Below are positions 1 to 64,000 of a stretch of DNA of 64,000 bases, piece by piece. The notes beneath the pieces are model-generated. The model did no database searches. It had not been told where the DNA came from and worked only from the letters and a program-made list of their open reading frames with translations. Origin of the DNA: Natrinema ejinorense (GTDB taxonomy: Archaea > Halobacteriota > Halobacteria > Halobacteriales > Natrialbaceae); assembly GCF_002494345.1 (NCBI RefSeq), contig NZ_NXNI01000002.1, positions 310,001 to 374,000 of the forward strand, written 5' to 3'. The stretch's first letter is position 1. Each line of letters opens with the position of its first letter. Both the position numbers and the translations under genes were made by a program.

Positions 1-7999: not shown

Positions 8000-8440
8000 C
8001 TACAGTTCCTCGAAGGCGGTCTCGACGAGTTCGCCCGTCTCGGCGACGATATCCGCCATCTCGTCGTCGTCCGGCGCGACCCCGACGAGCCGCGCGATTC
8101 GCATGATCGAAACGTGGTAGACGCGCTGGCGGCCGGGTTCTTCCTCCCAGACGACGACGTTACACGGGAAGAGCGCGCCGAGTTGACCGTCACTGGCCGC
8201 GAGCGCTCGGTCGGCAACCGCCGGGTTACACGCGCCGAGGACGTAGTAGGGGTCGCGGTCCGCATCCACCTTTTCGTTCAGCAGTTCCGACGGGGAGAAC
8301 TCGACGGGGACGCCGAACCCGGCGTCGGTGAACACCTCGCGAACGTGTTCGATCGCCTCCTCGTGGTCCATCTCGAGGGTCGTCTGTTTCGCACCGATGT
8401 CGTCCGGGTCGATCTGAGCGGGGTCGATAGGCAACGTCAT
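8000..8440 (-). CDS. DUF302 family protein
   Basis: The 146-aa cytoplasmic protein carries the DUF302 core: an N-terminal helix-strand unit (DHEEAIEHVREVFTDAGFGV) and the family motif LGACNPAVADRALAA, followed by LFPCNVVVWEE with a cysteine. DUF302 proteins are small dimers linked to redox and sulfur gene sets; the function is unproven. The frame is open further upstream, but ATG 8440 gives the family-like MTLPIDPAQIDP start. It is the first gene of a two-gene unit with the methyltransferase. Confidence 0.85.
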   Translation of the reverse strand: MTLPIDPAQIDPDDIGAKQTTLEMDHEEAIEHVREVFTDAGFGVPVEFSPSELLNEKVDADRDPYYVLGACNPAVADRALAASDGQLGALFPCNVVVWEEEPGRQRVYHVSIMRIARLVGVAPDDDEMADIVAETGELVETAFEEL

Positions 8441-8659
8441 TCGTGTCCAGTATTGTGCCCACAACGAAAAGAGCTTCCGGATTTCGTCACTGGACTGCGG
8501 TAACGGCGTATCGTTCGTTGCCGAGGCATGGTCGTCGACCCGGCACCTCGACGTCGCCGAAGGACGTCCTCGACGCGGGCCGCGGTTGACCGACGATTCG
8601 CTGGCTCCGATCGTCATCACGAACAGCGTGGGGTAAGCAGCCGCTGCATGGTGCAGACG

Positions 8660-8920
8660 CTACGGTCGCAACGGCAGGCTGGTTCTCCCGTTCGAGCGCA
8701 TGACCTCTCTGTTGCGGTCGGGCCACTCCAGCAATCGCTCGCGAAGCAACTCTCCGTCGGCTGTTTTCGGATCGTACCCGCCGATGTTGGCAGTGAGCGT
8801 CAAGACGATCCAGCCGCCGTACCCGAAAACGACGGTCACGCCGGTCAGTACGACGACCGAGACGATTACCCTTGTGAGACGCGTTCCGAATCGCACGTCC
8901 GACTCAGTCGTCGACCCCAT
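8660..8920 (-). CDS. Small single-helix membrane protein
   Basis: The 86-aa product has one clear membrane helix near residues 13-35 (VIVSVVVLTGVTVVFGYGGWIVLTLTA, quoted in part), then a charged soluble tail (PKTADGELLRERLLEWPDRNREVM). ATG 8920 is preferred; an in-frame ATG at 8956 would add 12 Gly-rich residues. The family is not recognised. It stands alone between the DUF302 operon and the flavoprotein gene. Confidence 0.5.
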   Translation of the reverse strand: MGSTTESDVRFGTRLTRVIVSVVVLTGVTVVFGYGGWIVLTLTANIGGYDPKTADGELLRERLLEWPDRNREVMRSNGRTSLPLRP

Positions 8921-9157
8921 TGGTATCACACCACTCCCTACTCCCGTTGGCCCCAAAAGTAGGGCGTTCGTTCTCGCCGTGCGTGTCGCGTCACTGGTCG
9001 TTGCCGAGCGACAGTTCCACTTTCGGTCGGCCTCTGTCCGTTCGTCCCGCCATACGGACCGGGAGAGACAGGTATCGAACGCGGGCCGAATCGCGGACCT
9101 CGAGGGACCCGCCGGAATCGGCGATCGGTCACGAACGCGGGCAGTCCGCGGGGGTGG

Positions 9158-9173
9158 ATTATGCTTGCATAAT
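9158..9173. promoter_or_regulatory. Palindrome upstream of flavoprotein gene
   Basis: ATTATGC-TT-GCATAAT is a perfect 7-bp-arm dyad in an AT-rich patch within GC-rich DNA. It lies 50 bp before the start codon at 9224, just upstream of the likely BRE/TATA (AAATACTTTA near 9189-9198). This is an activator-like position; the binding protein is unknown. Confidence 0.55.
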
Positions 9174-9223
9174 ATTGGGAATTACAAGAAATACTTTAGG
9201 CGAGGCCGCCGTACTCTCCACGT

Positions 9224-10570
9224 ATGACCGACACGTTCGTCGTTATCGGCGGTGACGCCGCGGGAATGAGCGCCGCGAGCAAGGCGAAGCGTGAGGATCC
9301 GGAGCGAGAGGTGATCGTCTTCGAGAAGGGCGAGTGGGTCTCGTATGCGGCCTGCGGAATGCCCTACTACATCAAGGGGGCGGTCGACGACCTGGACGAC
9401 CTCGTCACCGTGACGCCCGAGGAGTTCCGGGAGGAGCGAGACATCGACCTGCGTACGGGGGCGGAGGTCGTCGCTATCGATCCCGAAGCGCGGACGGTGA
9501 CGGTCGAGACCGACGAGGAGACGTCCGAGCAGCCCTACGACGACCTGCTCGTCGCGACCGGGGCGAGCGCGATCGAACCGCCGTTCGAGGGGCTTGGACT
9601 CGAGGGCGTGTTCACCATCCACGACATGGACGAGGCCGACGCCATCGAGGACTACGCCACCGGACGCGACCTCGAGACCGCCGCCATCGTCGGCGGTGGC
9701 TACGTCGGCATCGAGATGGCCGAGGCGCTGTCGGCCCGCGGCGTCGACGTCCACCTCTACGAGATGCTCCCTCACGTCCTCCAGCCGTTCGGCGAGACCG
9801 TCGCCGAGGTCGTCGAGGAGCACCTCCGCGAGCAAGGCGTCGACCTGCACCTCGAGACCGCCGTGTCGGGCTTCGTCGGCGACGAGCGGGTCGACGGCGT
9901 TCGACTCGAGGACGAGACCGTTCCAGCCGACGTCGTGATCGTCGGCGTCGGCGTCGCGCCCAACACCGCGCTCGTCGAGTCGGCGGGGATCGAACTCGGG
10001 CCGACCGGTGCCGTCGCGACCGACGAGTACGGACGGACGAACGACGAGAACGTCTACGCGGCGGGCGACAACGCCGAGGCGACTCACGTCGTGACCGGCG
10101 AACCGGACCACGTCCCGCTGGCGCTGACCGCCAACCGCGCGGGCCGGGCGATCGGACGGACCGTCACCGGGGACCCGACGCCGGTCGGCGAGATTGCGGG
10201 CACCGCCATCGTCAAGGCGTTCGACCTCGGTGCCGCCCGGACGGGAATCGTCGACGAGGAACGGGCCCGCGAGGCGGGCTTCGATCCCGCTTCGGTGACG
10301 ATCTCGGCATCGTCGCGCGCTCACTACTACCCCGACGGCGCGGACCTCACGGTCACCCTGGTAGCCGATCGCGAGAGCGGCACGCTACTCGGCGGCACCG
10401 TCGTTGGCCGCGAGGGCGCAAAGCGCATCGACACGGTCGCGACGGCACTGACCGCCGGGATGACCGTCTCCGAACTACAGAACGCGGACCTGGCGTACGC
10501 CCCGCCGTTCAGTCCCGTCTGGGACCCGATCCTCACGGCGGCGAAGGTCCTGGCCGGCAAACTCGAGTGA
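9224..10570 (+). CDS. CoA-disulfide reductase / NADH oxidase-like flavoprotein
   Basis: The 448-aa pyridine nucleotide-disulfide oxidoreductase has an N-terminal FAD motif (VVIGGDAAGMSAA), the single catalytic cysteine C44 in SYAACGMPYY typical of CoADR/NOX enzymes, a central NAD(P)H fold (AAIVGGGYVGIEMAEAL, about 158-174) and the second FAD motif NVYAAGDNAEA. The C-terminal dimerisation domain ends in PPFSPVWDPILTAAKVLAGKLE. It would reduce CoA disulfide/persulfide or oxygen with NAD(P)H. It carries its own promoter with an upstream palindrome. The next gene starts 7 bp after its stop. Confidence 0.92.
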   Translation: MTDTFVVIGGDAAGMSAASKAKREDPEREVIVFEKGEWVSYAACGMPYYIKGAVDDLDDLVTVTPEEFREERDIDLRTGAEVVAIDPEARTVTVETDEETSEQPYDDLLVATGASAIEPPFEGLGLEGVFTIHDMDEADAIEDYATGRDLETAAIVGGGYVGIEMAEALSARGVDVHLYEMLPHVLQPFGETVAEVVEEHLREQGVDLHLETAVSGFVGDERVDGVRLEDETVPADVVIVGVGVAPNTALVESAGIELGPTGAVATDEYGRTNDENVYAAGDNAEATHVVTGEPDHVPLALTANRAGRAIGRTVTGDPTPVGEIAGTAIVKAFDLGAARTGIVDEERAREAGFDPASVTISASSRAHYYPDGADLTVTLVADRESGTLLGGTVVGREGAKRIDTVATALTAGMTVSELQNADLAYAPPFSPVWDPILTAAKVLAGKLE

Positions 10571-10577
10571 GATCGCG

Positions 10578-11852
10578 ATGACGACCGACGATCTCGAGGA
10601 ACTCGAGGCGTACGTCGCCGATCACCGCGCGGCCCTGATCGACCTCACACTCGACCTGCTGGCAGTCGACACGTCGAACCCGCCCGGCGACACGGGCGAA
10701 ATCGTCGCCCTGCTCGAGGAGTACCTGTCGAGGTTCCCGGTCGAGGTGGAGCGAGTCGCGGTCGATCCGGCGAAGCCCAACCTCCTCGTGACGCTTCCGG
10801 GCGCGAGCGATCGAACGCTGCTGTACAACGGCCACCTCGATACGGTGCCGTTCGACGCCGACGCCTGGTCGGCCGATCCCCTCGGGGAACGCGACGACGA
10901 TCGGCTCTACGGGCGCGGCGCGACGGACATGAAGGGCGCGATCGCCGCGATGTGCTTCGCGATCCGCGCGTTCGCCGAGACCGGGACCGAACCGCCCGTC
11001 GACCTCGCGTTCGCGTTCGTCAGCGACGAGGAAATCGGCGGCGACGCCGGCCTGCCGGCCCTGCTCGAGGCCGGCCGTCTCGAGGCCGACGCCTGCGTCA
11101 TCGGCGAACCGACCTGCGAAGCGGGACGCCACTCGGTGACGGTCGCCGACCGGGGGAGTATCTGGCTGACGCTCGAGGCGAGCGGCGAAGCCGCACACGG
11201 CTCGCGGCCGATGCTGGGCGAGAACGCGATCGACCGGCTCTACGAGGCGGTCACGACGCTGCGGGAGCGATTCGGCACGCGACGACTCGAGTTCGATCCC
11301 GCGATCGAGCCGATCCTCGACGAGTCGATCGCCTACTACGAACCGACGATGGGCACCGAGACAGCCCGCGACCTGTTCGAGACCCCGACGATCAACCTCG
11401 GCGTCCTCGAGGGCGGCGAGGCGATCAACAGCGTCCCGCAGTCCGCCCGCGCGGAGATCGACATCCGATTGACCGCCGGCGTCCCGACGCCCGCCGTCCT
11501 CTCGGAGATCCGGGAGTGCGTCGCCGACTGCGAGGGCATCACGGTCGCAGACGTCTCCTGGAGCGTCGGTACCGCCGAACCGGTCGAGAGCCCGCTCGTC
11601 GAGGCCGTGGCCTCGAGCGCCGAAGCGGCGACCGGCCAGCGGGTGTACCGCCGGAGCGCGACCGGCGGCGGCGACGCGAAGAAACTACGAACCGCCGGGA
11701 TTCCGACGGTCGAGTTCGCGCTCGGAACGGACACCGTCCACGCCGTCGACGAGTACACGACCGTCGACGCGCTCGTCGGGAACGCGACGATATACGCACA
11801 CCTCCCCGAACTGTGGGCGGCCGCGGTCGACGGGACGGGCGCGTCCGGGTGA
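10578..11852 (+). CDS. M20 family peptidase (ArgE/DapE-like)
   Basis: The 424-aa zinc amidohydrolase shows the M20 landmarks: LLYNGHLDTVPFD (about 82-94, metal-binding His and catalytic Asp), LYGRGATDMKGAIAAM (bridging Asp), VSDEEIGGDAG (catalytic Glu-Glu) and a distal metal His in ALGTDTVHAVDEYT. A dimerisation lid covers about residues 185-300. It hydrolyses an N-acyl or dipeptide-like amide; exact specificity cannot be read. It follows the flavoprotein by 7 bp and is probably cotranscribed. DapE, ArgE or carboxypeptidase G2-like roles are all possible. Confidence 0.9.
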   Translation: MTTDDLEELEAYVADHRAALIDLTLDLLAVDTSNPPGDTGEIVALLEEYLSRFPVEVERVAVDPAKPNLLVTLPGASDRTLLYNGHLDTVPFDADAWSADPLGERDDDRLYGRGATDMKGAIAAMCFAIRAFAETGTEPPVDLAFAFVSDEEIGGDAGLPALLEAGRLEADACVIGEPTCEAGRHSVTVADRGSIWLTLEASGEAAHGSRPMLGENAIDRLYEAVTTLRERFGTRRLEFDPAIEPILDESIAYYEPTMGTETARDLFETPTINLGVLEGGEAINSVPQSARAEIDIRLTAGVPTPAVLSEIRECVADCEGITVADVSWSVGTAEPVESPLVEAVASSAEAATGQRVYRRSATGGGDAKKLRTAGIPTVEFALGTDTVHAVDEYTTVDALVGNATIYAHLPELWAAAVDGTGASG

Positions 11853-11904
11853 CTCCCCGGAACTCGGAATCCGGGAAACGCTTAACTTCTGGTTGTGTGT
11901 ATTT

Positions 11905-12129
11905 ATGAATATGGAGTACAATATTGGTTCGACGGACCGAACCGTCCGCGCGGTCGCCGGCGCAGTGCTGGCCGCCGTCGGCATCGCGATCCTCGGCGGC
12001 GCGCTCGAGTTCGGGACCACGCTCGGTGGCGTCGCGCTGGTGATCGGCGTCGTTTTCCTCGGGACCGCACTCGTCCGAACCTGCCTCCTGTACCGGATCC
12101 TGGGCATCGATACGTCCGAATCCGCGTAG
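11905..12129 (+). CDS. DUF2892 (YgaP-like) membrane protein
   Basis: The 74-aa product has two membrane helices preceded by the DUF2892 entry motif NIGSTDRTVRAVAGAVLA. In bacteria this domain anchors the rhodanese YgaP and forms a membrane dimer; here it is free-standing. ATG 11905 or 11911 are both acceptable starts. A second DUF2892 protein lies at 46,765 next to a rhodanese fusion, supporting a sulfur-transfer link in this strain. Confidence 0.8.
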   Translation: MNMEYNIGSTDRTVRAVAGAVLAAVGIAILGGALEFGTTLGGVALVIGVVFLGTALVRTCLLYRILGIDTSESA

Positions 12130-12407
12130 CGGTTGTTGGGTGTGACATTCCGTTGCCCGGCAGCACCGCTGTATTTTCCTCGTCCGATCCGTCTGATTCT
12201 GCCGTTCCAGACTCTAAAATCAAATTCGTCCGTCGGTTCCCGAACTTCGAGCGTCGTAAATTCGTCCGACGAGTTTCGTCGTTTGAACGAAGCAATCGGA
12301 ACCGTCGTGTCTCCCCGAAAATACACGCTCGAGGAGACGATTGAACGAGCGTGCGACGGTACTCCAGCAGCTGCCGCCGCTAGTTATTTATCCGCTGTTG
12401 CACAAAA
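12130..12407. other. Leader region of the MNT/HEPN pair
   Basis: The MNT frame is open through here but reads as low-quality protein, so it is treated as untranslated. AAATTCGTCCG occurs twice, about 36 bp apart (near 12,222 and 12,258). A TATA-like TTATTTAT lies at 12384-12391. Confidence 0.4.
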
Positions 12408-12422
12408 TCAGACAGTGTCTGA
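12408..12422. promoter_or_regulatory. Palindrome at MNT/HEPN start codon
   Basis: TCAGACA-G-TGTCTGA is a perfect 15-bp palindrome ending one base before the ATG at 12424. It lies downstream of the TATA box at 12384-12391, overlapping the likely transcription start. This fits autorepression by the winged helix of the MNT protein. Confidence 0.6.
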
Positions 12423-12423
12423 A

Positions 12424-13104
12424 ATGGCGAAACGAGAAATAGCGGTCTGCATCGACGCCTATCCAAGTGCAGAGACGGACGTCTTCCGCATCGGCGTCGC
12501 AGACGACATCCTCCGCCTCCTGGTGGACGCCCACGAGACCGAGTTTACGATCCCCGAACTCGTCGATGCGACGGGCGTCACTCGATCGACGGTGTGGCGG
12601 GCGGTCGACCTCCTCGAGAGTATCGGTGCCGTTCGGATCCGAGAGACCCCACAACGAAACTACGTCTCGATTAACCCGGACCGACTACGGAAAGACGATC
12701 CGATACTCGCCATCGAGCAGTCCGAGTTCCGCGAGCCGATTCGAGCCTTCGTCACCCACGTCCGAGAGGGAGGTAGGGAGGCGGACGACATCGACGACGT
12801 GCTCGGCGTCGTCGTATTCGGAAGCGTCGCTCGAGGCGACGCCGACCGGCGGAGCGACATCGATCTGTTCGTCGTCGTCGACGGCGATCGGACGAGTGCC
12901 CGACGCGTCGTTACGGACGTCGTCGCCGACCTCCGCGAGCAGCGATTCGACGGCGATCGGTTCGAGTTCGAGCCGTACGTCGAATCCGCGGAGAGTGCAC
13001 GGCGAGCGGGCCCGAAGCTTCGTCAAATCTTCACGGAGGGCGTGACGGTGTACGGCGGTGATCGATTCCAATCCATCCGGAAGGCCGTGATCACCGATGA
13101 GTAG
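12424..13104 (+). CDS. Nucleotidyltransferase antitoxin with N-terminal winged helix
   Basis: The 226-aa protein joins a winged helix (about residues 20-82: ILRLLVDAHETEFTIPELVD, then TRSTVWRAVDLLE) to a minimal nucleotidyltransferase with the motif GSVARGDADRRSDIDLFVVV (about 135-154), including the catalytic Asp pair. MNT partners AMPylate or otherwise neutralise HEPN toxins; the winged helix suggests it is also the operon regulator. The stop overlaps the HEPN gene start (13097). ATG 12424 sits one base after a 15-bp palindrome and follows a TATA box, so the longer open frame is not used. Confidence 0.85.
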   Translation: MAKREIAVCIDAYPSAETDVFRIGVADDILRLLVDAHETEFTIPELVDATGVTRSTVWRAVDLLESIGAVRIRETPQRNYVSINPDRLRKDDPILAIEQSEFREPIRAFVTHVREGGREADDIDDVLGVVVFGSVARGDADRRSDIDLFVVVDGDRTSARRVVTDVVADLREQRFDGDRFEFEPYVESAESARRAGPKLRQIFTEGVTVYGGDRFQSIRKAVITDE

Positions 13105-13597
13105 TACGCGAATCGAACGGCTCATCGACAACGCACAGGCGGCGTTCGACCGGCGACCGGCAGACATCGAATCCGGACTCGAGGTGGAAGACGCAGCGCT
13201 CCTCCAGTTGCGGAAGGCCTGTCGGTTGCTCGCCGGTGCCGAAGCCCTGCACGACGCCGGATACTACACGCTCGTCATCGAAGCCTCGTTTGTCGCGATC
13301 GAGCGGACGGTCGAGTTCCGACTCCTCGAGCATGGAACGATGGAACCGAACGATCTTCCTGGAACGCATCCGGGCGTATACCGAGAGGCAGCTGCAGTCG
13401 GCATCGTTGCCGAATCTACGGCCGAGGAGCTCGCCGACCTCTGGCGCGATCATCGAGCGAAAACGTACTACCAGGACGGTCTCGCCTCGGCGGAACGAGC
13501 CCAGACGATGGACGAGCTTGCCAGCGAAATCCACGCCTTCGTCATCGGTCGCTCTTCGCAGAGTCACGAGTGTTTGTGTGCCGACCCCAATTCGTAG
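13097..13597 (+). CDS. HEPN-like toxin partner
   Basis: The 166-aa all-helical protein matches haloarchaeal HEPN-type partners of MNT genes. The core helix carries LRKACRLLAGAEALHDAGYYTLVIEASFVAIERTVE (quoted in part, about 38-72). The place of the RNase motif R-x4-6-H reads R120-A-K-T-Y-Y, with Tyr instead of the terminal His. That could mean altered chemistry, dependence on tyrosine AMPylation, or an inactive toxin. It overlaps the MNT gene by 8 bp, the usual coupled layout. The assignment rests on context and helix pattern. Confidence 0.75.
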   Translation: MSSTRIERLIDNAQAAFDRRPADIESGLEVEDAALLQLRKACRLLAGAEALHDAGYYTLVIEASFVAIERTVEFRLLEHGTMEPNDLPGTHPGVYREAAAVGIVAESTAEELADLWRDHRAKTYYQDGLASAERAQTMDELASEIHAFVIGRSSQSHECLCADPNS

Positions 13598-13934
13598 CAC
13601 GCGAACTCGAGCGGCCACTGCCGACGATCGCTCTCGAGAAACGACCGTCTTCGGACGAGATCCTGCGGACGTTTTGCCCCGTGGTGTTTCATAGTCGCTC
13701 GCGGACGTCACGAACCGCTTCGACGGAATCGACTGCTTCGTCGACAGCCAGCTCGAAATGGGAGCGCGGATACGCTTTCGACGATGCAACTCGTTGGACC
13801 GCGTCTGTCGATCGGTTCTCGGACGGCGGGCCCGATGTCCGCCGCTCGTCGACGAACCGCTCGCCCGGGTCGGCCGGCGACAGTATTTCATAGTATTCCC
13901 AAGAGTATTATCTACTGCGTCCGTAGGGTACCGT
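13598..13934. other. Intergenic region between HEPN and aminotransferase genes
   Basis: No gene with a valid start is supported. On the minus strand a 70-codon open frame ending at 13689 reads protein-like (AYPRSHFELAVDEAVDSVEA, quoted) but has no ATG or GTG start. It may be a decayed gene. The 3' half is an AT-rich promoter zone for the aminotransferase (near 13890-13920). Confidence 0.35.
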
Positions 13935-15068
13935 ATGCAACCGAGTACGACGATGACGCCGGCCGAACTTCGGGCGGATATTCCCGCCCTACAGGAGGGA
14001 ACCTATCTCAACTTCGGTGCCCACGGCCCGAGCCCGAAGTACGTCGTCGACGCCGCCGACGAGTTCGTCCGCGAACACGAGTACGAGTCGCCGATCGGGG
14101 ACGACCCCTACGAGACGGCGTTTCGCGCGTTCGACCGCACTCGAGCGCGGGTCGCGTCGTTCGTCGGGGCCAACCCGGACGAGGTCGCGCTCACCGAGAG
14201 CACGACGGCCGGGATCAACGCCGTCGCGAACGCGATCGACTGGGAGCCCGGCGACGTCGTCGTCCGAACGGCCCTCGAACACCCCGCTGGAATACTCCCC
14301 TGGCAGCGACTCGAGCGGGAGGGCGTCGAGGTTCGCGTCGTCGAGACCGACGCCGGCCGAATCGATCTCGAGCGGTTCGCCGAGGCCGTCGCGGACGCCA
14401 GACTCGCCTGCTTCAGCGCAGTCACGTGGACCCACGGAACGCGACTGCCGGTGGCGAAGCTGGTCGACATCGCCCACGAGACGGGCACGTTCACGCTCGT
14501 CGATGCCGTGCAGGTCCCCGGACAGCTGCCGATGGACGTCAAAGAATGGGGCGCTGACGCGGTCGCCGCCGCCGGCCACAAGTGGCTGTTAGGGCTGTGG
14601 GGCGGGGGCTTCCTCTCCGTCGATCGAGACGTCGCCGAGGGTCTCGAGCCGCGAACAGTCGGTTACCGGAGCGTCGAGACGCCGACCGCCGACCCCTACG
14701 AGTACGCTGCTGGTGCGCGCCGGTTCGAAGTCGGGTCGGCGAATCCGGCACCGCACGTCGCGCTCCGGGAGGCGATCGACGCGATTGACGAAGTCGGAAT
14801 CGACCGGATCGAAGATCGCGTCCGCCAGCTCGCCGGCCGGCTAGCGGATGGGGTCCCCGCCGACCGCCTGCGCAGTCCGTCGACGCCGGAGTCGGGGCTC
14901 GTGACGATCGACGTCGACGATCCGGCGGCGACGGTCGAGCGTCTGGCCGCCGCCGGGATCGTCGTTCGTGCGCTCCCGCAGCCGAACGCGGTTCGAGCGT
15001 CCGTCCACGCCGTCAACACCGCCAGCGATGTCGACCGACTGCTCGAGGGACTGGAACGGGAGTGGTAG
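13935..15068 (+). CDS. Class V aminotransferase / cysteine desulfurase-like
   Basis: The 377-aa PLP enzyme shows the class V pattern. The N-terminal YLNFGAHGPSPKYVVDA is a substrate-binding entry, ALTESTTAGINAVANAI forms the phosphate-binding helix, FTLVDAVQVPGQLPMDV holds the PLP-pairing Asp, and AAGHKWLLGLWGGG contains the Schiff-base Lys (about residue 217). The family includes cysteine desulfurases, isopenicillin-N epimerases and kynureninase-like enzymes. The absence of an obvious mobile catalytic Cys loop favours an aminotransferase/epimerase over a desulfurase. The start at 13935 lies just after an AT-rich promoter. Confidence 0.85.
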   Translation: MQPSTTMTPAELRADIPALQEGTYLNFGAHGPSPKYVVDAADEFVREHEYESPIGDDPYETAFRAFDRTRARVASFVGANPDEVALTESTTAGINAVANAIDWEPGDVVVRTALEHPAGILPWQRLEREGVEVRVVETDAGRIDLERFAEAVADARLACFSAVTWTHGTRLPVAKLVDIAHETGTFTLVDAVQVPGQLPMDVKEWGADAVAAAGHKWLLGLWGGGFLSVDRDVAEGLEPRTVGYRSVETPTADPYEYAAGARRFEVGSANPAPHVALREAIDAIDEVGIDRIEDRVRQLAGRLADGVPADRLRSPSTPESGLVTIDVDDPAATVERLAAAGIVVRALPQPNAVRASVHAVNTASDVDRLLEGLEREW

Positions 15069-15233
15069 GACGACAGCTGGCGGTTTCTCGCACGCGGACG
15101 CGAGCCGGCTCGATCGACCCGCGGCCGGCGTCTTGCGCCCCATCGAACGCGGGCCGGCGCCACTTCCCTTGTGTCAACGACCGTCCGCTCGACGCCGACT
15201 CGAGCGTGTCCTTCGATGTGACCGTCCGATCGG

Positions 15234-15563
15234 CTAGTGCTCGATCCGAACGTCGAGCCGGGTCGGACACGACCTGATACGGTTCGCGTCCGGCGCGTAA
15301 TCGATGAGACCGAACTCGTCGATGACGGGAAGATGGACGTGGTGGAGCGAACACGCCACGTATGCGACGATCTCGTCGTCGATCGCCTCCGCGCCGTTTT
15401 CGCGTGCTGCGATCCCGGTCGCCAACTCGGTCAGTTCGATCGGGGGCTCTTGCCCCACCAGCACATCGAGCGTTATCCTGCGTCGTTCGCTACTGAGCAG
15501 CCGATACCGATCGCTTTCGGTCAGGTCGTTCGCATCGGGCGATGCGTGTGTAGGGTGGCACAT
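15234..15563 (-). CDS. Winged-helix protein, DUF7344
   Basis: The 109-aa regulator has the DUF7344 pattern: RYRLLSSERRRITLDVLVG (recognition entry, about 20-38), the segment VACSLHHVHLPVIDEFGLIDYAP, and a short basic tail. Such proteins are abundant haloarchaeal transcription factors of unknown ligand. ATG 15563 is preferred over the TTG at 15596. It is convergent with the aminotransferase and divergent from the Bat-like regulator. Confidence 0.75.
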   Translation of the reverse strand: MCHPTHASPDANDLTESDRYRLLSSERRRITLDVLVGQEPPIELTELATGIAARENGAEAIDDEIVAYVACSLHHVHLPVIDEFGLIDYAPDANRIRSCPTRLDVRIEH

Positions 15564-15787
15564 CTGCGGGACACTCCGATTGACCGGGACGGTCAACCTA
15601 TTCGGTACTCAGAATCCGTCGGCCGTAAGGGTACAGTAAAACTACGTAGGGTTCCTGTGGCTAACTGACCGACGATGCTGCGGTATCGACCGTTCGTGCC
15701 CTGGCCGCCGGGCTCGAAAAACCGAACCGTCGTCGGACTGCCTCCGCCGGCGGAGGGTTAAGGGTCCTGGGCCACTAGTCCGCTGTA

Positions 15788-17626
15788 ATGACAGCCCAGT
15801 CGTTGACGGACACGCTTCGAGAGACCCTCGCCCTCTTCGACGGCTCCGGGACGCCGCGGACGACCAGGGAACTCGCGGACGACCTCGACGTCGGTCGCCG
15901 CAGCACGTACGAGCGCCTCGAACGACTCGTCGAACACGGCGAACTCGAGACGAAGAGCGTTGGCGCGAGCGCCCGCGTGTGGTGGCGTCCCCGGCGGCCG
16001 ACTACCGGGTCCTCGCTCGCGGCTGGAGACCGGACGCAGTTCCGATCGCTCGTCGATGGGGTCGAGGAGTACGCGATCTGTCTGCTCGATCCGAGCGGCC
16101 GCGTCCGCACCTGGAACGCGGGTGCCGAACGAATCACGGGCTACGCGACCGACGACGCGCTGGGCGAACACGTCTCGACGTTCTATGCCGCGGCAGACCG
16201 GCGGGCAACGGTCCCCGAGACGACGCTCGAAACGGCCGCGGAAACGGGCGCCGTCGAAACCGACGAATGGCGCGTTCGGGCGGACGATTCGACGATCCGG
16301 ACGACCGTCACCATCGAGGCGATTCGCGCCGACGACGGCGAACTCGCGGGATTCGTGACGATCGCGCGAGACGTGACCGAGCGACGAGAGACGGAGCTCC
16401 GGCTGCGCCGCCAGCGCGAGCAACTCGAGGCGCTGAACAACCTCAACGACGTCGTTCGGGGGATCATCGACGCGGTCACCGAACAGTCGACTCGAGCGGA
16501 GATCGAGCGGGTCGTCTGCGAGCACTTGGCCGCGACGGAGTCGTATCTGTTCGCCTGGATCGGCGACGTCGATGTCTCCTCCCAAACCGTAGTCAAACGG
16601 ACCGAAGCCGGTGTGGACGGCTATCTCGACGGCATCTCTATCTCCGTCGATCCGGACGACGACCGCAGCAAGGGCCCGACGGGACGGGCCATCTTGGAGC
16701 GCGAGATTCAGACCACGCAGGACATCCGCGCCGACGAGAGACATGATCCCTGGCGGAGCCACATCGAGGCGTACGGCTTCCGTTCGTCGGCTGCGATCCC
16801 GATCGTCCACGAGGATACCGTCTACGGCGTGTTGAACGTCTACGCTGAGCGACCCAGGGCGTTCGAGGGTCGCGAGCGGGACGTGATCAGTCAGCTCGGG
16901 GAGGTCGTCGGCCACGCCATCGCGTCGGCCGAACGCAAACGAGCCCTGATGAGCGATACCGTCGTCGAACTCCGGTTTCGAATTCAGGACGTCTTTGCCG
17001 CACTCGGCGTCGACGGACCGTCTACCGGGACCATCACGCTCGACCACGCGGTCCCCATCGAGGACGACGAGTACCTCGTCTACGGGAGCGTAACCCCGGA
17101 CGCGATCGGCGGGCTCGAGGCCCTCGTCGAAACGGTTTCACACTGGGTGGGCGTGACCTACCGGACCGACGGCGACGAGACGGCGTTCGAACTTCGACTC
17201 TCCGAGCCCCCGGTCCTATCGACGGTCGCGTCGCTGGGCGGGTCCGTCGAGACCACCGCCATCGAGGACGGCGACTACCGGATGACGCTTCACGTGGCGC
17301 CGGGGACGGACGTCCGACGGGTCGTCGATACCGTCCAAGACGCGTATCCCGAGGCGGACCTGCTGACACAACGCCACCTCCAGACCGACACGAACGAGCG
17401 GGTCCGCGACGTGCTAGCGGCCGATCTCACCGACCGCCAGCGGGCGGTTCTCGAGGCCGCGTATCACGCGGGCTACTACGAGTGGCCCCGCAACGCGTCC
17501 GGCGAAGACGTCGCCGAATCGCTGGAGATCGCCCCGCCGACGTTCCATCAGCACCTCCGGCGGGCTCACCGAACGGTGTTCGACTCGCTGTTGTCGAGCC
17601 CCGCCCGGACCCGGCCGACGGGATAG
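15788..17626 (+). CDS. Bat-like PAS/GAF sensor-regulator
   Basis: The 612-aa soluble regulator is built from four parts. A winged helix (about 18-75: TTRELADDLDVGRRSTYERLERLVEHGEL, quoted in part) comes first, then a PAS domain (about 80-195: WNAGAERITGYATDD) and a GAF domain (about 230-385, ending RDVISQLGEVVGHAIASAE). The C-terminal region is a bacterio-opsin activator domain with HTH_10 (LTDRQRAVLEAAYHAGYYEWPR). This is the Bat/DmsR-like architecture that senses redox or light in haloarchaea and activates target promoters. An extra N-terminal helix-turn-helix is unusual. It precedes the DUF2270/Usp/antiporter genes on the same strand. Confidence 0.92.
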   Translation: MTAQSLTDTLRETLALFDGSGTPRTTRELADDLDVGRRSTYERLERLVEHGELETKSVGASARVWWRPRRPTTGSSLAAGDRTQFRSLVDGVEEYAICLLDPSGRVRTWNAGAERITGYATDDALGEHVSTFYAAADRRATVPETTLETAAETGAVETDEWRVRADDSTIRTTVTIEAIRADDGELAGFVTIARDVTERRETELRLRRQREQLEALNNLNDVVRGIIDAVTEQSTRAEIERVVCEHLAATESYLFAWIGDVDVSSQTVVKRTEAGVDGYLDGISISVDPDDDRSKGPTGRAILEREIQTTQDIRADERHDPWRSHIEAYGFRSSAAIPIVHEDTVYGVLNVYAERPRAFEGRERDVISQLGEVVGHAIASAERKRALMSDTVVELRFRIQDVFAALGVDGPSTGTITLDHAVPIEDDEYLVYGSVTPDAIGGLEALVETVSHWVGVTYRTDGDETAFELRLSEPPVLSTVASLGGSVETTAIEDGDYRMTLHVAPGTDVRRVVDTVQDAYPEADLLTQRHLQTDTNERVRDVLAADLTDRQRAVLEAAYHAGYYEWPRNASGEDVAESLEIAPPTFHQHLRRAHRTVFDSLLSSPARTRPTG

Positions 17627-17828
17627 CCGTCGGGTCCATCGGGATCCGTGCTCTCGCCTCGTCGACGGGCGTCGTGACTGACAACACTGCACGGCCGAAG
17701 GGTCCCGAGACGACGTGTTTCCGGCGGTAGTCGGGTAGCGAGCAGGTGCGACAGACGGCGGGTCGAACGGGTGCCACGCGGCGGAGTTCGGCCCGCTTTT
17801 CCTCGTCGCTCGAGTACTTTCGATCGCG

Positions 17829-18533
17829 ATGGACAGAGAGTCGACAAAAGACGTCGATCCGACCGATACCGACCACCGCGAGATCGGGCAGGGGCTCCTG
17901 GAGGCGGACATGGGGCCGAGTTCGGCCCTGGCACACCTCTACCGCGGCGAGATCCACCGGATGCAGTTCTGGCGCGAACGGCTCGATCAGACGACCTACT
18001 GGGCGATCGTCGTGATGAGCGCCATCCTGACGTGGTCGTTCTCGAGCCGGACCAATCCCCACTACGTCGTGTTGCTGGGTGCGGCGGCGGTGACCGCGTT
18101 TCTGGTCATCGAGGCCCGTCGCTACCGCGGGTACGACATCTGGCGGGGACGCGTCAGGACGCTCCAGAAGAACGTCTTCGCGTACGGACTCGACCCCTCG
18201 GCCGGCCTCGAGGATCCGGGGTGGCGCGAGACGTTGAGCCAGGACTACCGACGCCCGACGATCAAGATCACCACCGAAGAGGCGATCGCCCACCGCCTTC
18301 GGCGGATCTATATGATCCTGTACACCATTATTCTGGGCGCCTGGGTCACCCGGGTCACCGCGTTCGCCAGCCGGCCGTGGCCCGAAAGCGCCGCCGTTGG
18401 CGAGATTCCGGGGCTCGCCGTCACCGCCGTGGTCGCCGCGTGCTACCTCCTCGCGGTGGTCGTCACGGTCCGACCGCGAACGTGGGAGGCCGAGGACGAA
18501 CTCCACGAAGCCGAGATCGGTCAGCATCGCTGA
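17829..18533 (+). CDS. DUF2270 membrane protein
   Basis: The 234-aa protein has a soluble N-terminus with the conserved LAHLYRGEIHRMQFWRERLD (about 37-56), two membrane helices (about 58-95), a middle soluble block (GYDIWRGRVRTLQKNVFAYGL) and two further helices. This is the DUF2270 pattern seen in archaea and some bacteria; the function is unknown. It lies in the same direction after the Bat-like regulator and before a double Usp gene. Confidence 0.85.
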   Translation: MDRESTKDVDPTDTDHREIGQGLLEADMGPSSALAHLYRGEIHRMQFWRERLDQTTYWAIVVMSAILTWSFSSRTNPHYVVLLGAAAVTAFLVIEARRYRGYDIWRGRVRTLQKNVFAYGLDPSAGLEDPGWRETLSQDYRRPTIKITTEEAIAHRLRRIYMILYTIILGAWVTRVTAFASRPWPESAAVGEIPGLAVTAVVAACYLLAVVVTVRPRTWEAEDELHEAEIGQHR

Positions 18534-18728
18534 GCCGAGCGCGCCGATGACCGTGACGGAGCCGGAACGCACCCGTGAATCGGTCGTTCCGCGCTTTCGA
18601 GACTTCCCCTCCCGTTTATTCCGCTTTCCCGCGTATCGGACACGCATGGAACGCTATGAGACCGACGGACGATCGGTACGGGCAGGAATCGGACGCGACC
18701 TCCGGAACGGGACGGGAGGGGTCCGAGC

Positions 18729-19637
18729 ATGACCGCACCCGCGACGGACACGATGTTCGATCGCCTCCTCTTTCCCACCGACGGCAGTGACGGGGCGGCC
18801 GTCGCGCTCGATTACGCCCTCGATCTCGCCGCCGAACACGGGTCGACGGTACACGTCCTCAACGTACCGGACACGGCGCTGTATAGCCCGTTTCAGATGG
18901 ACGGAGACGTCGTCGACGCCCTCGAGGCGCAGGGCGAACGAATCGTCCGTGATGCCGCCGACCGCGCGGCGGAACGCGGGGTCGAGACGGTCACCGAGGT
19001 CGAGTCCGGAGATCCGTACCAGGAGATCATCGACTACGCAGCGTCGCACGACATCGATCTCACCGTCATGCCGACCCACGGCCGCCGGGGACTCGAGCGG
19101 TTCCTGCTGGGTAGTACCACCGAGCGAGTCGTCAGACGGGCGGACGGCCCCGTGCTGACGCTTCGGCCGGACGCTGAAATCGAGTTCACGTATCCCTCCC
19201 AACGCGTGCTGGCCCCGACCGACGGAAGCGAGTGTGCGAGAGCCGCACTCGAGATGAGCGTCGACGTCGCGAGTACGACTGGCGCGGCGCTTTCCCTCCT
19301 CACGGTCGTCGACGTCGTCAGCGTCGGCGTCGACGTCCGATCGGATCTCAAGACGTCGATGCTCGAGGAGGCCGCGGACGAGATCCTCGACGAGGCGTCG
19401 TCGGTCGCAAAAACCCGCGGCGTCGAGCCAACCGACGAAACGGTCGTGTACGGGCCGTCGGTCGCCAGGGCGATCCGCTCGCACATCGAGGAGCAGGACA
19501 TCGACCTCGTGGTCGTCGGGACCCACGGCCGGACGGGCTTCGATCGGTACGTGCTCGGCAGCGTCACCGAGCACCTCGTTCGAACGGCTCCGGTCCCCGT
19601 CCTGACGGTTCGTGAATCGACGGCGGAGGGATCGTAG
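18729..19637 (+). CDS. Tandem-domain universal stress protein
   Basis: The 302-aa protein contains two UspA domains, each opening with PTDGSDGA/PTDGSECA and closing with an ATP-loop motif. Domain 2 has the full G-x2-G-x9-GS signature (GTHGRTGFDRYVLGS). Domain 1 reads PTHGRRGLERFLLGS, losing the first Gly. Such proteins bind ATP or cAMP and tune stress physiology. ATG 18753 (MFDRLLFPTDGS) is an alternative start. It sits 43 bp upstream of the CPA1 antiporter; Usp regulation of cation/proton antiporters is a recurrent association, so cotranscription is plausible. Confidence 0.9.
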   Translation: MTAPATDTMFDRLLFPTDGSDGAAVALDYALDLAAEHGSTVHVLNVPDTALYSPFQMDGDVVDALEAQGERIVRDAADRAAERGVETVTEVESGDPYQEIIDYAASHDIDLTVMPTHGRRGLERFLLGSTTERVVRRADGPVLTLRPDAEIEFTYPSQRVLAPTDGSECARAALEMSVDVASTTGAALSLLTVVDVVSVGVDVRSDLKTSMLEEAADEILDEASSVAKTRGVEPTDETVVYGPSVARAIRSHIEEQDIDLVVVGTHGRTGFDRYVLGSVTEHLVRTAPVPVLTVRESTAEGS

Positions 19638-19680
19638 TCACGGTCACATCGTCTCCCGTATCGACTCTCGGTACTAGCTC

Positions 19681-20940
19681 ATGACTGCCGTTCTCGAGAT
19701 CCTCGTCCGAGTGTGTGCCCTGCTCGCGCTCGCGTTGGGGCTCAGAGTCGTCGTCGACGCCTGGCTCGACGTGCCGTACTCGGTACTCCTCATTCTGGTC
19801 GGCGTCGTGATCTCGCTGCTGCGCGTCGATGTCGGCATTCAGCTCTCGACCGACGTCATCGTGGGGCTCGTCCTACCGACGATCCTGTTCGACGGGGTTA
19901 TGGAACTCGACCGAACGGCGCTGCGCGAGAACCTGGCCGTGCCGCTAACGCTGGTCGTCCTCGGAATCCCGCTGGCGGTCGTGCTGCTGGGACCGATCAT
20001 CAACGTCGTGTTCGGGCTGTCGATCGGGGTGTCGCTGTTACTCGCCGCGATACTCGTTCCGACCGATCCTGTCGCCGTCCTCTCGGTGTTCGAGGAACTG
20101 GACGCGCCCGAACGGTTGGCGGTCGTCATCGACAGCGAGAGCCTGTTCAACGACGGCGTCGCGATCGTCATCGTCGACCTGATACTCGCGCTCCTCGCCG
20201 CGGAGTCGGAGCCGATGTCGGGGCTCGAGATCGCCGCGTTCGTTGTCACGGACCTCCTCGTCGTCGGCCTCGGCGGGTTCCTTCTCGGGTGCGTCCTCGG
20301 ATACGGGACCACGCGGTTCGTCCGCCGGCTCCCCGAGCGGATGGCGATCCTGCTGGTCACGGCGTTGGTCGCGTACGGAAGCTACGTCCTCGCCGAGAGC
20401 GTCGGCGTGAGCGGCATCCTCGCGACGGTCGGGGCGGGAGCGTTCGTGGAACTGGACGCCGACGACGGTATCGGCCGCGACGCGCTCGAGTTCGTGCGCG
20501 ATATCTGGGCGGGCGGCGCGTTCCTGCTGTCGACGGTCGTTTACGTACTCATCGGGGCCCAGGTTCCGATCGACACGCTCACCGTCTACCTGCCGGCGGC
20601 GCTGCTCGTCGCAGCGTTCGTGTTGCTCGTCCGGGCCGTGGTCGTCTACGTCCTCGTCGGGGCGGTCAACGGCATCGTCTCGAGGCCGCTGCCCCGCAGC
20701 TACCAGCACGTCCTCGTCTCGGGCGGGTTGCACACCGTCGTTCCGATCGCGCTGGCGCTCGGACTCCCGCCGTGGGTCCCCCACCGCGAGTTCGTTCAGG
20801 CCGTCGTCTTCGGCGTCGCGATCATCGGCGCGCTCGTCCAGGGAACGTTGTTACCGTCCATCCTCCGGGTCACCGGACTCGGGGAACGCGCGACGGGAGT
20901 CGCGGGGTCGTCGTCGCGTCGTGACGGAGACGGCCCGTAG
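19681..20940 (+). CDS. CPA1 family Na+/H+ antiporter
   Basis: The 419-aa membrane protein has about 12 hydrophobic segments. It contains the NhaP/CPA1 ion-binding motif ESLFNDGVAIVIVDLIL (about residues 150-166, the Asn-Asp pair) and the preceding PTDPVAVLSVFEELDAPERL (about 125-144). It would exchange Na+ for H+ across the cytoplasmic membrane. There is no C-terminal regulatory TrkA domain; the protein ends soon after the last helix. The Usp directly upstream may serve as the regulator. Confidence 0.93.
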   Translation: MTAVLEILVRVCALLALALGLRVVVDAWLDVPYSVLLILVGVVISLLRVDVGIQLSTDVIVGLVLPTILFDGVMELDRTALRENLAVPLTLVVLGIPLAVVLLGPIINVVFGLSIGVSLLLAAILVPTDPVAVLSVFEELDAPERLAVVIDSESLFNDGVAIVIVDLILALLAAESEPMSGLEIAAFVVTDLLVVGLGGFLLGCVLGYGTTRFVRRLPERMAILLVTALVAYGSYVLAESVGVSGILATVGAGAFVELDADDGIGRDALEFVRDIWAGGAFLLSTVVYVLIGAQVPIDTLTVYLPAALLVAAFVLLVRAVVVYVLVGAVNGIVSRPLPRSYQHVLVSGGLHTVVPIALALGLPPWVPHREFVQAVVFGVAIIGALVQGTLLPSILRVTGLGERATGVAGSSSRRDGDGP

Positions 20941-20977
20941 CGCCGTTCGGTGAGCGGACGGACGACCGCCGGCACTG

Positions 20978-22534
20978 CTACCGACGGACGTATCGCCCGA
21001 GGAACGCGACCGCCAGCACCGCGCTCGCGACCTCGAGGGGCTGTTCGTGAAACGTCAGGACGGCGGTGGCGACGATCAGGGCACCGGCGATGATCGCGTC
21101 CCCGGCCCCGGCGACCCCACCGTTCGTCGGCTCGATGGGGTCGGTCCTGACGACGAGTTCGCCCCGCTCGAGCTGGCCGAAGACGGTATCGAACCGCGCC
21201 GGGGCACGCGCCAGTACGGGTGCCGATGCCCGGAGGTCGGTCCGGACGTCCTCGAGGAGCGCTTCGATCTCGCTTTCGATGACGCCCTGCTCGACGAGGA
21301 ACGACCGCGTGGCGGCGATGAAGTCGAACTCGGGGTCGAGGGTTCGACAGACGCCCTCGCCGACCGTCCCGACTCGCACGAGTAACATGACGTTCGGCGG
21401 AATCCGAAACGGGAACTCGTGAAGCGTCGCGAACAGCTCCGTGATGATCTCCCGCCAGGAGATCTCCGATTTCCCCTCGAGGTTCTCGATGACCAGCTCG
21501 AGGACCCGCCGGACGGCGACCCGATCGACCGACCGATCGAGCACGTCGAGCGCGATCAGCGTGTTCAACAGGCCGTCGATGTCGCGGCGAACGAGGGTCC
21601 GGTAGAGGCTTGTGATATCGTCCTGTTCCTGTTGCGTGAGCCGCTGGCTCATGCCGTAATCGTAGATCGCGAGTCGGCCGTCGTCGGTCACTGCGAGGTT
21701 GCCGGGGTGTGGATCCGCGTGGAAGACGCCGTCGACGAGGCCCATCTTCAGGTACGTGCGGGCGATCAGCGTCGCCATCTCGGTGGGTTCGATGCCCACG
21801 TCGGCGAGCGCGTCGTCGTCGGTGATCTTCTCGCCGTCGACGTGCTCCATCGCGACGACGCGGTCCGAACAGAGCTCGTGGTACACGGTGGGGACGACGA
21901 TTCGCTCGTCGTCCGCGAAGTTGTCCGCGATCGTCGTCATGATCTCGGCCTCGCGCTCGAAGTCCAGTTCCTCGAGGATGATCTCCTCGAAGTCGTCGGC
22001 GACGTTCTCGATCGAATACCGCTGGCGCTCGTCGGCGAACGTCACGAGCAAGGGTACGAACCCCCTGATGACCCGCAGGTCGCGCTCGATTATCGCGGCG
22101 AGACCGGGGCGTTGAACCTTCAGTGCGATCCGCTCGCCATCGTAGTCGACGGTGTAGACGAACGCGAGCGACCCGCCGGCGACCGGCTCGAGGGTGTCGA
22201 GATCGAGGTCGTCGCCGAGTGCCGATTCGACGACCGTCAGCGGGTCCCCGCCCGCGTCCTCGGGGACCTCGTCTTGTAACGTCGCGAACGCCTCGACGTA
22301 CGTCGGCGGGACGATGTCGGGTCGCGTCGACAGCACCTGTCCGACTTTGATGAACGCCGGCCCGAGCTCGAGCATCGTCTCGGTGAGCCGGTCGGCGCGG
22401 TCGCGGTGAACGTCGGCCGAGACGTGCCGCGACGGCCCGAACAGCAGGAACCGCCGTCGGTCCCGCAGAAACGCGATCGCGATGGGAAAGAACCGGACCA
22501 GCACCTGCAGATATCGGAGATAGTAGCCCCTCAT
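20978..22534 (-). CDS. AarF/UbiB/ADCK atypical kinase
   Basis: The 518-aa protein has the ADCK signature FIKVGQVLSTRPDIVPPTYV (about 55-74), the unusual Gly/Ala-rich nucleotide loop VAGGSLAFVYT in place of a P-loop, an ALKVQRPG Lys, a catalytic HADPHPGN (about 280) and an IYDYG metal motif. Two C-terminal membrane helices follow (about 465-515). UbiB homologues act in quinone or isoprenoid lipid handling and have ATPase activity. ATG 22534 is chosen because residues upstream look non-coding. It is followed at short distance by the CNNM-like gene on the same strand. Confidence 0.92.
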   Translation of the reverse strand: MRGYYLRYLQVLVRFFPIAIAFLRDRRRFLLFGPSRHVSADVHRDRADRLTETMLELGPAFIKVGQVLSTRPDIVPPTYVEAFATLQDEVPEDAGGDPLTVVESALGDDLDLDTLEPVAGGSLAFVYTVDYDGERIALKVQRPGLAAIIERDLRVIRGFVPLLVTFADERQRYSIENVADDFEEIILEELDFEREAEIMTTIADNFADDERIVVPTVYHELCSDRVVAMEHVDGEKITDDDALADVGIEPTEMATLIARTYLKMGLVDGVFHADPHPGNLAVTDDGRLAIYDYGMSQRLTQQEQDDITSLYRTLVRRDIDGLLNTLIALDVLDRSVDRVAVRRVLELVIENLEGKSEISWREIITELFATLHEFPFRIPPNVMLLVRVGTVGEGVCRTLDPEFDFIAATRSFLVEQGVIESEIEALLEDVRTDLRASAPVLARAPARFDTVFGQLERGELVVRTDPIEPTNGGVAGAGDAIIAGALIVATAVLTFHEQPLEVASAVLAVAFLGRYVRR

Positions 22535-22679
22535 CTGTCGGCGACGCGACACGCGATCGGTTGCTCGTCCATACGTCGCCTTCGGACACCGGACACAAAT
22601 ACGGCGGTGACCCGCCGGACGCGGCCGCGGATCGAATGCCGCTCGACGCGCACACGCTCGAGAGGAGACTGCGTCGGCG

Positions 22680-23753
22680 TCACGGCCGTCCCCCCAGTCC
22701 CCCGTCGTTCGCATCGAGCGGATCCTCGAACGCACCGACCAGCGCCTCGAGGGCGTCGGTCGCCGTCAGCAGACCGACGACGTTGCCGTCGGCTTCGACG
22801 AGTGCGAGTTCCTGCTGTGCCGCCTGCAGTTCGTCGATCGCGTCGCTGACGTGCATGTCGGCGGGGAGCGTCACCGGCGGCGTCGCGATGTCCGCGAACG
22901 ACACGTCGCCGTTCCGCAGGTCGTCGATCCGGTCGACGACCGTCGGGGCGTAGACGATCCCCTCGAACGCCGCTGGCGTCTCGCCGATCAGGGGAAACCG
23001 GGTGTGGGGACTCGACCCGATCCGATCGATGTTCTCCGCGACCGACGCGCTCGTCGAGAGAAACGTGACGTCCTCGACGGCGGTCATCTCGTCTTCGACC
23101 GGCCGCTCGCCGACGGTGAACGCGTTGATGATCTCCTCCCGGCGGTCGTCGGGAACGTCGCCCCGCTCGAGGATCGACGCCAGGCGATTCCGGAGTTCGG
23201 CCCGCGTCTCGATGATCTCCGTTTCGGTCTCGAGCCACGCGCCGGTCATCTCGATCCCGAACCGGTGTAGCGTCCACTTCGCGACGGCGTCTCCGAACCA
23301 GATCACGGGCGAGAGGAGTTTTGCGAACCAGTACAGCGGCGTGGCTCCGTACCTCGCGACGAACTTCGTTCGTTCGACGCCGAGGTAGGTCGGCGTCTGT
23401 TCGCCGTGGGTGAGATGGAGGAGGTTGATGATGACGAACGCGAGGACGGCACCTGCACCCGCGGAGGCGAGTGCGGTGTTCTCGAAGACGGGACGGATGA
23501 TCGTCGCGAGGGCCGGTTCGGCGACGATTCCGACCGCGATGCTCGTCCCGCTGATCCCCACCTGACAGCTGGTCAGATAGATCTCGAGTTCGTTCGTCAT
23601 CTCCCAGGCCCGCCGTAGCCCCGGTTCGTCGAACGCCGACTCGGGATACTGACGGACACGAGTGAGCGCGAACTCGATCGCGACGAAGAAGGCGTTCGCC
23701 AGGATGAGCCCGATACCGGCGAGCAACCTGAGTCCGATTTCAAGCGAGTCCAT
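22680..23753 (-). CDS. CNNM/CorC-like DUF21 + CBS protein
   Basis: The 357-aa protein has an N-terminal DUF21 transmembrane domain with four hydrophobic segments (about 1-150: LANAFFVAIEFALTRVRQ; SCQVGISGTSIAVG; HLTHGEQTPTYLGV). A linker and a paired CBS domain follow (about 210-345), with TRFPLIGETPAAFEGIVYAP and QELALVEADGNVVGLLTATDALEALVG. Homologues handle Mg2+/Co2+ or other cations; CBS pairs bind adenosine nucleotides. The usual GEIxPK motif reads GEQTPTYLG, a deviation that may alter transport. It is leaderless: a minus-strand TATA lies at 23779-23788, 30 nt before ATG 23753. Confidence 0.9.
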   Translation of the reverse strand: MDSLEIGLRLLAGIGLILANAFFVAIEFALTRVRQYPESAFDEPGLRRAWEMTNELEIYLTSCQVGISGTSIAVGIVAEPALATIIRPVFENTALASAGAGAVLAFVIINLLHLTHGEQTPTYLGVERTKFVARYGATPLYWFAKLLSPVIWFGDAVAKWTLHRFGIEMTGAWLETETEIIETRAELRNRLASILERGDVPDDRREEIINAFTVGERPVEDEMTAVEDVTFLSTSASVAENIDRIGSSPHTRFPLIGETPAAFEGIVYAPTVVDRIDDLRNGDVSFADIATPPVTLPADMHVSDAIDELQAAQQELALVEADGNVVGLLTATDALEALVGAFEDPLDANDGGLGGRP

Positions 23754-23778
23754 TCGGCCGACGATTCGCCGCCGCATT

Positions 23779-23788
23779 GTATAAAAAC
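23779..23788 (-). promoter_or_regulatory. TATA box for the CNNM-like gene
   Basis: On the minus strand TTTTTATACA lies about 30 nt upstream of ATG 23753. It supports a leaderless or near-leaderless transcript from the chosen start. Confidence 0.6.
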
Positions 23789-23906
23789 GCTGCTACGTCC
23801 CACTGGTATAGAAATTCAGTCCCACCGTCGCAGATGGCGGCTCTCGTGCGATTCAATCGTTCGACCGTCGCGTACATCTATAGGGATCCAGAATAAACTC
23901 CGGGTC

Positions 23907-26492
23907 GTGTCCGGGAAGCCACACGAACTCGAGGTCGAACGCGTCACGGAATCCCTCGAGTCGCGACCCGACGGACTGACGAGCGACGAGGTGCGTCGGC
24001 GACGAGCGGAACACGGCGAGAACGACATCGTTCGGGGCGGCGGCCGGTCGCCGGTCGACATCTTCCTCGCGCAGTTCAATAGCGCCCTGATCTGGGTGTT
24101 GCTGGCCGCGGCCGCCCTCTCGATCTGGGCTGGCCACGCCGTCGACGCGATCTTGATCGTGATCATCGTCGTGGCGAACGGGCTCTTCGGCTTCGTTCAG
24201 GACTACCGGGCCGAACGGAGCCTCGAGTCGCTCAGGGAGTTGGCCGCGCCGACGGCGACGGTTCGACGCGACGGCGAGACGCGAACGGTGGACGCGACGG
24301 AACTGGTCCCCGGCGACGTCGTCGTCCTCCGCGGCGGCGATGTCGTTCCCGCGGACGGCCGGTTGCTCGAGACGTCCGATCTCGAGGTCGACGAGGCGTC
24401 GTTGACGGGTGAGAGCGTCCCGGTCTCGAAGTCGACGGCACCGGTCGCAACGGAGACGCCGCTCGCGGAGCGAGCGAGTATGGTCTACAAGGGGACGAGC
24501 GTCACTCGCGGCAAAGGCGTCGCCGTCGTCACCGAGACGGGAATGGAGACCGAGGTCGGCGAAATCGCCCGGGAACTCGCCGCAACCGAGGAGACGCGGA
24601 CCCCCCTGCAGGACGAACTCGACGTCCTCGGCCGAAACCTCGGGGTCGGCGTCCTCGTCCTCTCGGCGCTGGTCGCGCCGCTGTTGCTCTTTCGGGGCAC
24701 GCCCGCAGTTCAGGCCGCCCTGACGGCGGTGTCGCTCGCCGTGGCCGCGATTCCCGAGGGGCTGCCGGCCGTGGTCACGCTCACGCTCGCGCTCGGCGTC
24801 CGGAAGATGTCCGAAGAGAACGCGCTCGTCCGTCGGCTTCCAGCGGTCGAGGCGCTTGGCGCCGTCGACGTCGTCTGTACCGACAAGACGGGCACGCTCA
24901 CCCAGGGACAGATGACCGTCAGCAGACTCTGGGTCAACGACGCGGTCGTCGACTTCGGCTCGGGCGAGACCGACGGGGACGAGGTCGGTGGGAACGACGT
25001 CGGCGACCGTGAGGAACTCCTCCTCGAGATCGGCGCGCTCTGTAACGATTCGACGCTCGAGGACGGCGATCCGACCGAGCAGGCCCTGCTCGCGGCCGCG
25101 GACCGTCGCGGACTCGACGTCGACGGGCTTCGGGAATCGAACCCGCGGACCGGCGAGGTGCCGTTCTCCTCGGAGCGCAAGTGGATGGGGACCGTCCACG
25201 ACGACGTCGGCTACGTCAAGGGCGCGCCGGAGGTCGTCGTCGAGCACTGCGATCGGATCCTGACCGCGGACGGGCCGAAACCCCTGACCGACGAGCGTCG
25301 CGAGCGCGTCGAGACGACGGTTCGGGCGTTCGGCGACGACGCACTCCGCGTACTGGCGATGGCCTACCGCGAGGCGGTCGCCGACGCCGACGACCTCGCC
25401 GGCGGGCTGACGTTCGTGGGGCTGACCGGGATGATCGATCCGCCCCGCGAGGAGGTCGCCGACGCGATCGCCCAGACGAAGCGCGCGGGGATCGGGGTGA
25501 AAATGGTGACCGGCGACAACGTCCGGACCGCGCGGGCGATCGCCGACTCGCTGGGGATCGGGACCGCCGTGCTCGAGGGCGGAGAGATCGAACGAATGGA
25601 CGACGAAACGCTTCGGGAGCGGGTCGACTCCGTCGACGTCTTCGCGCGAACGTCGCCGGAGCACAAGGTTCGAATCCTGCAGGCCTTACAGAAGCGGGGA
25701 AACGACGTCGCGATGACGGGCGACGGCGTCAACGACGCGCCGGCGCTGAAAAACGCCGACGTCGGTGTGGCGATGGGGATCCGCGGGACGGAGGTCGCCA
25801 GACAGGCCTCGGACATCGTTCTGCTGGACGACGACTACGCGACGATCGAACGCGCCGTCGAACGCGGGCGAGGGATCTTCGACAACATCTGGAAGTTCGT
25901 CGCCTACCTCCTGAGCGCGAACGTCGCCGAGGTCTCGATCGTCTTCCTCGCCTCGCTCTCGGGCTACCTCATCCTGCCGGCCGTGCAGTTGCTGTGGATC
26001 AACCTGCTGACCGACGGCTTGCCGGCGCTGGCGCTGGGGGCCGATCCGGTGAGCGACGACGTGATGGAGCGACCCCCCCGCGATCCCGACCGGGGGATCA
26101 TCGGCCGGCCGATGCTCGGGCTGATCGGCGGGACCGGTGCCGTCACCACGGTCGTCATGCTCGCGTTCATGTTCGTCACGCTCGAGGGGGCCGCCGAGGT
26201 CACGGCGTACGCGATGACGATGGTGTTCACGGGGTTCGTCTTCCTCGAGTTCGTGAAGCTCTACGTGATCCGCTGGCTGCGCGAGACGCCGATGCTGTCG
26301 AACCCGTGGCTCGCGGTCGCCGTCGCCGGCTCGATCGCACTCCAGCTCGCGGTGCTTTACACGCCGCTCAATCGGTACTTCGGAACGGTCCCCCTCGGTG
26401 TGGCGGATTGGGGGCTCATTGCCGCCGTGCTCGTCGTCTGCCTCCCCGCGTACCTCGCGGTCGCCGCGCTCGTCAGGCGACTCGAGCGGTGA
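23907..26492 (+). CDS. P2-type cation ATPase, SERCA/PMCA-like
   Basis: The 861-aa pump has the complete P-type set: an N-terminal cation ATPase domain, TGES ([10 protein letters not shown], about 169), M4 PEGLP in [18 protein letters not shown], the phosphorylated Asp in [11 protein letters not shown] (about 327), TGDN and the hinge [23 protein letters not shown]5 reads [11 protein letters not shown] and M6 [16 protein letters not shown], the residues that hold Ca2+ in SERCA, so Ca2+ export is the best guess; Na+ or K+ cannot be excluded. The start is GTG at 23907. DUF211 and VIT1-like genes follow on the same strand. Confidence 0.93.
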
Positions 26493-26680
26493 GCGGCCGG
26501 CCACCACGACGGACCCGTCACACTGGACGGCGAGTTCGATCGGTCCGACGGAGGGACGAACGCGAGACGGCGCATCGAACTGGTCCGGTGGCGCGAACGG
26601 CCGAGCGCTGGACGTCCGAGAGTCGGCGTCGCGGACGGAGCGTCCGCCGTCACTAAGGGCATCGCCTGCCAATACGGGGT

Positions 26681-26974
26681 ATGTCACCATCGATTCGACG
26701 GCTCGTCCTCGACGTGATGAAGCCACAGGACCCGGATATCCTCGAGCTCGCCGCCGTCACCGGCGACTGTCCGGGCGTCGACGGCGTCAACGTCGTCCTG
26801 GTCGAGACCGACCGCGACGTCCAGAACCTCAAGCTCACGATCGAAGGGGACGGTATCGATGCGGACGCGCTCGAGGAGTCCGTCACCGACCTCGGCGGGA
26901 CGGTACACTCGATCGATCAGGTCGTCTGTGGCGACCGAGTCGTCGAACAGATCGAAACGCCACAGGACCGGTGA
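26681..26974 (+). CDS. DUF211 family protein
   Basis: The 97-aa ferredoxin-fold protein matches DUF211: IRRLVLDVMKPQDPDILELA (about 5-24), GVNVVLVETDRDVQNLKLTIEG (quoted in part) and GTVHSIDQVVCGDRVVE. DUF211 proteins are small archaeal oligomers reported to bind Ca2+; the role is uncertain. Its stop is 4 bp before the GTG of the VIT1-like gene and it follows a Ca2+-type ATPase, so a shared cation-homeostasis unit is plausible. Confidence 0.9.
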   Translation: MSPSIRRLVLDVMKPQDPDILELAAVTGDCPGVDGVNVVLVETDRDVQNLKLTIEGDGIDADALEESVTDLGGTVHSIDQVVCGDRVVEQIETPQDR

Positions 26975-26978
26975 GCCG

Positions 26979-27578
26979 GTGACCGACGTGCCTTCGCTTC
27001 GCGACCGCCTCGAGTCCGTCCGCGGGCTGCTCGCGGACGAGGAGGTCAGATCGATCTCGCGGCGGTACTTCATCTCCAACGGGTTCGACGGGACGCTGAC
27101 GAGCATCGGGGTCGTCGTCGGCGCGTACCTGTCGGGCATCGCGGACGGACTCACCGTGATCACGATCGGCCTCGGTGCGGCCGTCGGTCTCGGGACCTCC
27201 GGCGTCTGGAGCGTCTGGGAGATCGAGCGCGCCGAGAAACAGGCCGAACTGATGGCGCTCGAGCGAGCGATGCTGACCGATCTCGAGGACACGGCCGTCC
27301 AGCAGCGGCGGGCGGGCGCTCGCAAGATCAACGCGGTCGCGAGCGGCATCGGCCCGCTCATCGGTATCCTCCTGCCGCTGGTCCCGTTTCTCGCTCAGGG
27401 TCCCGTCCTCTCCATGCTCGAAGCGACGCTGCTTGCCATCGCCGTCGGCGTCACCGTGTTATTCGTATTCGGCGCCTATCTCGGCTCGATATCGAAGCAG
27501 AACTGGATCGTCGCCGGTATCCGAATGGGACTCGCGGGGATCGTCGTCGCGATTCTGAACCTGTTTTTGCCCGGATGA
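26979..27578 (+). CDS. VIT1/CCC1-like membrane protein (TIGR00267 type)
   Basis: The 199-aa protein has four to five membrane helices. The family-type entry SRRYFISNGFDGTLTSIGVVVGAYLSG (quoted in part, about 26-50) resembles VIT1/CCC1 iron-manganese transporters. A cytoplasmic helical loop with EIERAEKQAELMALERAML (about 77-95) corresponds to the metal-binding domain of plant VIT1. It would move divalent metal across the membrane. The start is GTG 26979, four bases after the DUF211 stop; an ATG further upstream would overlap DUF211 and is rejected. Confidence 0.88.
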   Translation: MTDVPSLRDRLESVRGLLADEEVRSISRRYFISNGFDGTLTSIGVVVGAYLSGIADGLTVITIGLGAAVGLGTSGVWSVWEIERAEKQAELMALERAMLTDLEDTAVQQRRAGARKINAVASGIGPLIGILLPLVPFLAQGPVLSMLEATLLAIAVGVTVLFVFGAYLGSISKQNWIVAGIRMGLAGIVVAILNLFLPG

Positions 27579-27605
27579 TGCCGCGGGAACGTCCCGACGG
27601 AGCCG

Positions 27606-28934
27606 TCAGATCGTCGAGGACGCCGCCGTCCGTTCGGCCCGTTCGGCACGACGTTTGATCCCGTGGAGCATCTTCCGCTCCATGACGAAGTGGGCCGGTT
27701 CCCAGAAGAGGGAGTCGATCGCCCGGGCGATCGACGACCGACGTGGGTTCGACCGCGTGCGAGCGAGCAGTCGCGTCGTGTCCGCGTCGGTCGGCTCGAG
27801 GACGAACGCCCACGTCCACGCCGGCGGGTCGCCGGGCGGCCTGAGGACGAGCGCGCGCTCGGGGTCGAGACGGGCGACCTCCGGTGCGGACTCGGGCGCG
27901 GAGACTGGATAGTCCTCCGGCGCTAACCTCACGACGTCTCCCTCCTCGAGGTCCTGGAGCTCCGGAATAATCCGATCGACGTTGTGAATGTCGGCACCGA
28001 CGGCCCGCTCGAGCCAATCGTAGCTGTAGAAGCCGCCGCGACCCTGTCCGATCTGGACGAGCCACGGCCAGATCGCTTCGGCGGGAGCGTCGATCTCGAT
28101 CGCGTGGGTGACCTGATCCGTCGCGTCCGGGAGGAGGTCGTCACCCGGGAGCGGGGCTCGCGCCTCGTCCTCGATCGTCCCCCAGCGGCGGTGCCAGGGA
28201 CGGATCGCGACGTGGTACGCACCCGCGAGGAGGAGCGCGGCCGTCGCGACGACTCGACGACCGGTTCCGTTCATGCGGCCTCGGTTTCCCTCCTCGGTAC
28301 TGGAGTGCGTTGATTCCTCGCTCGCTCGGGCCTCCGCGTCGGCCGCGATGCGCTCGAGTGCACGGGACAGCAGGTAGCCCGCGAACGGACCGATCCCGCG
28401 CCAGTATCGCCGGAAGTTCCGGCGGGCGCGGTCGTCGGTCGTCGCCGTGCGCGCCTCGTAGGACAGCAGCGTCCGCCCCTCGCCGTACGGTCGAACGGAG
28501 AGTCCGATCGCGAGTTTCCCGTAGCCCGCCTCGTCGAACGCCGCGAACGCCTCCGGGTCGACCCGCCGCCACTCGATCGCCGGTCGCCAGAATTTCCCGA
28601 CGGCACCGAAGACGAACTCCTCGCCGGGCGCTTCCGCGAGCAGCGTCCACTCGTCGGTCTCCGGAACGTCGGCGAACCGCATCCGCTCGGGCGGTGGCGC
28701 GCCGGATGTACCCCGAATCCAGCGTAGGGCTGCCATCGGGGCGTTTCGAAGCCGTCCGAGGGTACGGACGATCGGCCCGGTGTCCAGCAGGTCGGCAGTG
28801 AGCATCGCCTCGTACGTCGTCTCGGGATCGGCGTCGACGACCGCGTGCCGGATCGCCGTGACGTCGTACTCGGGTACGTACCGGTCGATCAGCATCGACG
28901 AGTCGGTATCGGTGGTGAAGGCGTTTCGAATCAT
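27606..28934 (-). CDS. Double SRPBCC-like membrane protein
   Basis: The 442-aa protein appears to be a fusion of two START/SRPBCC-like halves. The first spans about residues 15-200 (VVDADPETTYEAMLTADLLDTGPIVRTLGRL, quoted in part; ending FRRYWRGIGPFAGYLLSRALERI). A membrane helix follows at about 225-245 (VVATAALLLAGAYHVAIRPW). The second half, about 265-430, has IEIDAPAEAIWPWLVQIGQGRGGFYSYDWLE, a known haloarchaeal/actinobacterial SRPBCC pattern. The halves usually occur as separate proteins, so this may be a gene fusion. The ligand is unknown. ATG 28895 is an alternative start. Confidence 0.8.
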   Translation of the reverse strand: MIRNAFTTDTDSSMLIDRYVPEYDVTAIRHAVVDADPETTYEAMLTADLLDTGPIVRTLGRLRNAPMAALRWIRGTSGAPPPERMRFADVPETDEWTLLAEAPGEEFVFGAVGKFWRPAIEWRRVDPEAFAAFDEAGYGKLAIGLSVRPYGEGRTLLSYEARTATTDDRARRNFRRYWRGIGPFAGYLLSRALERIAADAEARASEESTHSSTEEGNRGRMNGTGRRVVATAALLLAGAYHVAIRPWHRRWGTIEDEARAPLPGDDLLPDATDQVTHAIEIDAPAEAIWPWLVQIGQGRGGFYSYDWLERAVGADIHNVDRIIPELQDLEEGDVVRLAPEDYPVSAPESAPEVARLDPERALVLRPPGDPPAWTWAFVLEPTDADTTRLLARTRSNPRRSSIARAIDSLFWEPAHFVMERKMLHGIKRRAERAERTAASSTI

Positions 28935-29096
28935 CGCTCTCCGTCACCGTCCCACTGCGACGACCGCTGACGTAAATCGATGGCCTCGATTCGCTGCGTC
29001 CGCCGTCGAGCGCTCCTCGGCACGAATCACGAAGCGATCCGAAGCACCGCCGGTCATCGGTCACAGAACTGCTGTGGCGCTGTCCGACCGATCGCG

Positions 29097-29540
29097 TCAA
29101 TCGGCGGTCCGCCGGCCGGTAATCGACTCGATCTCGAGTTCGTAGATCTCGAGTGCTACCGCGTCGACGTCCTCGTCGAAGATCCGAAGCTCGAGGAACG
29201 ACTCGTTGACCGCCGTCTCGTCGAACTGCGCTTGCTCTCGATCAGTGAGTTTCCGGAGCGGTCCGGTGGCGATGATGCTCCAGGATCTTCCGACCGAATC
29301 GACGTCGTAGAGGGTGTAACTCGCAGTGTCCGTCGCTTCGAGGTACGACATCTTCGCGCTCGAGCCGTCGGTCGAGAGGCGGATGTACAGCGTCTCGCCC
29401 TCGTAGTGGTGGGCGACGGGAAGCGCGTACGCGTCCCCGTCGGCTGCGAGTCCGAGGACACCGGTGTCGGCACGCGTGAGGTGTTCCTCGAGTTCTCGAT
29501 CATCCATTCCGACCGTGTAGACGTACTCGATTCGATCCAT
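29097..29540 (-). CDS. Pyridoxamine 5'-phosphate oxidase-family protein
   Basis: The 147-aa split-barrel flavin-binding protein reads MDDRELEEHLTRADTGVLGLAADGDAYALPVAHHYEG near the N-terminus (quoted in parts), then the second strand set SIIATGPLRKLTD. This is the haloarchaeal PPOX-like pattern; it binds FMN or F420 and could be a nitroreductase or oxidase, but not classical PdxH. ATG 29540 is chosen over a longer frame that lacks family similarity. A related protein lies at 46,174. Confidence 0.85.
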   Translation of the reverse strand: MDRIEYVYTVGMDDRELEEHLTRADTGVLGLAADGDAYALPVAHHYEGETLYIRLSTDGSSAKMSYLEATDTASYTLYDVDSVGRSWSIIATGPLRKLTDREQAQFDETAVNESFLELRIFDEDVDAVALEIYELEIESITGRRTAD

Positions 29541-30309
29541 CGTGGAATGTAGGAGCACGAACGGTATGAAGCTACGTGCCTGCTCCGTAGCCGAAACACA
29601 GCCGAAATAGTCGTAGCCAGCGATTCTCGTCCGTCGGGAACGTTGGGATACACGTTTGACTGTCGTGAACTGACATCTCGACATGGGTCTTTCTCGACGG
29701 AATCGAGGGACGGAACAGGCCCCGATCGAGTCCGTCGTAGCAGCCCGTCCCCGATCCCTCCGACGTTCACGTCGTCTCCGGCCGGTGGGACCGCCAGACG
29801 CCGCCGGAGCCGATCGGCGGTGACGAGCCGTTCAGGGGCTCGACGGACGCGGCGTGCTGGATTACTCTCGAGGAGTGCTGAGATTCTGCATCTCGCCGCC
29901 GCAGTTCGGACAGCCCATCGAACGGGGCGCCCTCGCTCGCATCCCACATAGCATACATTCGTACAATCTTTCGGACGTTAGATCTTCATTTTTCACACTG
30001 GCCACGAATTATGGTATGGATGGCATACTAAATCAACGTTGCGCAGGTTGCCTCGTCAGATCGTACCGATCGGAGTGTGGAAACGGTATCGTCTCGAGGC
30101 GGCCACCGGTCACGTATCCGGGGTTCGTACCGGCTGGTGACTGCCCGTAGCCAGGACGATAGGAAGCCAGCCGAGCTGAGTCCACGCTTGTACCCGGCGG
30201 GAGACGCGATATTTTTTCGTTTCACTCGTGAACGGTGATGGTAGCCGGACAGTCTCCGGAATCGAGAACTGGCTGGTGGAGATATACTCTCAGCCGGCGT
30301 CTATAACTC
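29541..30309. other. 769-bp region with one possible micro-gene
   Basis: No ordinary gene is supported. An AT-rich patch occurs at 29,950-30,020. A possible 30-aa zinc-finger micro-ORF lies at 29862-29954 on the minus strand. A TATA-like GATATACT at 30281-30288 serves the next gene, 27 nt before its ATG. Confidence 0.4.
29862..29954 (-). CDS. Possible single-CPxCG micro-protein
   Basis: The frame encodes 30 residues ending SMGCPNCGGEMQNLSTPRE. The CPNCG knuckle with downstream GEMQ resembles the start of haloarchaeal small CPxCG zinc-finger proteins. Those normally carry a second knuckle and run 40-60 aa; here a stop follows. It may be a genuine mini-protein starting at the internal ATG (MGCPNCGG) or the 5' part of a frameshifted gene. 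Confidence 0.3.
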   Translation of the reverse strand: MLCGMRARAPRSMGCPNCGGEMQNLSTPRE

Positions 30310-30759
30310 ATGAACACCGTCCTCAAGATCGTGGGAAGTGTCTTCGTCGGCGTCCTCGGCTTTCTCGTGGTCGGGATCGGCGTCACCGAAGCGCTCGCCC
30401 CCTCCGTCTGGCCGTCGGCGATGCTGGGGCTCCCTGCCGGACTCGTGGCCGGAATCGCTCTGAGTCCGCTCACGTACCTGGGCCTCACCTACCGGGAGGA
30501 ACGTACCGCGACCGGCCGCCCCTCCGAACGAACGGCGCGGCGCTTCTGGGCGACGGTCGCGGCGATCGGCGGATTCGTCGGCGGGGGTGGACTCGCGATG
30601 GCAGTTCTCTGGACGCAGGCGGTCGGCCTCGCGACGGCGATGCTCGTCGGCGGTCTCCCCGTCGGTATCGTCACCGGCGCGCTGGCCGCGTATCTCGTCT
30701 CCCGTCGCGACTGGACAGGTCGCGTTTCGCCCGGTTCCCCGCCGACGAATTCGTCGTGA
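30310..30759 (+). CDS. Four-helix membrane protein of unknown function
   Basis: The 149-aa protein has four hydrophobic segments (about 5-27, 33-56, 77-100 and 103-128) and a short charged loop TYREERTATGRPSERTARRFW between the second and third. No catalytic motif is visible. A TATA-like GATATACT is centred 27 nt before ATG 30310, fitting a leaderless transcript. The family is not recognised. Confidence 0.7.
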   Translation: MNTVLKIVGSVFVGVLGFLVVGIGVTEALAPSVWPSAMLGLPAGLVAGIALSPLTYLGLTYREERTATGRPSERTARRFWATVAAIGGFVGGGGLAMAVLWTQAVGLATAMLVGGLPVGIVTGALAAYLVSRRDWTGRVSPGSPPTNSS

Positions 30760-30906
30760 CACTCACCCTTCCGACGACTCCCGTAGCGTAGCAGGGATTC
30801 GCAGCGATCGCCTGATTCGCCGAGAACGATCGCTGGACGAGGCGTCGACCGAGCCGGCCGATCGAAACTATTCACAGTTATGACAATCGCGTTCACAGTA
30901 TCCGCC

Positions 30907-31833
30907 ATGACGACAGCCGTCGACGGTCGCAAAGTAGGCCTGTTTCTGGCGCTCGCGTTCGGCATTTCGTGGACCGGCGCGGTCGGACTGTTCGTCTCCG
31001 GGATCGAACTACAGTCGCTGCTCGGTACCGTCCTCGTCGTCGTCGTGTTCATGTGGGCACCGGCGATCGCCGCGATCGCCGTCCAGCGGTACTCCGGGGA
31101 GTCCGTTCGAACCGGCTGTGGCCTCGCTCGCGGCCGCCTCCGCTGGATCGCCCTGTCCTGGCTGGCTCCCGTCGGCTTCCTCGCGGCGACGATCGGCGTC
31201 GGACTCGCCCTTCCGACCGTCTCGTTCACGACGGAGTACGCCGTCTTCCTCGCCGATCTCGGGCTTTCGCCCGACGAGATCGAGGAATCGATCGCCGTCC
31301 TCGAGGCGCTTCCGGTCCCCCCGATCGTGCTCTTCGTCGGGCAGGGTCTCCTGGCGGGACTCACGATCAACGCGCTGGCGGCGCTGGGCGAGGAACTGGG
31401 CTGGCGCGGGCTCTTGCTGGCGGAACTCGCTCCCCTTGGATTCTGGCGGCTGTCGACCGTCACGGGCGTCGTCTGGGGGCTCTGGCACGCGCCGATAATC
31501 CTCCAGGGACACAACTTCCCGGAGGCACCGATCGTCGGTATCGTCGTGATGACCGTCTGGACCGTCGCCGCCTCGCCCGTGTTCACGTACCTGACCGTCC
31601 GTGCGCGGTCCGTCCTCGCCGCCACGGTCTTTCATGGGACGTTCAACGCGGTCGCCTCGCTCTCGTTGCTCTACCTCACCGGCGCGGAGACCCTCCTGAT
31701 CGCACCAGTCGGGGTCGCCGGGATCGGAGCCGCGGTCCTCGCGACCGCCGTCTGCGTCGCCCACGACAGGTACGTCGCCGCCGATCGGATCACGACCGGG
31801 ACACCGCTTTCCCCGTGGGGCAGCGGGGACTGA
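30907..31833 (+). CDS. CPBP family intramembrane metalloprotease
   Basis: The 308-aa membrane protein has about eight helices and the CPBP/Abi (type II CAAX protease-like) motifs: GEELGWRGLLLAELAPLG (EExxxR, about 163) and VVWGLWHAPIILQGHNF (FxxxH-type, about 193-209). A further VFHGTFNAVASLSL supplies the third conserved block. It would cleave prenylated or small membrane substrates. ATG 30907 is preferred over 30880. A second CPBP protein is encoded at 33874. Confidence 0.88.
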   Translation: MTTAVDGRKVGLFLALAFGISWTGAVGLFVSGIELQSLLGTVLVVVVFMWAPAIAAIAVQRYSGESVRTGCGLARGRLRWIALSWLAPVGFLAATIGVGLALPTVSFTTEYAVFLADLGLSPDEIEESIAVLEALPVPPIVLFVGQGLLAGLTINALAALGEELGWRGLLLAELAPLGFWRLSTVTGVVWGLWHAPIILQGHNFPEAPIVGIVVMTVWTVAASPVFTYLTVRARSVLAATVFHGTFNAVASLSLLYLTGAETLLIAPVGVAGIGAAVLATAVCVAHDRYVAADRITTGTPLSPWGSGD

Positions 31834-32034
31834 TTCGGCGACGCGGACGGAACTGCCGGATCGAGGAACCACAACGCCGGGCTCTCGGCGGTCGAGAACG
31901 GAAATCGCTCTTTATTACGTCTCTCGACCTATCAATCGGTGAGTACCGATGTATACGTTTCCCGTCCGTTCCAGGGTCCGCGAGGGTGCGGTGGCGACGA
32001 GCGACGAATCGGAGACGCGACGAGGTGGTGGGCC

Positions 32035-32925
32035 GTGAGCAGCGCCGACGGCTCGCTCCCGCGGCCGTACGTCCACGCGTCCCTCCTGACGGTCGTCCTC
32101 ACGGGAGTCGCGACGACGGTCGGGCTGTTCGTGCCCGGCTTCTACCGTGACGCGCCGGTCCTTCTCCCGCAGGTCTACGGCCAGGACCTGTTGACGCTGT
32201 TCGTCGCCCTCCCGGTCTTTGCGGTCGCGCTGTACTACGCCGCTCGAGGGTCGCTACGGGGCTACGTCGTCTGGCTCGGCGTCGACGGCTACCTGCTGTA
32301 CACCTACGCCTCCTACGCGTTCATGACGGCGTTCAACGAGTTGTACCTCGTCTACACGACGCTGCTGTGGCTCACGCTGGCCACGTTCGTCGGCGGGACC
32401 GTCCGCCTCGACGCCGCCGGAGTGAAACGGGCCGCCGGGGACTTGTCCGTCCGGCCGTACGTCGGCTTCCAGGTGCTGCTGGCGGTCCTGGTGGCGTTCC
32501 TGTGGCTGGCGGAGGTATTGCCAGCGATCGCTGCCGGGACGACGCCGCCGAGCGTCGCCGAGGCAGCGCTGCCGACGTCGGTCATCTACTCGCTCGATCT
32601 GGGGATCATCGTGCCAGCGTTCCTGCTGTCGGCGTACTGGCTTCGAAAGCGCCGGGCGTGGGGGTACGCGTTCACCGCCGTCCTCCTCGTGAAGGCGGCG
32701 ACCTTGGGACTTGCCGTGCTGGCGATGGCTGCGTTCCAGCTTCGCGACGGGCAATTCGTTCCCGTGCCCGTCCTCGCCGTCTTCGGCGTCCTGACGCTGT
32801 CGAGCCTCGTGTTGCTCGGTCGGTTCCTGCGATCGATCGGCTCCGCGGCCGATCCGACGACGTCCGCGGTCCCCGACGGCGATCCGGTATCGACTGCGGA
32901 TCGTCGTTCGGGCCGGGAATCGTAG
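32035..32925 (+). CDS. Eight-helix membrane protein of unknown function
   Basis: The 296-aa protein has about eight hydrophobic segments: QVYGQDLLTLFVALPVFAVALYYAA, WLGVDGYLLYTYASYAFMTAFN, ELYLVYTTLLWLTLATFVGG and others (shortened). The tail is hydrophilic. No catalytic residues stand out; the pattern resembles uncharacterised bacterial and archaeal membrane proteins. GTG 32035 is chosen because residues before it, from an ATG at 31939, read as non-membrane Arg/Gly-rich sequence. It precedes an alpha/beta hydrolase by 36 bp on the same strand. Confidence 0.7.
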   Translation: MSSADGSLPRPYVHASLLTVVLTGVATTVGLFVPGFYRDAPVLLPQVYGQDLLTLFVALPVFAVALYYAARGSLRGYVVWLGVDGYLLYTYASYAFMTAFNELYLVYTTLLWLTLATFVGGTVRLDAAGVKRAAGDLSVRPYVGFQVLLAVLVAFLWLAEVLPAIAAGTTPPSVAEAALPTSVIYSLDLGIIVPAFLLSAYWLRKRRAWGYAFTAVLLVKAATLGLAVLAMAAFQLRDGQFVPVPVLAVFGVLTLSSLVLLGRFLRSIGSAADPTTSAVPDGDPVSTADRRSGRES

Positions 32926-32961
32926 ATACTGTTACCAGTCGCCCGATCGTACACGAACGCG

Positions 32962-33855
32962 ATGAACGTCCACGAAGCCGTCGACGTCGGGACGATCGGG
33001 CTCAGCGGAGTGCTCCTTCGGGACGCGAAATTCTTTATGCGACGCCTCGAGTCGCCGCCGATCGTCGACGTCACGGCCGACGCGGCGGTCCGCGACGCTG
33101 ACCTCGATGTCACCCGCGCCGGCGTGCACGACGTGACCGTCGCAACGCCGATCGGCGATTTCGGGGCCGCGTACGCCCCCTGGCAGTGGCGCGGTCCCGA
33201 GTATCCGACGCTCGTCTACCATCACGGGAGCGGCGAACGACCGTTCGAGTTCGGTCGATTCAGTTCGAACTCGTTTCGGCGGCTGTTCGTCGGCCACGAA
33301 CGGGAGGTCCCGGCCAATCTCGTCGCCGTCAGAGCGCCGTTTCACGACCGCTCGAGCGCGGCGTACGCTCGCGCGATGGGCGACCTCGGGAACTTCGTCG
33401 GGATGCTCGCCGCGTCGGCGGCGCTCGTCGAGGCGCTCGCGGCGGACGCGGGGCAGCGAACCGACGGCCCCGTCGTGGCGTCGGGGATCAGCCTCGGCGG
33501 CTGGGCGATCAACCTTCACCGGGTCTGTTTCGAATCCGTCGATCGCTACGTCCCCATCTTCGCCGGTGCTGCGCTCGGCGACCTGTTCGTCTCGTCGAGC
33601 TACCGCAAGCTGGCCGCCGAATCGGCGCGGGGGCGACCGGATCGGTTGCGGGAGATCCTCGACTTCGAGGACTCGTTCAGAACGGTCGACGCGGCCGACT
33701 GCGATCCGCTGCTCGCGCGGTACGATCGGATCGTCGAGTTCGATCGGCAGCGACCGAGCTACGAGGGACTGCCGCTTTCGACCCTCGAGAAAGGACACGT
33801 GACCGGCTCGCTGGCGACGGCGGCGCTGCGCGAGCACGTCGTGAGCGCGCTCTGA
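32962..33855 (+). CDS. Alpha/beta-fold hydrolase
   Basis: The 297-aa cytoplasmic protein has the alpha/beta-hydrolase order. TLVYHHGSGERPFEF (oxyanion region, about 77-91) is followed by the nucleophile elbow in VVASGISLGGWAINLHR (about 172-188) and a late catalytic-His candidate in LEKGHVTGSLATAAL (about 276). The elbow reads G-I-S-L-G, a standard serine nucleophile. The substrate is unknown. It is cotranscribed with the membrane protein upstream by spacing (36 bp) and convergent with the second CPBP gene. Confidence 0.85.
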   Translation: MNVHEAVDVGTIGLSGVLLRDAKFFMRRLESPPIVDVTADAAVRDADLDVTRAGVHDVTVATPIGDFGAAYAPWQWRGPEYPTLVYHHGSGERPFEFGRFSSNSFRRLFVGHEREVPANLVAVRAPFHDRSSAAYARAMGDLGNFVGMLAASAALVEALAADAGQRTDGPVVASGISLGGWAINLHRVCFESVDRYVPIFAGAALGDLFVSSSYRKLAAESARGRPDRLREILDFEDSFRTVDAADCDPLLARYDRIVEFDRQRPSYEGLPLSTLEKGHVTGSLATAALREHVVSAL

Positions 33856-33873
33856 CTGGGTCCACGGCGGCGA

Positions 33874-34755
33874 TCAGTACGGCGGCAGCGGGCGTTCCCG
33901 CCCGCGTCGGAGGTCCCTCGCCCCCCACCAGAGCAGGACGACGAGGACGAGCGCGGTCGTAGCCACCGTCTGGTAGCCGTCCGCCCGCGGCGAGAGCTCG
34001 AGGAGTTGCCCCGTGGCGTTGCCGACGAAGTGAAACAGGATCGCCGCGAGGACGCTCCGGTTCGCGTTGTTGAACAACCAGGTGTACAGGACTGCGCCGA
34101 CGATGACGTTGAACGCGAACCACGCCGGGTCCGGCGCGAAGTCCCAGCTACTGAAGTAGCCGACCATCAGGAACAGCGGCGCGTGCCACGCTGCCCACGC
34201 GACGCCGAGGACGAGGCTGGCGGTCAGCGCGCTCCAGCGCAGTTGGAGCCGGTCGAGCCAGTAGCCCCGCCAGCCGATCTCCTCGTGGAACGGCCCGAGC
34301 AGGAAGATTGCGGCCAGCGTTCCCAGAAGGGCGATCGGATCGCCGAGGAGGTCCAGCAACGGTGCCGCACTCAGCGGCTGCGTGGCCCCGTCGACGACGA
34401 TCGCGGCGGCGGCACCGACGAGCGCGAGCGCCGGCCAGAGCGCCAGCATCACGACGGCCCAGCGACCCGGAATCAGCCGTACCCCGACGAGCCGTCCCCA
34501 CAGGTCGGCGAGTCCGGTCCGACCGCCGACGCGCCAGGCCATCACGACGCCGCCGATCGTGACGCCGAGGCCGCCGACGATGAGAAAGCCGATCCCCGGA
34601 AACTCGAAGGCGTGCCAGCCGGCGACGATCGGAACGCTCCACCAGCACCACGTCCAGCCGTGGGAGAACAGCAGGAACCCCCAGACGTCGAATCCACTCT
34701 TCGTCTCGCGAACGCGGCCGGTCACCGAATCGGCGTCGATCTCCTCCGGCCCCAT
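33874..34755 (-). CDS. CPBP family intramembrane metalloprotease
   Basis: The 293-aa membrane protein carries the CPBP motif set: LGPFHEEIGWRGYWLDRLQ (EExxxR, about 158-176), LGVAWAAWHAPLFLMVGYF (about 190-208) and ILFHFVGNATGQLLEL (about 252-267). The catalytic Glu pair and both His blocks are intact. The motif context differs from the protein at 30907 (HEEIGWRGYWL versus GEELGWRGLLL), so this is a distinct subfamily. Two CPBP proteases within 4 kb is unusual. It is convergent with the hydrolase. Confidence 0.9.
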   Translation of the reverse strand: MGPEEIDADSVTGRVRETKSGFDVWGFLLFSHGWTWCWWSVPIVAGWHAFEFPGIGFLIVGGLGVTIGGVVMAWRVGGRTGLADLWGRLVGVRLIPGRWAVVMLALWPALALVGAAAAIVVDGATQPLSAAPLLDLLGDPIALLGTLAAIFLLGPFHEEIGWRGYWLDRLQLRWSALTASLVLGVAWAAWHAPLFLMVGYFSSWDFAPDPAWFAFNVIVGAVLYTWLFNNANRSVLAAILFHFVGNATGQLLELSPRADGYQTVATTALVLVVLLWWGARDLRRGRERPLPPY

Positions 34756-34922
34756 ACCTGTTCTTCGAGGGCGGACGACCTAAAGACGGAACCGAACGCG
34801 TTCTCGAATCGCGACTCTCGGGTTCTTCCCGACGGTGCTGGGCGGCGAACGCGGGACGCGACACCGATCGTCGGCACACGGCCGACCGAGCACGCTCGGG
34901 ACGACCATCGCCTCGAGTCGGG

Positions 34923-35354
34923 TTACCGCTGCCGGACGACGACCACGGGGATAGGCGATCGGCGGACGACGTTTTCCGCCACGCTGCCAAGCATGATCCG
35001 TGACACTCCTTCTCTGCCGTGGCTTCCGATGACGATCGTATCGTATCCTTCCGACGCCGCCAGATCGACGATCTCGTGGTCGGGTTTCCCGGTCGCGATT
35101 TCGGTCTCGAGATCGCGGCTCCGATCCGCGGCGAGGTCGGCCGCTTCGTCGAGGATATCGCGTCCGGTATCGCGGGCAGCGTCGACGGCGGGAACCCGGT
35201 CTTCGGGGTTCTGGAACGCCGCCCAGTAGCCTTCCGGCACCGGGACGACGTACAGTGCGACGACGTCCGCATCCGGAAACGTCTCGAACGCGTACTCGAG
35301 TGCGTCTTTCGCCGGTTCTGAACCGTCGTACGGAACGAGGAGTCGATCCCCCAT
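34923..35354 (-). CDS. Universal stress protein
   Basis: The 143-aa single UspA domain opens with GDRLLVPYDGSEPAKDALE and ends with the ATP-loop GSHGREGVSRIMLGS before VVRRSPIPVVVVR. It is a close paralog of the protein at 48734 (shared VPYDG, GSHGRE and VVRRSP blocks). A minus-strand TATA near 35378-35386 lies 27 nt before ATG 35354, so it is leaderless. It probably senses ATP under stress; no partner gene is adjacent. Confidence 0.9.
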   Translation of the reverse strand: MGDRLLVPYDGSEPAKDALEYAFETFPDADVVALYVVPVPEGYWAAFQNPEDRVPAVDAARDTGRDILDEAADLAADRSRDLETEIATGKPDHEIVDLAASEGYDTIVIGSHGREGVSRIMLGSVAENVVRRSPIPVVVVRQR

Positions 35355-35491
35355 ACGAGTCTGCACGCCGTCGAGCGATATAATACCGTGACCGTAGTTC
35401 TATCGCGCCCCTCGGCACAGATCGGAGGGAGCACCGTCGAAACGGGGCGATCGAGGACGGTGCCGATTCGGGATTGGTGCCGGGTCGTCTC

Positions 35492-36406
35492 TCACTCGTC
35501 GCTCATCGGAACGCACAACACCGGCAACTCGGCGTTCCGGACGACGGTTTCCGTCACGCTTCCGAGGAAGTGGCGTTCGAACCCCGAGCGCCCGTGGGTC
35601 CCCATCGCGATGAGATCGATCTCGTTGTCGTCGGCGTAGTCCAGGATGACTCTCGCCGGTGGCCCCGTTGCGACGGTTCCCGTGAGGCTGAGGCCATGCT
35701 CCCGCCCGCGTTCGCGGACCGCCTGGAGCGCCTCCTTGCCGGGTCGCTCGAGTTCGGCCACCAGCTCGCCGGGGTCCATCCGCGACGGGAACCGACTCGT
35801 ATCGACCGAGTAGATCGCGTGCACCATCGCGTCGAAGGCCGTCGCGATCGTGATCCCCCAGTCGACGGCGGCCGCCGCACCGTCGCTCCCGTCCGTCGGC
35901 AGGAGGACGTTCTCGACGGTGGCCTCGGTCAGCCGCGAGTCACTCGCCGCAGGCGGCACGACGAGCACCGGGACGCCGACGGTCCGGAGGACGTTTTCGG
36001 TGACGCTCCCGAGGACGACGCGTCTAACGCCCGTTCGGCCCTTCGTCCCCATCGCGACCGCGTCGATCCCGTTCGCGTCGACGTAGCGGTCGATGACCCG
36101 GAAGGGCGTCCCCCGTTCGGTCGCCGTCGTGACCTCGAGGTCCGGATTCCGGTCCCGTACCATCGTCGCGACGGATTCGACGGCCGACTCGGCGTCGGCC
36201 TCGAGTGCCGCCCGCTGTTCCTCCCCATCCGACTCGAGAACGGACGTGAGGCCCTCGATATCCGGCGTCTCGATGACCGACAGGACGTGAACGGTCGCGT
36301 CGGCTGTCGCGGCGAGATCGACGCCGTGTCTCGCCCCCGCGAGCGCGCCGTCGCTGCCGTCCGTCGGCAGAAGGATCGAATCGATCGTATCGGATGTCGG
36401 TGACAT
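35492..36406 (-). CDS. Tandem-domain universal stress protein
   Basis: The 304-aa protein has two UspA domains. Domain 1 opens LLPTDGSDGALAGARHGVDLA and carries GTKGRTGVRRVVLGSVTENVLR; domain 2 opens LLPTDGSDGAAAAVDWGI and carries GTHGRSGFERHFLGSVTETVVR. Both ATP loops fit G-x2-G-x9-GS, unlike the tandem protein at 18729, where one is altered. The ATG at 36406 gives MSPTSDTIDSILLPTDG; upstream codons to 36475 look like leader DNA. It follows in the Usp-rich stretch on the minus strand. Confidence 0.9.
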   Translation of the reverse strand: MSPTSDTIDSILLPTDGSDGALAGARHGVDLAATADATVHVLSVIETPDIEGLTSVLESDGEEQRAALEADAESAVESVATMVRDRNPDLEVTTATERGTPFRVIDRYVDANGIDAVAMGTKGRTGVRRVVLGSVTENVLRTVGVPVLVVPPAASDSRLTEATVENVLLPTDGSDGAAAAVDWGITIATAFDAMVHAIYSVDTSRFPSRMDPGELVAELERPGKEALQAVRERGREHGLSLTGTVATGPPARVILDYADDNEIDLIAMGTHGRSGFERHFLGSVTETVVRNAELPVLCVPMSDE

Positions 36407-36828
36407 GGCCGGTCTCTTCACCCGCTCGCGGGTTAACTGTAAGGGTGATGGTAACGGCGTCAGGATCGGTGTCAAGCGCTTCGATAGCAGCCTCGCTCGT
36501 GCCCCCTATCGAATCTCCCGTGAAACCGAGGCCGATTCGACTCGGTACAAGTGAGAGAGATTCGAGCGCATCCCCTCACCTTCCCGTGAGGAGAGTGCTC
36601 CGACACTCGCTGTCGGAACCGACCGACGAACAGGCGGGGGTCAAGCGGACAACACGGGGCGACAGTCCACACTTCTGCTTCAGGGTTCGCATCTTGGTAT
36701 AATGGTGGTCTCGATATCAGTCCGTTCGGAACGACACGACCGCGGACGGTCGACCGAGGCACGTCCCTGCTGTCGCGGCCGACTCGCTTCGACCGCGACC
36801 TGGACCGCTCTCGGATCGCAGCGATCGG
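36407..36828. other. 422-bp intergenic region
   Basis: No gene is supported on either strand; open frames here read as Arg/Pro-rich shadows. A TATA-like TTGGTATAATGG occurs near 36,690-36,702 on the plus strand, with no gene in the expected place. Otherwise nothing was seen. Confidence 0.4.
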
Positions 36829-37230
36829 TCACTCGACGATCATGACGGGGACCGACGCGTTCTCGGAGACGCGCTTGGACACGCTTCCACGAACGAGGTG
36901 GTCCAGTTCTCGATGCCGACCGAGGACGATGAGATCGATCCCGTGGTCGTCGGCGTACTCGAGAATCACGCGATGGCGGAGGCCATGCAGAACCTCGCAG
37001 TCGACGGCGTCGACGCCGGCATCCCTCGCGCGATCGCGGACGTATTCGACCGCCTGTCGACCGATCTCCTCGAGATCACTGAACTCGATACCGGGGGCGA
37101 TCGCGGCCGAATTGACCACGTATAGCGTATGGAGCGTCGCATCGTTCTCGGCGGCGAGCTCGATCGCTTCGTCGATCGCCCGCTCGGTGCTCTCGCGGCC
37201 ATCGGTCGGGACGAGAACGCGGTCGTACAT
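36829..37230 (-). CDS. Universal stress protein
   Basis: The 133-aa single UspA domain starts MYDRVLVPTDGRESTERAIDEA. Its ATP-loop region reads VLGRHRELDHLVRGSVSKRVSENASVPVMIVE: the first G-x2-G is replaced by GRHRE, so nucleotide binding may be weak or absent. It is a shorter and more divergent family member than those at 34923 and 48734. It is in the same orientation as the other Usp genes to its left. Confidence 0.88.
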   Translation of the reverse strand: MYDRVLVPTDGRESTERAIDEAIELAAENDATLHTLYVVNSAAIAPGIEFSDLEEIGRQAVEYVRDRARDAGVDAVDCEVLHGLRHRVILEYADDHGIDLIVLGRHRELDHLVRGSVSKRVSENASVPVMIVE

Positions 37231-37347
37231 ACCGCGAACTTCGACTCCCACGCTCTTCGTTCTTCGGCAGCGGGCTGAGACGACGCTACTTGTCGGGGCG
37301 TTCTCAGTGGCGCGCTGTACGTACCGTCTTGCGGATCGGTTCCGCGA

Positions 37348-37827
37348 TCATCCGTTCTCAGGTTGCGGTCCGCCACCCGTTTGTGCCTCTTCGGCGTCAC
37401 CCCAACCGCCAGCATCGACGACCGCGAATAGCTTTCCCCAGTTCTGATCCCGTCGGTCTTCGGGGAGTTGATCGCGGAGTTGCCGGGAATCCGACTGTGG
37501 AATCTGCGTCCGAACGAAATCGACGATGACGCGGGCGTGGTACGCAGCCTCGGACGGCTCCGTCCCTTCGATTTCGCTCACTCGCGAGATGAACTCCCAC
37601 CAGTCGAATCGTTGGCCGTGTTCGTCGACCGCGCCGGTCATGTACCAGCGGATCTCCATCGGGAGGGAGGCCGCGAGATCTTCGGCCGCGTCGCCCGGAA
37701 TCCGTTGTCCGAGCGTCATGAGCGTGGCCCTGATCGCGCGAACGGTTTCGCCCGTTCCGGGTAGCTCGAGTCGATGCTGAACCTCGCCAGTGAACTCGTC
37801 GAAATTCAGAGCGCTCGAGGAACGCAC
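37348..37827 (-). CDS. DUF2267 family protein
   Basis: The up to 159-aa protein matches DUF2267: NFDEFTGEVQHRLELPGTG, then AIRATLMTLGQRIPGDAAEDLAASLPMEI and FDWWEFISRVSEIEG (quoted in parts), giving two helical repeats of the domain. Other family members usually begin MNFDEF. Here the codon before NFDEF is CTG (37807-37809) and the nearest upstream standard start is GTG at 37827. A TATA at 37840-37846 predicts transcription from about 37817, which would favour a start near the CTG. The start is therefore unsure; the identity is not. Confidence 0.82.
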   Translation of the reverse strand: MRSSSALNFDEFTGEVQHRLELPGTGETVRAIRATLMTLGQRIPGDAAEDLAASLPMEIRWYMTGAVDEHGQRFDWWEFISRVSEIEGTEPSEAAYHARVIVDFVRTQIPQSDSRQLRDQLPEDRRDQNWGKLFAVVDAGGWGDAEEAQTGGGPQPENG

Positions 37828-37839
37828 ACCGTTCAGCAG

Positions 37840-37846
37840 TATAAAC
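37840..37846 (-). promoter_or_regulatory. TATA box for the DUF2267 gene
   Basis: On the minus strand GTTTATACT lies here. With the usual 26-27 nt spacing transcription would begin near 37817, downstream of the GTG at 37827. Confidence 0.5.
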
Positions 37847-37959
37847 CCCCTCTCGTCGGTCGCATCAGTTGACCGTCTGCCGATAGCCGGTGTTCGACGT
37901 TCGAGCGAACCCGAAACGAACTGGTCCCACACCGGCTCCGCCGAGGGACGGGTCGAGAA

Positions 37960-38045
37960 CTATCGTAGCACCTGAAAGTCATCGCACGCCTGATCGCACG
38001 ACGGCGTTACGATCAGTGTGTAAATCGTTTCAATTGCTACGATAG
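37960..38045. repeat. 86-bp MITE, copy A
   Basis: The sequence begins CTATCGTAGCACCTGAAA and ends TTTCAATTGCTACGATAG, imperfect terminal inverted repeats. It is colinear over its full 86 bp, with about eight mismatches, with the reverse complement of 52929-53014. It has no coding capacity. Both copies are followed, in the same orientation, by CAAC and preceded by AA, so the true element may be a few bases longer. Confidence 0.85.
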
Positions 38046-38232
38046 CAACGAATCCCGCGGTTCTGGAGTGTACGCCATCGCATGAACGTTCAGCGACTCG
38101 AGCGGTTGCTCGAGTTTTTCGTCATCGGCATCGTGTAGCCGATAGAACGCGCGGCAAACGGCGGACTCGAATTCGATCGTCTGGCGGAGAACCGAGTCGG
38201 TTCGACACAAGTAAACCGTGGCTGACATCTGT

Positions 38233-38242
38233 AAGGTATATG
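38233..38242 (+). promoter_or_regulatory. Promoter of the first tandem Usp gene
   Basis: AAGGTATATG lies 39 bp before ATG 38272. The second tandem Usp gene has the same 10 bases at the same distance (38709-38718), so the promoter was duplicated or is under shared constraint. Confidence 0.55.
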
Positions 38243-38271
38243 GTCGGTCCGGGTGTGAGAGAAGTACGTCC

Positions 38272-38682
38272 ATGTACGACACGATCCTCGTCGCGACGGA
38301 TGGAAGCGACGCCGCAAACCGCGCGGTCGAACACGCGACCGATCTCGCCTCGTCGTTCGACGCCGACCTGCACACGATTTACGTCGTCGATACGACGCGG
38401 TACGGCAAATCGGTGCTGTCCGACGCCGGTGGTGCCCTCGACGACCTCGAGGAACGCGGGGCGGGGATTCTCGAGGACGTGGCGGCGCGATCGGACGTCG
38501 ACGTCACGACCGAAATACGGAGCGGCCGTCCGGACGAGGAAATCGACTCCTATGCCGCGGCTATCGAGGCTGACCTCGTCGTTCTCGGCAATCGGGGACT
38601 CGGCTCGGGCCCCGGCGAAGAGCTCGGCAGTGTCGCCGAGCGGGTCGTTCGAAACGCGGGGCGGCCGGTGATCACGGCCTGA
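38272..38682 (+). CDS. Universal stress protein
   Basis: The 136-aa single-domain protein opens MYDTILVATDGSDAANRAVEHA. Its loop GNRGLGSGPGEELGSVAERVVR still fits the G-x2-G-x9-GS ATP-binding pattern. It is a tandem paralog of the next gene: both share MYDTILV, NRAVEHA and GSVAERIVR-type ends and nearly the same promoter. It lies 227 bp after MITE copy A. A long stretch of divergence between the two in the middle third suggests an old duplication. Confidence 0.9.
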   Translation: MYDTILVATDGSDAANRAVEHATDLASSFDADLHTIYVVDTTRYGKSVLSDAGGALDDLEERGAGILEDVAARSDVDVTTEIRSGRPDEEIDSYAAAIEADLVVLGNRGLGSGPGEELGSVAERVVRNAGRPVITA

Positions 38683-38708
38683 TCGAAACGTATCACGATT
38701 CGCGATGA

Positions 38709-38718
38709 AAGGTATATG
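38709..38718 (+). promoter_or_regulatory. Promoter of the second tandem Usp gene
   Basis: AAGGTATATG is repeated here, 39 bp before ATG 38748, with a following TCCG-GTGAG block resembling the one at 38248-38258. Confidence 0.55.
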
Positions 38719-38747
38719 CCCAGATCCGATGTGAGTCTGTGTGTTGG

Positions 38748-39167
38748 ATGTACGACACCATTCTCGTTCCGACTGACGGAAGCGATCCCGCGAACCGCGC
38801 CGTCGAACACGCCATGGCGCTCGCAGATCGGTACGACGCTCGCGTTCACGCCTTGTACTGCGTCGAGACCCACCGGTACGGGGAGCCCGCGTTGAGTAGT
38901 ACCGCAATCGTTCTCAACCAACTCGAAGAACAGGGGCAGGCGATGCTCGAGGAGTTAGGCGACCGCGCGGACAACGCCGGCATCGAGTGTACGTGGGATG
39001 TCTGCCACGGTCGCCCCTGGGAGGAGGCCCTCGATGCCGCTGACGAACTCGATGCCGATCTCGTCGTGATCGGCTATCAGGGCCAGAGCCACGCGCGAGC
39101 CGGGAAGATCGGCAGCGTCGCCGAGCGCATCGTCCGATCGGCGGATCGACCGGTGCTGACCGCGTGA
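38748..39167 (+). CDS. Universal stress protein
   Basis: The 139-aa protein opens MYDTILVPTDGSDPANRAVEHAM and ends GSVAERIVRSADRPVLTA. The ATP-loop reads GYQGQSHARAGKIGS, keeping the two glycines and the terminal GS. It is a tandem duplicate of the 38272 gene. Unlike it, this copy has two cysteines (YCVETHRYG and CTWDVCHG), which could make it thiol-sensitive; that is inference. It has its own promoter 39 bp upstream. Confidence 0.9.
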   Translation: MYDTILVPTDGSDPANRAVEHAMALADRYDARVHALYCVETHRYGEPALSSTAIVLNQLEEQGQAMLEELGDRADNAGIECTWDVCHGRPWEEALDAADELDADLVVIGYQGQSHARAGKIGSVAERIVRSADRPVLTA

Positions 39168-39340
39168 GTGACGGGATGGCTCCCCGTCGCATCCCGAGAC
39201 TCTCCTCGAGAAACGGGCTCGAGGTACCGATTCCACGCCGGGAGCCAGCAGTCGATCCACGTGCGGACTTCCCGTTGGATGCGAACGTCACGATCTGAGC
39301 GAACGGGGTTTATAACGGAGATGATGGTACGACGATTGCC

Positions 39341-39544
39341 ATGACGGCAGTGAAAGTAATCCGCGTTATGGGAACGTCGGAAGAGTCCTGGGAAGATGCC
39401 GCTCGCGAAGCGTTTCTCGAAGCGAGCCAGACGGTCGACGACATCTCCGGCATCAACGTCGAGCGGTGGACGGCTGACGTCGAAGACGACGAGATCGTGC
39501 AGTACAAAGCGACGACCGAAATCGCGTTTCCGGTCGAGTACTGA
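39341..39544 (+). CDS. Dodecin flavin-storage protein
   Basis: The 67-aa protein matches dodecin over its full length: VKVIRVMGTSEESWEDAARE, then GINVERWTADVEDDEIVQYKATTEIAF (quoted in parts). Dodecins form hollow 12-mers that bind riboflavin or FMN in stacked pairs; the tryptophan in SWEDA is the flavin-stacking residue family-wide. It would buffer free flavin in the cytoplasm. A TATA TTTATAAC at 39309-39316 is centred 27 nt before ATG 39341, so it is leaderless. Confidence 0.93.
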   Translation: MTAVKVIRVMGTSEESWEDAAREAFLEASQTVDDISGINVERWTADVEDDEIVQYKATTEIAFPVEY

Positions 39545-39597
39545 GCGTCTCACCGGTTTCGGGCGGGTTTCTTGTACGGTCGGGACGTTTCCCCGGT

Positions 39598-40038
39598 ATG
39601 GGAACGCACATACTTGTCCCGATCGACGGCTCACCCCAATCGTGGGCCGCATTCGACCACGCGGTTTCGAATCACGACGGAGCGACGATCACGACGTTGC
39701 ACGTCGTCGACCCGATGGAAGGGGTGTACAGCGATTACGGAGGCGGCGGCTACTACGACGCGCAAACCCACGACCGGGCCGTCGAGCGCGGCGAAGAACT
39801 CGGCGACCGGGCACGCGACCGAGCCGACGACGCGGGTCTTCTCGAGACGACCGTCCTCGAAACCGCGGTCGAAACCGGCCCAACCGCCCGAACGATCCTC
39901 GAGTACGCCGAGGAGAACGACGTCGACCACATCGTTATCGGGAGTCACGGTCGTTCCGGCGTCGCCCGGATTTTGCTCGGCAGCGTGGCCGAAACCGTCT
40001 CGCGGCGAGCCCCGGTACCGGTAACGATCGTTCGTTGA
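39598..40038 (+). CDS. Universal stress protein
   Basis: The 146-aa UspA domain opens GTHILVPIDGSPQSWAAFDHA and ends with GSHGRSGVARILLGSVAETVSRRAPVPVTIVR, an intact ATP loop. A variable insert with GVYSDYGGGGYYDAQTHDR (about 43-61) is characteristic of one haloarchaeal Usp subfamily. It follows dodecin by 53 bp on the same strand and is convergent with the SOUL gene. Confidence 0.9.
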   Translation: MGTHILVPIDGSPQSWAAFDHAVSNHDGATITTLHVVDPMEGVYSDYGGGGYYDAQTHDRAVERGEELGDRARDRADDAGLLETTVLETAVETGPTARTILEYAEENDVDHIVIGSHGRSGVARILLGSVAETVSRRAPVPVTIVR

Positions 40039-40053
40039 CGGTACGGGCACCGA

Positions 40054-40698
40054 TTACGGTGTCGCAGGGCGAACCCGCGCCGGGACCTCCTCGAGAGCGA
40101 CTTCGACCTCGTTCGTTCGCATGAACGGCGGCGTCCACGGATCGTTGTACTGGAGCAGCGTCGGCTCGCCCCGCGTCTCGATTCCGCGCCGCGAGAGTTG
40201 CTCGAGTAGTCGGTTCCGCTCCCGGTCGACGCGCTCGTCCGTCGCGTACCACGAGAAGCTGCGCACTGCGGTCGTTCGCGGCGGTTCGACGACGAGTCGA
40301 ACGTCGGTGTCAGTCGGGGTCGGGGCGGTGTCGGGCGTGTACGTCGACGGGAGGTAGAAGGCCATCCGCACGTCGTCGCTCTCGGACTCCGTTCGGACGG
40401 GTGCGGTCATCGAAATCGACTCGCCGCGGGTCGTTACCGGTGCGGTCATCGCTACGTCTTCGCCACGTGCGTTCGCCCCCGAGATGTAGCGAAAGAGTCG
40501 TCTGAACGCCGTTCCGTCGTCCGGGGCCGTCGTTTCGGCGAGGACCGTTCGCGGATAGCGACGAACCTCGACGCCGTCGAAGCGATCCAGCGTCTCCGAC
40601 GAAACGCGTTCGGTCGTTCGGCTGACGTACGCCCCCCAGCCGATCCACAGTGCCAGCAGGCCACCAGCGCCGAGAACCAGGGTTCGTATCGATCGCAT
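40054..40698 (-). CDS. SOUL family heme-binding protein
   Basis: The 214-aa protein has an N-terminal membrane helix or uncleaved signal (TLVLGAGGLLALWIGWGAYV, about 5-24), then the SOUL/HBP domain with EVRRYPRTVLAET, RRLFRYISGANARGEDVAMTAPV and the repeated SISMTAPV. The double MTAPV element is the family hallmark. Family members bind heme or chlorin-like tetrapyrroles; here it would face the outside of the membrane. ATG 40698 is preferred over 40716. It is convergent with the Usp gene. Confidence 0.9.
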   Translation of the reverse strand: MRSIRTLVLGAGGLLALWIGWGAYVSRTTERVSSETLDRFDGVEVRRYPRTVLAETTAPDDGTAFRRLFRYISGANARGEDVAMTAPVTTRGESISMTAPVRTESESDDVRMAFYLPSTYTPDTAPTPTDTDVRLVVEPPRTTAVRSFSWYATDERVDRERNRLLEQLSRRGIETRGEPTLLQYNDPWTPPFMRTNEVEVALEEVPARVRPATP

Positions 40699-40815
40699 AG
40701 GGAACGTACAGCCCACGAATCAATAGATCTGTGGGGTTTGAGGGCGTCTCGTGTTGTACGTCGAGGGCGACGCAGTCGTGTGGCGACCGGTCTCGATGAT
40801 GAGCCGCCTGCTACG

Positions 40816-40820
40816 TATAA
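40816..40820 (+). promoter_or_regulatory. TATA box for the ABC ATPase gene
   Basis: TATAA is centred 28 nt before the GTG at 40846. It supports that GTG as the leaderless start in place of the ATG 108 bp upstream. Confidence 0.6.
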
Positions 40821-40845
40821 GTCCCGAGGGACCGTCGTTTGGCCC

Positions 40846-41787
40846 GTGAGTAACGCCGATTCGCCCCCGATCGACATCGAGTCCCTGACGAAGTATTACG
40901 GTGACGTTCGAGGCGTGGAAGCGCTCACGTTTACCGTCGAGCGAGGGGAAATCTTCGGCTTTCTCGGTCCGAACGGCGCGGGTAAGTCGACGGCGATTCG
41001 GCTCCTCCTCGGCCTGTTGAAACCCACCGAGGGTGTGGCATCGCTGCTGGGACGCGACGTGACGGACCGAAACGAACTGCGCGATGCGAAACGTCATGTC
41101 GGCTATCTCCCGAGCGACGTTACCTTCTACGATCGCGTGACGGGTGCAGCTGTCCTCGACCACTTCGGTCGGCTCCGCGGTGACGAACGCCGCGATGAAC
41201 TCCTCGAGCGATTTCCCGTTCCCCTCGATCGGAACGTGAACGCGTACTCCAGCGGCAACAGGCAGAAACTCGCCGTCGTCGCGGCGTTCATGCACGAGCC
41301 CGAACTGGCGATCATGGACGAGCCGACGTCGGGACTGGATCCGCTCGTCCAGAACGAATTCTACGAACTGCTCGAGGAGCGACAGGCGGCGGGCCGGACG
41401 AGTTTCTTTTCCTCACACGTTCTGAGCGAGGTTCGACGCGTCTGCGATCGCGTCGGAATCATCAGGAACGGGCGGTTGATCGAGCTCGATACCGTCGAGA
41501 ACATCCTCGCTGCAGGCGGGACGATCGCCACCGTTCGACTGGCCGAGGACCCGCCTGCAGCCGCACTCGAGTTCCCGGGCGTCGCGCGCGTCGACCGGCA
41601 GGACGGTACGTACAGGCTCGCCCTCGCCCGCGAGTTCGACGCCTTGATCGACCGCCTGAGCGAGTACACCGTCCTCGAGATGGAGGTCCGCGAGGCCTCC
41701 ATCGAGGACGTGTTCATGCACTTTTACGGAGAGACGGACGACGGAACCGCCGATTCAGAAGTGACCGAGGAGGATACCCGACGGTGA
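40846..41787 (+). CDS. ABC-2 type exporter, ATP-binding subunit
   Basis: The 313-aa ATPase has Walker A GPNGAGKS (about 41-48), Q-loop region HVGYLPSDVTFYDRVT, signature YSSGNRQK, Walker B LAIMDEPTSGLDP and H-loop SSHVLSEVRRVCD. The C-terminal ~90 residues are the regulatory tail typical of drug/lipid/Na+ exporter ATPases (CcmA/NatA-like). Its permease is most likely the gene at 43159, on the same strand but separated by an opposing gene. The start is GTG 40846. Confidence 0.92.
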   Translation: MSNADSPPIDIESLTKYYGDVRGVEALTFTVERGEIFGFLGPNGAGKSTAIRLLLGLLKPTEGVASLLGRDVTDRNELRDAKRHVGYLPSDVTFYDRVTGAAVLDHFGRLRGDERRDELLERFPVPLDRNVNAYSSGNRQKLAVVAAFMHEPELAIMDEPTSGLDPLVQNEFYELLEERQAAGRTSFFSSHVLSEVRRVCDRVGIIRNGRLIELDTVENILAAGGTIATVRLAEDPPAAALEFPGVARVDRQDGTYRLALAREFDALIDRLSEYTVLEMEVREASIEDVFMHFYGETDDGTADSEVTEEDTRR

Positions 41788-41811
41788 TTCGAACGTGGTA
41801 AGCCCCGCATA

Positions 41812-42993
41812 TCAGCGCCTGCGGACCCACCAGACCGCCGCGAGCACGAACACGAGTGCGACGGCCGCGAACGGCGCGACGGAGTCGACGTCGGCGTCCT
41901 CGTCGGCCGCGACGATCGTGACGGGGACCGAAACCGGCTCGGCGCTCGTGCGGTCGCCGGTGTCGGTATCGTACGCGAGCGTGATCGTGGCGCTGGTGGT
42001 CGTCTCGATCGCGTCCGTGGACGATTCGAAAGCGAACCGGGCGGTTTCCGAGTCACCCGACTCGAGCGTTCCGACGTACGCCGTCGGCGAGTCGCTCGAC
42101 AGCGGCGGCCCGGCCTCGAGCGTGGCGACGACGCCGGTCACCGACTCGTTGCCGTCGTTCGCGATTCGGACCTCGTAGACGCCCTCCCCGTCGATGGGCA
42201 CTTCGCCGTCGACGGGAGTCACGTCGAACGACCGGGACTCGTCGACCACGATTCCGAGCGCCGTTGGCCCGCCGGTCTGAACGATTTCGTCCTCGTCGTC
42301 GTTCGTCTCGTCGGCGTCGTCGTTCGTCTCGTCGGCGTCGTCGAGATCGTCCTCGTCCGCGGGGGCGTCGACGCGATACTGGACGCTGGCGAACAGCGGA
42401 TACGTCCCCGGATCGACCCGTGCAGCCGCGACCTCGACGTCGACGGTCTCGGTGTCGCCGGGCGAGAGATCGGCGATGGCGACCGACCGGGTCGGCTGTG
42501 GCGCGGCGGACGGCCCGAACGTCAGGGTCCCGTCCGCTGCTCGCACCGTCACGACGATGTCGGTCGCCTCACGGTCGCCGTCGTTCGTTACCTCGAGCGT
42601 GATCGCCGTCGCATCGCCCGCACGGACTGACTGGTCCTCCGTGACGGCGACGGTGACGTTCCCTTCCGGTGCCTGGACCAGCGGCGGGGCCGTCGCTAGC
42701 GGCCCGGCCGGCGGCGGACCGGGCGTCTCGTTCTCGGCGGGCGGTTGGGTTGGGGCCTCGTTTTCGGCCATCCGCTCGGTCGTTCGTTCGCTCTCGTTGG
42801 CAGTCGGTTCTGCGGCCGACACAGTCGTGTTCGTGTCGTCTTGTGGCGATTCGTCCGGTTGGGGTGTGACCGCCTGGGGAACGGCCGTCGGCGTCGCTGC
42901 GACGGCTCCGGTCACCACCACTCCGACGAGCAAGAGGGAACACACCGCGATAGCCGCCCGCCGTCGCGTCGGTGGCCTCGCTCGCCCCTTCAT
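41812..42993 (-). CDS. Secreted CARDB-repeat / COG1361-like surface protein
   Basis: The 393-aa protein has an N-terminal signal or anchor (AAIAVCSLLLVGVVVTGAVAA), a Thr/Pro/Glu-rich linker, two CARDB-like immunoglobulin folds (about 105-205: ITLEVTNDGDREATDIVVTVR; about 240-345: YEVRIANDGNESVTGVVATLE) and a C-terminal helix plus RRR (VALVFVLAAVWWVRRR). An acidic Asp/Glu/Asn repeat (about 215-230) joins the folds. This is the S-layer-like exporter-adaptor layout (COG1361) usually encoded with ABC-2 exporters. It lies antiparallel between the ATPase and permease genes. Confidence 0.82.
   Translation of the reverse strand: MKGRARPPTRRRAAIAVCSLLLVGVVVTGAVAATPTAVPQAVTPQPDESPQDDTNTTVSAAEPTANESERTTERMAENEAPTQPPAENETPGPPPAGPLATAPPLVQAPEGNVTVAVTEDQSVRAGDATAITLEVTNDGDREATDIVVTVRAADGTLTFGPSAAPQPTRSVAIADLSPGDTETVDVEVAAARVDPGTYPLFASVQYRVDAPADEDDLDDADETNDDADETNDDEDEIVQTGGPTALGIVVDESRSFDVTPVDGEVPIDGEGVYEVRIANDGNESVTGVVATLEAGPPLSSDSPTAYVGTLESGDSETARFAFESSTDAIETTTSATITLAYDTDTGDRTSAEPVSVPVTIVAADEDADVDSVAPFAAVALVFVLAAVWWVRRR
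42295..42342. repeat. 21-bp tandem repeat in the surface-protein gene
   Basis: A 21-bp unit made of GTCGTC, GTTCGTCTCG and TCGGC sub-blocks occurs twice perfectly (42295-42315, 42316-42336) with a partial third. It encodes the acidic DDADETN linker and stays in frame. Copy number may vary between strains. Confidence 0.75.
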
Positions 42994-43158
42994 GTCCACT
43001 CCGAGACGGACGAACGGTGATAAAGCACCTCGCCCGTTCCACGACCGAACAGTCGATTACTCGATTGGTGTCGTAACAACTGGATGTTACCTCGTCCAAC
43101 CACGAATTGGCTATAAGGTGGCCGCTTCCGTCGGGACCCAGCGACGGTTCGATACCCG

Positions 43159-43956
43159 ATGCTCGAGCTCACCTCGTTCGAAGCCGGTCGCCGACTTCGC
43201 GGTTCCCTGCTACTCGCCGGTGCGATGGTCGCATTGATCGTCCTCACCGTCGCGCTCTTTCCGTCGATTCAGGAGACGGGTGCCGATCTCGACGCCTATC
43301 TCGAGTCGCTGCCGCCCGAAGCGGCGCGTGCGTTCGTCGGGAACGTGACGACGCTGACCACGATCGAGGGCTATCTCGTCTCCCAGCTCTACCAGTTCGG
43401 GTGGGTGTTGTTGCTCGCGATCTACTATGCGTACGCCGCGGCCTCGACGGTCGCAGGGGAGGTCGAACGCGGCACGGCGGGACTGACGTTGTCGTTGCCG
43501 GTGACGCGGACCCGGCTGGTAGTCGGCAAGTTTCTGTCGCTCGTTCCAGGCGTCGTCCTCGTGAACGCGATCACGTTCCTCGCGGTCGTTCTCGGCGTCG
43601 AATTCGTCGACGAGTCGATCGATGTCACCCACCTGTTCGCCGTTCACGCCTACTCGATCGTCTACTTGCTCGCCTGCGCCGGTGTCGGACTGCTGGCCTC
43701 GGTCGCGTTCGATTCCGTCCGCCGCGCACAGACTGTCGGCGCCGGATCCGTCTTTGGCCTGTTCTTGCTCGATACGTTCACGTTCGACTCCGACTACGAG
43801 TGGCTCGGCGACGTCACGTTCTCCCGCCGCTTCGATCCCGGTGCGATCCTCGTCGACGGCGAAATCTCGTGGCCGGATCTCTCCGTTCTCCTGATCGCCG
43901 TCGTCGTCCTCGTCGTCGTCAGCGGCGAATACTTCGAACGGCGTGACCTCTCGTGA
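43159..43956 (+). CDS. ABC-2 type transporter permease
   Basis: The 265-aa membrane protein has six hydrophobic segments. The ABC-2 pattern is visible: an N-terminal helix after MLELTSFEAGRRLRGSLLLAG, then EVERGTAGLTLSLPVTRTRLVVGKFLSLVPG (cytoplasmic coupling region, quoted in part, about 98-125). It would form the exporter with the ATPase at 40846. The intervening opposite-strand gene means they are not one transcript. The substrate is unknown; a role in exporting the CARDB protein or a lipid is speculative. Confidence 0.88.
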   Translation: MLELTSFEAGRRLRGSLLLAGAMVALIVLTVALFPSIQETGADLDAYLESLPPEAARAFVGNVTTLTTIEGYLVSQLYQFGWVLLLAIYYAYAAASTVAGEVERGTAGLTLSLPVTRTRLVVGKFLSLVPGVVLVNAITFLAVVLGVEFVDESIDVTHLFAVHAYSIVYLLACAGVGLLASVAFDSVRRAQTVGAGSVFGLFLLDTFTFDSDYEWLGDVTFSRRFDPGAILVDGEISWPDLSVLLIAVVVLVVVSGEYFERRDLS

Positions 43957-44045
43957 CCCGCAGGGAGGTCCGACCAGTTTCGATTCGATAGCGCCGACTC
44001 ACGAATCGCTCGGTTACGCCGTCGACGAGCAGCTACTGGAACGGA

Positions 44046-44555
44046 TCATTGTGGCGATCGCTCCGTCGAACCTGTTTCCCGATAGAACTCGGAGTGGGGT
44101 TCGAGGGCCTCGAGTTTGGGCGGTTCCGGACGGCGAACGATGAACACGTCGTACGATTCTTCGGCGGCGACGTGAACGCCGACGCTCGTCAGTGGCGTGA
44201 CGACGCGGCCGACGTTGTCGCTCCCGAGGAACACGACGCTCGGATCGTGGTTCAATATCAGTCGCTCGATGTGGTCGGCCAGTTCGGCCTCGGGAGGAAA
44301 CTCGCGGATTCGTTCGCATTCGAACGCCGCTGACGGTGCGAGCGTCCGGACCTGTTCTCGAAGGCCTGCGACGACTGCATCGACGTCGTACGGTTCGTTC
44401 TCGTCGATCCACCCTTTCTCTCGTGCGTATCCGTTTCGCTCCGGAACGACGACGACGGCCGCGATCGATTCGTCGAGTGCGCCACCGTACTCGACGGCCC
44501 TGACGAGAGCGGCTTCCGCGAGCTCCGATCCGTCGAATGGGACGACGAACGTCAT
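44046..44555 (-). CDS. Divergent UspA-like protein
   Basis: The 169-aa protein opens MTFVVPFDGSELAEAALVRAVEYG and has a UspA-like central fold (HDPSVVFLGSDNVGRVVTPL). The ATP loop is not recognisable: after GSDN the G-x9-GS spacing is absent, and a C-terminal extension PKLEALEPHSEFYRE follows. It probably does not bind ATP in the standard way. It is downstream of the ABC permease on the opposite strand. Confidence 0.8.
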   Translation of the reverse strand: MTFVVPFDGSELAEAALVRAVEYGGALDESIAAVVVVPERNGYAREKGWIDENEPYDVDAVVAGLREQVRTLAPSAAFECERIREFPPEAELADHIERLILNHDPSVVFLGSDNVGRVVTPLTSVGVHVAAEESYDVFIVRRPEPPKLEALEPHSEFYRETGSTERSPQ

Positions 44556-44860
44556 ACGTGGCGTCTCTACGCCTCGGTCAATAACTCCAGGGGTGTCGCG
44601 GGATGTCAGGGAGAGACCCTACGCCGATACCCGTGGCCGGATCCGTTACGATCCGCCCGTTCCTCATCGCGAGCCTCGAAGCTGCGACGCACTCGCGGAT
44701 CGCCCCACCGTCTGGCAGTCGCGGCCTCTCGAGAGCGCGGGCGCGAGAACCGACGCGGAACGATCATATTCGCGCTTCGATTTCACGGACCTTCTGAGAC
44801 CACGGACATACATCATGTTATTGAACGGACTATTTGTGACGAAGCGTGATAGAGCGGACT
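44556..44860. other. 305-bp intergenic region
   Basis: No gene is supported. It forms the divergent promoter space between the UspA-like gene and the small membrane-protein gene, with an AT-richer patch near 44,805-44,835. No strong dyad was seen. Confidence 0.4.
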
Positions 44861-45049
44861 ATGGAACCGCAGACAGAGCGTCGGTGCCATCTTTTGATCG
44901 GTATCGCGTTGGTCCTCCTGACGATCGGTATCGGATACGACTTCGTTTTCGGGACGAAGTTGGCGGACTTTCTGGTGATAATCGCCGGTCTCTTCACCGG
45001 GTGGGTGGCGTTTCTCTACTGCCTGGGGAACGCTTCGTTCTGGGAATAG
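44861..45049 (+). CDS. Small two-helix membrane protein
   Basis: The 62-aa product has two membrane helices (LLIGIALVLLTIGIGYDFVF and LADFLVIIAGLFTGWVAFLYCLG) joined by a short loop. ATG 44861 begins MEPQTERRCHL; an ATG 15 bases earlier is possible. No family is recognised. It is transcribed alone, 190 bp before the SDR gene. Confidence 0.55.
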   Translation: MEPQTERRCHLLIGIALVLLTIGIGYDFVFGTKLADFLVIIAGLFTGWVAFLYCLGNASFWE

Positions 45050-45239
45050 GCCGATTCTCGTCGCAACATCGGTGCCGTCGATTCGATTCAGTCCTCGGTC
45101 TGACGGGATTCGCTCACGCGGACGGCGAGGATCCGTGCCCGAAATACGATGGCTGGGGCGATTCGGAACCGAGAGCCGTCCCGATCGACGAACGGCGACC
45201 CATGATAGATGGAAGTAGTTCGACGTGGTACTCGATGGC

Positions 45240-46007
45240 ATGACGGACCTACTCGCGGAGCAAACGGCCGTCGTGACGGGTGCATCGAGCGGAATCGGTC
45301 GATCGATCGCGCGGACGTTCGCCGAACACGGTGCCGACGTCGTCGTCGCCGACGTCCGCGAAACGCCACGCGAAGGCGGGACGCCGACCCACGAACTGAT
45401 CACCGACGAAACGGAGGCCACAGCGACGTACGTCGAGTGCGACGTTTCGAGCGTCACCGATCTCGAAGTGACACTCGACGAAGCCGAGCGGATCGGTAGT
45501 CTCGACGTCCTCGTCAATAACGCGGGCATCTTCCGATCCGAAGAGTTCCTCGAGGTGACGCCGGACGAATACGAGCACCTCATGGGTGTGAACGTCAAAG
45601 GCGCGTTCTTCGGCACCCAGCTCGCGGCCCGGCGGATGATCGAAACCGGGGGCGGGAGTGTCATCACCGTCTCGAGTATCGCTGGCTTCCTCGGAAACGG
45701 TAGCTACGTCACCTACTGCGTGTCCAAGGGTGCGATCCGACTGTTGACGTACGCGGCGGCCCATCGCCTCGGCCCCGACGGAATCCGGGTGAACGCGATC
45801 CACCCAGGCGGCATCGAGACCGAGATGATGGAAGACGCACACATGGGCCCCGACGAACTCGAGGCGTTCACGCAAGCGATCCCGTCGCGCCGGATCGGCG
45901 ACCCCGAGGATATCGCGGGCGCCGCGGTGTTCCTCGCGAGCGATCTCTCGAGGTACGTAAACGGTGAGTCACTCGTCGTCGACGGCGGGTACACGCACAC
46001 CGGGTGA
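45240..46007 (+). CDS. SDR family oxidoreductase
   Basis: The 255-aa classical short-chain dehydrogenase has TGASSGIG (about 14-21) for NAD(P) binding, an acidic VVADVRE after strand 2 favouring NAD over NADP, NNAG (about 86-89), catalytic Ser in VSSIAG and Y-C-V-S-K (about 153-157), and a C-terminal YVNGESLVVDGGYTHTG. It oxidises an alcohol or reduces a ketone (FabG-like); the substrate is unknown. ATG 45240 gives the standard N-terminus. Confidence 0.92.
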   Translation: MTDLLAEQTAVVTGASSGIGRSIARTFAEHGADVVVADVRETPREGGTPTHELITDETEATATYVECDVSSVTDLEVTLDEAERIGSLDVLVNNAGIFRSEEFLEVTPDEYEHLMGVNVKGAFFGTQLAARRMIETGGGSVITVSSIAGFLGNGSYVTYCVSKGAIRLLTYAAAHRLGPDGIRVNAIHPGGIETEMMEDAHMGPDELEAFTQAIPSRRIGDPEDIAGAAVFLASDLSRYVNGESLVVDGGYTHTG

Positions 46008-46173
46008 CCGGCCCCGTCCGAAACGCACACTCCGGATCGGCGAGCCGGGAGTCCGTGGTCGTCCGCACACGCCGGCGTTCGTGTGCGGGATCGACCAGGT
46101 GTGGGGGGCCTTTGGACTCTCGTCCCGGCAGGGTACCAACCCCGTCTGGCAGCCCTCGCGCCGCGTCCGGTCG

Positions 46174-46623
46174 CTACGAGTCGGTCCTCGTCTCTTTCCG
46201 TCCCGTCATGGTCGCAGGCTCGAGGCTGAAATATCGGAACGTCGTTTCCCTCGGCGGCCGCTCGAAAATCTCGACGAGTGGGATTTCGATCGACCACATC
46301 CCCTGTATTTCGGCGGATTCGTACTGCGCATCGGAGACGTCCGAGAGCTGTCCGGTGGCGACGACGCTTCGCCATCCGTCGCCGGTCTCGCCGTGCGTAA
46401 CGAAGGAGACGTGCCTGTCTACGAGTTCGTCTTTTCTGCTATCCCGTGGGAAGGAGAGCCGGTAGTAAAAGCGCCCGACCTCCGCACTGTATCCATACGA
46501 CACGGGTATCGAGACGGGCGGTTCGTCCGGTTCCGTAGCGAACGAAATCACGCCCGTTCCGCCTCGGCCGAGGAACTCGTTCATTTCTTCCGCGCTCATT
46601 TGAAGCCAGCGCAAACCCTGCAT
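46174..46623 (-). CDS. Pyridoxamine 5'-phosphate oxidase-family protein
   Basis: The 149-aa flavin split-barrel protein starts MQGLRWLQMSAEEMNEFLGRGG, the common haloarchaeal PPOX entry, then VISFATEPDEPPVSIPVSYGY and SVVATGQLSDVSDAQ. It probably binds FMN or F420 and acts as a redox enzyme; the substrate is unknown. ATG 46623 is chosen since a TATA-like TTTCTATC lies about 27 nt upstream; ATGs at 46602 and 46665 are alternatives. It is a paralog of 29097, with the shared TG-L motif region. Confidence 0.85.
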   Translation of the reverse strand: MQGLRWLQMSAEEMNEFLGRGGTGVISFATEPDEPPVSIPVSYGYSAEVGRFYYRLSFPRDSRKDELVDRHVSFVTHGETGDGWRSVVATGQLSDVSDAQYESAEIQGMWSIEIPLVEIFERPPRETTFRYFSLEPATMTGRKETRTDS

Positions 46624-46764
46624 ACCCTCCCGGACGATAGCGGGATAGAAAGTACCCCGTTCCATCGAACCGTACTTTTCAGGTGAGAACGACGTTGATC
46701 GGTCTCCCGTTCGCGATGCCCGCGGCACCGACCGGATCCCGTCGCAAAAATCGTGTGTTCGATC

Positions 46765-47055
46765 TCAGCTCAGTCGCCCGGCCCTGCGGTTTTCGTCCTT
46801 CACGGGCTCGGCATTGGACTCGGCTCCGTCTCGATACGTGTCGATACCGAGGCGGGCGTTCATGGGACATTTCTGGGTGGCTGCGGTGGTAGTCAACACC
46901 GCGCCACCGACGAGAGCGATCGCTGCGAGAGCGAGTCCGAGCGCCCCCGCTGTTAGGGAGAGCAACCCGCCGAGGGCCGCGATCCCGATGAGGACGAGGA
47001 CGGGGCCGACGACGATCCGGGCGCCGCGGTCAAATCCGCCGACGTTTTTTTGCAT
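46765..47055 (-). CDS. DUF2892 (YgaP-like) membrane protein
   Basis: The 96-aa protein begins MQKNVGGFDRGARIVVGPVLV, the classic DUF2892 start, has two helices (VLVLIGIAALGGLLSL; LGLALAAIALVGGAVLTTT), then CPMNARLGIDTY and a charged tail longer than usual. In bacteria this domain anchors rhodaneses; the gene is divergent from a rhodanese-MBL fusion, which supports a persulfide link. A TATA at 47091-47097 predicts a 12-nt leader; a GTG at 47067 would be leaderless. Confidence 0.85.
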   Translation of the reverse strand: MQKNVGGFDRGARIVVGPVLVLIGIAALGGLLSLTAGALGLALAAIALVGGAVLTTTAATQKCPMNARLGIDTYRDGAESNAEPVKDENRRAGRLS

Positions 47056-47370
47056 GATTCGGTTCACCAGCCTCAGAGAGGGCGTCAGAGTATATAACCT
47101 ATATTTACTGTTTGAAGATATATTGCGGGCGGTCGCGACGGCTACTCGCTCCGGGGATTTCGAAGGGTATCTAAATCAGTACAGAACGTCCACGACGGTC
47201 CGATTCCCGCCGTCCAGTCCGCCGTCGCAGCGTCTTGCAACACACGACTCGTCCCGGTCGAAACCGCCTTTCCGAGGCCGATCGCAACCGATGCCGGTAG
47301 CTGGGTGTGCTTGTGCAGGGGGGAGAACTATCGGCGCTCTCGTCTCAGCTAGTATTGTAGGGTGATTCCA
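47056..47370. other. Divergent promoter region of DUF2892 and rhodanese-MBL genes
   Basis: No gene is seen in these 315 bp. It contains the minus-strand TATA (47091-47097) in an AT-rich patch (47,088-47,125) and the plus-strand promoter near 47,350 (AGTATTGTAGG). The middle is GC-rich and unstructured. Confidence 0.45.
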
Positions 47371-48519
47371 ATGGTGAACCAGATCCATCCCGACCGGCTC
47401 GCCGAGATGATCGACGCGAACGAGCCGTTCACGCTCATCGATACGCGCCCCGAGGACAGTTACGAGGGCTGGCGGATCCACGGCGCCGAGAACGTCCCGT
47501 TCGGTCCGGGGGACGAGTTCGCGGACGTGGACCTCGAGCGCATCGCAGCGGTTGAGGACGGAGAGCCGATCGTCGCGATCTGCGGAAAGGGGCTTACGTC
47601 GACGCCGTTTAGCTTCGAACTCGAGCAACACGGCTACGACGACGTGTCCGTCGTGAAAGGCGGCATGGAAGACTGGAGCAAGCTCTACGAGGTCGTTCCC
47701 CTCGAGACCGAATCCGACGACCTCGTCGTCCGTCAACTGCAGCGACGGGCGAAGGGATGTCTCGGCTACGTCGTCGGATCGAAACGTGCCGCATCGGCGG
47801 TCGTCGTCGATCCGACCAGACAAACGGATCAGTTCAAAATCGTCGCCGAGGAGGCCGGCCTCACGATCGAGCGCGTCCTCGACACGCACGTCCACGCCGA
47901 CCACATTTCGGGTGGACCGAAACTGGCGGCGGAGCTGGACGTCCCCTACCATCTCGGTGCCAAGGCCAGCGAGCGGGGCGTCGGGTACGACTACGAACCG
48001 CTCGCCGACGGCGAGACGATCGAACTCGGCGAGATCGAGATCGAAACGCTCCATACCCCGGGGCATACGACCGAGATGGTCACCTACCTCGTCGATGGCG
48101 AGGCGCTGCTGACCGGCGACACGTTGTTCGTCGAGTCCGTCGGCCGAACGGAGCTTCAATTCGGCGATGAGGACGCGGCGAGTGGCGCCGAACTGCTTTA
48201 CGACGCGATCCACGGGACGATCCTCGAATTGCCGGACGAGACGCAAATCCTCCCGGGACACGTGTCGGTCACGGCGGATAACCGATACGAGGTCGGCTCT
48301 CCGGGTGATCTGATCGGTGCTCGACTGGGCAACCTCCGCGAGGACCTCGATCTGCTCGGACTGGACGAAGACGAGTTCGTCGACCGGTTAGTCGAGAACG
48401 CCCCCGACAAACCGCCGAACTACGAGCGCGTGATCGAAATCAACACGGGGACGGAGCCGCCCGAAGACGAGTCCGAGGCGACGGACCTCGAACTCGGCCC
48501 GAACAACTGCGCGGCCTGA
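47371..48519 (+). CDS. Rhodanese - metallo-beta-lactamase fusion
   Basis: The 382-aa protein places a rhodanese first (about 1-115: LIDTRPEDSYEGWRIHGAENVPF; catalytic Cys in VAICGKGLTSTPF, C71), then an MBL-fold domain with THVHADHISGG (HxHxDH, about 174-184) and HTPGHT/TGDT metal ligands. This fold resembles persulfide dioxygenase ETHE1/CstB. In most such fusions the rhodanese follows the MBL domain, so the order here is reversed. It would detoxify glutathione-like or protein persulfides with sulfur transfer. The DUF2892 divergent gene and upstream thiol genes fit that role. Confidence 0.9.
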   Translation: MVNQIHPDRLAEMIDANEPFTLIDTRPEDSYEGWRIHGAENVPFGPGDEFADVDLERIAAVEDGEPIVAICGKGLTSTPFSFELEQHGYDDVSVVKGGMEDWSKLYEVVPLETESDDLVVRQLQRRAKGCLGYVVGSKRAASAVVVDPTRQTDQFKIVAEEAGLTIERVLDTHVHADHISGGPKLAAELDVPYHLGAKASERGVGYDYEPLADGETIELGEIEIETLHTPGHTTEMVTYLVDGEALLTGDTLFVESVGRTELQFGDEDAASGAELLYDAIHGTILELPDETQILPGHVSVTADNRYEVGSPGDLIGARLGNLREDLDLLGLDEDEFVDRLVENAPDKPPNYERVIEINTGTEPPEDESEATDLELGPNNCAA

Positions 48520-48702
48520 CTCGTCGACGAGCGTGGGACACGGGATCGCCGCCAGAACAGTCGCCGGGCGACTCTGGTCGCTCTCATGGCTTCTCCTCCC
48601 GCCCCGTCCGATGTGGGTACCGCTACAGCGGGCGCAGCGAGTGTCCGACAGTACTCTCTGTGGTCTCGGAATCTGTTTTTCGTCCGTCAAATCAGCGTGA
48701 CG

Positions 48703-48711
48703 ATTTTATAC
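48703..48711 (+). promoter_or_regulatory. TATA box for the Usp gene
   Basis: TTTTATAC is centred 27 nt before ATG 48734. It fits a leaderless transcript from that start. Confidence 0.6.
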
Positions 48712-48733
48712 CGGGTGGTCGAATCCACTCGTC

Positions 48734-49159
48734 ATGGCCGACCGAATTCTCGTTCCGTACGATGGGACGCCGCAGGCGAGGGACGCCCTCGAACTGACCT
48801 TCGACGAATTCCCGGACGCGACCGTCATCGCGCTGTACGTCATCGAGGTGCCGGACGGTCGCTGGGCGCAACTCGTGGGTCCGGAACTGCAAATACCCGT
48901 CTCCGAGAACGCGGAGGAGTACGCGGCTGACATCCTCGAGACAGCGACGGAACTCGCAACCGAGCACGGTCGCACTCTCGAAACGAACGTCGTCACGGGC
49001 GAACCGGATGACCGCATCGTCGCACAGGCGGAGGAAGAATCGGTCGACCTGATCGTCATCGGAAGCCACGGACGAGAGGGAATCTCGCGCGTCCTGCTCG
49101 GGAGCGTCGCGGAAACCGTCGTTCGCCGATCACCGGTTCCCGTCCTCGTGGTCCGGTAG
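48734..49159 (+). CDS. Universal stress protein
   Basis: The 141-aa UspA domain opens MADRILVPYDGTPQARDALEL and ends with the intact ATP-loop GSHGREGISRVLLGS and VVRRSPVPVLVV. It is the paralog of 34923. It lies 214 bp after the rhodanese-MBL gene and is convergent with the DUF302 gene. The TATA spacing supports the ATG start. Confidence 0.9.
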   Translation: MADRILVPYDGTPQARDALELTFDEFPDATVIALYVIEVPDGRWAQLVGPELQIPVSENAEEYAADILETATELATEHGRTLETNVVTGEPDDRIVAQAEEESVDLIVIGSHGREGISRVLLGSVAETVVRRSPVPVLVVR

Positions 49160-49227
49160 TGGCGACCGGGAAGCGGACCGGACACGAGCGGAGATCGTTC
49201 TGCTGTGCGCTGGTCGGAACGCGGGTG

Positions 49228-49611
49228 CTACAGGGACTCGAGAACGCGCTCGAAGCGCTCGGAGGCGTCCTCGCCGATCGGGTCGAGCGCGTCGTCGTCA
49301 GCGATGTCGATCAGCCGCTGAGCGTCGACCGCACTGACGACGATATCGTCGTCATCGTCGTAGACGACGACGTTGCAGGGGAGCAAGGTCCCGAGGTCGA
49401 GGTCGTCCTCGAGCCCCTGATGGGCCAGCCCCGGATTGCACGCGCCCAGGATCCGGTACTGTCGGAAGTCCTCGTCGAGTTTCTGTTGCAGCGTCTCCTG
49501 AACGTCGATGTCGCAGAGAACGCCGAACCCCTCGTCCTCGAGGGCATCGATCGTCGTCGAAACGATGTCGTCGAATTCGCCGTGGATACGCGTCTGGAGC
49601 GTATACGACAT
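49228..49611 (-). CDS. DUF302 family protein
   Basis: The 127-aa protein starts MSYTLQTRIHGEFDDIVSTTIDALEDEGFGV and has the family motif ILGACNPGLAHQGL followed by TLLPCNVVVYDDDDDIVV with one Cys. This is the second DUF302 copy in the window; it shares GACNP and PCNVVV blocks with the 8000 gene. It is divergent from a methyltransferase, where the earlier copy is operonic with one. ATG 49611 gives the standard N-terminus. Confidence 0.87.
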   Translation of the reverse strand: MSYTLQTRIHGEFDDIVSTTIDALEDEGFGVLCDIDVQETLQQKLDEDFRQYRILGACNPGLAHQGLEDDLDLGTLLPCNVVVYDDDDDIVVSAVDAQRLIDIADDDALDPIGEDASERFERVLESL

Positions 49612-49730
49612 ACCGTCCGCACACTCCGAAGGACGGTGATTGTTGGGGCGGCACCGGCAAGTTCGCGCCGAGTGCCCGTTCGACCGGGTCGGGAAAAGAC
49701 TGTAGCCCTGCCACGTGAAAGGCGTTCCCG

Positions 49731-50375
49731 ATGGTCTCTCGTCGCACCGTCCGAGTGGTCGCCTCACTGCTCGGACTCGCCGCGCTCGCTGGACTCGGAT
49801 ACGCGCTCCGGTGGCGGTCGAACCCGTCGCCGTGTCCGTACTCCCAGCGGCGCTGGATCGACCTCTCCCGGCCGGTCATCACGCGCTCGCGGCTGCACGA
49901 CCTGCTCGACCCGCGGCCGGGTGAGCTAATCCTCGAACTCGGCCCGGGAACCGGCTACTACACTGGGACGATCGCACAGGCCGTCGAGCCAACGGGGACG
50001 GTACACGCTGTCGATATCCAGCAGTCGATGGTCGGGCACCTCCGGCTGCGGACGCGACAGCAGGGCCACCGGAACGTCGAACCGATACGCGGCGACGGCC
50101 AGCGGCTGCCGTACCCGGACGACAGTTTCGACGCCGCGTCTCTGGTCCTCGTTCTCGGCGAAATTCCGGAGCCAGAGCGGGCCCTCGCCGAACTCGAGCG
50201 GGTACTGAAACCGGGCGGCCGGCTCGTCATCGGGGAAGCGCTTCCCGACCCGCATTTCGTCCCGCTCGAGACGCTCCGACGACGGGCCCGGCGGCAGGGA
50301 CTCGAGTTCGACGACCACGTCGGAACGCGGGCGGGGTACTTCGCGCGGTTCACTGTGCCGTCCGCGGCTCCATAG
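49731..50375 (+). CDS. Membrane-anchored SAM methyltransferase
   Basis: The 214-aa protein has an N-terminal helix (VVASLLGLAALAGLGYAL, about 9-26), then a class I methyltransferase domain: motif I LELGPGTGYYTGTIAQAV (about 68-85), motif II AVDIQQSM, motif IV SLVLVLGEIPEP. It resembles UbiE-like enzymes fused to an anchor. The 7437 methyltransferase has the same VDLQE/VDIQQ block, and both neighbour a DUF302. The substrate is unknown; quinone or a thiol compound is possible. Confidence 0.87.
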   Translation: MVSRRTVRVVASLLGLAALAGLGYALRWRSNPSPCPYSQRRWIDLSRPVITRSRLHDLLDPRPGELILELGPGTGYYTGTIAQAVEPTGTVHAVDIQQSMVGHLRLRTRQQGHRNVEPIRGDGQRLPYPDDSFDAASLVLVLGEIPEPERALAELERVLKPGGRLVIGEALPDPHFVPLETLRRRARRQGLEFDDHVGTRAGYFARFTVPSAAP

Positions 50376-50605
50376 CGCCGACTGTGTCTCGCAAGCAGTA
50401 GTTGAGAAACTGCACACATCCGTTCGTGAAACTGATGCCCCGATCACGTCGATGAGGGCTCGACTCGAGTCGCAAACACCGGGGTTGCCGTCTATTTGCT
50501 CCTGGGTATCGGCCACTATCTGCCGGTAGCTCGGTTGCGATTCGTATGGTGGTATTGTGCAATATATACAAACATTTAAACGGTGTTAGCTCCTACGGAG
50601 ACGTG

Positions 50606-50965
50606 ATGGCAACTGATGCACACAGCGGAACTCCCGGACAGTCGATCGACGAACCGCTCTACGTCGAGGGCGAGACCCACCTCGAGGACGTCACGGCAGA
50701 ACACGACGTCGTCCTCGTGGACTTCTACGCCGACTGGTGTGGCCCCTGTCAGATGCTCGAGCCAGTTCTCGACGAATTGGCGGGCGAGACGGCCGCCGTG
50801 ATCGCGAAAGTCGACGTCGACGAACACCAACAGCTCGCGGGAGCCTTCGGCGTTCGTGGCGTCCCGACGCTCGTCCTCTTCGCGGACGGCGAGCAGGTCG
50901 AACAGCACACCGGCGTGCTGCCGGCGGACCGACTCCGCGACCTGATCGAGGGATACACTGAATGA
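50606..50965 (+). CDS. trxA: Thioredoxin
   Basis: The 119-aa protein has an acidic N-terminal extension, then a thioredoxin fold with the active site WCGPC (C45/C48) in VDFYADWCGPCQMLEPVLDEL and the cis-proline GVRGVPTLVLFADG (about 80-93). It reduces protein disulfides in the cytoplasm. A Shine-Dalgarno-like GGAG lies 6 nt before ATG 50606, unusual among leaderless genes here. The stop overlaps the thioredoxin reductase start by 4 bp (ATGA), a complete reducing pair. Confidence 0.95.
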   Translation: MATDAHSGTPGQSIDEPLYVEGETHLEDVTAEHDVVLVDFYADWCGPCQMLEPVLDELAGETAAVIAKVDVDEHQQLAGAFGVRGVPTLVLFADGEQVEQHTGVLPADRLRDLIEGYTE

Positions 50966-51999
50966 ATGGGCCACCTGACGCGACCGTTCACGACGTCGTG
51001 ATCGTCGGCTCCGGCGTCGCCGGCCTCTCGGCGGCCGTTTACGCCGCACGGGCCGACCTCGAGCCGCTGGTGCTCGAGGGGCCCGAACCGGGCGGCCAGC
51101 TGACGCTAACGACCGACGTCGAGAACTACCTGGGCTTCCCCGAGGGTATCGGCGGGATGGAGCTGATCGAGAACGGGAAGGAGCAGGCCGAGCGCTTCGG
51201 GGCCGCATTCACGCACGGCACGGTCGAGCACGCGACGCTCGAGGAGCGTCCCTACGAACTCGGCCTCTCGAACGGCGATACCTTGCGAACGCGTGCGCTG
51301 ATCGTCGCGAGCGGCGCGAGCGCTCGCTGGGTGGGTGCCGACGGCGAGGCCGAGTTGATGGGCTATGGCCTCTCGACGTGTGCGACCTGCGACGGCGCGT
51401 TCCACCGCGGGGACGACGTCCTCGTGGTCGGCGGCGGCGACAGCGCGATGGAAGAGGCGCTCTTCCTCGCGAAGTTTGCCGACAGCGTGACGATCGTTCA
51501 CCGCCGCGAAGAGCTACGTGCGTCCGAGATCATGGCCGACCGGGCCCGCGACCACGACGCCATCGAATTCCGCTGGAACACGGAACTCGAGGCGTTGCAC
51601 GGCTCGCAGGAGGCTGGGGTCACCGGTGCCACCCTCGTCTCCCACCCCGATGGCTATCCCAGCGAGAAAGCCGAATCCGGCGTCGACGTCGACCGGGAAT
51701 CGGTCGACATCGGTGGCGTGTTCTACGCGATCGGTCACACGCCGAACACGGGTTTCCTCGAGGGCACCGCCGTCGAACGCGACGAAAACGGGTATCTCCG
51801 GACTCGATCGGACGCCGCTGGCCGGGCGACGACCGAAACGCACGTCGAGGGTGTCTTCGCGGCCGGAGACGTAGCCGATCCCAACTATCGGCAGGCGATC
51901 ACCGCCGCCGGAACCGGGAGCATGGCGGCCCTCGACGCCGAAGCGTTCCTCGAACCGCTCGAGCGCGAGGAAGCGGCTGCGCCCGAGATTTCGACGTAG
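50962..51999 (+). CDS. trxB: Thioredoxin reductase-like flavoprotein
   Basis: The 345-aa enzyme has the FAD motif VVIVGSGVAGLSAAVYAARADL (quoted in part, about 12-31), the active-site CATC (C140/C143) in STCATCDGAFHRG, a central NADPH motif VVGGGDSAMEEALFLA and C-terminal FAD GVFAAGDVADPNYRQAITAAG. It transfers NADPH electrons to the thioredoxin encoded just upstream. The four-base start/stop overlap indicates translational coupling. Downstream is the IS debris zone. Confidence 0.95.
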   Translation: MNGPPDATVHDVVIVGSGVAGLSAAVYAARADLEPLVLEGPEPGGQLTLTTDVENYLGFPEGIGGMELIENGKEQAERFGAAFTHGTVEHATLEERPYELGLSNGDTLRTRALIVASGASARWVGADGEAELMGYGLSTCATCDGAFHRGDDVLVVGGGDSAMEEALFLAKFADSVTIVHRREELRASEIMADRARDHDAIEFRWNTELEALHGSQEAGVTGATLVSHPDGYPSEKAESGVDVDRESVDIGGVFYAIGHTPNTGFLEGTAVERDENGYLRTRSDAAGRATTETHVEGVFAAGDVADPNYRQAITAAGTGSMAALDAEAFLEPLEREEAAAPEIST

Positions 52000-52057
52000 C
52001 CGTCTCGCGTCGTCCGGTACTGATCGCTGTTGTGACCGCCCCGTCGGTCGGCACTGT

Positions 52058-52204
52058 CTAGTTCTGCATCTCCTCTATCGGTGTCTTTCCATCGAGCGCT
52101 TGGTGCGATCTCTGCCGGTTGCAGTAATGTGTGAAGCGTTCAAGACACTGGCGGACGCTTGACCGACTGCTATCGTGTTCAGAGAAGCTGATTCCATGTC
52201 ACGG
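52058..52204 (-). pseudogene. 3' remnant of an integrase-core transposase
   Basis: On the minus strand about 48 codons read SFSEHDSSRSSVRQCLERF, then THYCNRQRSHQALDGKTPIEEMQN, ending at a TAG at 52058-52060. The block Y-x-x-R-x-HQALDG-x-TP is the end of DDE/integrase-core transposases (IS481/IS3/IS6-like). No upstream part is present; the IS6-family remnant abuts it. Confidence 0.7.
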
Positions 52205-52217
52205 CGAACGGTCTGTG

Positions 52218-52814
52218 TCACTGATCAGCAGTTCCTGCACAAGCGTTGCTAAAGCAGTTTGAGAAGGGTGTGGTTCGGCGTTTTATACAATTAGTGACGT
52301 GTTCGACACTGTTCCGATTGCCATGCCGTTCGTCTCTGCAATCGAGGCCATGTCGTTGGTAGGCATAGTTCAGCAGTTTATCGCCAGCGACGAGAAACAC
52401 GGCGTCATCGACGTCGTGTTTCTCGCGTCATTCCGTGAAGAACGCACTAGCTATTACTTTGTTTCTAGTCGGTTCGAGCTTTGTATGGAGTAATCTGTCC
52501 GACTCTGGATCGACCGCAGCGTACAGCCAATACTGTTCATCACCGAGCCGGATCACCGTCTCGTCAACCGCGACGTGATCCGGATTTCGGCAGAAATTGG
52601 GCTGTAGGTCTGCCTTGTAAACCCAGCTATGAACAGTCGATCGAGCCCGTTCCACATTGAATCTCTCGAGAACTCGAACAGTATTTGAAAGCGAGAGTCC
52701 AGCAAGGTGGAGCTGAATACTGAGCTTCATCAACAGCCGCGGTGTTGCCTCTCGCTCCACAAAATCCAAGTCGAACTGGCCGATACTAGAACTGAGGCGT
52801 GCGTTTTCGAGCAT
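52218..52814 (-). pseudogene. IS6-family transposase, inactivated
   Basis: The frame begins MLENARLSSSIGQFDLDFVE and shows the haloarchaeal IS6 (ISH14/15-like) pattern: LAGLSLSNTVRVLERFNVERARSTVHSWV (quoted in part), the DDE first Asp in HVAVDETVIRLGDEQYWLYAAVDPE. An in-frame TGA at 52428-52430 interrupts it. The same frame then continues HDVDDAVFLVAGDKLLNYAYQRHGLDCRDERHGNRNSVEHV (quoted in part), and stops early after NCFSNACAGTADQ, lacking the usual C-terminus. Nonsense plus truncation make it inactive. Confidence 0.85.
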
Positions 52815-52867
52815 AGAACACTTTGAAAACGCTACGCCTCATTCCTTCAACCTTATCTGAACACCGC

Positions 52868-52905
52868 CGGTGCGGGAAGCCTCGTCGTTCACGGCGAGGG
52901 GGACG
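52868..52905 (+). mobile_element. IS200/IS605-type right-end remnant (omegaRNA-like hairpin)
   Basis: The stretch reads GGTGCGGGAAG then a hairpin CCTCGTCG (52880-52887) TTCA CGGCGAGG (52892-52899) followed by GGGACGTCA. It resembles the right ends, and omegaRNA scaffolds, of haloarchaeal tnpB elements, which read close to GGGAAGCCTCG-loop-CGAGGaGGATGTCA. No tnpA or tnpB is adjacent. The call rests on recalled sequence resemblance. Confidence 0.4.
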
Positions 52906-52928
52906 TCACCTTGGCTGCGTCATTGTTG

Positions 52929-53014
52929 CTATAGTAGCAACTGAAACGATTTACACACTGATCGCAACGCTGTCGTGCGATCAGGTGTGCAATGACTTTC
53001 AGTTGCTACTATAG
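52929..53014. repeat. 86-bp MITE, copy B
   Basis: Perfect 18-bp terminal inverted repeats CTATAGTAGCAACTGAAA (52929-52946) and TTTCAGTTGCTACTATAG (52997-53014). The reverse complement matches copy A (37960-38045) end to end with about eight differences. It contains no coding frame. Its right end overlaps the last codons of the DoxX gene. Left end, palindrome GTTGCTA-TAG-TAGCAAC. Confidence 0.9.
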
Positions 53015-53427
53015 TTAGATTGTTCGTGGCCTCGAATCAAGCGATCAATACTATACTGTCCGCTTCCGTACACGATAAGCAGGAGGAACGACGCGATATA
53101 AAGCAGGCCGAGTTCGCCGCCGTTTTCGATCGGGATTAGTCCGTTCGGTAGGTGTTCGAGGACCTGCGCTGTGACCATCTCTCCAGCTGTAATAACGGCA
53201 ACGAGTCGAGTTCCCACGCCAATGACGATCAGGAGGCCGCCGAGTAACTCTACGATCCCAGCGATTCCGTACAGACTATTCAGCGATACGGTTCCGCCGC
53301 TTCCATCTACGCCGCCGAACAACCCGAACACCTTCTGGAGTCCATGTTGCATAAATAATACCCCAATGAGTGCACGGACGACGGAATAAACGGGCTCTTC
53401 GTGTGATTCTGCTAGTTGGCCGATCAT
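52999..53427 (-). CDS. DoxX family membrane protein
   Basis: The 142-aa protein has four helices with the DoxX entry MQHGLQKVFGLFG (about 26-38), then GIAGIVELLGGLLIVIG and GLIPIENGGELGLLYIASFLLLIVYGSGQYSID (quoted in part). DoxX proteins are membrane redox or quinone-linked subunits; free-standing ones are often induced by thiol/quinone stress. The last codons (after RGHEQSN) and stop fall in MITE copy B, so the C-terminus was probably altered by insertion. It is divergent from the FMN reductase behind a triple half-site. Confidence 0.88.
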   Translation of the reverse strand: MIGQLAESHEEPVYSVVRALIGVLFMQHGLQKVFGLFGGVDGSGGTVSLNSLYGIAGIVELLGGLLIVIGVGTRLVAVITAGEMVTAQVLEHLPNGLIPIENGGELGLLYIASFLLLIVYGSGQYSIDRLIRGHEQSNYSSN

Positions 53428-53483
53428 AGCATCTATTGTATTTATCGGAAATTACTTGTGGTAAATATTTGGTTGCCGGAGAG

Positions 53484-53509
53484 TATTGTCAACGGACAAT
53501 ATAATTGTC
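53484..53509. promoter_or_regulatory. TATTGTC half-site cluster
   Basis: TATTGTC (53484-53490) and GACAATA (53495-53501) form a dyad with a 4-bp gap, and a third half-site ATTGTC lies at 53504-53509. A fourth, ATTGTCC, occurs at 53574-53580. The sites lie 57 bp upstream of the DoxX start and about 215 bp before FMN reductase, in the divergent region. They look like an operator for a redox regulator. Confidence 0.6.
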
Positions 53510-53723
53510 TGTATGCGAGTTACGATCCGCAATCTCATTTCGGATGTTCAAACCATTCCGGTTATATTATTTGATTGTCCACCTCTTACTAGGAAACTTA
53601 CAAGAGACGGATGGTGTTGCTGGACGAATCTCGATTGGGTCTCCCAACGACAGAGTAGTAATTAATATTACAAAAATTGCGTTTCGAGAACACTTTTGAC
53701 CGTACCACCGGTAAGCGGCCAGT

Positions 53724-54296
53724 ATGGGCGGCAGTAGCAAAAGGAACGTTGTTGCGCTCTGTGGAAGCCTGCGCGACGAGAGCAAGACGCGAATCGTCCT
53801 TACGGAAGTCCTCGAGGCAGCGCAGGAGGAGGGGGCTACAACGGAGTTAATCGATTTGCGCTCGTATGAGTTGCCAAGTCTGTACGCGACGGAGTCGCCC
53901 ACACCGGACGCCAAAGCGCTTCAAAAGACCGTCGACGCGGCCGACAGCGTTTTACTCGGAACACCGAACTATCACGGATCGTTTTCCGGGTCGCTGAAGA
54001 ATGCACTCGACTATTGCGGGCGCGACGAGTTTGCGGGAACAACGGTCGGATTGGTTGAAGTTGCAGCCGGGGACTTTCCTGGATCTGCGCTTATGCACTT
54101 GCGAACCGTCGCTCGAACGCTTCACGCATGGACGTTACCGACTGAAGTCGCGATCCCGAACTCTCATTCGATGGTCGGAACCGATGGAATCAACGACGAA
54201 GAGCTGACGTCTCGTGCTCGAAAGTTAGGACGAGAGTTGACCATCTTCGCAGGTATTGCCGACTACGTCGCTTCCACTCCTACCCCAAATGCCTAG
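53724..54296 (+). CDS. NADPH-dependent FMN reductase-like flavoprotein
   Basis: The 190-aa flavodoxin-fold protein has the motif VALCGSLRDESKTRIVL (phosphate loop, about 10-26), LLGTPNYHGSFSGSLKNALDY (about 77-97, family hallmark) and GTTVGLVEVAAGDFPGS. It belongs to the NADPH:FMN reductase/chromate reductase family and may reduce quinones, metals or supply FMNH2. It is the first plus-strand gene after the half-site cluster. DNA composition is lower in GC than before 52 kb. Confidence 0.9.
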   Translation: MGGSSKRNVVALCGSLRDESKTRIVLTEVLEAAQEEGATTELIDLRSYELPSLYATESPTPDAKALQKTVDAADSVLLGTPNYHGSFSGSLKNALDYCGRDEFAGTTVGLVEVAAGDFPGSALMHLRTVARTLHAWTLPTEVAIPNSHSMVGTDGINDEELTSRARKLGRELTIFAGIADYVASTPTPNA

Positions 54297-54424
54297 AAAT
54301 GACAGTTCGGCTTTCGGCGTGTCGACGGCGCTTCAGGAGGCGATTTGCCGATGGCGTCCCAGAACGGAGAGTCGACGACGATAGTATCGGTGAGTCAATA
54401 ATCGAACGACAGTCCCTAATTCCG

Positions 54425-55408
54425 ATGGCTACAGAACAAACGAATGCCGTTCGAGTCCACACGTTCGGTGGCTCGGACGTGCTCACGCACGAGGAAGTAC
54501 CGCGTCCTGAACCGACCGACGACGAACTGCTGGCTAGGGTCCACGCAGCCGGCGTGAATCCAGTTGACTGGATGATTCGCGAAGGATACACGGACGAAGC
54601 GCTGGATCCAACCCTTCCCTGGATCCCCGGGTGGGACTTCTCCGGGGTCGTTGAGGCGACCGGATCGAACGTAAGCGCATTCGATGCCGGCGACGAGGTA
54701 TTTGGAATGGTCCGGATGCCGGATCCGGGCGAGACATATGCGGAGTACACGGCCGTTCCCGCCGACGAGGTCGTTGAGAAGCCTGCGTCGCTCTCGCATA
54801 CTGAAGCAGCAGCTGTGCCAATGGTCTCCTTGACGGCCTGGCGTGCGCTCTTTGAAAAGGGCGAACTCGGAGACGGCGACCGTGTATTGATCCATGCTGC
54901 GGCAGGTGGTGTCGGTCACATGGCAGTCCAGCTTGCTGCGGACGCCGGCGCACACGTTATCGGCACTGCATCCGGACGGAACGAGGAGTACCTCCGTCGC
55001 CTTGGGGTCGACGAGTTCGTTAATTACCGTGAGCAGCGATTCGAAGCGGTTGTCGATCCGGTGGATGTCGTCCTCGATGCGGTCGGGGACGACACGCTCG
55101 AGCGGTCGATCGATGTGCTTCGAGACGGGGCGATACTCGTTACCCTCCCGGTCCCGCCGTCGGACGAAATCGTCGAAACGGCTGCGGAACAGCACGATGC
55201 GGATGTACGGTGGTTTAGCGTCGAACCGGATGCAACAACGCTGACGGAAATCGTCGAGAAAATCGATTCGGGAACGATCGAGCCGACGATAAATAGTACG
55301 TATCCGCTTACGGAGGCCGCGGCTGCACACGAAGAGAGCGAGAACGGACATGTCCGTGGCAAGCTCGTGCTCGAACTAAACGGCCACTCCGACAATAATT
55401 CCCGATAA
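54425..55408 (+). CDS. NADPH:quinone oxidoreductase-like MDR protein
   Basis: The 327-aa zinc-free medium-chain dehydrogenase has the QOR pattern: HTFGGSDVLTHEEVPRPEP, AAGVNPVDWMIREGY, PGWDFSGVVEATGSNV and the NADPH motif VLIHAAAGGVGHMAVQLAADAGAHVIGT (quoted in part, about 138-162). No structural Zn cysteines are present. It would reduce quinones or enones with NADPH. ATG 54425 is chosen; upstream codons to 54299 are Arg-rich and overlap no homology. The stop overlaps RidA by one base (TAATG). Confidence 0.92.
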   Translation: MATEQTNAVRVHTFGGSDVLTHEEVPRPEPTDDELLARVHAAGVNPVDWMIREGYTDEALDPTLPWIPGWDFSGVVEATGSNVSAFDAGDEVFGMVRMPDPGETYAEYTAVPADEVVEKPASLSHTEAAAVPMVSLTAWRALFEKGELGDGDRVLIHAAAGGVGHMAVQLAADAGAHVIGTASGRNEEYLRRLGVDEFVNYREQRFEAVVDPVDVVLDAVGDDTLERSIDVLRDGAILVTLPVPPSDEIVETAAEQHDADVRWFSVEPDATTLTEIVEKIDSGTIEPTINSTYPLTEAAAAHEESENGHVRGKLVLELNGHSDNNSR

Positions 55409-55845
55409 TGATAGATCGAACGAACCCTGAGAACGTTTATACCCCCGCTGGGAACGCCTACACGCAAGTCATTGGAACGAACGCCGACCGAATGGTCCAC
55501 GTTGCCGGAACCGTTCCGGAGAACGAATCGAGCGAACTTGTCGGGGTTGGAGACATGGATGCACAGATCGAACAGGTAATGCAGAATATCAGCCGCTCAC
55601 TCGCCGCCGAGGGGTGCGACCTCTCGGACGTTGTGCGAATCAGGATCTTTACGACGGATATGGACGCGTACATGCGTGCACAGCGGACCGTCGGGAGTTA
55701 CTTCTCGGACGGCGAATGCCCAACGTCAACGCTCGTCGGCGTTGATCGACTTGCGGATTCCTTCCACGGTATTGCACCCGGCGAACCGACCGATATTGAG
55801 CCACGCTACCTCGTGGAAGTCGACGCGACGGCAGTCACTGAGTAG
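55408..55845 (+). CDS. RidA family protein
   Basis: The 145-aa protein matches RidA/YjgF: VYTPAGNAYTQVIGTNADRMVHVAGTVP, MDAQIEQVMQNISRSLAAEGCDLSDVVRIRIFTTDM (quoted in parts), PTSTLVGVDRLAD and EPRYLVEVDATAV. RidA hydrolyses reactive enamines/imines; some family members such as RutC act in ring-nitrogen catabolism. The Arg of the family's imine site is present in VVRIRIFTT but the classic C-terminal Glu is DA here, so activity is uncertain. Overlap with the upstream dehydrogenase indicates coupling. Confidence 0.9.
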   Translation: MIDRTNPENVYTPAGNAYTQVIGTNADRMVHVAGTVPENESSELVGVGDMDAQIEQVMQNISRSLAAEGCDLSDVVRIRIFTTDMDAYMRAQRTVGSYFSDGECPTSTLVGVDRLADSFHGIAPGEPTDIEPRYLVEVDATAVTE

Positions 55846-55927
55846 CGTCCCGTCACTCCCGTTGTGAACGCTCCTCGAAGTCGTTCCTTGAGTGCCATTT
55901 ATCACCCCCGTTCTCGTTTAGTGACCT

Positions 55928-56821
55928 ATGGACCGAATCGAAGCCATCGAGATGGCCGAAGAGTCGGACCACTGTATCCGACCCGCCGAAGCGTTCTCGT
56001 TGTTGGGAAACGAGACACGGATAAAGATCCTCGAGACGCTTTGGAAAGCAGAGGAACAGCCGGTGCCGTTTTCCAGACTCTACGAGGCGGCTGACGTTAC
56101 GAACAGTTCGAAGTTCAACTATCATCTGGGAAAGCTCTTGGGGCAGTACATTCGGAAAACCGACGGTGGATATGAACTCCGCACTGCCGGGAAGTCCGTG
56201 GTCGGGATGATCGTGAAGGGATCGTTCAATGCCCATCCACAGCCCGACCCGTTCGAAGTTGACGAGCCGTGTACGAAATGTAGCGGACAGTTGATGGCGC
56301 GATACGAGAACGAGATGTTAGCTATCGAGTGTTCGTCCTGTGATCGCGGCCACGGCCGATACTCGTTCCCACCAGGCGGAATGCTCGGCCGCGATAACGA
56401 TGAACTCCTAACCGTGTTCGATCGACGCGTTCGTCACCTCCTGAACCTCGCTCAAGATGGCGTTTGTCCGGAATGTAGCGGGAAAATAAGATCCATGATC
56501 GAAATGGGTGAAATTGAAACTCACGATGCCGAAATCTCCGTTCGATTCGTTTGTCAGCAGTGTAACCATACCCTTCAGGCACCGATCGGGTTCACCCTTT
56601 TAAACCGATCGCCGGTCGTCACCTTCTACCGCGATCATGGTCTCGAACTTGCGGATCGTCGGTATTGGCGACTTCCGTGGTGTGTAAGCGATGACTGTAC
56701 GACAATTCGATCGGTCACCCCTCACTCGTTCGACGTCGCCCTAACGCTTGATTCAGAAACGCTTTGTATAACGCTCGATCGCGATCTGAATCTGATTCGG
56801 ACTCGACGGATCGCTCTCTAA
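55928..56821 (+). CDS. Winged-helix regulator with zinc-ribbon domain
   Basis: The 297-aa protein has an ArsR-like N-terminus (AFSLLGNETRIKILETLWKA, about 21-40; recognition segment NSSKFNYHLGKLLGQYIRKT) and a C-terminal half with zinc-ribbon cysteines: CTKCSG (about 113-118), CSSC (about 137-140), CPEC (about 179-182) and CQQC (about 211-214). This is the haloarchaeal DUF7351-type regulator layout. The even set of four Cys pairs suggests two ribbons. It lies between the oxidoreductase/RidA genes and the dehydrogenase/amidase genes and is the likely regulator of the island. Confidence 0.85.
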   Translation: MDRIEAIEMAEESDHCIRPAEAFSLLGNETRIKILETLWKAEEQPVPFSRLYEAADVTNSSKFNYHLGKLLGQYIRKTDGGYELRTAGKSVVGMIVKGSFNAHPQPDPFEVDEPCTKCSGQLMARYENEMLAIECSSCDRGHGRYSFPPGGMLGRDNDELLTVFDRRVRHLLNLAQDGVCPECSGKIRSMIEMGEIETHDAEISVRFVCQQCNHTLQAPIGFTLLNRSPVVTFYRDHGLELADRRYWRLPWCVSDDCTTIRSVTPHSFDVALTLDSETLCITLDRDLNLIRTRRIAL

Positions 56822-56855
56822 ATATAAGGACTATTACAAAAATATTGTTTGGCTC

Positions 56856-56863
56856 ATATTTAA
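56856..56863 (+). promoter_or_regulatory. TATA box for the leader ORF and dehydrogenase
   Basis: ATATTTAA is centred about 27 nt before 56887. Transcription would start three bases before the leader ORF ATG at 56890. Confidence 0.55.
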
Positions 56864-56889
56864 TTGGTATTAGAACCTCTGAAGAGAAG

Positions 56890-56958
56890 ATGAAAACCAG
56901 ACCGATCGATCGAGACCAGATCGAGGAGCAACTGGGAGTTCCCAGTGGTCAGCGATGA
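56890..56958 (+). CDS. 22-aa leader ORF coupled to the dehydrogenase
   Basis: ATG 56890 opens MKTRPIDRDQIEEQLGVPSG and ends with TGA overlapping the dehydrogenase ATG (ATGA at 56955-56958). The predicted transcript begins just 3 nt before it, so it is the first, near-leaderless start, and ribosomes ending here would restart on the dehydrogenase. It may be a regulatory mini-ORF or a remnant of a longer gene. No family is recognised. Confidence 0.5.
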   Translation: MKTRPIDRDQIEEQLGVPSGQR

Positions 56959-57959
56959 AGGCAGTCGAAGTGCCGTCGCCGGGCGGTGCGTTCGAAGTCG
57001 TCGAACGAGAACGGCCCGAACCGGAGGGGGACCAGGTTCTGATCGAGGTGGATGCCTGTGGCGTCTGTCACGGCGATGCAGCCGTAAAAGAGGGTGACTT
57101 TCCTGGAATCGATTATCCACGGATTCCAGGCCACGAGGTCGCAGGACACATCGACGCGGTCGGTAGTAACGTAACGGAGTGGGAAGTCGACGATCGGGTC
57201 TGTGTTGGCTGGCACGGCGGACACTGTTTTGTCTGCGATTCCTGTAGACGTGGCGACTTCACGAACTGCAGCTCTAGTGAGATAACTGGTCTCACTACCA
57301 ATGGTGGATACGCCGAGTACATGGTCGCCCCACGGGAGGCAGTTGCTCGTATCCCTGATGAGTTAGATGCCGTCTCTGCCGGACCGTTGGTGTGTGCCGG
57401 GTTGACGGCTTACAATTCGATTCGAAACATGGATGTCTCACCTGGCGACACCGTGGCGGTCCAAGGTATCGGTGGTGTCGGTCACATGGGGATCCAATTT
57501 GGATCGGAGATGGGCTTTGAAACCGTTGGCCTGTCACGCGGAACTGAAAAGCGTGAGTTGGCGTTCGACCTCGGTGCGGACCACTTCATCGATACCGAGG
57601 AAACGGACCCGGTTGATCGCCTTCGAGAACTCGGCGGGGCGGACCTCGTGTTGGCGACTGCACCAAGTACGGCTGCTATCGAATCGATCATAGGTGGACT
57701 CGCCGAAAACGGGGACCTCCTCGTCGTGGCAGCGCCACACGAGCCCCTAGAGGCTCCAGTTAGCCAGTTGATCAACGCACGACAGTCGATCCACGGGTGG
57801 TACTCCGGACACAGCCGCGACGCGGAAGATACGCTCGAGTTCAGTTCGTTGCAGGGAGTCGAACCGCTCATCGAGACCTATCCGCTCGAACGGGCCCCAG
57901 ACGCCTACGACGCGATGATGGCTAACGACACCCGGTTCAGAGCCGTGTTGGAACCGTAG
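56955..57959 (+). CDS. Zinc-dependent alcohol dehydrogenase
   Basis: The 334-aa medium-chain dehydrogenase has the catalytic Zn site: C36 in ACGVCHGDAAVKEGD, the GHEVAGHIDAVGSNV block, and structural-Zn cysteines in HGGHCFVCDSCRRGDFTNC. The NAD(P) motif is VQGIGGVGHMGIQFGSEMG (about 158-176). It should oxidise an alcohol or reduce an aldehyde; specificity is unknown. It is coupled to a 22-aa leader ORF by ATGA overlap and followed 108 bp later by an amidase on the same strand. Confidence 0.93.
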   Translation: MKAVEVPSPGGAFEVVERERPEPEGDQVLIEVDACGVCHGDAAVKEGDFPGIDYPRIPGHEVAGHIDAVGSNVTEWEVDDRVCVGWHGGHCFVCDSCRRGDFTNCSSSEITGLTTNGGYAEYMVAPREAVARIPDELDAVSAGPLVCAGLTAYNSIRNMDVSPGDTVAVQGIGGVGHMGIQFGSEMGFETVGLSRGTEKRELAFDLGADHFIDTEETDPVDRLRELGGADLVLATAPSTAAIESIIGGLAENGDLLVVAAPHEPLEAPVSQLINARQSIHGWYSGHSRDAEDTLEFSSLQGVEPLIETYPLERAPDAYDAMMANDTRFRAVLEP

Positions 57960-58067
57960 CCACGTTGGAGAACCGATCAGGATCACAACGCAGGCTCCAC
58001 GCTACGGAATCGGTCCGGCGTGACCTGCTGATGGAAGCCAGCCGAAGAACGCGACCGATATCAACAG

Positions 58068-59534
58068 ATGTCAGAACACTACTATACGTCGGCAACGGAA
58101 CTCGCATCCGGCGTTCGGCGTCGAGAAATTTCGCCCGTCGAAGTCGTCGATGACTTCCTCGAGCGAATCGATGAACGAAACGACGAGCTCGGTGCGTATA
58201 CCACGATCGTAGCGGATAAGGCGCGTCGAGCTGCAACTGAGATTGAAACAACTCTCAGCCAGGGTGATGATCCCGGTCCGCTAGCTGGGGTTCCGATTGC
58301 ACTGAAGGATCTCTACGGGTGCAAGGAAGGAGTTCGTCACACGCGTGGCTCCAGTCCGTTTCGAGACAACATCGCCGATAACGACGCAGCAGTAGTAGCA
58401 CGGCTCGAAGATGCCGGGGCAGTTGTCCTTGGAATGACCAACACGCCCGAATTCGGTCATAAGGGAACTACGGACAACCGCCTGTTCGGACCCACGAGCA
58501 CCCCGTACGATCTGGATCGAAATGCGGGCGGATCTTCCGGTGGTAGTGCGGCTGCTGTCGTTGACGGGCTCGCGACGCTTACCCACGGCGGCGATGCCGG
58601 CGGCTCGCTTCGCATTCCGGCCGCCTGTTGTGGTGCGTACGCCATCAAGCCGACTTACAGGCGCATTCCCTCTCTGGATCGGCCCAACGGGTTCGGCGGC
58701 GTTCTCGGCTACTCCGTGAATCACGGTCCGATCACGCGGACCGTTGCGGACGCTGCACTGATGCTCGACGTCATGGCGGGCCCTCACCCGCGCGATCCTA
58801 CCTGTCTTCCGGATTCGACGACGGACTACCGGGCAGCGACCACTCGCTCGATCTCCGACCTCGAGATCGCATACACGCCCGATCTGGGGACCTTCCCTGT
58901 TGATGATCGCGTGAAACGAATCGTTGCTGATGCCGTCACAGCGTTCGAGGACGGCGGTGCGACGGTAGAATCGGTCGGCGTCGATCTAAAACATTCACAC
59001 CGGACGATAACCGAAACGTGGCGTACGCTGGTGGGCGTGACCTATGCCGCGATGGCCGAGACCATGGCGGACGAACAAGGGATTGAGCTGGTAGGCGATC
59101 ATCGCGACGAGCTTACGCCCGAGGTAGTGGAGTTGATTCAAACGGGACGATCCGTCAGCGCGAGCGAATATCTTCGTCTTCACGCTGTGAGGACCGACCT
59201 CGTCGACGCGATCGTCGATGTTTTCGAGGAGTACGATATACTCGTTACACCGACAGTCGCTCATCCTCCGGTCGAGAACGCGTCCGACGGGGGTACGGTC
59301 GGACCGTCGGAAGTCGACAGCGAGCCGGTCGATCCGTTGATCGGTTGGTGCTTGACCCACCCGTTTAACTTTACTGGACATCCTGCGGCGTCGATTCCGG
59401 CCGGATTCACCGCCGATTCACTGCCAGTCGGCATGCAGATCGTCGGCCCCCGATTCAACGATGGAACGGTGCTTGCCGCCAGCGCTGCGTTCGAACGGCT
59501 TCGACCGTGGCATGGCACTTATCCGCCCCGGTAA
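58068..59534 (+). CDS. Amidase signature family enzyme
   Basis: The 488-aa protein has the Ser-cisSer-Lys triad: K80 in PIALKDLY, cis-Ser156 in AGGSSGGSAAAVVDG, and nucleophile Ser180 in HGGDAGGSLRIPAACCGAY. The full-length fold is typical for amidases such as AtzF, mandelamide or 6-aminohexanoate hydrolases and differs from GatA by having no tRNA-related C-terminus. It hydrolyses an amide bond of an unknown metabolite. It shares the dehydrogenase's strand without an obvious promoter, so an operon is likely. It is convergent with the triple THI5-fold genes. Confidence 0.93.
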   Translation: MSEHYYTSATELASGVRRREISPVEVVDDFLERIDERNDELGAYTTIVADKARRAATEIETTLSQGDDPGPLAGVPIALKDLYGCKEGVRHTRGSSPFRDNIADNDAAVVARLEDAGAVVLGMTNTPEFGHKGTTDNRLFGPTSTPYDLDRNAGGSSGGSAAAVVDGLATLTHGGDAGGSLRIPAACCGAYAIKPTYRRIPSLDRPNGFGGVLGYSVNHGPITRTVADAALMLDVMAGPHPRDPTCLPDSTTDYRAATTRSISDLEIAYTPDLGTFPVDDRVKRIVADAVTAFEDGGATVESVGVDLKHSHRTITETWRTLVGVTYAAMAETMADEQGIELVGDHRDELTPEVVELIQTGRSVSASEYLRLHAVRTDLVDAIVDVFEEYDILVTPTVAHPPVENASDGGTVGPSEVDSEPVDPLIGWCLTHPFNFTGHPAASIPAGFTADSLPVGMQIVGPRFNDGTVLAASAAFERLRPWHGTYPPR

Positions 59535-59700
59535 CGCTTCTGTCCATCTCTCGAGACCGCGAGAGACATATTTCGGCCTTGTCACAACATGAATAGCCGG
59601 TAATAGTAGTGGCAGCCGTTCGATGACCGATCTCAACCGGACGTCTGTCGACGTTACTGCCGGGAGCGGCACTGATCGATCGGCGCGGAACGTCTCGGTT

Positions 59701-60690
59701 TTACTGTCGTGACGGGTTTCCTTCCCCGCATCCGACGAGCGAGGCGTAGTCTTCGATCACGTTCGCGTCATGGTCGATATATTCGTTAGTCCAAACTTCG
59801 CCCGGGTCGATCGATCCATCGAGTAGTGTCGTTTCCTGTAGGTACTCCGAAAGACGCTGCCACCGCTGCGGGCGGTGGGCGCCCCAGCCCGCTTCTGTGA
59901 GACCGTCGTGATACTGTAACCCGTCAACGGCGGCACGTAACTTTCGAGTCTCTATCCATCGGCGTTGTTCGAGCGTCGCGTTCCGACTGATCAGTGCATC
60001 GATGGCGGCATCGGGGTCGTTCGTCGCGGCGGCCCAGCCCCGCGCGGTTGCGCGGAGGAATGCTCGAACCGCCGTCGGGTTCTGCGCGGCGAACGATTCG
60101 TTAGTCACCAGCATCATCCCGTATACGCCCAGCAATTCACCGATCGGGAGTTCGTCGGATTGGCGGCCGTGTTCGTGTTCGAGTTCAACGCCGTTTGTCA
60201 CGACACCAACTGCTGCGTCGACGGTCCCCTCGAGGAGTTGATGTTCGACGCGATGATGAGTGTTCGGATCAACCGGTTTCAGGTCGACCTCCGAACGGAT
60301 ACCGGCTCGTTCGAGCGCTTGTGCGGCTAGAATCCTGGTCTTCGTTGCCGATGGGGCAACGGTCGTGCCGGCCAGTTGTGCCGGATCGGATAGCGGTTCG
60401 TCGAATACGTCCCGGAGCGTATAGAACGCCGCCGGCGTTCGGTTGGTTACGGCGGCGATCGCGATCGGATCCTCCCCCTGACTCCGCGTCGCGAGCACGG
60501 CGCTCGCACCCGCGAGTCCGATGTCCGCATTCCCTCGAGCGGCCTGTTTGGCTGCATAGGGGGAACCGTGCCCTTCAACGAATTGGATTGTCACTCCTTC
60601 GTCCTCGTAAAACCCTCGCCGACGAGCGAGGAAGTACGGTGCTTGAAATCCGTTTGGTTCCCAGTTTAGTTGGAAGGTGACGGATGTCAT
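59701..60690 (-). CDS. THI5/NMT1-fold protein 1, no signal peptide
   Basis: The 329-aa protein opens VTFQLNWEPNGFQAPYFLA, the motif of yeast Thi5 (ITFLLNWQPTPYHIPIFLA) and of NMT1-like ABC binding proteins. Two-lobe features follow: GHGSPYAAKQAARGNADIGL, LAGTTVAPSATKTR and VTNESFAAQNPTAVRAFLRATARGW. It has no signal peptide or lipobox, so it should be cytoplasmic. The Thi5 HCCCFC site is not present. It is the last of three genes with 4-bp overlaps; no permease or ATPase is nearby. It could be a binding protein, a sensor, or an enzyme like dihydroxyphthalate decarboxylase. Confidence 0.88.
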   Translation of the reverse strand: MTSVTFQLNWEPNGFQAPYFLARRRGFYEDEGVTIQFVEGHGSPYAAKQAARGNADIGLAGASAVLATRSQGEDPIAIAAVTNRTPAAFYTLRDVFDEPLSDPAQLAGTTVAPSATKTRILAAQALERAGIRSEVDLKPVDPNTHHRVEHQLLEGTVDAAVGVVTNGVELEHEHGRQSDELPIGELLGVYGMMLVTNESFAAQNPTAVRAFLRATARGWAAATNDPDAAIDALISRNATLEQRRWIETRKLRAAVDGLQYHDGLTEAGWGAHRPQRWQRLSEYLQETTLLDGSIDPGEVWTNEYIDHDANVIEDYASLVGCGEGNPSRQ

Positions 60691-61676
60691 GGTTCGAGTG
60701 TCGTCCGGAACGTTTCCGGGGGGATTCGGTCGACGCCCAATGCGTTCGGGCCGGCTAGATCGAGGATGTACGCGAACAATTGTTCCATTCCGAGAACTGT
60801 CTCAGGGCCCCAGTCTTTAACGACCATGTCTCGCCATCTGTCACGGACTGCGGTGACGATTGCGTAGTCGTCGTAGGGTATTAATCGGTTGCCGAGGATT
60901 CGCCAGTGGCGATCCTCTGTTCGCAATCGGTCGACGGCTTCTCTGTAGGCGGCGACGAACCCGCGAACGGTGTCCGGCCGGTCCGCGAGGAACTGTTCGC
61001 TCGTCAGAAACGTTGAGACCGGAATTTTTTCATCCGTATCGGCAAGTCGCTGGACGACGTCGGCGACGGAAAACACCTCTGTGTATGGTCCGCGTTCAGT
61101 GATTTCGGGGATAATCTGCCAGAATTGGAGGATTGCGTCAACTGCTCCGGTCTGGAGCAGTTCGGTAAGAGCAACCTTGGACTCGGCTTCGATAGGGGTT
61201 GCCGTTCGGTCGGGGTCAAACCCATGGTACTTCCGACAGGCCGCTCGTACGAGAATCCAATTCTTATCGAGTCGCCGTACGACTCCGATACGGTGTCCGG
61301 AAAGGTCGCCGAGTCCCTCGATATCCGTTCCCTCGTGGGCGACGAGTCCGCCGACCGTGCGTCCGTATGGATGAAACCCGACGATCTGTGCGCCGTCTAC
61401 TCGTTCGCGCGCAGTAGAAATATAGTCGATATCGATGAGATCGGCAGCCCCGTCCTGAAGACGGGCCTCGACGGTCTCGAGTCCTTCTTCGAGTGCATCC
61501 GAGACGAGTTCCAACTCGAGGTGGAACCCGTGTTTGTGGTCTAAGCCCAGGCGTTTGATGGTATACAGCAGGTATCGTGGACTTCCATTGTGCTCGAATC
61601 GAGCTCGCATCACGGGCCGTCCTTCGGGCGACGTGTGTGCGTCGTCGATAACCGCTTGCTGTGTGTCGATATTCAT
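60687..61676 (-). CDS. THI5/NMT1-fold protein 2, no signal peptide
   Basis: The 329-aa protein has a substrate-binding-protein fold: LELVSDALEEGLETVEARLQDGAADLIDIDYI (quoted in part), then DLSGHRIGVVRRLDKNWIL as hinge/lobe 2, VDAILQFWQIIPE and FVAAYREAVDRLRTEDRHW. An N-terminal extension of about 25 polar residues precedes the fold and lacks a signal. It does not carry the LNW entry of protein 1 and is only distantly similar. Overlap with both neighbours by 4 bp (ATGA type) shows strict co-translation. The ligand is unknown. Confidence 0.82.
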   Translation of the reverse strand: MNIDTQQAVIDDAHTSPEGRPVMRARFEHNGSPRYLLYTIKRLGLDHKHGFHLELELVSDALEEGLETVEARLQDGAADLIDIDYISTARERVDGAQIVGFHPYGRTVGGLVAHEGTDIEGLGDLSGHRIGVVRRLDKNWILVRAACRKYHGFDPDRTATPIEAESKVALTELLQTGAVDAILQFWQIIPEITERGPYTEVFSVADVVQRLADTDEKIPVSTFLTSEQFLADRPDTVRGFVAAYREAVDRLRTEDRHWRILGNRLIPYDDYAIVTAVRDRWRDMVVKDWGPETVLGMEQLFAYILDLAGPNALGVDRIPPETFRTTLEP

Positions 61677-62572
61677 GTTCTGCTCGAGGCGACGATCTCC
61701 TGAACGGTGGCGTTCGAATCAATAAGTTGGTGGTGTTTCATCCACTCGAGGTGCGACGCGAGGGCGTCCGGATCAACGGGCTCCGGTTGCTTGTACCGGG
61801 GAACGTCGATAGTAGCGGCAAGTTCCTCGACGGAGACGCCGTCGAACAAGTTCGGCTCCTCTTTCATATCGTCGAAGAGCATTTCCAAATACGCTTCACG
61901 GTAGGCGGATGGGTTCCGATTGATCTCCTTGGCGGCCCGCCCGTATGCGTTCAGAAATGCCGAAAGCCGATGTTCATCGAGGGTATCGGCTCCGACTATC
62001 CCGATGTGATTTTCGAATTCGAGAACCGATCGGAATCCGAGACGATCCGCGAGCGCGCTCTGTGGCTCCAATAACGAAATCGCGTCGACGTTACCTTCCT
62101 GGAGCGCACGAAGGCGATCGATCGGGAGTCCGTGGTGTTCGAGGACAATGTCGCGGTCGTCAACGTGTGGATCCAGCGCGCGCATCACCGTATATTCCTG
62201 CCCCGTTCGCCGATTCACACCCACTGGGACGCCTGCCAGATCGCCGGGCGTCTCGATATCCGACTCAGGTCGGACGAACACGCGGTACGGGAGATCGGAA
62301 AACGTCCCGTTTGCGACAACCTTTCCGTCATCCATTTCCCACGTCCGTTTAATACTCTCCCACTTACAGATGGGATAGATGTCGACGTCGTATTCCTGCG
62401 TAAGCCGTTCGTCGGCCGGAATGTACTTCCAGTCAACTGAAGATCGATCACGCGTAACGAGGGTGGCGTCGAGTCCCTCAGCGGCGAAATACCCCTTCTC
62501 GATCGCCACTCGCTGTGGGAGCATAAACGAGAACGGGAGATGAAACAATCGAATTGTCTCACTCATATTCAT
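61673..62572 (-). CDS. THI5/NMT1-fold protein 3, no signal peptide
   Basis: The 299-aa protein opens TIRLFHLPFSFMLPQRVAIEKGYFAAEGLDATLV, quoted in parts, typical of lobe 1 of NMT1-like proteins. It continues CKWESIKRTWE, PYRVFVRPESDIETPGDLAG, GVNRRTGQEYTVMRAL and LSAFLNAYGRAAKEINRNPSAYREAY. No signal or lipobox precedes it. It is promoter-proximal in the three-gene unit; a minus-strand TATA-like ATTATAG lies at 62592-62598, near 27 nt upstream. ATG 62572 or 62566 may both be used. Confidence 0.85.
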   Translation of the reverse strand: MNMSETIRLFHLPFSFMLPQRVAIEKGYFAAEGLDATLVTRDRSSVDWKYIPADERLTQEYDVDIYPICKWESIKRTWEMDDGKVVANGTFSDLPYRVFVRPESDIETPGDLAGVPVGVNRRTGQEYTVMRALDPHVDDRDIVLEHHGLPIDRLRALQEGNVDAISLLEPQSALADRLGFRSVLEFENHIGIVGADTLDEHRLSAFLNAYGRAAKEINRNPSAYREAYLEMLFDDMKEEPNLFDGVSVEELAATIDVPRYKQPEPVDPDALASHLEWMKHHQLIDSNATVQEIVASSRT

Positions 62573-62591
62573 TAATCCAATTACGTTCTTC

Positions 62592-62600
62592 TATAATAAT
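62592..62600 (-). promoter_or_regulatory. TATA box for the triple THI5-fold unit
   Basis: On the minus strand ATTATTATAG lies about 27 nt upstream of the start at 62572/62566. The divergent plus-strand TATA for the cupin gene is 40 bp away. Confidence 0.55.
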
Positions 62601-62630
62601 TCTTTTGCAGAAAAGTTTAAATAATTATAG

Positions 62631-62636
62631 TATAAG
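62631..62636 (+). promoter_or_regulatory. TATA box for the cupin gene
   Basis: TATAAG is centred 27 nt before the GTG at 62660. It supports GTG as a leaderless start. Confidence 0.6.
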
Positions 62637-62659
62637 AGTACCGAACGGAGGACAAGACC

Positions 62660-63001
62660 GTGAAACGAGTCAGCGAAGGTGAGCGTAACGTAGTTGAAGT
62701 CGCTGACGGGGTCTATCTGGCGGACCTCGCCGGCGGGCAGGAAGCAGGTATGACGTATTGGCGTATTGACCCAGGAAAAACGCTCCCGCCACACCGTCAT
62801 CAGAACGAGCAGATCGGATACGTCATTCACGGCGAACTGACGGCGATCCTCGAGACGAGTGAAGTTCCGCTCCGACCGGGTGATTCTTACGCGTTCCTCA
62901 GCCAGGAGTATCACGGCGCGGAGAATCGAGGTGACCGCCCAGCCGTTGGTATTGGTGTCCTTAGTCCACCACGTTCCGAACCGGAATGGGGAACCGACTG
63001 A
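62660..63001 (+). CDS. Cupin-domain protein
   Basis: The 113-aa single cupin has motif 1 HRHQNEQIGYVIHGELTAIL (metal His/Glu, about 45-64) and motif 2 PGDSYAFLSQEYHGAENRGDRP (about 74-95) with the distal His. The conserved metal ligands are intact. It could be a small dioxygenase, isomerase or metabolite sensor. The start is GTG at 62660, matched by a TATA at 27 nt. It is divergent from the triple THI5-fold genes and probably shares their inducer. Confidence 0.9.
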   Translation: MKRVSEGERNVVEVADGVYLADLAGGQEAGMTYWRIDPGKTLPPHRHQNEQIGYVIHGELTAILETSEVPLRPGDSYAFLSQEYHGAENRGDRPAVGIGVLSPPRSEPEWGTD

Positions 63002-63136
63002 CCATTACCTGGTCTCGGTTTCGGTCGTCGACCGACTTTGCCTTCCATCGTAGTGTTACCCGAACGTCGCGCTTCCGTTATAACACTACGGCAGGGTCAG
63101 TGACCGATGGCACGACAGAGTCCCATTCTTCCTCGG

Positions 63137-63146
63137 TTTTATATAA
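63137..63146 (+). promoter_or_regulatory. TATA box for the VOC gene
   Basis: TTTTATATAA is centred 27 nt before ATG 63170. It supports a leaderless transcript. Confidence 0.6.
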
Positions 63147-63169
63147 TATTGCGATATACTCTAAATCAG

Positions 63170-63601
63170 ATGGACTCCGTTGATCATATAAACATCGACG
63201 TGAACGATCTCGAGGCGTGTTATCAGTTCTACCGAGATGAACTCGCATTAACGGAGTTGCGACCTCCGGAGTCGTTTCAGGGAGACCATGCGATGTTCGA
63301 GGCTGGTGATACGGTCGTAACGTTGGTCGAGACCGGACGCGCCGATCGCTGGGGGCACCGTCAACTCGCTCATCCACTCGATAAATCTCATCTCGCGTTC
63401 AGGGCTGAACCGTCCACGTACGATCGCTTCGTCGAAACGTTCGCCGATCAATTTCCCAATCAGGGACCGTACGATTGGGGAGAATCTGAGGGATACTACT
63501 TTCTCGATCCCGACGGCAACCTCCTGGAGGTCGTTACGGATATCCGGCAATCGATACGCCGCGACCAACCGCTTCTCACCCACGACGATGTTACGGACTA
63601 G
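63170..63601 (+). CDS. VOC family (glyoxalase-like) protein
   Basis: The 143-aa protein has the vicinal-oxygen-chelate fold: VDHINIDVNDLEACYQFYRDELAL (metal His, about 5-28, quoted in part), VVTLVETGRADR, SHLAFRAEPSTYDRFVE (metal His) and YYFLDPDGNLLEVVTDI (metal Glu, about 109-125). VOC enzymes include glyoxalase I, extradiol dioxygenases and fosfomycin-resistance proteins. Here a ring-cleavage or isomerase role would fit the catabolic island; that is inference. It has its own TATA 27 nt upstream. Confidence 0.9.
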   Translation: MDSVDHINIDVNDLEACYQFYRDELALTELRPPESFQGDHAMFEAGDTVVTLVETGRADRWGHRQLAHPLDKSHLAFRAEPSTYDRFVETFADQFPNQGPYDWGESEGYYFLDPDGNLLEVVTDIRQSIRRDQPLLTHDDVTD

Positions 63602-63640
63602 CTCGTATTCACAGAGACGTGATGGCCACGATATAATAAT

Positions 63641-63648
63641 TTTAATAC
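63641..63648 (+). promoter_or_regulatory. TATA box for the TIM-barrel-like gene
   Basis: TTTAATAC is centred 27 nt before ATG 63669. It supports a leaderless transcript running off the window end. Confidence 0.55.
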
Positions 63649-63668
63649 GACAAGGTATATATTGAAAT

Positions 63669-64000
63669 ATGGTTGGCGTCTGGACGTACCCTTGGACCCT
63701 CTACGAGGAGGGAGTGGATACTGCCTTCGAAACCTTCACCTCACACGGCATTACCAGCGTTTCGGTAGCAACACACCACCATTCGGCGCGAATATTACAG
63801 CCGCGCTTTCCGGACTCGCTTTTCGAGCGACGACCGGCCGGGTGTTACTTCGCGCCGCAGGCGGAGCACTTCGATCGTACTCCACTCAGCCCGATCCAAA
63901 ACGAGATCGAGGCCGTATCGGATCCGCTCGGCGAGATCACCGCCGTGGCGGACGAGTACAACGTTCGGACGAATGGATGGATGGTTACCCTCCATAATTC
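63669..64000 (+). CDS. TIM-barrel-like protein, 5' part
   Basis: The frame starts MVGVWTYPWTLYEEGVDTAFETF and continues GITSVSVATHHHSARILQPRF and ADEYNVRTNGWMVTLHN to the window end, 110 residues. This resembles a TIM-barrel first strand-helix-strand set with a His triplet (HHH, about 39-41) as possible metal or sugar ligands, as in GH-like or sugar-isomerase-like proteins. The 3' end is outside the window. It follows the cupin and VOC genes on the same strand and is probably the next enzyme of the pathway. Confidence 0.6.
   Translation, partial: MVGVWTYPWTLYEEGVDTAFETFTSHGITSVSVATHHHSARILQPRFPDSLFERRPAGCYFAPQAEHFDRTPLSPIQNEIEAVSDPLGEITAVADEYNVRTNGWMVTLHN

What the first reader, a model, noticed from the sequence alone, without database searches (positions are those of the whole stretch)
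59701..62572. Three overlapping THI5/NMT1-fold genes with no signal peptide and no transporter
Three substrate-binding-protein-fold proteins are co-translated (two 4-bp overlaps), all lack export signals and lipoboxes, and no permease or ATPase is present nearby. Protein 1 resembles yeast Thi5 at its entry motif but lacks its HCCCFC cluster. The family includes real enzymes (Thi5; dihydroxyphthalate decarboxylase). A three-subunit cytoplasmic enzyme or ligand-sensing complex would be new.
Basis: partly seen in the sequence, partly recalled or inferred. Interest (0 to 1): 0.72.

Follow-up and report, generated by a model that had tools for sequence, protein, structure and literature searches.

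The report
Cytoplasmic PQQ-type binding-protein trio
In salt-loving archaea, three co-translated binding proteins that look like nutrient-uptake proteins but lack export signals travel together with enzymes resembling PQQ-dependent alcohol dehydrogenases, and one of the three is a relative of a known PQQ-binding protein, so they probably handle that cofactor inside the cell.

Summary
In detail: three PF09084 (NMT1/THI5-like) genes, SBP1-SBP2-SBP3 in transcription order, overlap by 4 bp twice, lack export signals, and have no BPD-type permease nearer than about 118 kb. The trio is a conserved haloarchaeal unit: 54 of 391 Halobacteria genomes carry SBP1 orthologues, and the same 54 carry SBP2. 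A divergent cupin gene is adjacent in 54 of 54 distinct loci; a VOC-family gene is near in 51. The members come from different SBP lineages. SBP2 is the informative one: its closest solved relative by sequence (E 1.9e-26) and by fold (Z 36, next 25) is PqqT, a periplasmic PQQ-binding protein. The trio also follows PQQ-alcohol-dehydrogenase-like proteins: 53 of 54 trio genomes have one; in the window's genus, 12 of 12 with the trio, 0 of 9 without. These proteins appear leaderless, so any PQQ would be inserted in the cytoplasm; they score below the family's curated cut-off. Best reading (0.42): an internalised PqqT-type module that binds PQQ and delivers it to quinoproteins maturing in the cytoplasm. 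Thi5-type catalysis is not supported. Ligand binding, complex formation and the roles of SBP1 and SBP3 are unproven.

The parts
61673..62572 (-). SBP1, first gene of the operon: leaderless SBP-fold protein with invariant Cys69 in a CKWES motif; its distant relatives look leaderless too, several of them beside ABC importers
60687..61676 (-). SBP2: leaderless relative of PqqT (PQQ-binding SBP), with invariant DKNW and FW motifs
59701..60690 (-). SBP3: leaderless relative of thiamin/HMP-type SBPs, of an exported haloarchaeal importer SBP and of N-terminally extended NMT1 proteins; lacks Thi5 catalytic residues
62660..63001 (+). cupin-domain protein, divergent from SBP1 across a short AT-rich gap (62573-62659); adjacent to the trio in 54 of 54 distinct loci
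63107..63601 (+). VOC/glyoxalase-family protein; found near the trio in 51 of 54 distinct loci

Best explanation
The trio is a cytoplasmic cofactor-handling module built around a PqqT-type PQQ-binding protein (SBP2). Shown: conserved order, no export signals, different SBP origins of the members, PqqT homology with the marker lysine kept, and close co-occurrence with PQQ-alcohol-dehydrogenase-like proteins. Inferred: SBP2 binds PQQ (perhaps with its metal) in the cytoplasm; SBP1 and SBP3 are co-translated partners that hold, check or hand over the cofactor. The module loads dehydrogenases that fold in the cytoplasm, either for export with a Tat-bearing partner (as the window's organism suggests) or for use inside the cell. 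Bacteria load such enzymes in the periplasm, where PqqT resides; here the enzyme would be finished before export, so the binding protein has no leader.
For: SBP2 finds the PqqT chains at E 1.9e-26 and 3.8e-26. Its model aligns with three PqqT entries at Z 35.8-36.3, the next entry at 25.0. SBP2, PqqT and five alphaproteobacterial SBPs group with support 0.998 and share LDK[NS]W and [FY]W; those five have leaders and lie among ABC-importer and quinoprotein-related genes. PqqT binds PQQ with Kd 50 nM (PMC12124388, passage). The SBP1 and SBP2 genome sets are identical, 54 of 391. Canonical c5 dehydrogenase: 44 of 54 trio genomes against 11 of 337 others. Of 9 trio genomes without canonical c5, 8 hold another TIGR03075 match (E <= 1e-30) against 0 of 9 trio-less genomes of the window's genus; the window's own genome has two. 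c5 proteins look leaderless. Of 16 aligned to PedH, 15 keep the Cys pair, metal Glu and Asn, and the extra Asp typical of lanthanide enzymes. The c5 partner next to the window passes a Tat-signal model (17.7 bits, cut-off 16.7). PqqC over cut-off: 0 of 391, positive control rings.
Against: No binding data. SBP1 and SBP3 do not resemble PqqT more than other SBPs. The dehydrogenases score best with the PQQ alcohol-dehydrogenase family but below its curated cut-off: 355.8 and 374.1 bits for two canonical c5, 276-288 for the three others scanned, cut-off 480; they also match a PQQ-free 'empty quinoprotein' family, so PQQ content is not shown. The copy next to the window has lost the Cys pair and metal Glu. 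One trio genome (G037) has no match. Eleven genomes have canonical c5 without a trio. c5 lies in the flanks held of only 25 of 54 loci, so the link is mainly co-occurrence, which relatedness and genome size can inflate. In some searches only 3 candidates per genome were scored. The second Tat-like partner of this genome matches no Tat model. How PQQ would reach the cytoplasm without PqqC is unknown. PqqT is exported; this protein is not.
Confidence: 0.42

Rival explanations
1. Cytoplasmic ligand sensor: the leaderless SBPs read an intracellular metabolite and gate an importer or a regulator, as the C-terminal SBP-like domain of cyanobacterial NrtC/CmpC is thought to do.
For: Distant SBP1 relatives that look leaderless lie with ATPase, lipoprotein SBP and permease genes: all four called in 5 of 11 fetched haloarchaeal loci, three of four in 2 more; one lies beside an importer in Geminicoccaceae. 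NrtC/CmpC regulatory domains are among the fold matches of SBP1 (Z 19.4-19.8) and SBP2 (Z 20.1-20.8). SBP3-like proteins with an N-terminal extension that resembles a helix-turn-helix by eye occur near the trio in 10 of 54 loci and once elsewhere in the window's genome. An importer lies near the trio in 7 of 54 loci.
Against: No permease near either trio of this genome and no importer in the flanks held of 47 of 54 loci. The extension has no Pfam match at 0.01 in the one member scanned. A sensor does not explain the PqqT homology together with the dehydrogenase company.
Confidence: 0.2
2. Three-subunit or three-step enzyme of SBP fold acting on an aromatic or quinone carboxylate, with the cupin and VOC proteins as further steps; SBP1 Cys69 would be the nucleophile.
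For: SBP-fold enzymes appear among fold matches: Thi5, MqnD, MqnA, DszB, 4,5-dihydroxyphthalate decarboxylase. SBP1 Cys69 is invariant in 54 distinct sequences and shared with three distant relatives. Two possible metalloenzymes are near-fixed neighbours (cupin 54 of 54, VOC 51 of 54), and 25 of 47 loci with at least 8 kb on both sides hold an aldehyde- or formate-type oxidoreductase gene.
Against: Thi5 catalytic residues are absent from SBP3. Fold matches to SBP enzymes are weaker than to the best binding proteins. No reaction can be named from the evidence.
Confidence: 0.18
3. Ordinary importer SBPs that escape through an unusual route, served by a distant permease.
For: PF09084 proteins are mostly annotated as importer SBPs in the records seen here; an importer is near 7 of 54 trios.
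Against: No signal in 54, 54 and 53 orthologues. Outside the trios the genome's PF09084 matches are one N-terminally extended protein, a HisG-like protein and one weak partial hit. Where an importer is adjacent it has an SBP gene of its own.
Confidence: 0.06

Closest known systems
PqqT of Methylorubrum (Methylobacterium) extorquens (PDB 9b1u, 9b1v, 9ooz)
   Same: SBP2: sequence homology, fold, lysine at the K142 position, aromatic-Trp pair, genomic company of quinoprotein-like dehydrogenases
   Different: SBP2 is leaderless, archaeal, co-translated with two other SBPs and without a permease or ATPase; binding not tested
Thi5/Thi13 HMP-phosphate synthase of yeasts (4h65, 4esx)
   Same: SBP3 shares family and the N-terminal LNW motif; no leader
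   Different: SBP3 lacks the residues at Lys62 and His66 and the CCCFC cluster
Thiamin/HMP-type importer SBPs (4nmy, ThiY-type 3ix1)
   Same: best sequence matches of the SBP3 profile among solved structures
   Different: SBP3 has no leader and no importer beside it in this genome
NrtC/CmpC C-terminal cytoplasmic SBP-like regulatory domains
   Same: SBP fold used inside the cell
   Different: part of the ATPase subunit of an importer; the trio is stand-alone
4,5-dihydroxyphthalate decarboxylase (9jp7)
   Same: SBP fold, enzyme (function recalled)
   Different: only a weak fold match to SBP2 (Z 15.2); not among the sequence matches listed for SBP1, SBP2 or SBP3

Membership tests
PqqT (PQQ-binding SBP) | sequence homology closer than to other SBPs | tested here: met
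   E 1.9e-26; next non-PqqT chain 0.31; clade support 0.998
PqqT (PQQ-binding SBP) | fold closest to PqqT | tested here: met
   Z 35.8-36.3 to three PqqT entries, next 25.0
PqqT (PQQ-binding SBP) | lysine at position 142 and aromatic at position 161 | tested here: met
   SBP2 K138, F185 and W186 invariant in 54 distinct orthologues; register; K142 named in PMC12828617 passages, Y161 in the title of 9ooz; the K142 numbering offset is my inference, and that both contact PQQ is recalled
PqqT (PQQ-binding SBP) | exported to the periplasm | tested here: not met
   no leader in 54 of 54; the five alphaproteobacterial relatives have one
PqqT (PQQ-binding SBP) | binds PQQ with nanomolar affinity | not testable with these tools
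   needs purified protein
Thi5 HMP-P synthase | Lys62 and His66 (PLP lysine, substrate histidine; roles recalled) | tested here: not met
   Ala at both aligned positions in SBP3; H66 named in the title of 4esw
Thi5 HMP-P synthase | CCCFC cluster | tested here: not met
   absent in the SBP3 alignment
ABC importer SBP | signal peptide or lipobox | tested here: not met
ABC importer SBP | cognate permease and ATPase adjacent | tested here: not met
   nearest PF00528 permease about 118 kb away; importer near 7 of 54 trios in other genomes
4,5-dihydroxyphthalate decarboxylase | homology or close fold match | tested here: inconclusive
   SBP2 fold Z 15.2 to 9jp7; other tests of this family were not made
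NrtC/CmpC regulatory domain | fused to or acting on an ABC ATPase | tested here: inconclusive
   not fused; several distant SBP1 relatives lie beside importers, the trio mostly does not

The most novel reading that the evidence does not exclude
Haloarchaea run an intracellular PQQ (or PQQ-like quinone) economy: the trio with its fixed cupin and VOC neighbours makes, repairs or completes the cofactor in the cytoplasm without PqqC, and hands it, possibly with a lanthanide, to dehydrogenases that act inside the cell or leave it already loaded through Tat. That would be a cofactor assembly line built from three recruited uptake proteins.
Probability: 0.1. Interest if true: 0.9.

Novelty: new variant of a known kind. 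Interest (0 to 1): 0.6.

Why it matters
In Gram-negative bacteria PQQ enzymes are periplasmic and take up PQQ there (PMC12124388, passages). A leaderless PQQ-type binding protein tied to dehydrogenases that also look leaderless, and mostly carry the lanthanide-type aspartate, would put quinoprotein maturation, and in many haloarchaea perhaps catalysis, inside the cell. It would give a function to a gene set that the annotated plasmid records seen here call only 'ABC transporter substrate-binding protein', and it raises a testable question: where do archaea without PqqC get PQQ? It is also a case of uptake-type proteins from different lineages joined, without leaders, in one operon.

Tried and rejected
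Thi5-type catalysis for SBP3: rejected on residues. Tandem duplication as origin of the trio: rejected, as the three fall in separate SBP groups; SBP2 alone is duplicated in 5 of 58 loci. Simple importer SBPs: rejected. AOR or other oxidoreductases as the fixed partner: not fixed (AOR 16, FDH-like 10, aldehyde dehydrogenase 4, xanthine-dehydrogenase type 1 of 54). Adjacency of c5 as proof: not enough (25 of 54), so co-occurrence was tested. Specificity check: of 18 trio-less genomes with only the distant SBP1 relative, 2 have canonical c5 (counted by eye). Papers: the hits for the PDB codes 9B1U, 9B1V, 9OOZ were all physics or chemistry papers (listing); the PqqT structure paper is not held, so PQQ contacts could not be listed. 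PMC3863723 mentions PQQ only for Gluconobacter and related bacteria (passage); in PMC12942990 'quinoprotein' is only in a reference title. Counts that changed: one search gave lower neighbour counts (cupin 18, VOC 17 of 22) because its ORF choice missed genes; one search replaces it. On rechecking, the HTH part of the extended NMT1 proteins proved to be by eye only (no Pfam match in the one scanned), and one search showed c5 below the curated cut-off; the best reading was lowered from 0.45 to 0.42 for that. L096 (a 5.8-kb fragment without usable hits) was dropped from the 59 loci; identical sequences were collapsed to 54. No complex prediction could be run. SBP3 was not folded (both prediction jobs went to SBP2 and SBP1).
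Full report
What is there. On the minus strand of window 59701-62572 three ORFs overlap by four bases twice: SBP1 (61673-62572), SBP2 (60687-61676), SBP3 (59701-60690) in transcription order. All match Pfam NMT1/THI5-like over its cut-off. A cupin gene (62660-63001) diverges from SBP1 and a VOC-family gene follows it. The window is part of a 415,920-base contig of a 4.48-Mb genome. The genus is probably Natrinema: contig G143:C2 of the same genus has the length and match position of a Natrinema salinisoli plasmid (inference). The genome has a second trio on its main contig; its members are 60-65% identical to those of the window.

No transporter, no leader. No PF00528 permease domain lies on this contig nearer than C2:249637-251747, about 118 kb away. 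Apart from the two trios the genome's PF09084 matches are one N-terminally extended protein (the extension resembles a helix-turn-helix by eye), a HisG-like protein and one weak partial hit. No distinct orthologue of SBP1 (54), SBP2 (54) or SBP3 (53) has a hydrophobic N-terminal stretch or a lipobox; start options of 30 SBP1 orthologues were read one by one.

A conserved unit. SBP1 orthologues (56-64% identical, besides the window's own) occur in 54 of 391 Halobacteria genomes; 22 further genomes have only distant or weak matches. A SBP2 profile finds the same 54, plus three genomes at E 3.5e-10 to 1.4e-9. Of 58 loci with SBP1 and SBP2, 57 have SBP3 in the same order; Halolamina salifodinae (L076) lacks it. 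In 54 distinct loci (47 with at least 8 kb on both sides) the cupin is adjacent in 54 and the VOC gene near in 51. Other neighbours vary: c5 25, c6 23, AOR 16, CDC48-type ATPase 12, FDH-like 10, extended NMT1 protein 10, ABC importer 7, aldehyde dehydrogenase 4, xanthine-dehydrogenase type 1. A scan of 84,980 species with two SBP1 peptide patterns, which finds close relatives only, returned 35 loci, all titled as haloarchaea or, once, Euryarchaeota.

Different origins. In a tree of 40 sequences SBP2 groups with PqqT and five alphaproteobacterial SBPs (support 0.998). SBP3 lies on the same side of a 0.991 split as an exported haloarchaeal importer SBP and the extended NMT1 proteins. SBP1 groups (0.994) with proteins of Geminicoccaceae, Mesorhizobium and Halococcus that look leaderless and share its Cys69. 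So the trio was assembled from different lineages, which favours a joint task.

SBP2 and PqqT. SBP2 matches the chains of 9b1u/9b1v and 9ooz at E 1.9e-26 and 3.8e-26; [quoted passage not shown] Its AlphaFold2 model (pLDDT 88.8) aligns at Z 35.8-36.3; SsuA follows at 25.0. PqqT binds PQQ with Kd 50 nM (PMC12124388, passage); its Lys142 was changed to Asp in a La-binding variant (PMC12828617, passages). By alignment and an inferred numbering offset Lys142 is SBP2 Lys138, and Tyr161 is Phe185, followed by Trp186; all three are invariant in 54 distinct orthologues. The five alphaproteobacterial relatives have leaders; their stretches hold an ABC permease and/or ATPase, and PQQ/XoxF dehydrogenase or quinoprotein-relay genes.

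Link to PQQ-dehydrogenase-like proteins. A 568-577 aa protein (c5), best matched by PQQ_enz_alc_DH, recurs near the trio with a partner (c6). Canonical c5 (E below 1e-200) is in 44 of 54 trio genomes and 11 of 337 others (Fisher p 6e-38, not corrected for relatedness). With the window's divergent c5 as query (E <= 1e-60) the figures are 48 of 54 and 14 of 337. Nine trio genomes without canonical c5 were searched with TIGR03075 at E <= 1e-30: 8 have a match, only G037 none; of 9 trio-less genomes of the window's genus 0 do. The window's genome has two c6-c5 pairs. So 53 of 54 trio genomes have such a protein; in the genus, 12 of 12 with the trio and 0 of 9 without, including a same-species genome (G005) with neither. 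Cautions: none of the 18 genomes has a match over the family's curated cut-off of 480 bits, E. coli among the control genomes also rings below it, canonical c5 scores 355.8 and 374.1 (two scanned), only three candidates per genome were scored, and larger genomes may carry more of everything.

Leaderless dehydrogenases. By eye, c5 proteins start without a leader (26 ORFs, some from the same organism, one with an over-extended frame; further types, where the N-terminus of L157 is not readable). Of 16 of the 26 aligned to PedH, 15 keep the Cys pair, the metal Glu and Asn, and Asp-Tyr-Asp, while a PedH Arg is Lys; the exception is the copy next to the window, with Cys-Cys and Glu changed. The second Asp marks lanthanide enzymes (PMC8546591, passages). 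The window genome's other copy keeps Glu, Asn and Asp-Tyr-Asp but not the Cys pair. c6 bears RRxFL plus a more hydrophobic stretch in 6 of 28 ORFs (two truncated, two duplicates among the 28), two of the six from the window's genome; in most others the stretch is absent. Only the window-side c6 passes a Tat model; of three other RRxFL-bearing c6 scanned, one gave a formate-dehydrogenase TAT-target match below cut-off and two none. So c5 may leave with a Tat-bearing c6 or stay inside; both would need PQQ inserted in the cytoplasm (Tat exports folded proteins: recalled). PqqC reaches the cut-off in 0 of 391 genomes, one weak match below it; a Phyllobacterium plasmid rings at 1.5e-102 as positive control. 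The source of PQQ is unknown.

SBP1 and SBP3. SBP1 (model pLDDT 91.3) is nearest to SsuA (Z 23.0) and not specially to PqqT (18.7). Its distant relatives sit with all three importer genes in 5 of 11 fetched loci and with two of them in 2 more, which supports a sensor role as a rival. SBP3 is nearest to a thiamin SBP; ThiY-type and Thi5 proteins follow; Thi5 catalysis is not supported by the residues.

Verdict. 'Cytoplasmic complex' is plausible, 'Thi5-like enzyme' is not supported. The best-supported function is cytoplasmic PQQ handling for quinoproteins (0.42). Literature searches for haloarchaea or Halobacteria with pyrroloquinoline quinone, lanthanide, PQQ-dependent or quinoprotein (listings, with passages of two hits) showed no description of such a system in what was listed; most subscription papers are not held.

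Noticed in passing
L009:8862-11617 (own contig C2:380861-383616, beyond the window's end): c6-c5 pair: protein of unknown family that passes a Tat-signal model, followed by a leaderless PQQ-ADH-like protein whose Cys pair and metal Glu are changed.
   Followed up: partly
L158:8026-13099 (own C1): Second pair: c6 with an RRxFL motif, leaderless PQQ-ADH-like protein with Asp-Tyr-Asp, then on the other strand a protein that by eye joins a Tat signal, a cupredoxin-like part and a glucose/sorbosone-dehydrogenase domain (PF07995).
   Followed up: partly
L003:748-2259 (own C1:1159k); L051, L053, L057, L060, L101: NMT1 SBP domain behind an N-terminal extension that resembles a winged helix by eye (no Pfam match in the one scanned), near the trio in 10 of 54 loci: possible ligand-sensing regulators.
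   Followed up: partly
L141, L143, L145, L147, L149 (all four genes called); L139, L144 (three): Distant SBP1 relatives that look leaderless, beside ABC importer genes with a separate lipoprotein SBP.
   Followed up: partly
L047, L049, L055, L085, L092: SBP2 duplicated, giving SBP1-SBP2-SBP2'-SBP3.
   Followed up: no
c6 family, N-termini: A Tat signal that may have decayed in place: an RR-like region seems to align but the hydrophobic stretch is absent in most members.
   Followed up: partly
L009:4199-7072: Three genes, each overlapping the next, that look by eye like sialic/nonulosonic acid synthesis (NeuB-, NeuC-, NeuD-like).
   Followed up: no
window 63669-63998 and on (L009:1670-2821): 383-aa protein without a Pfam match at 0.01.
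   Followed up: no
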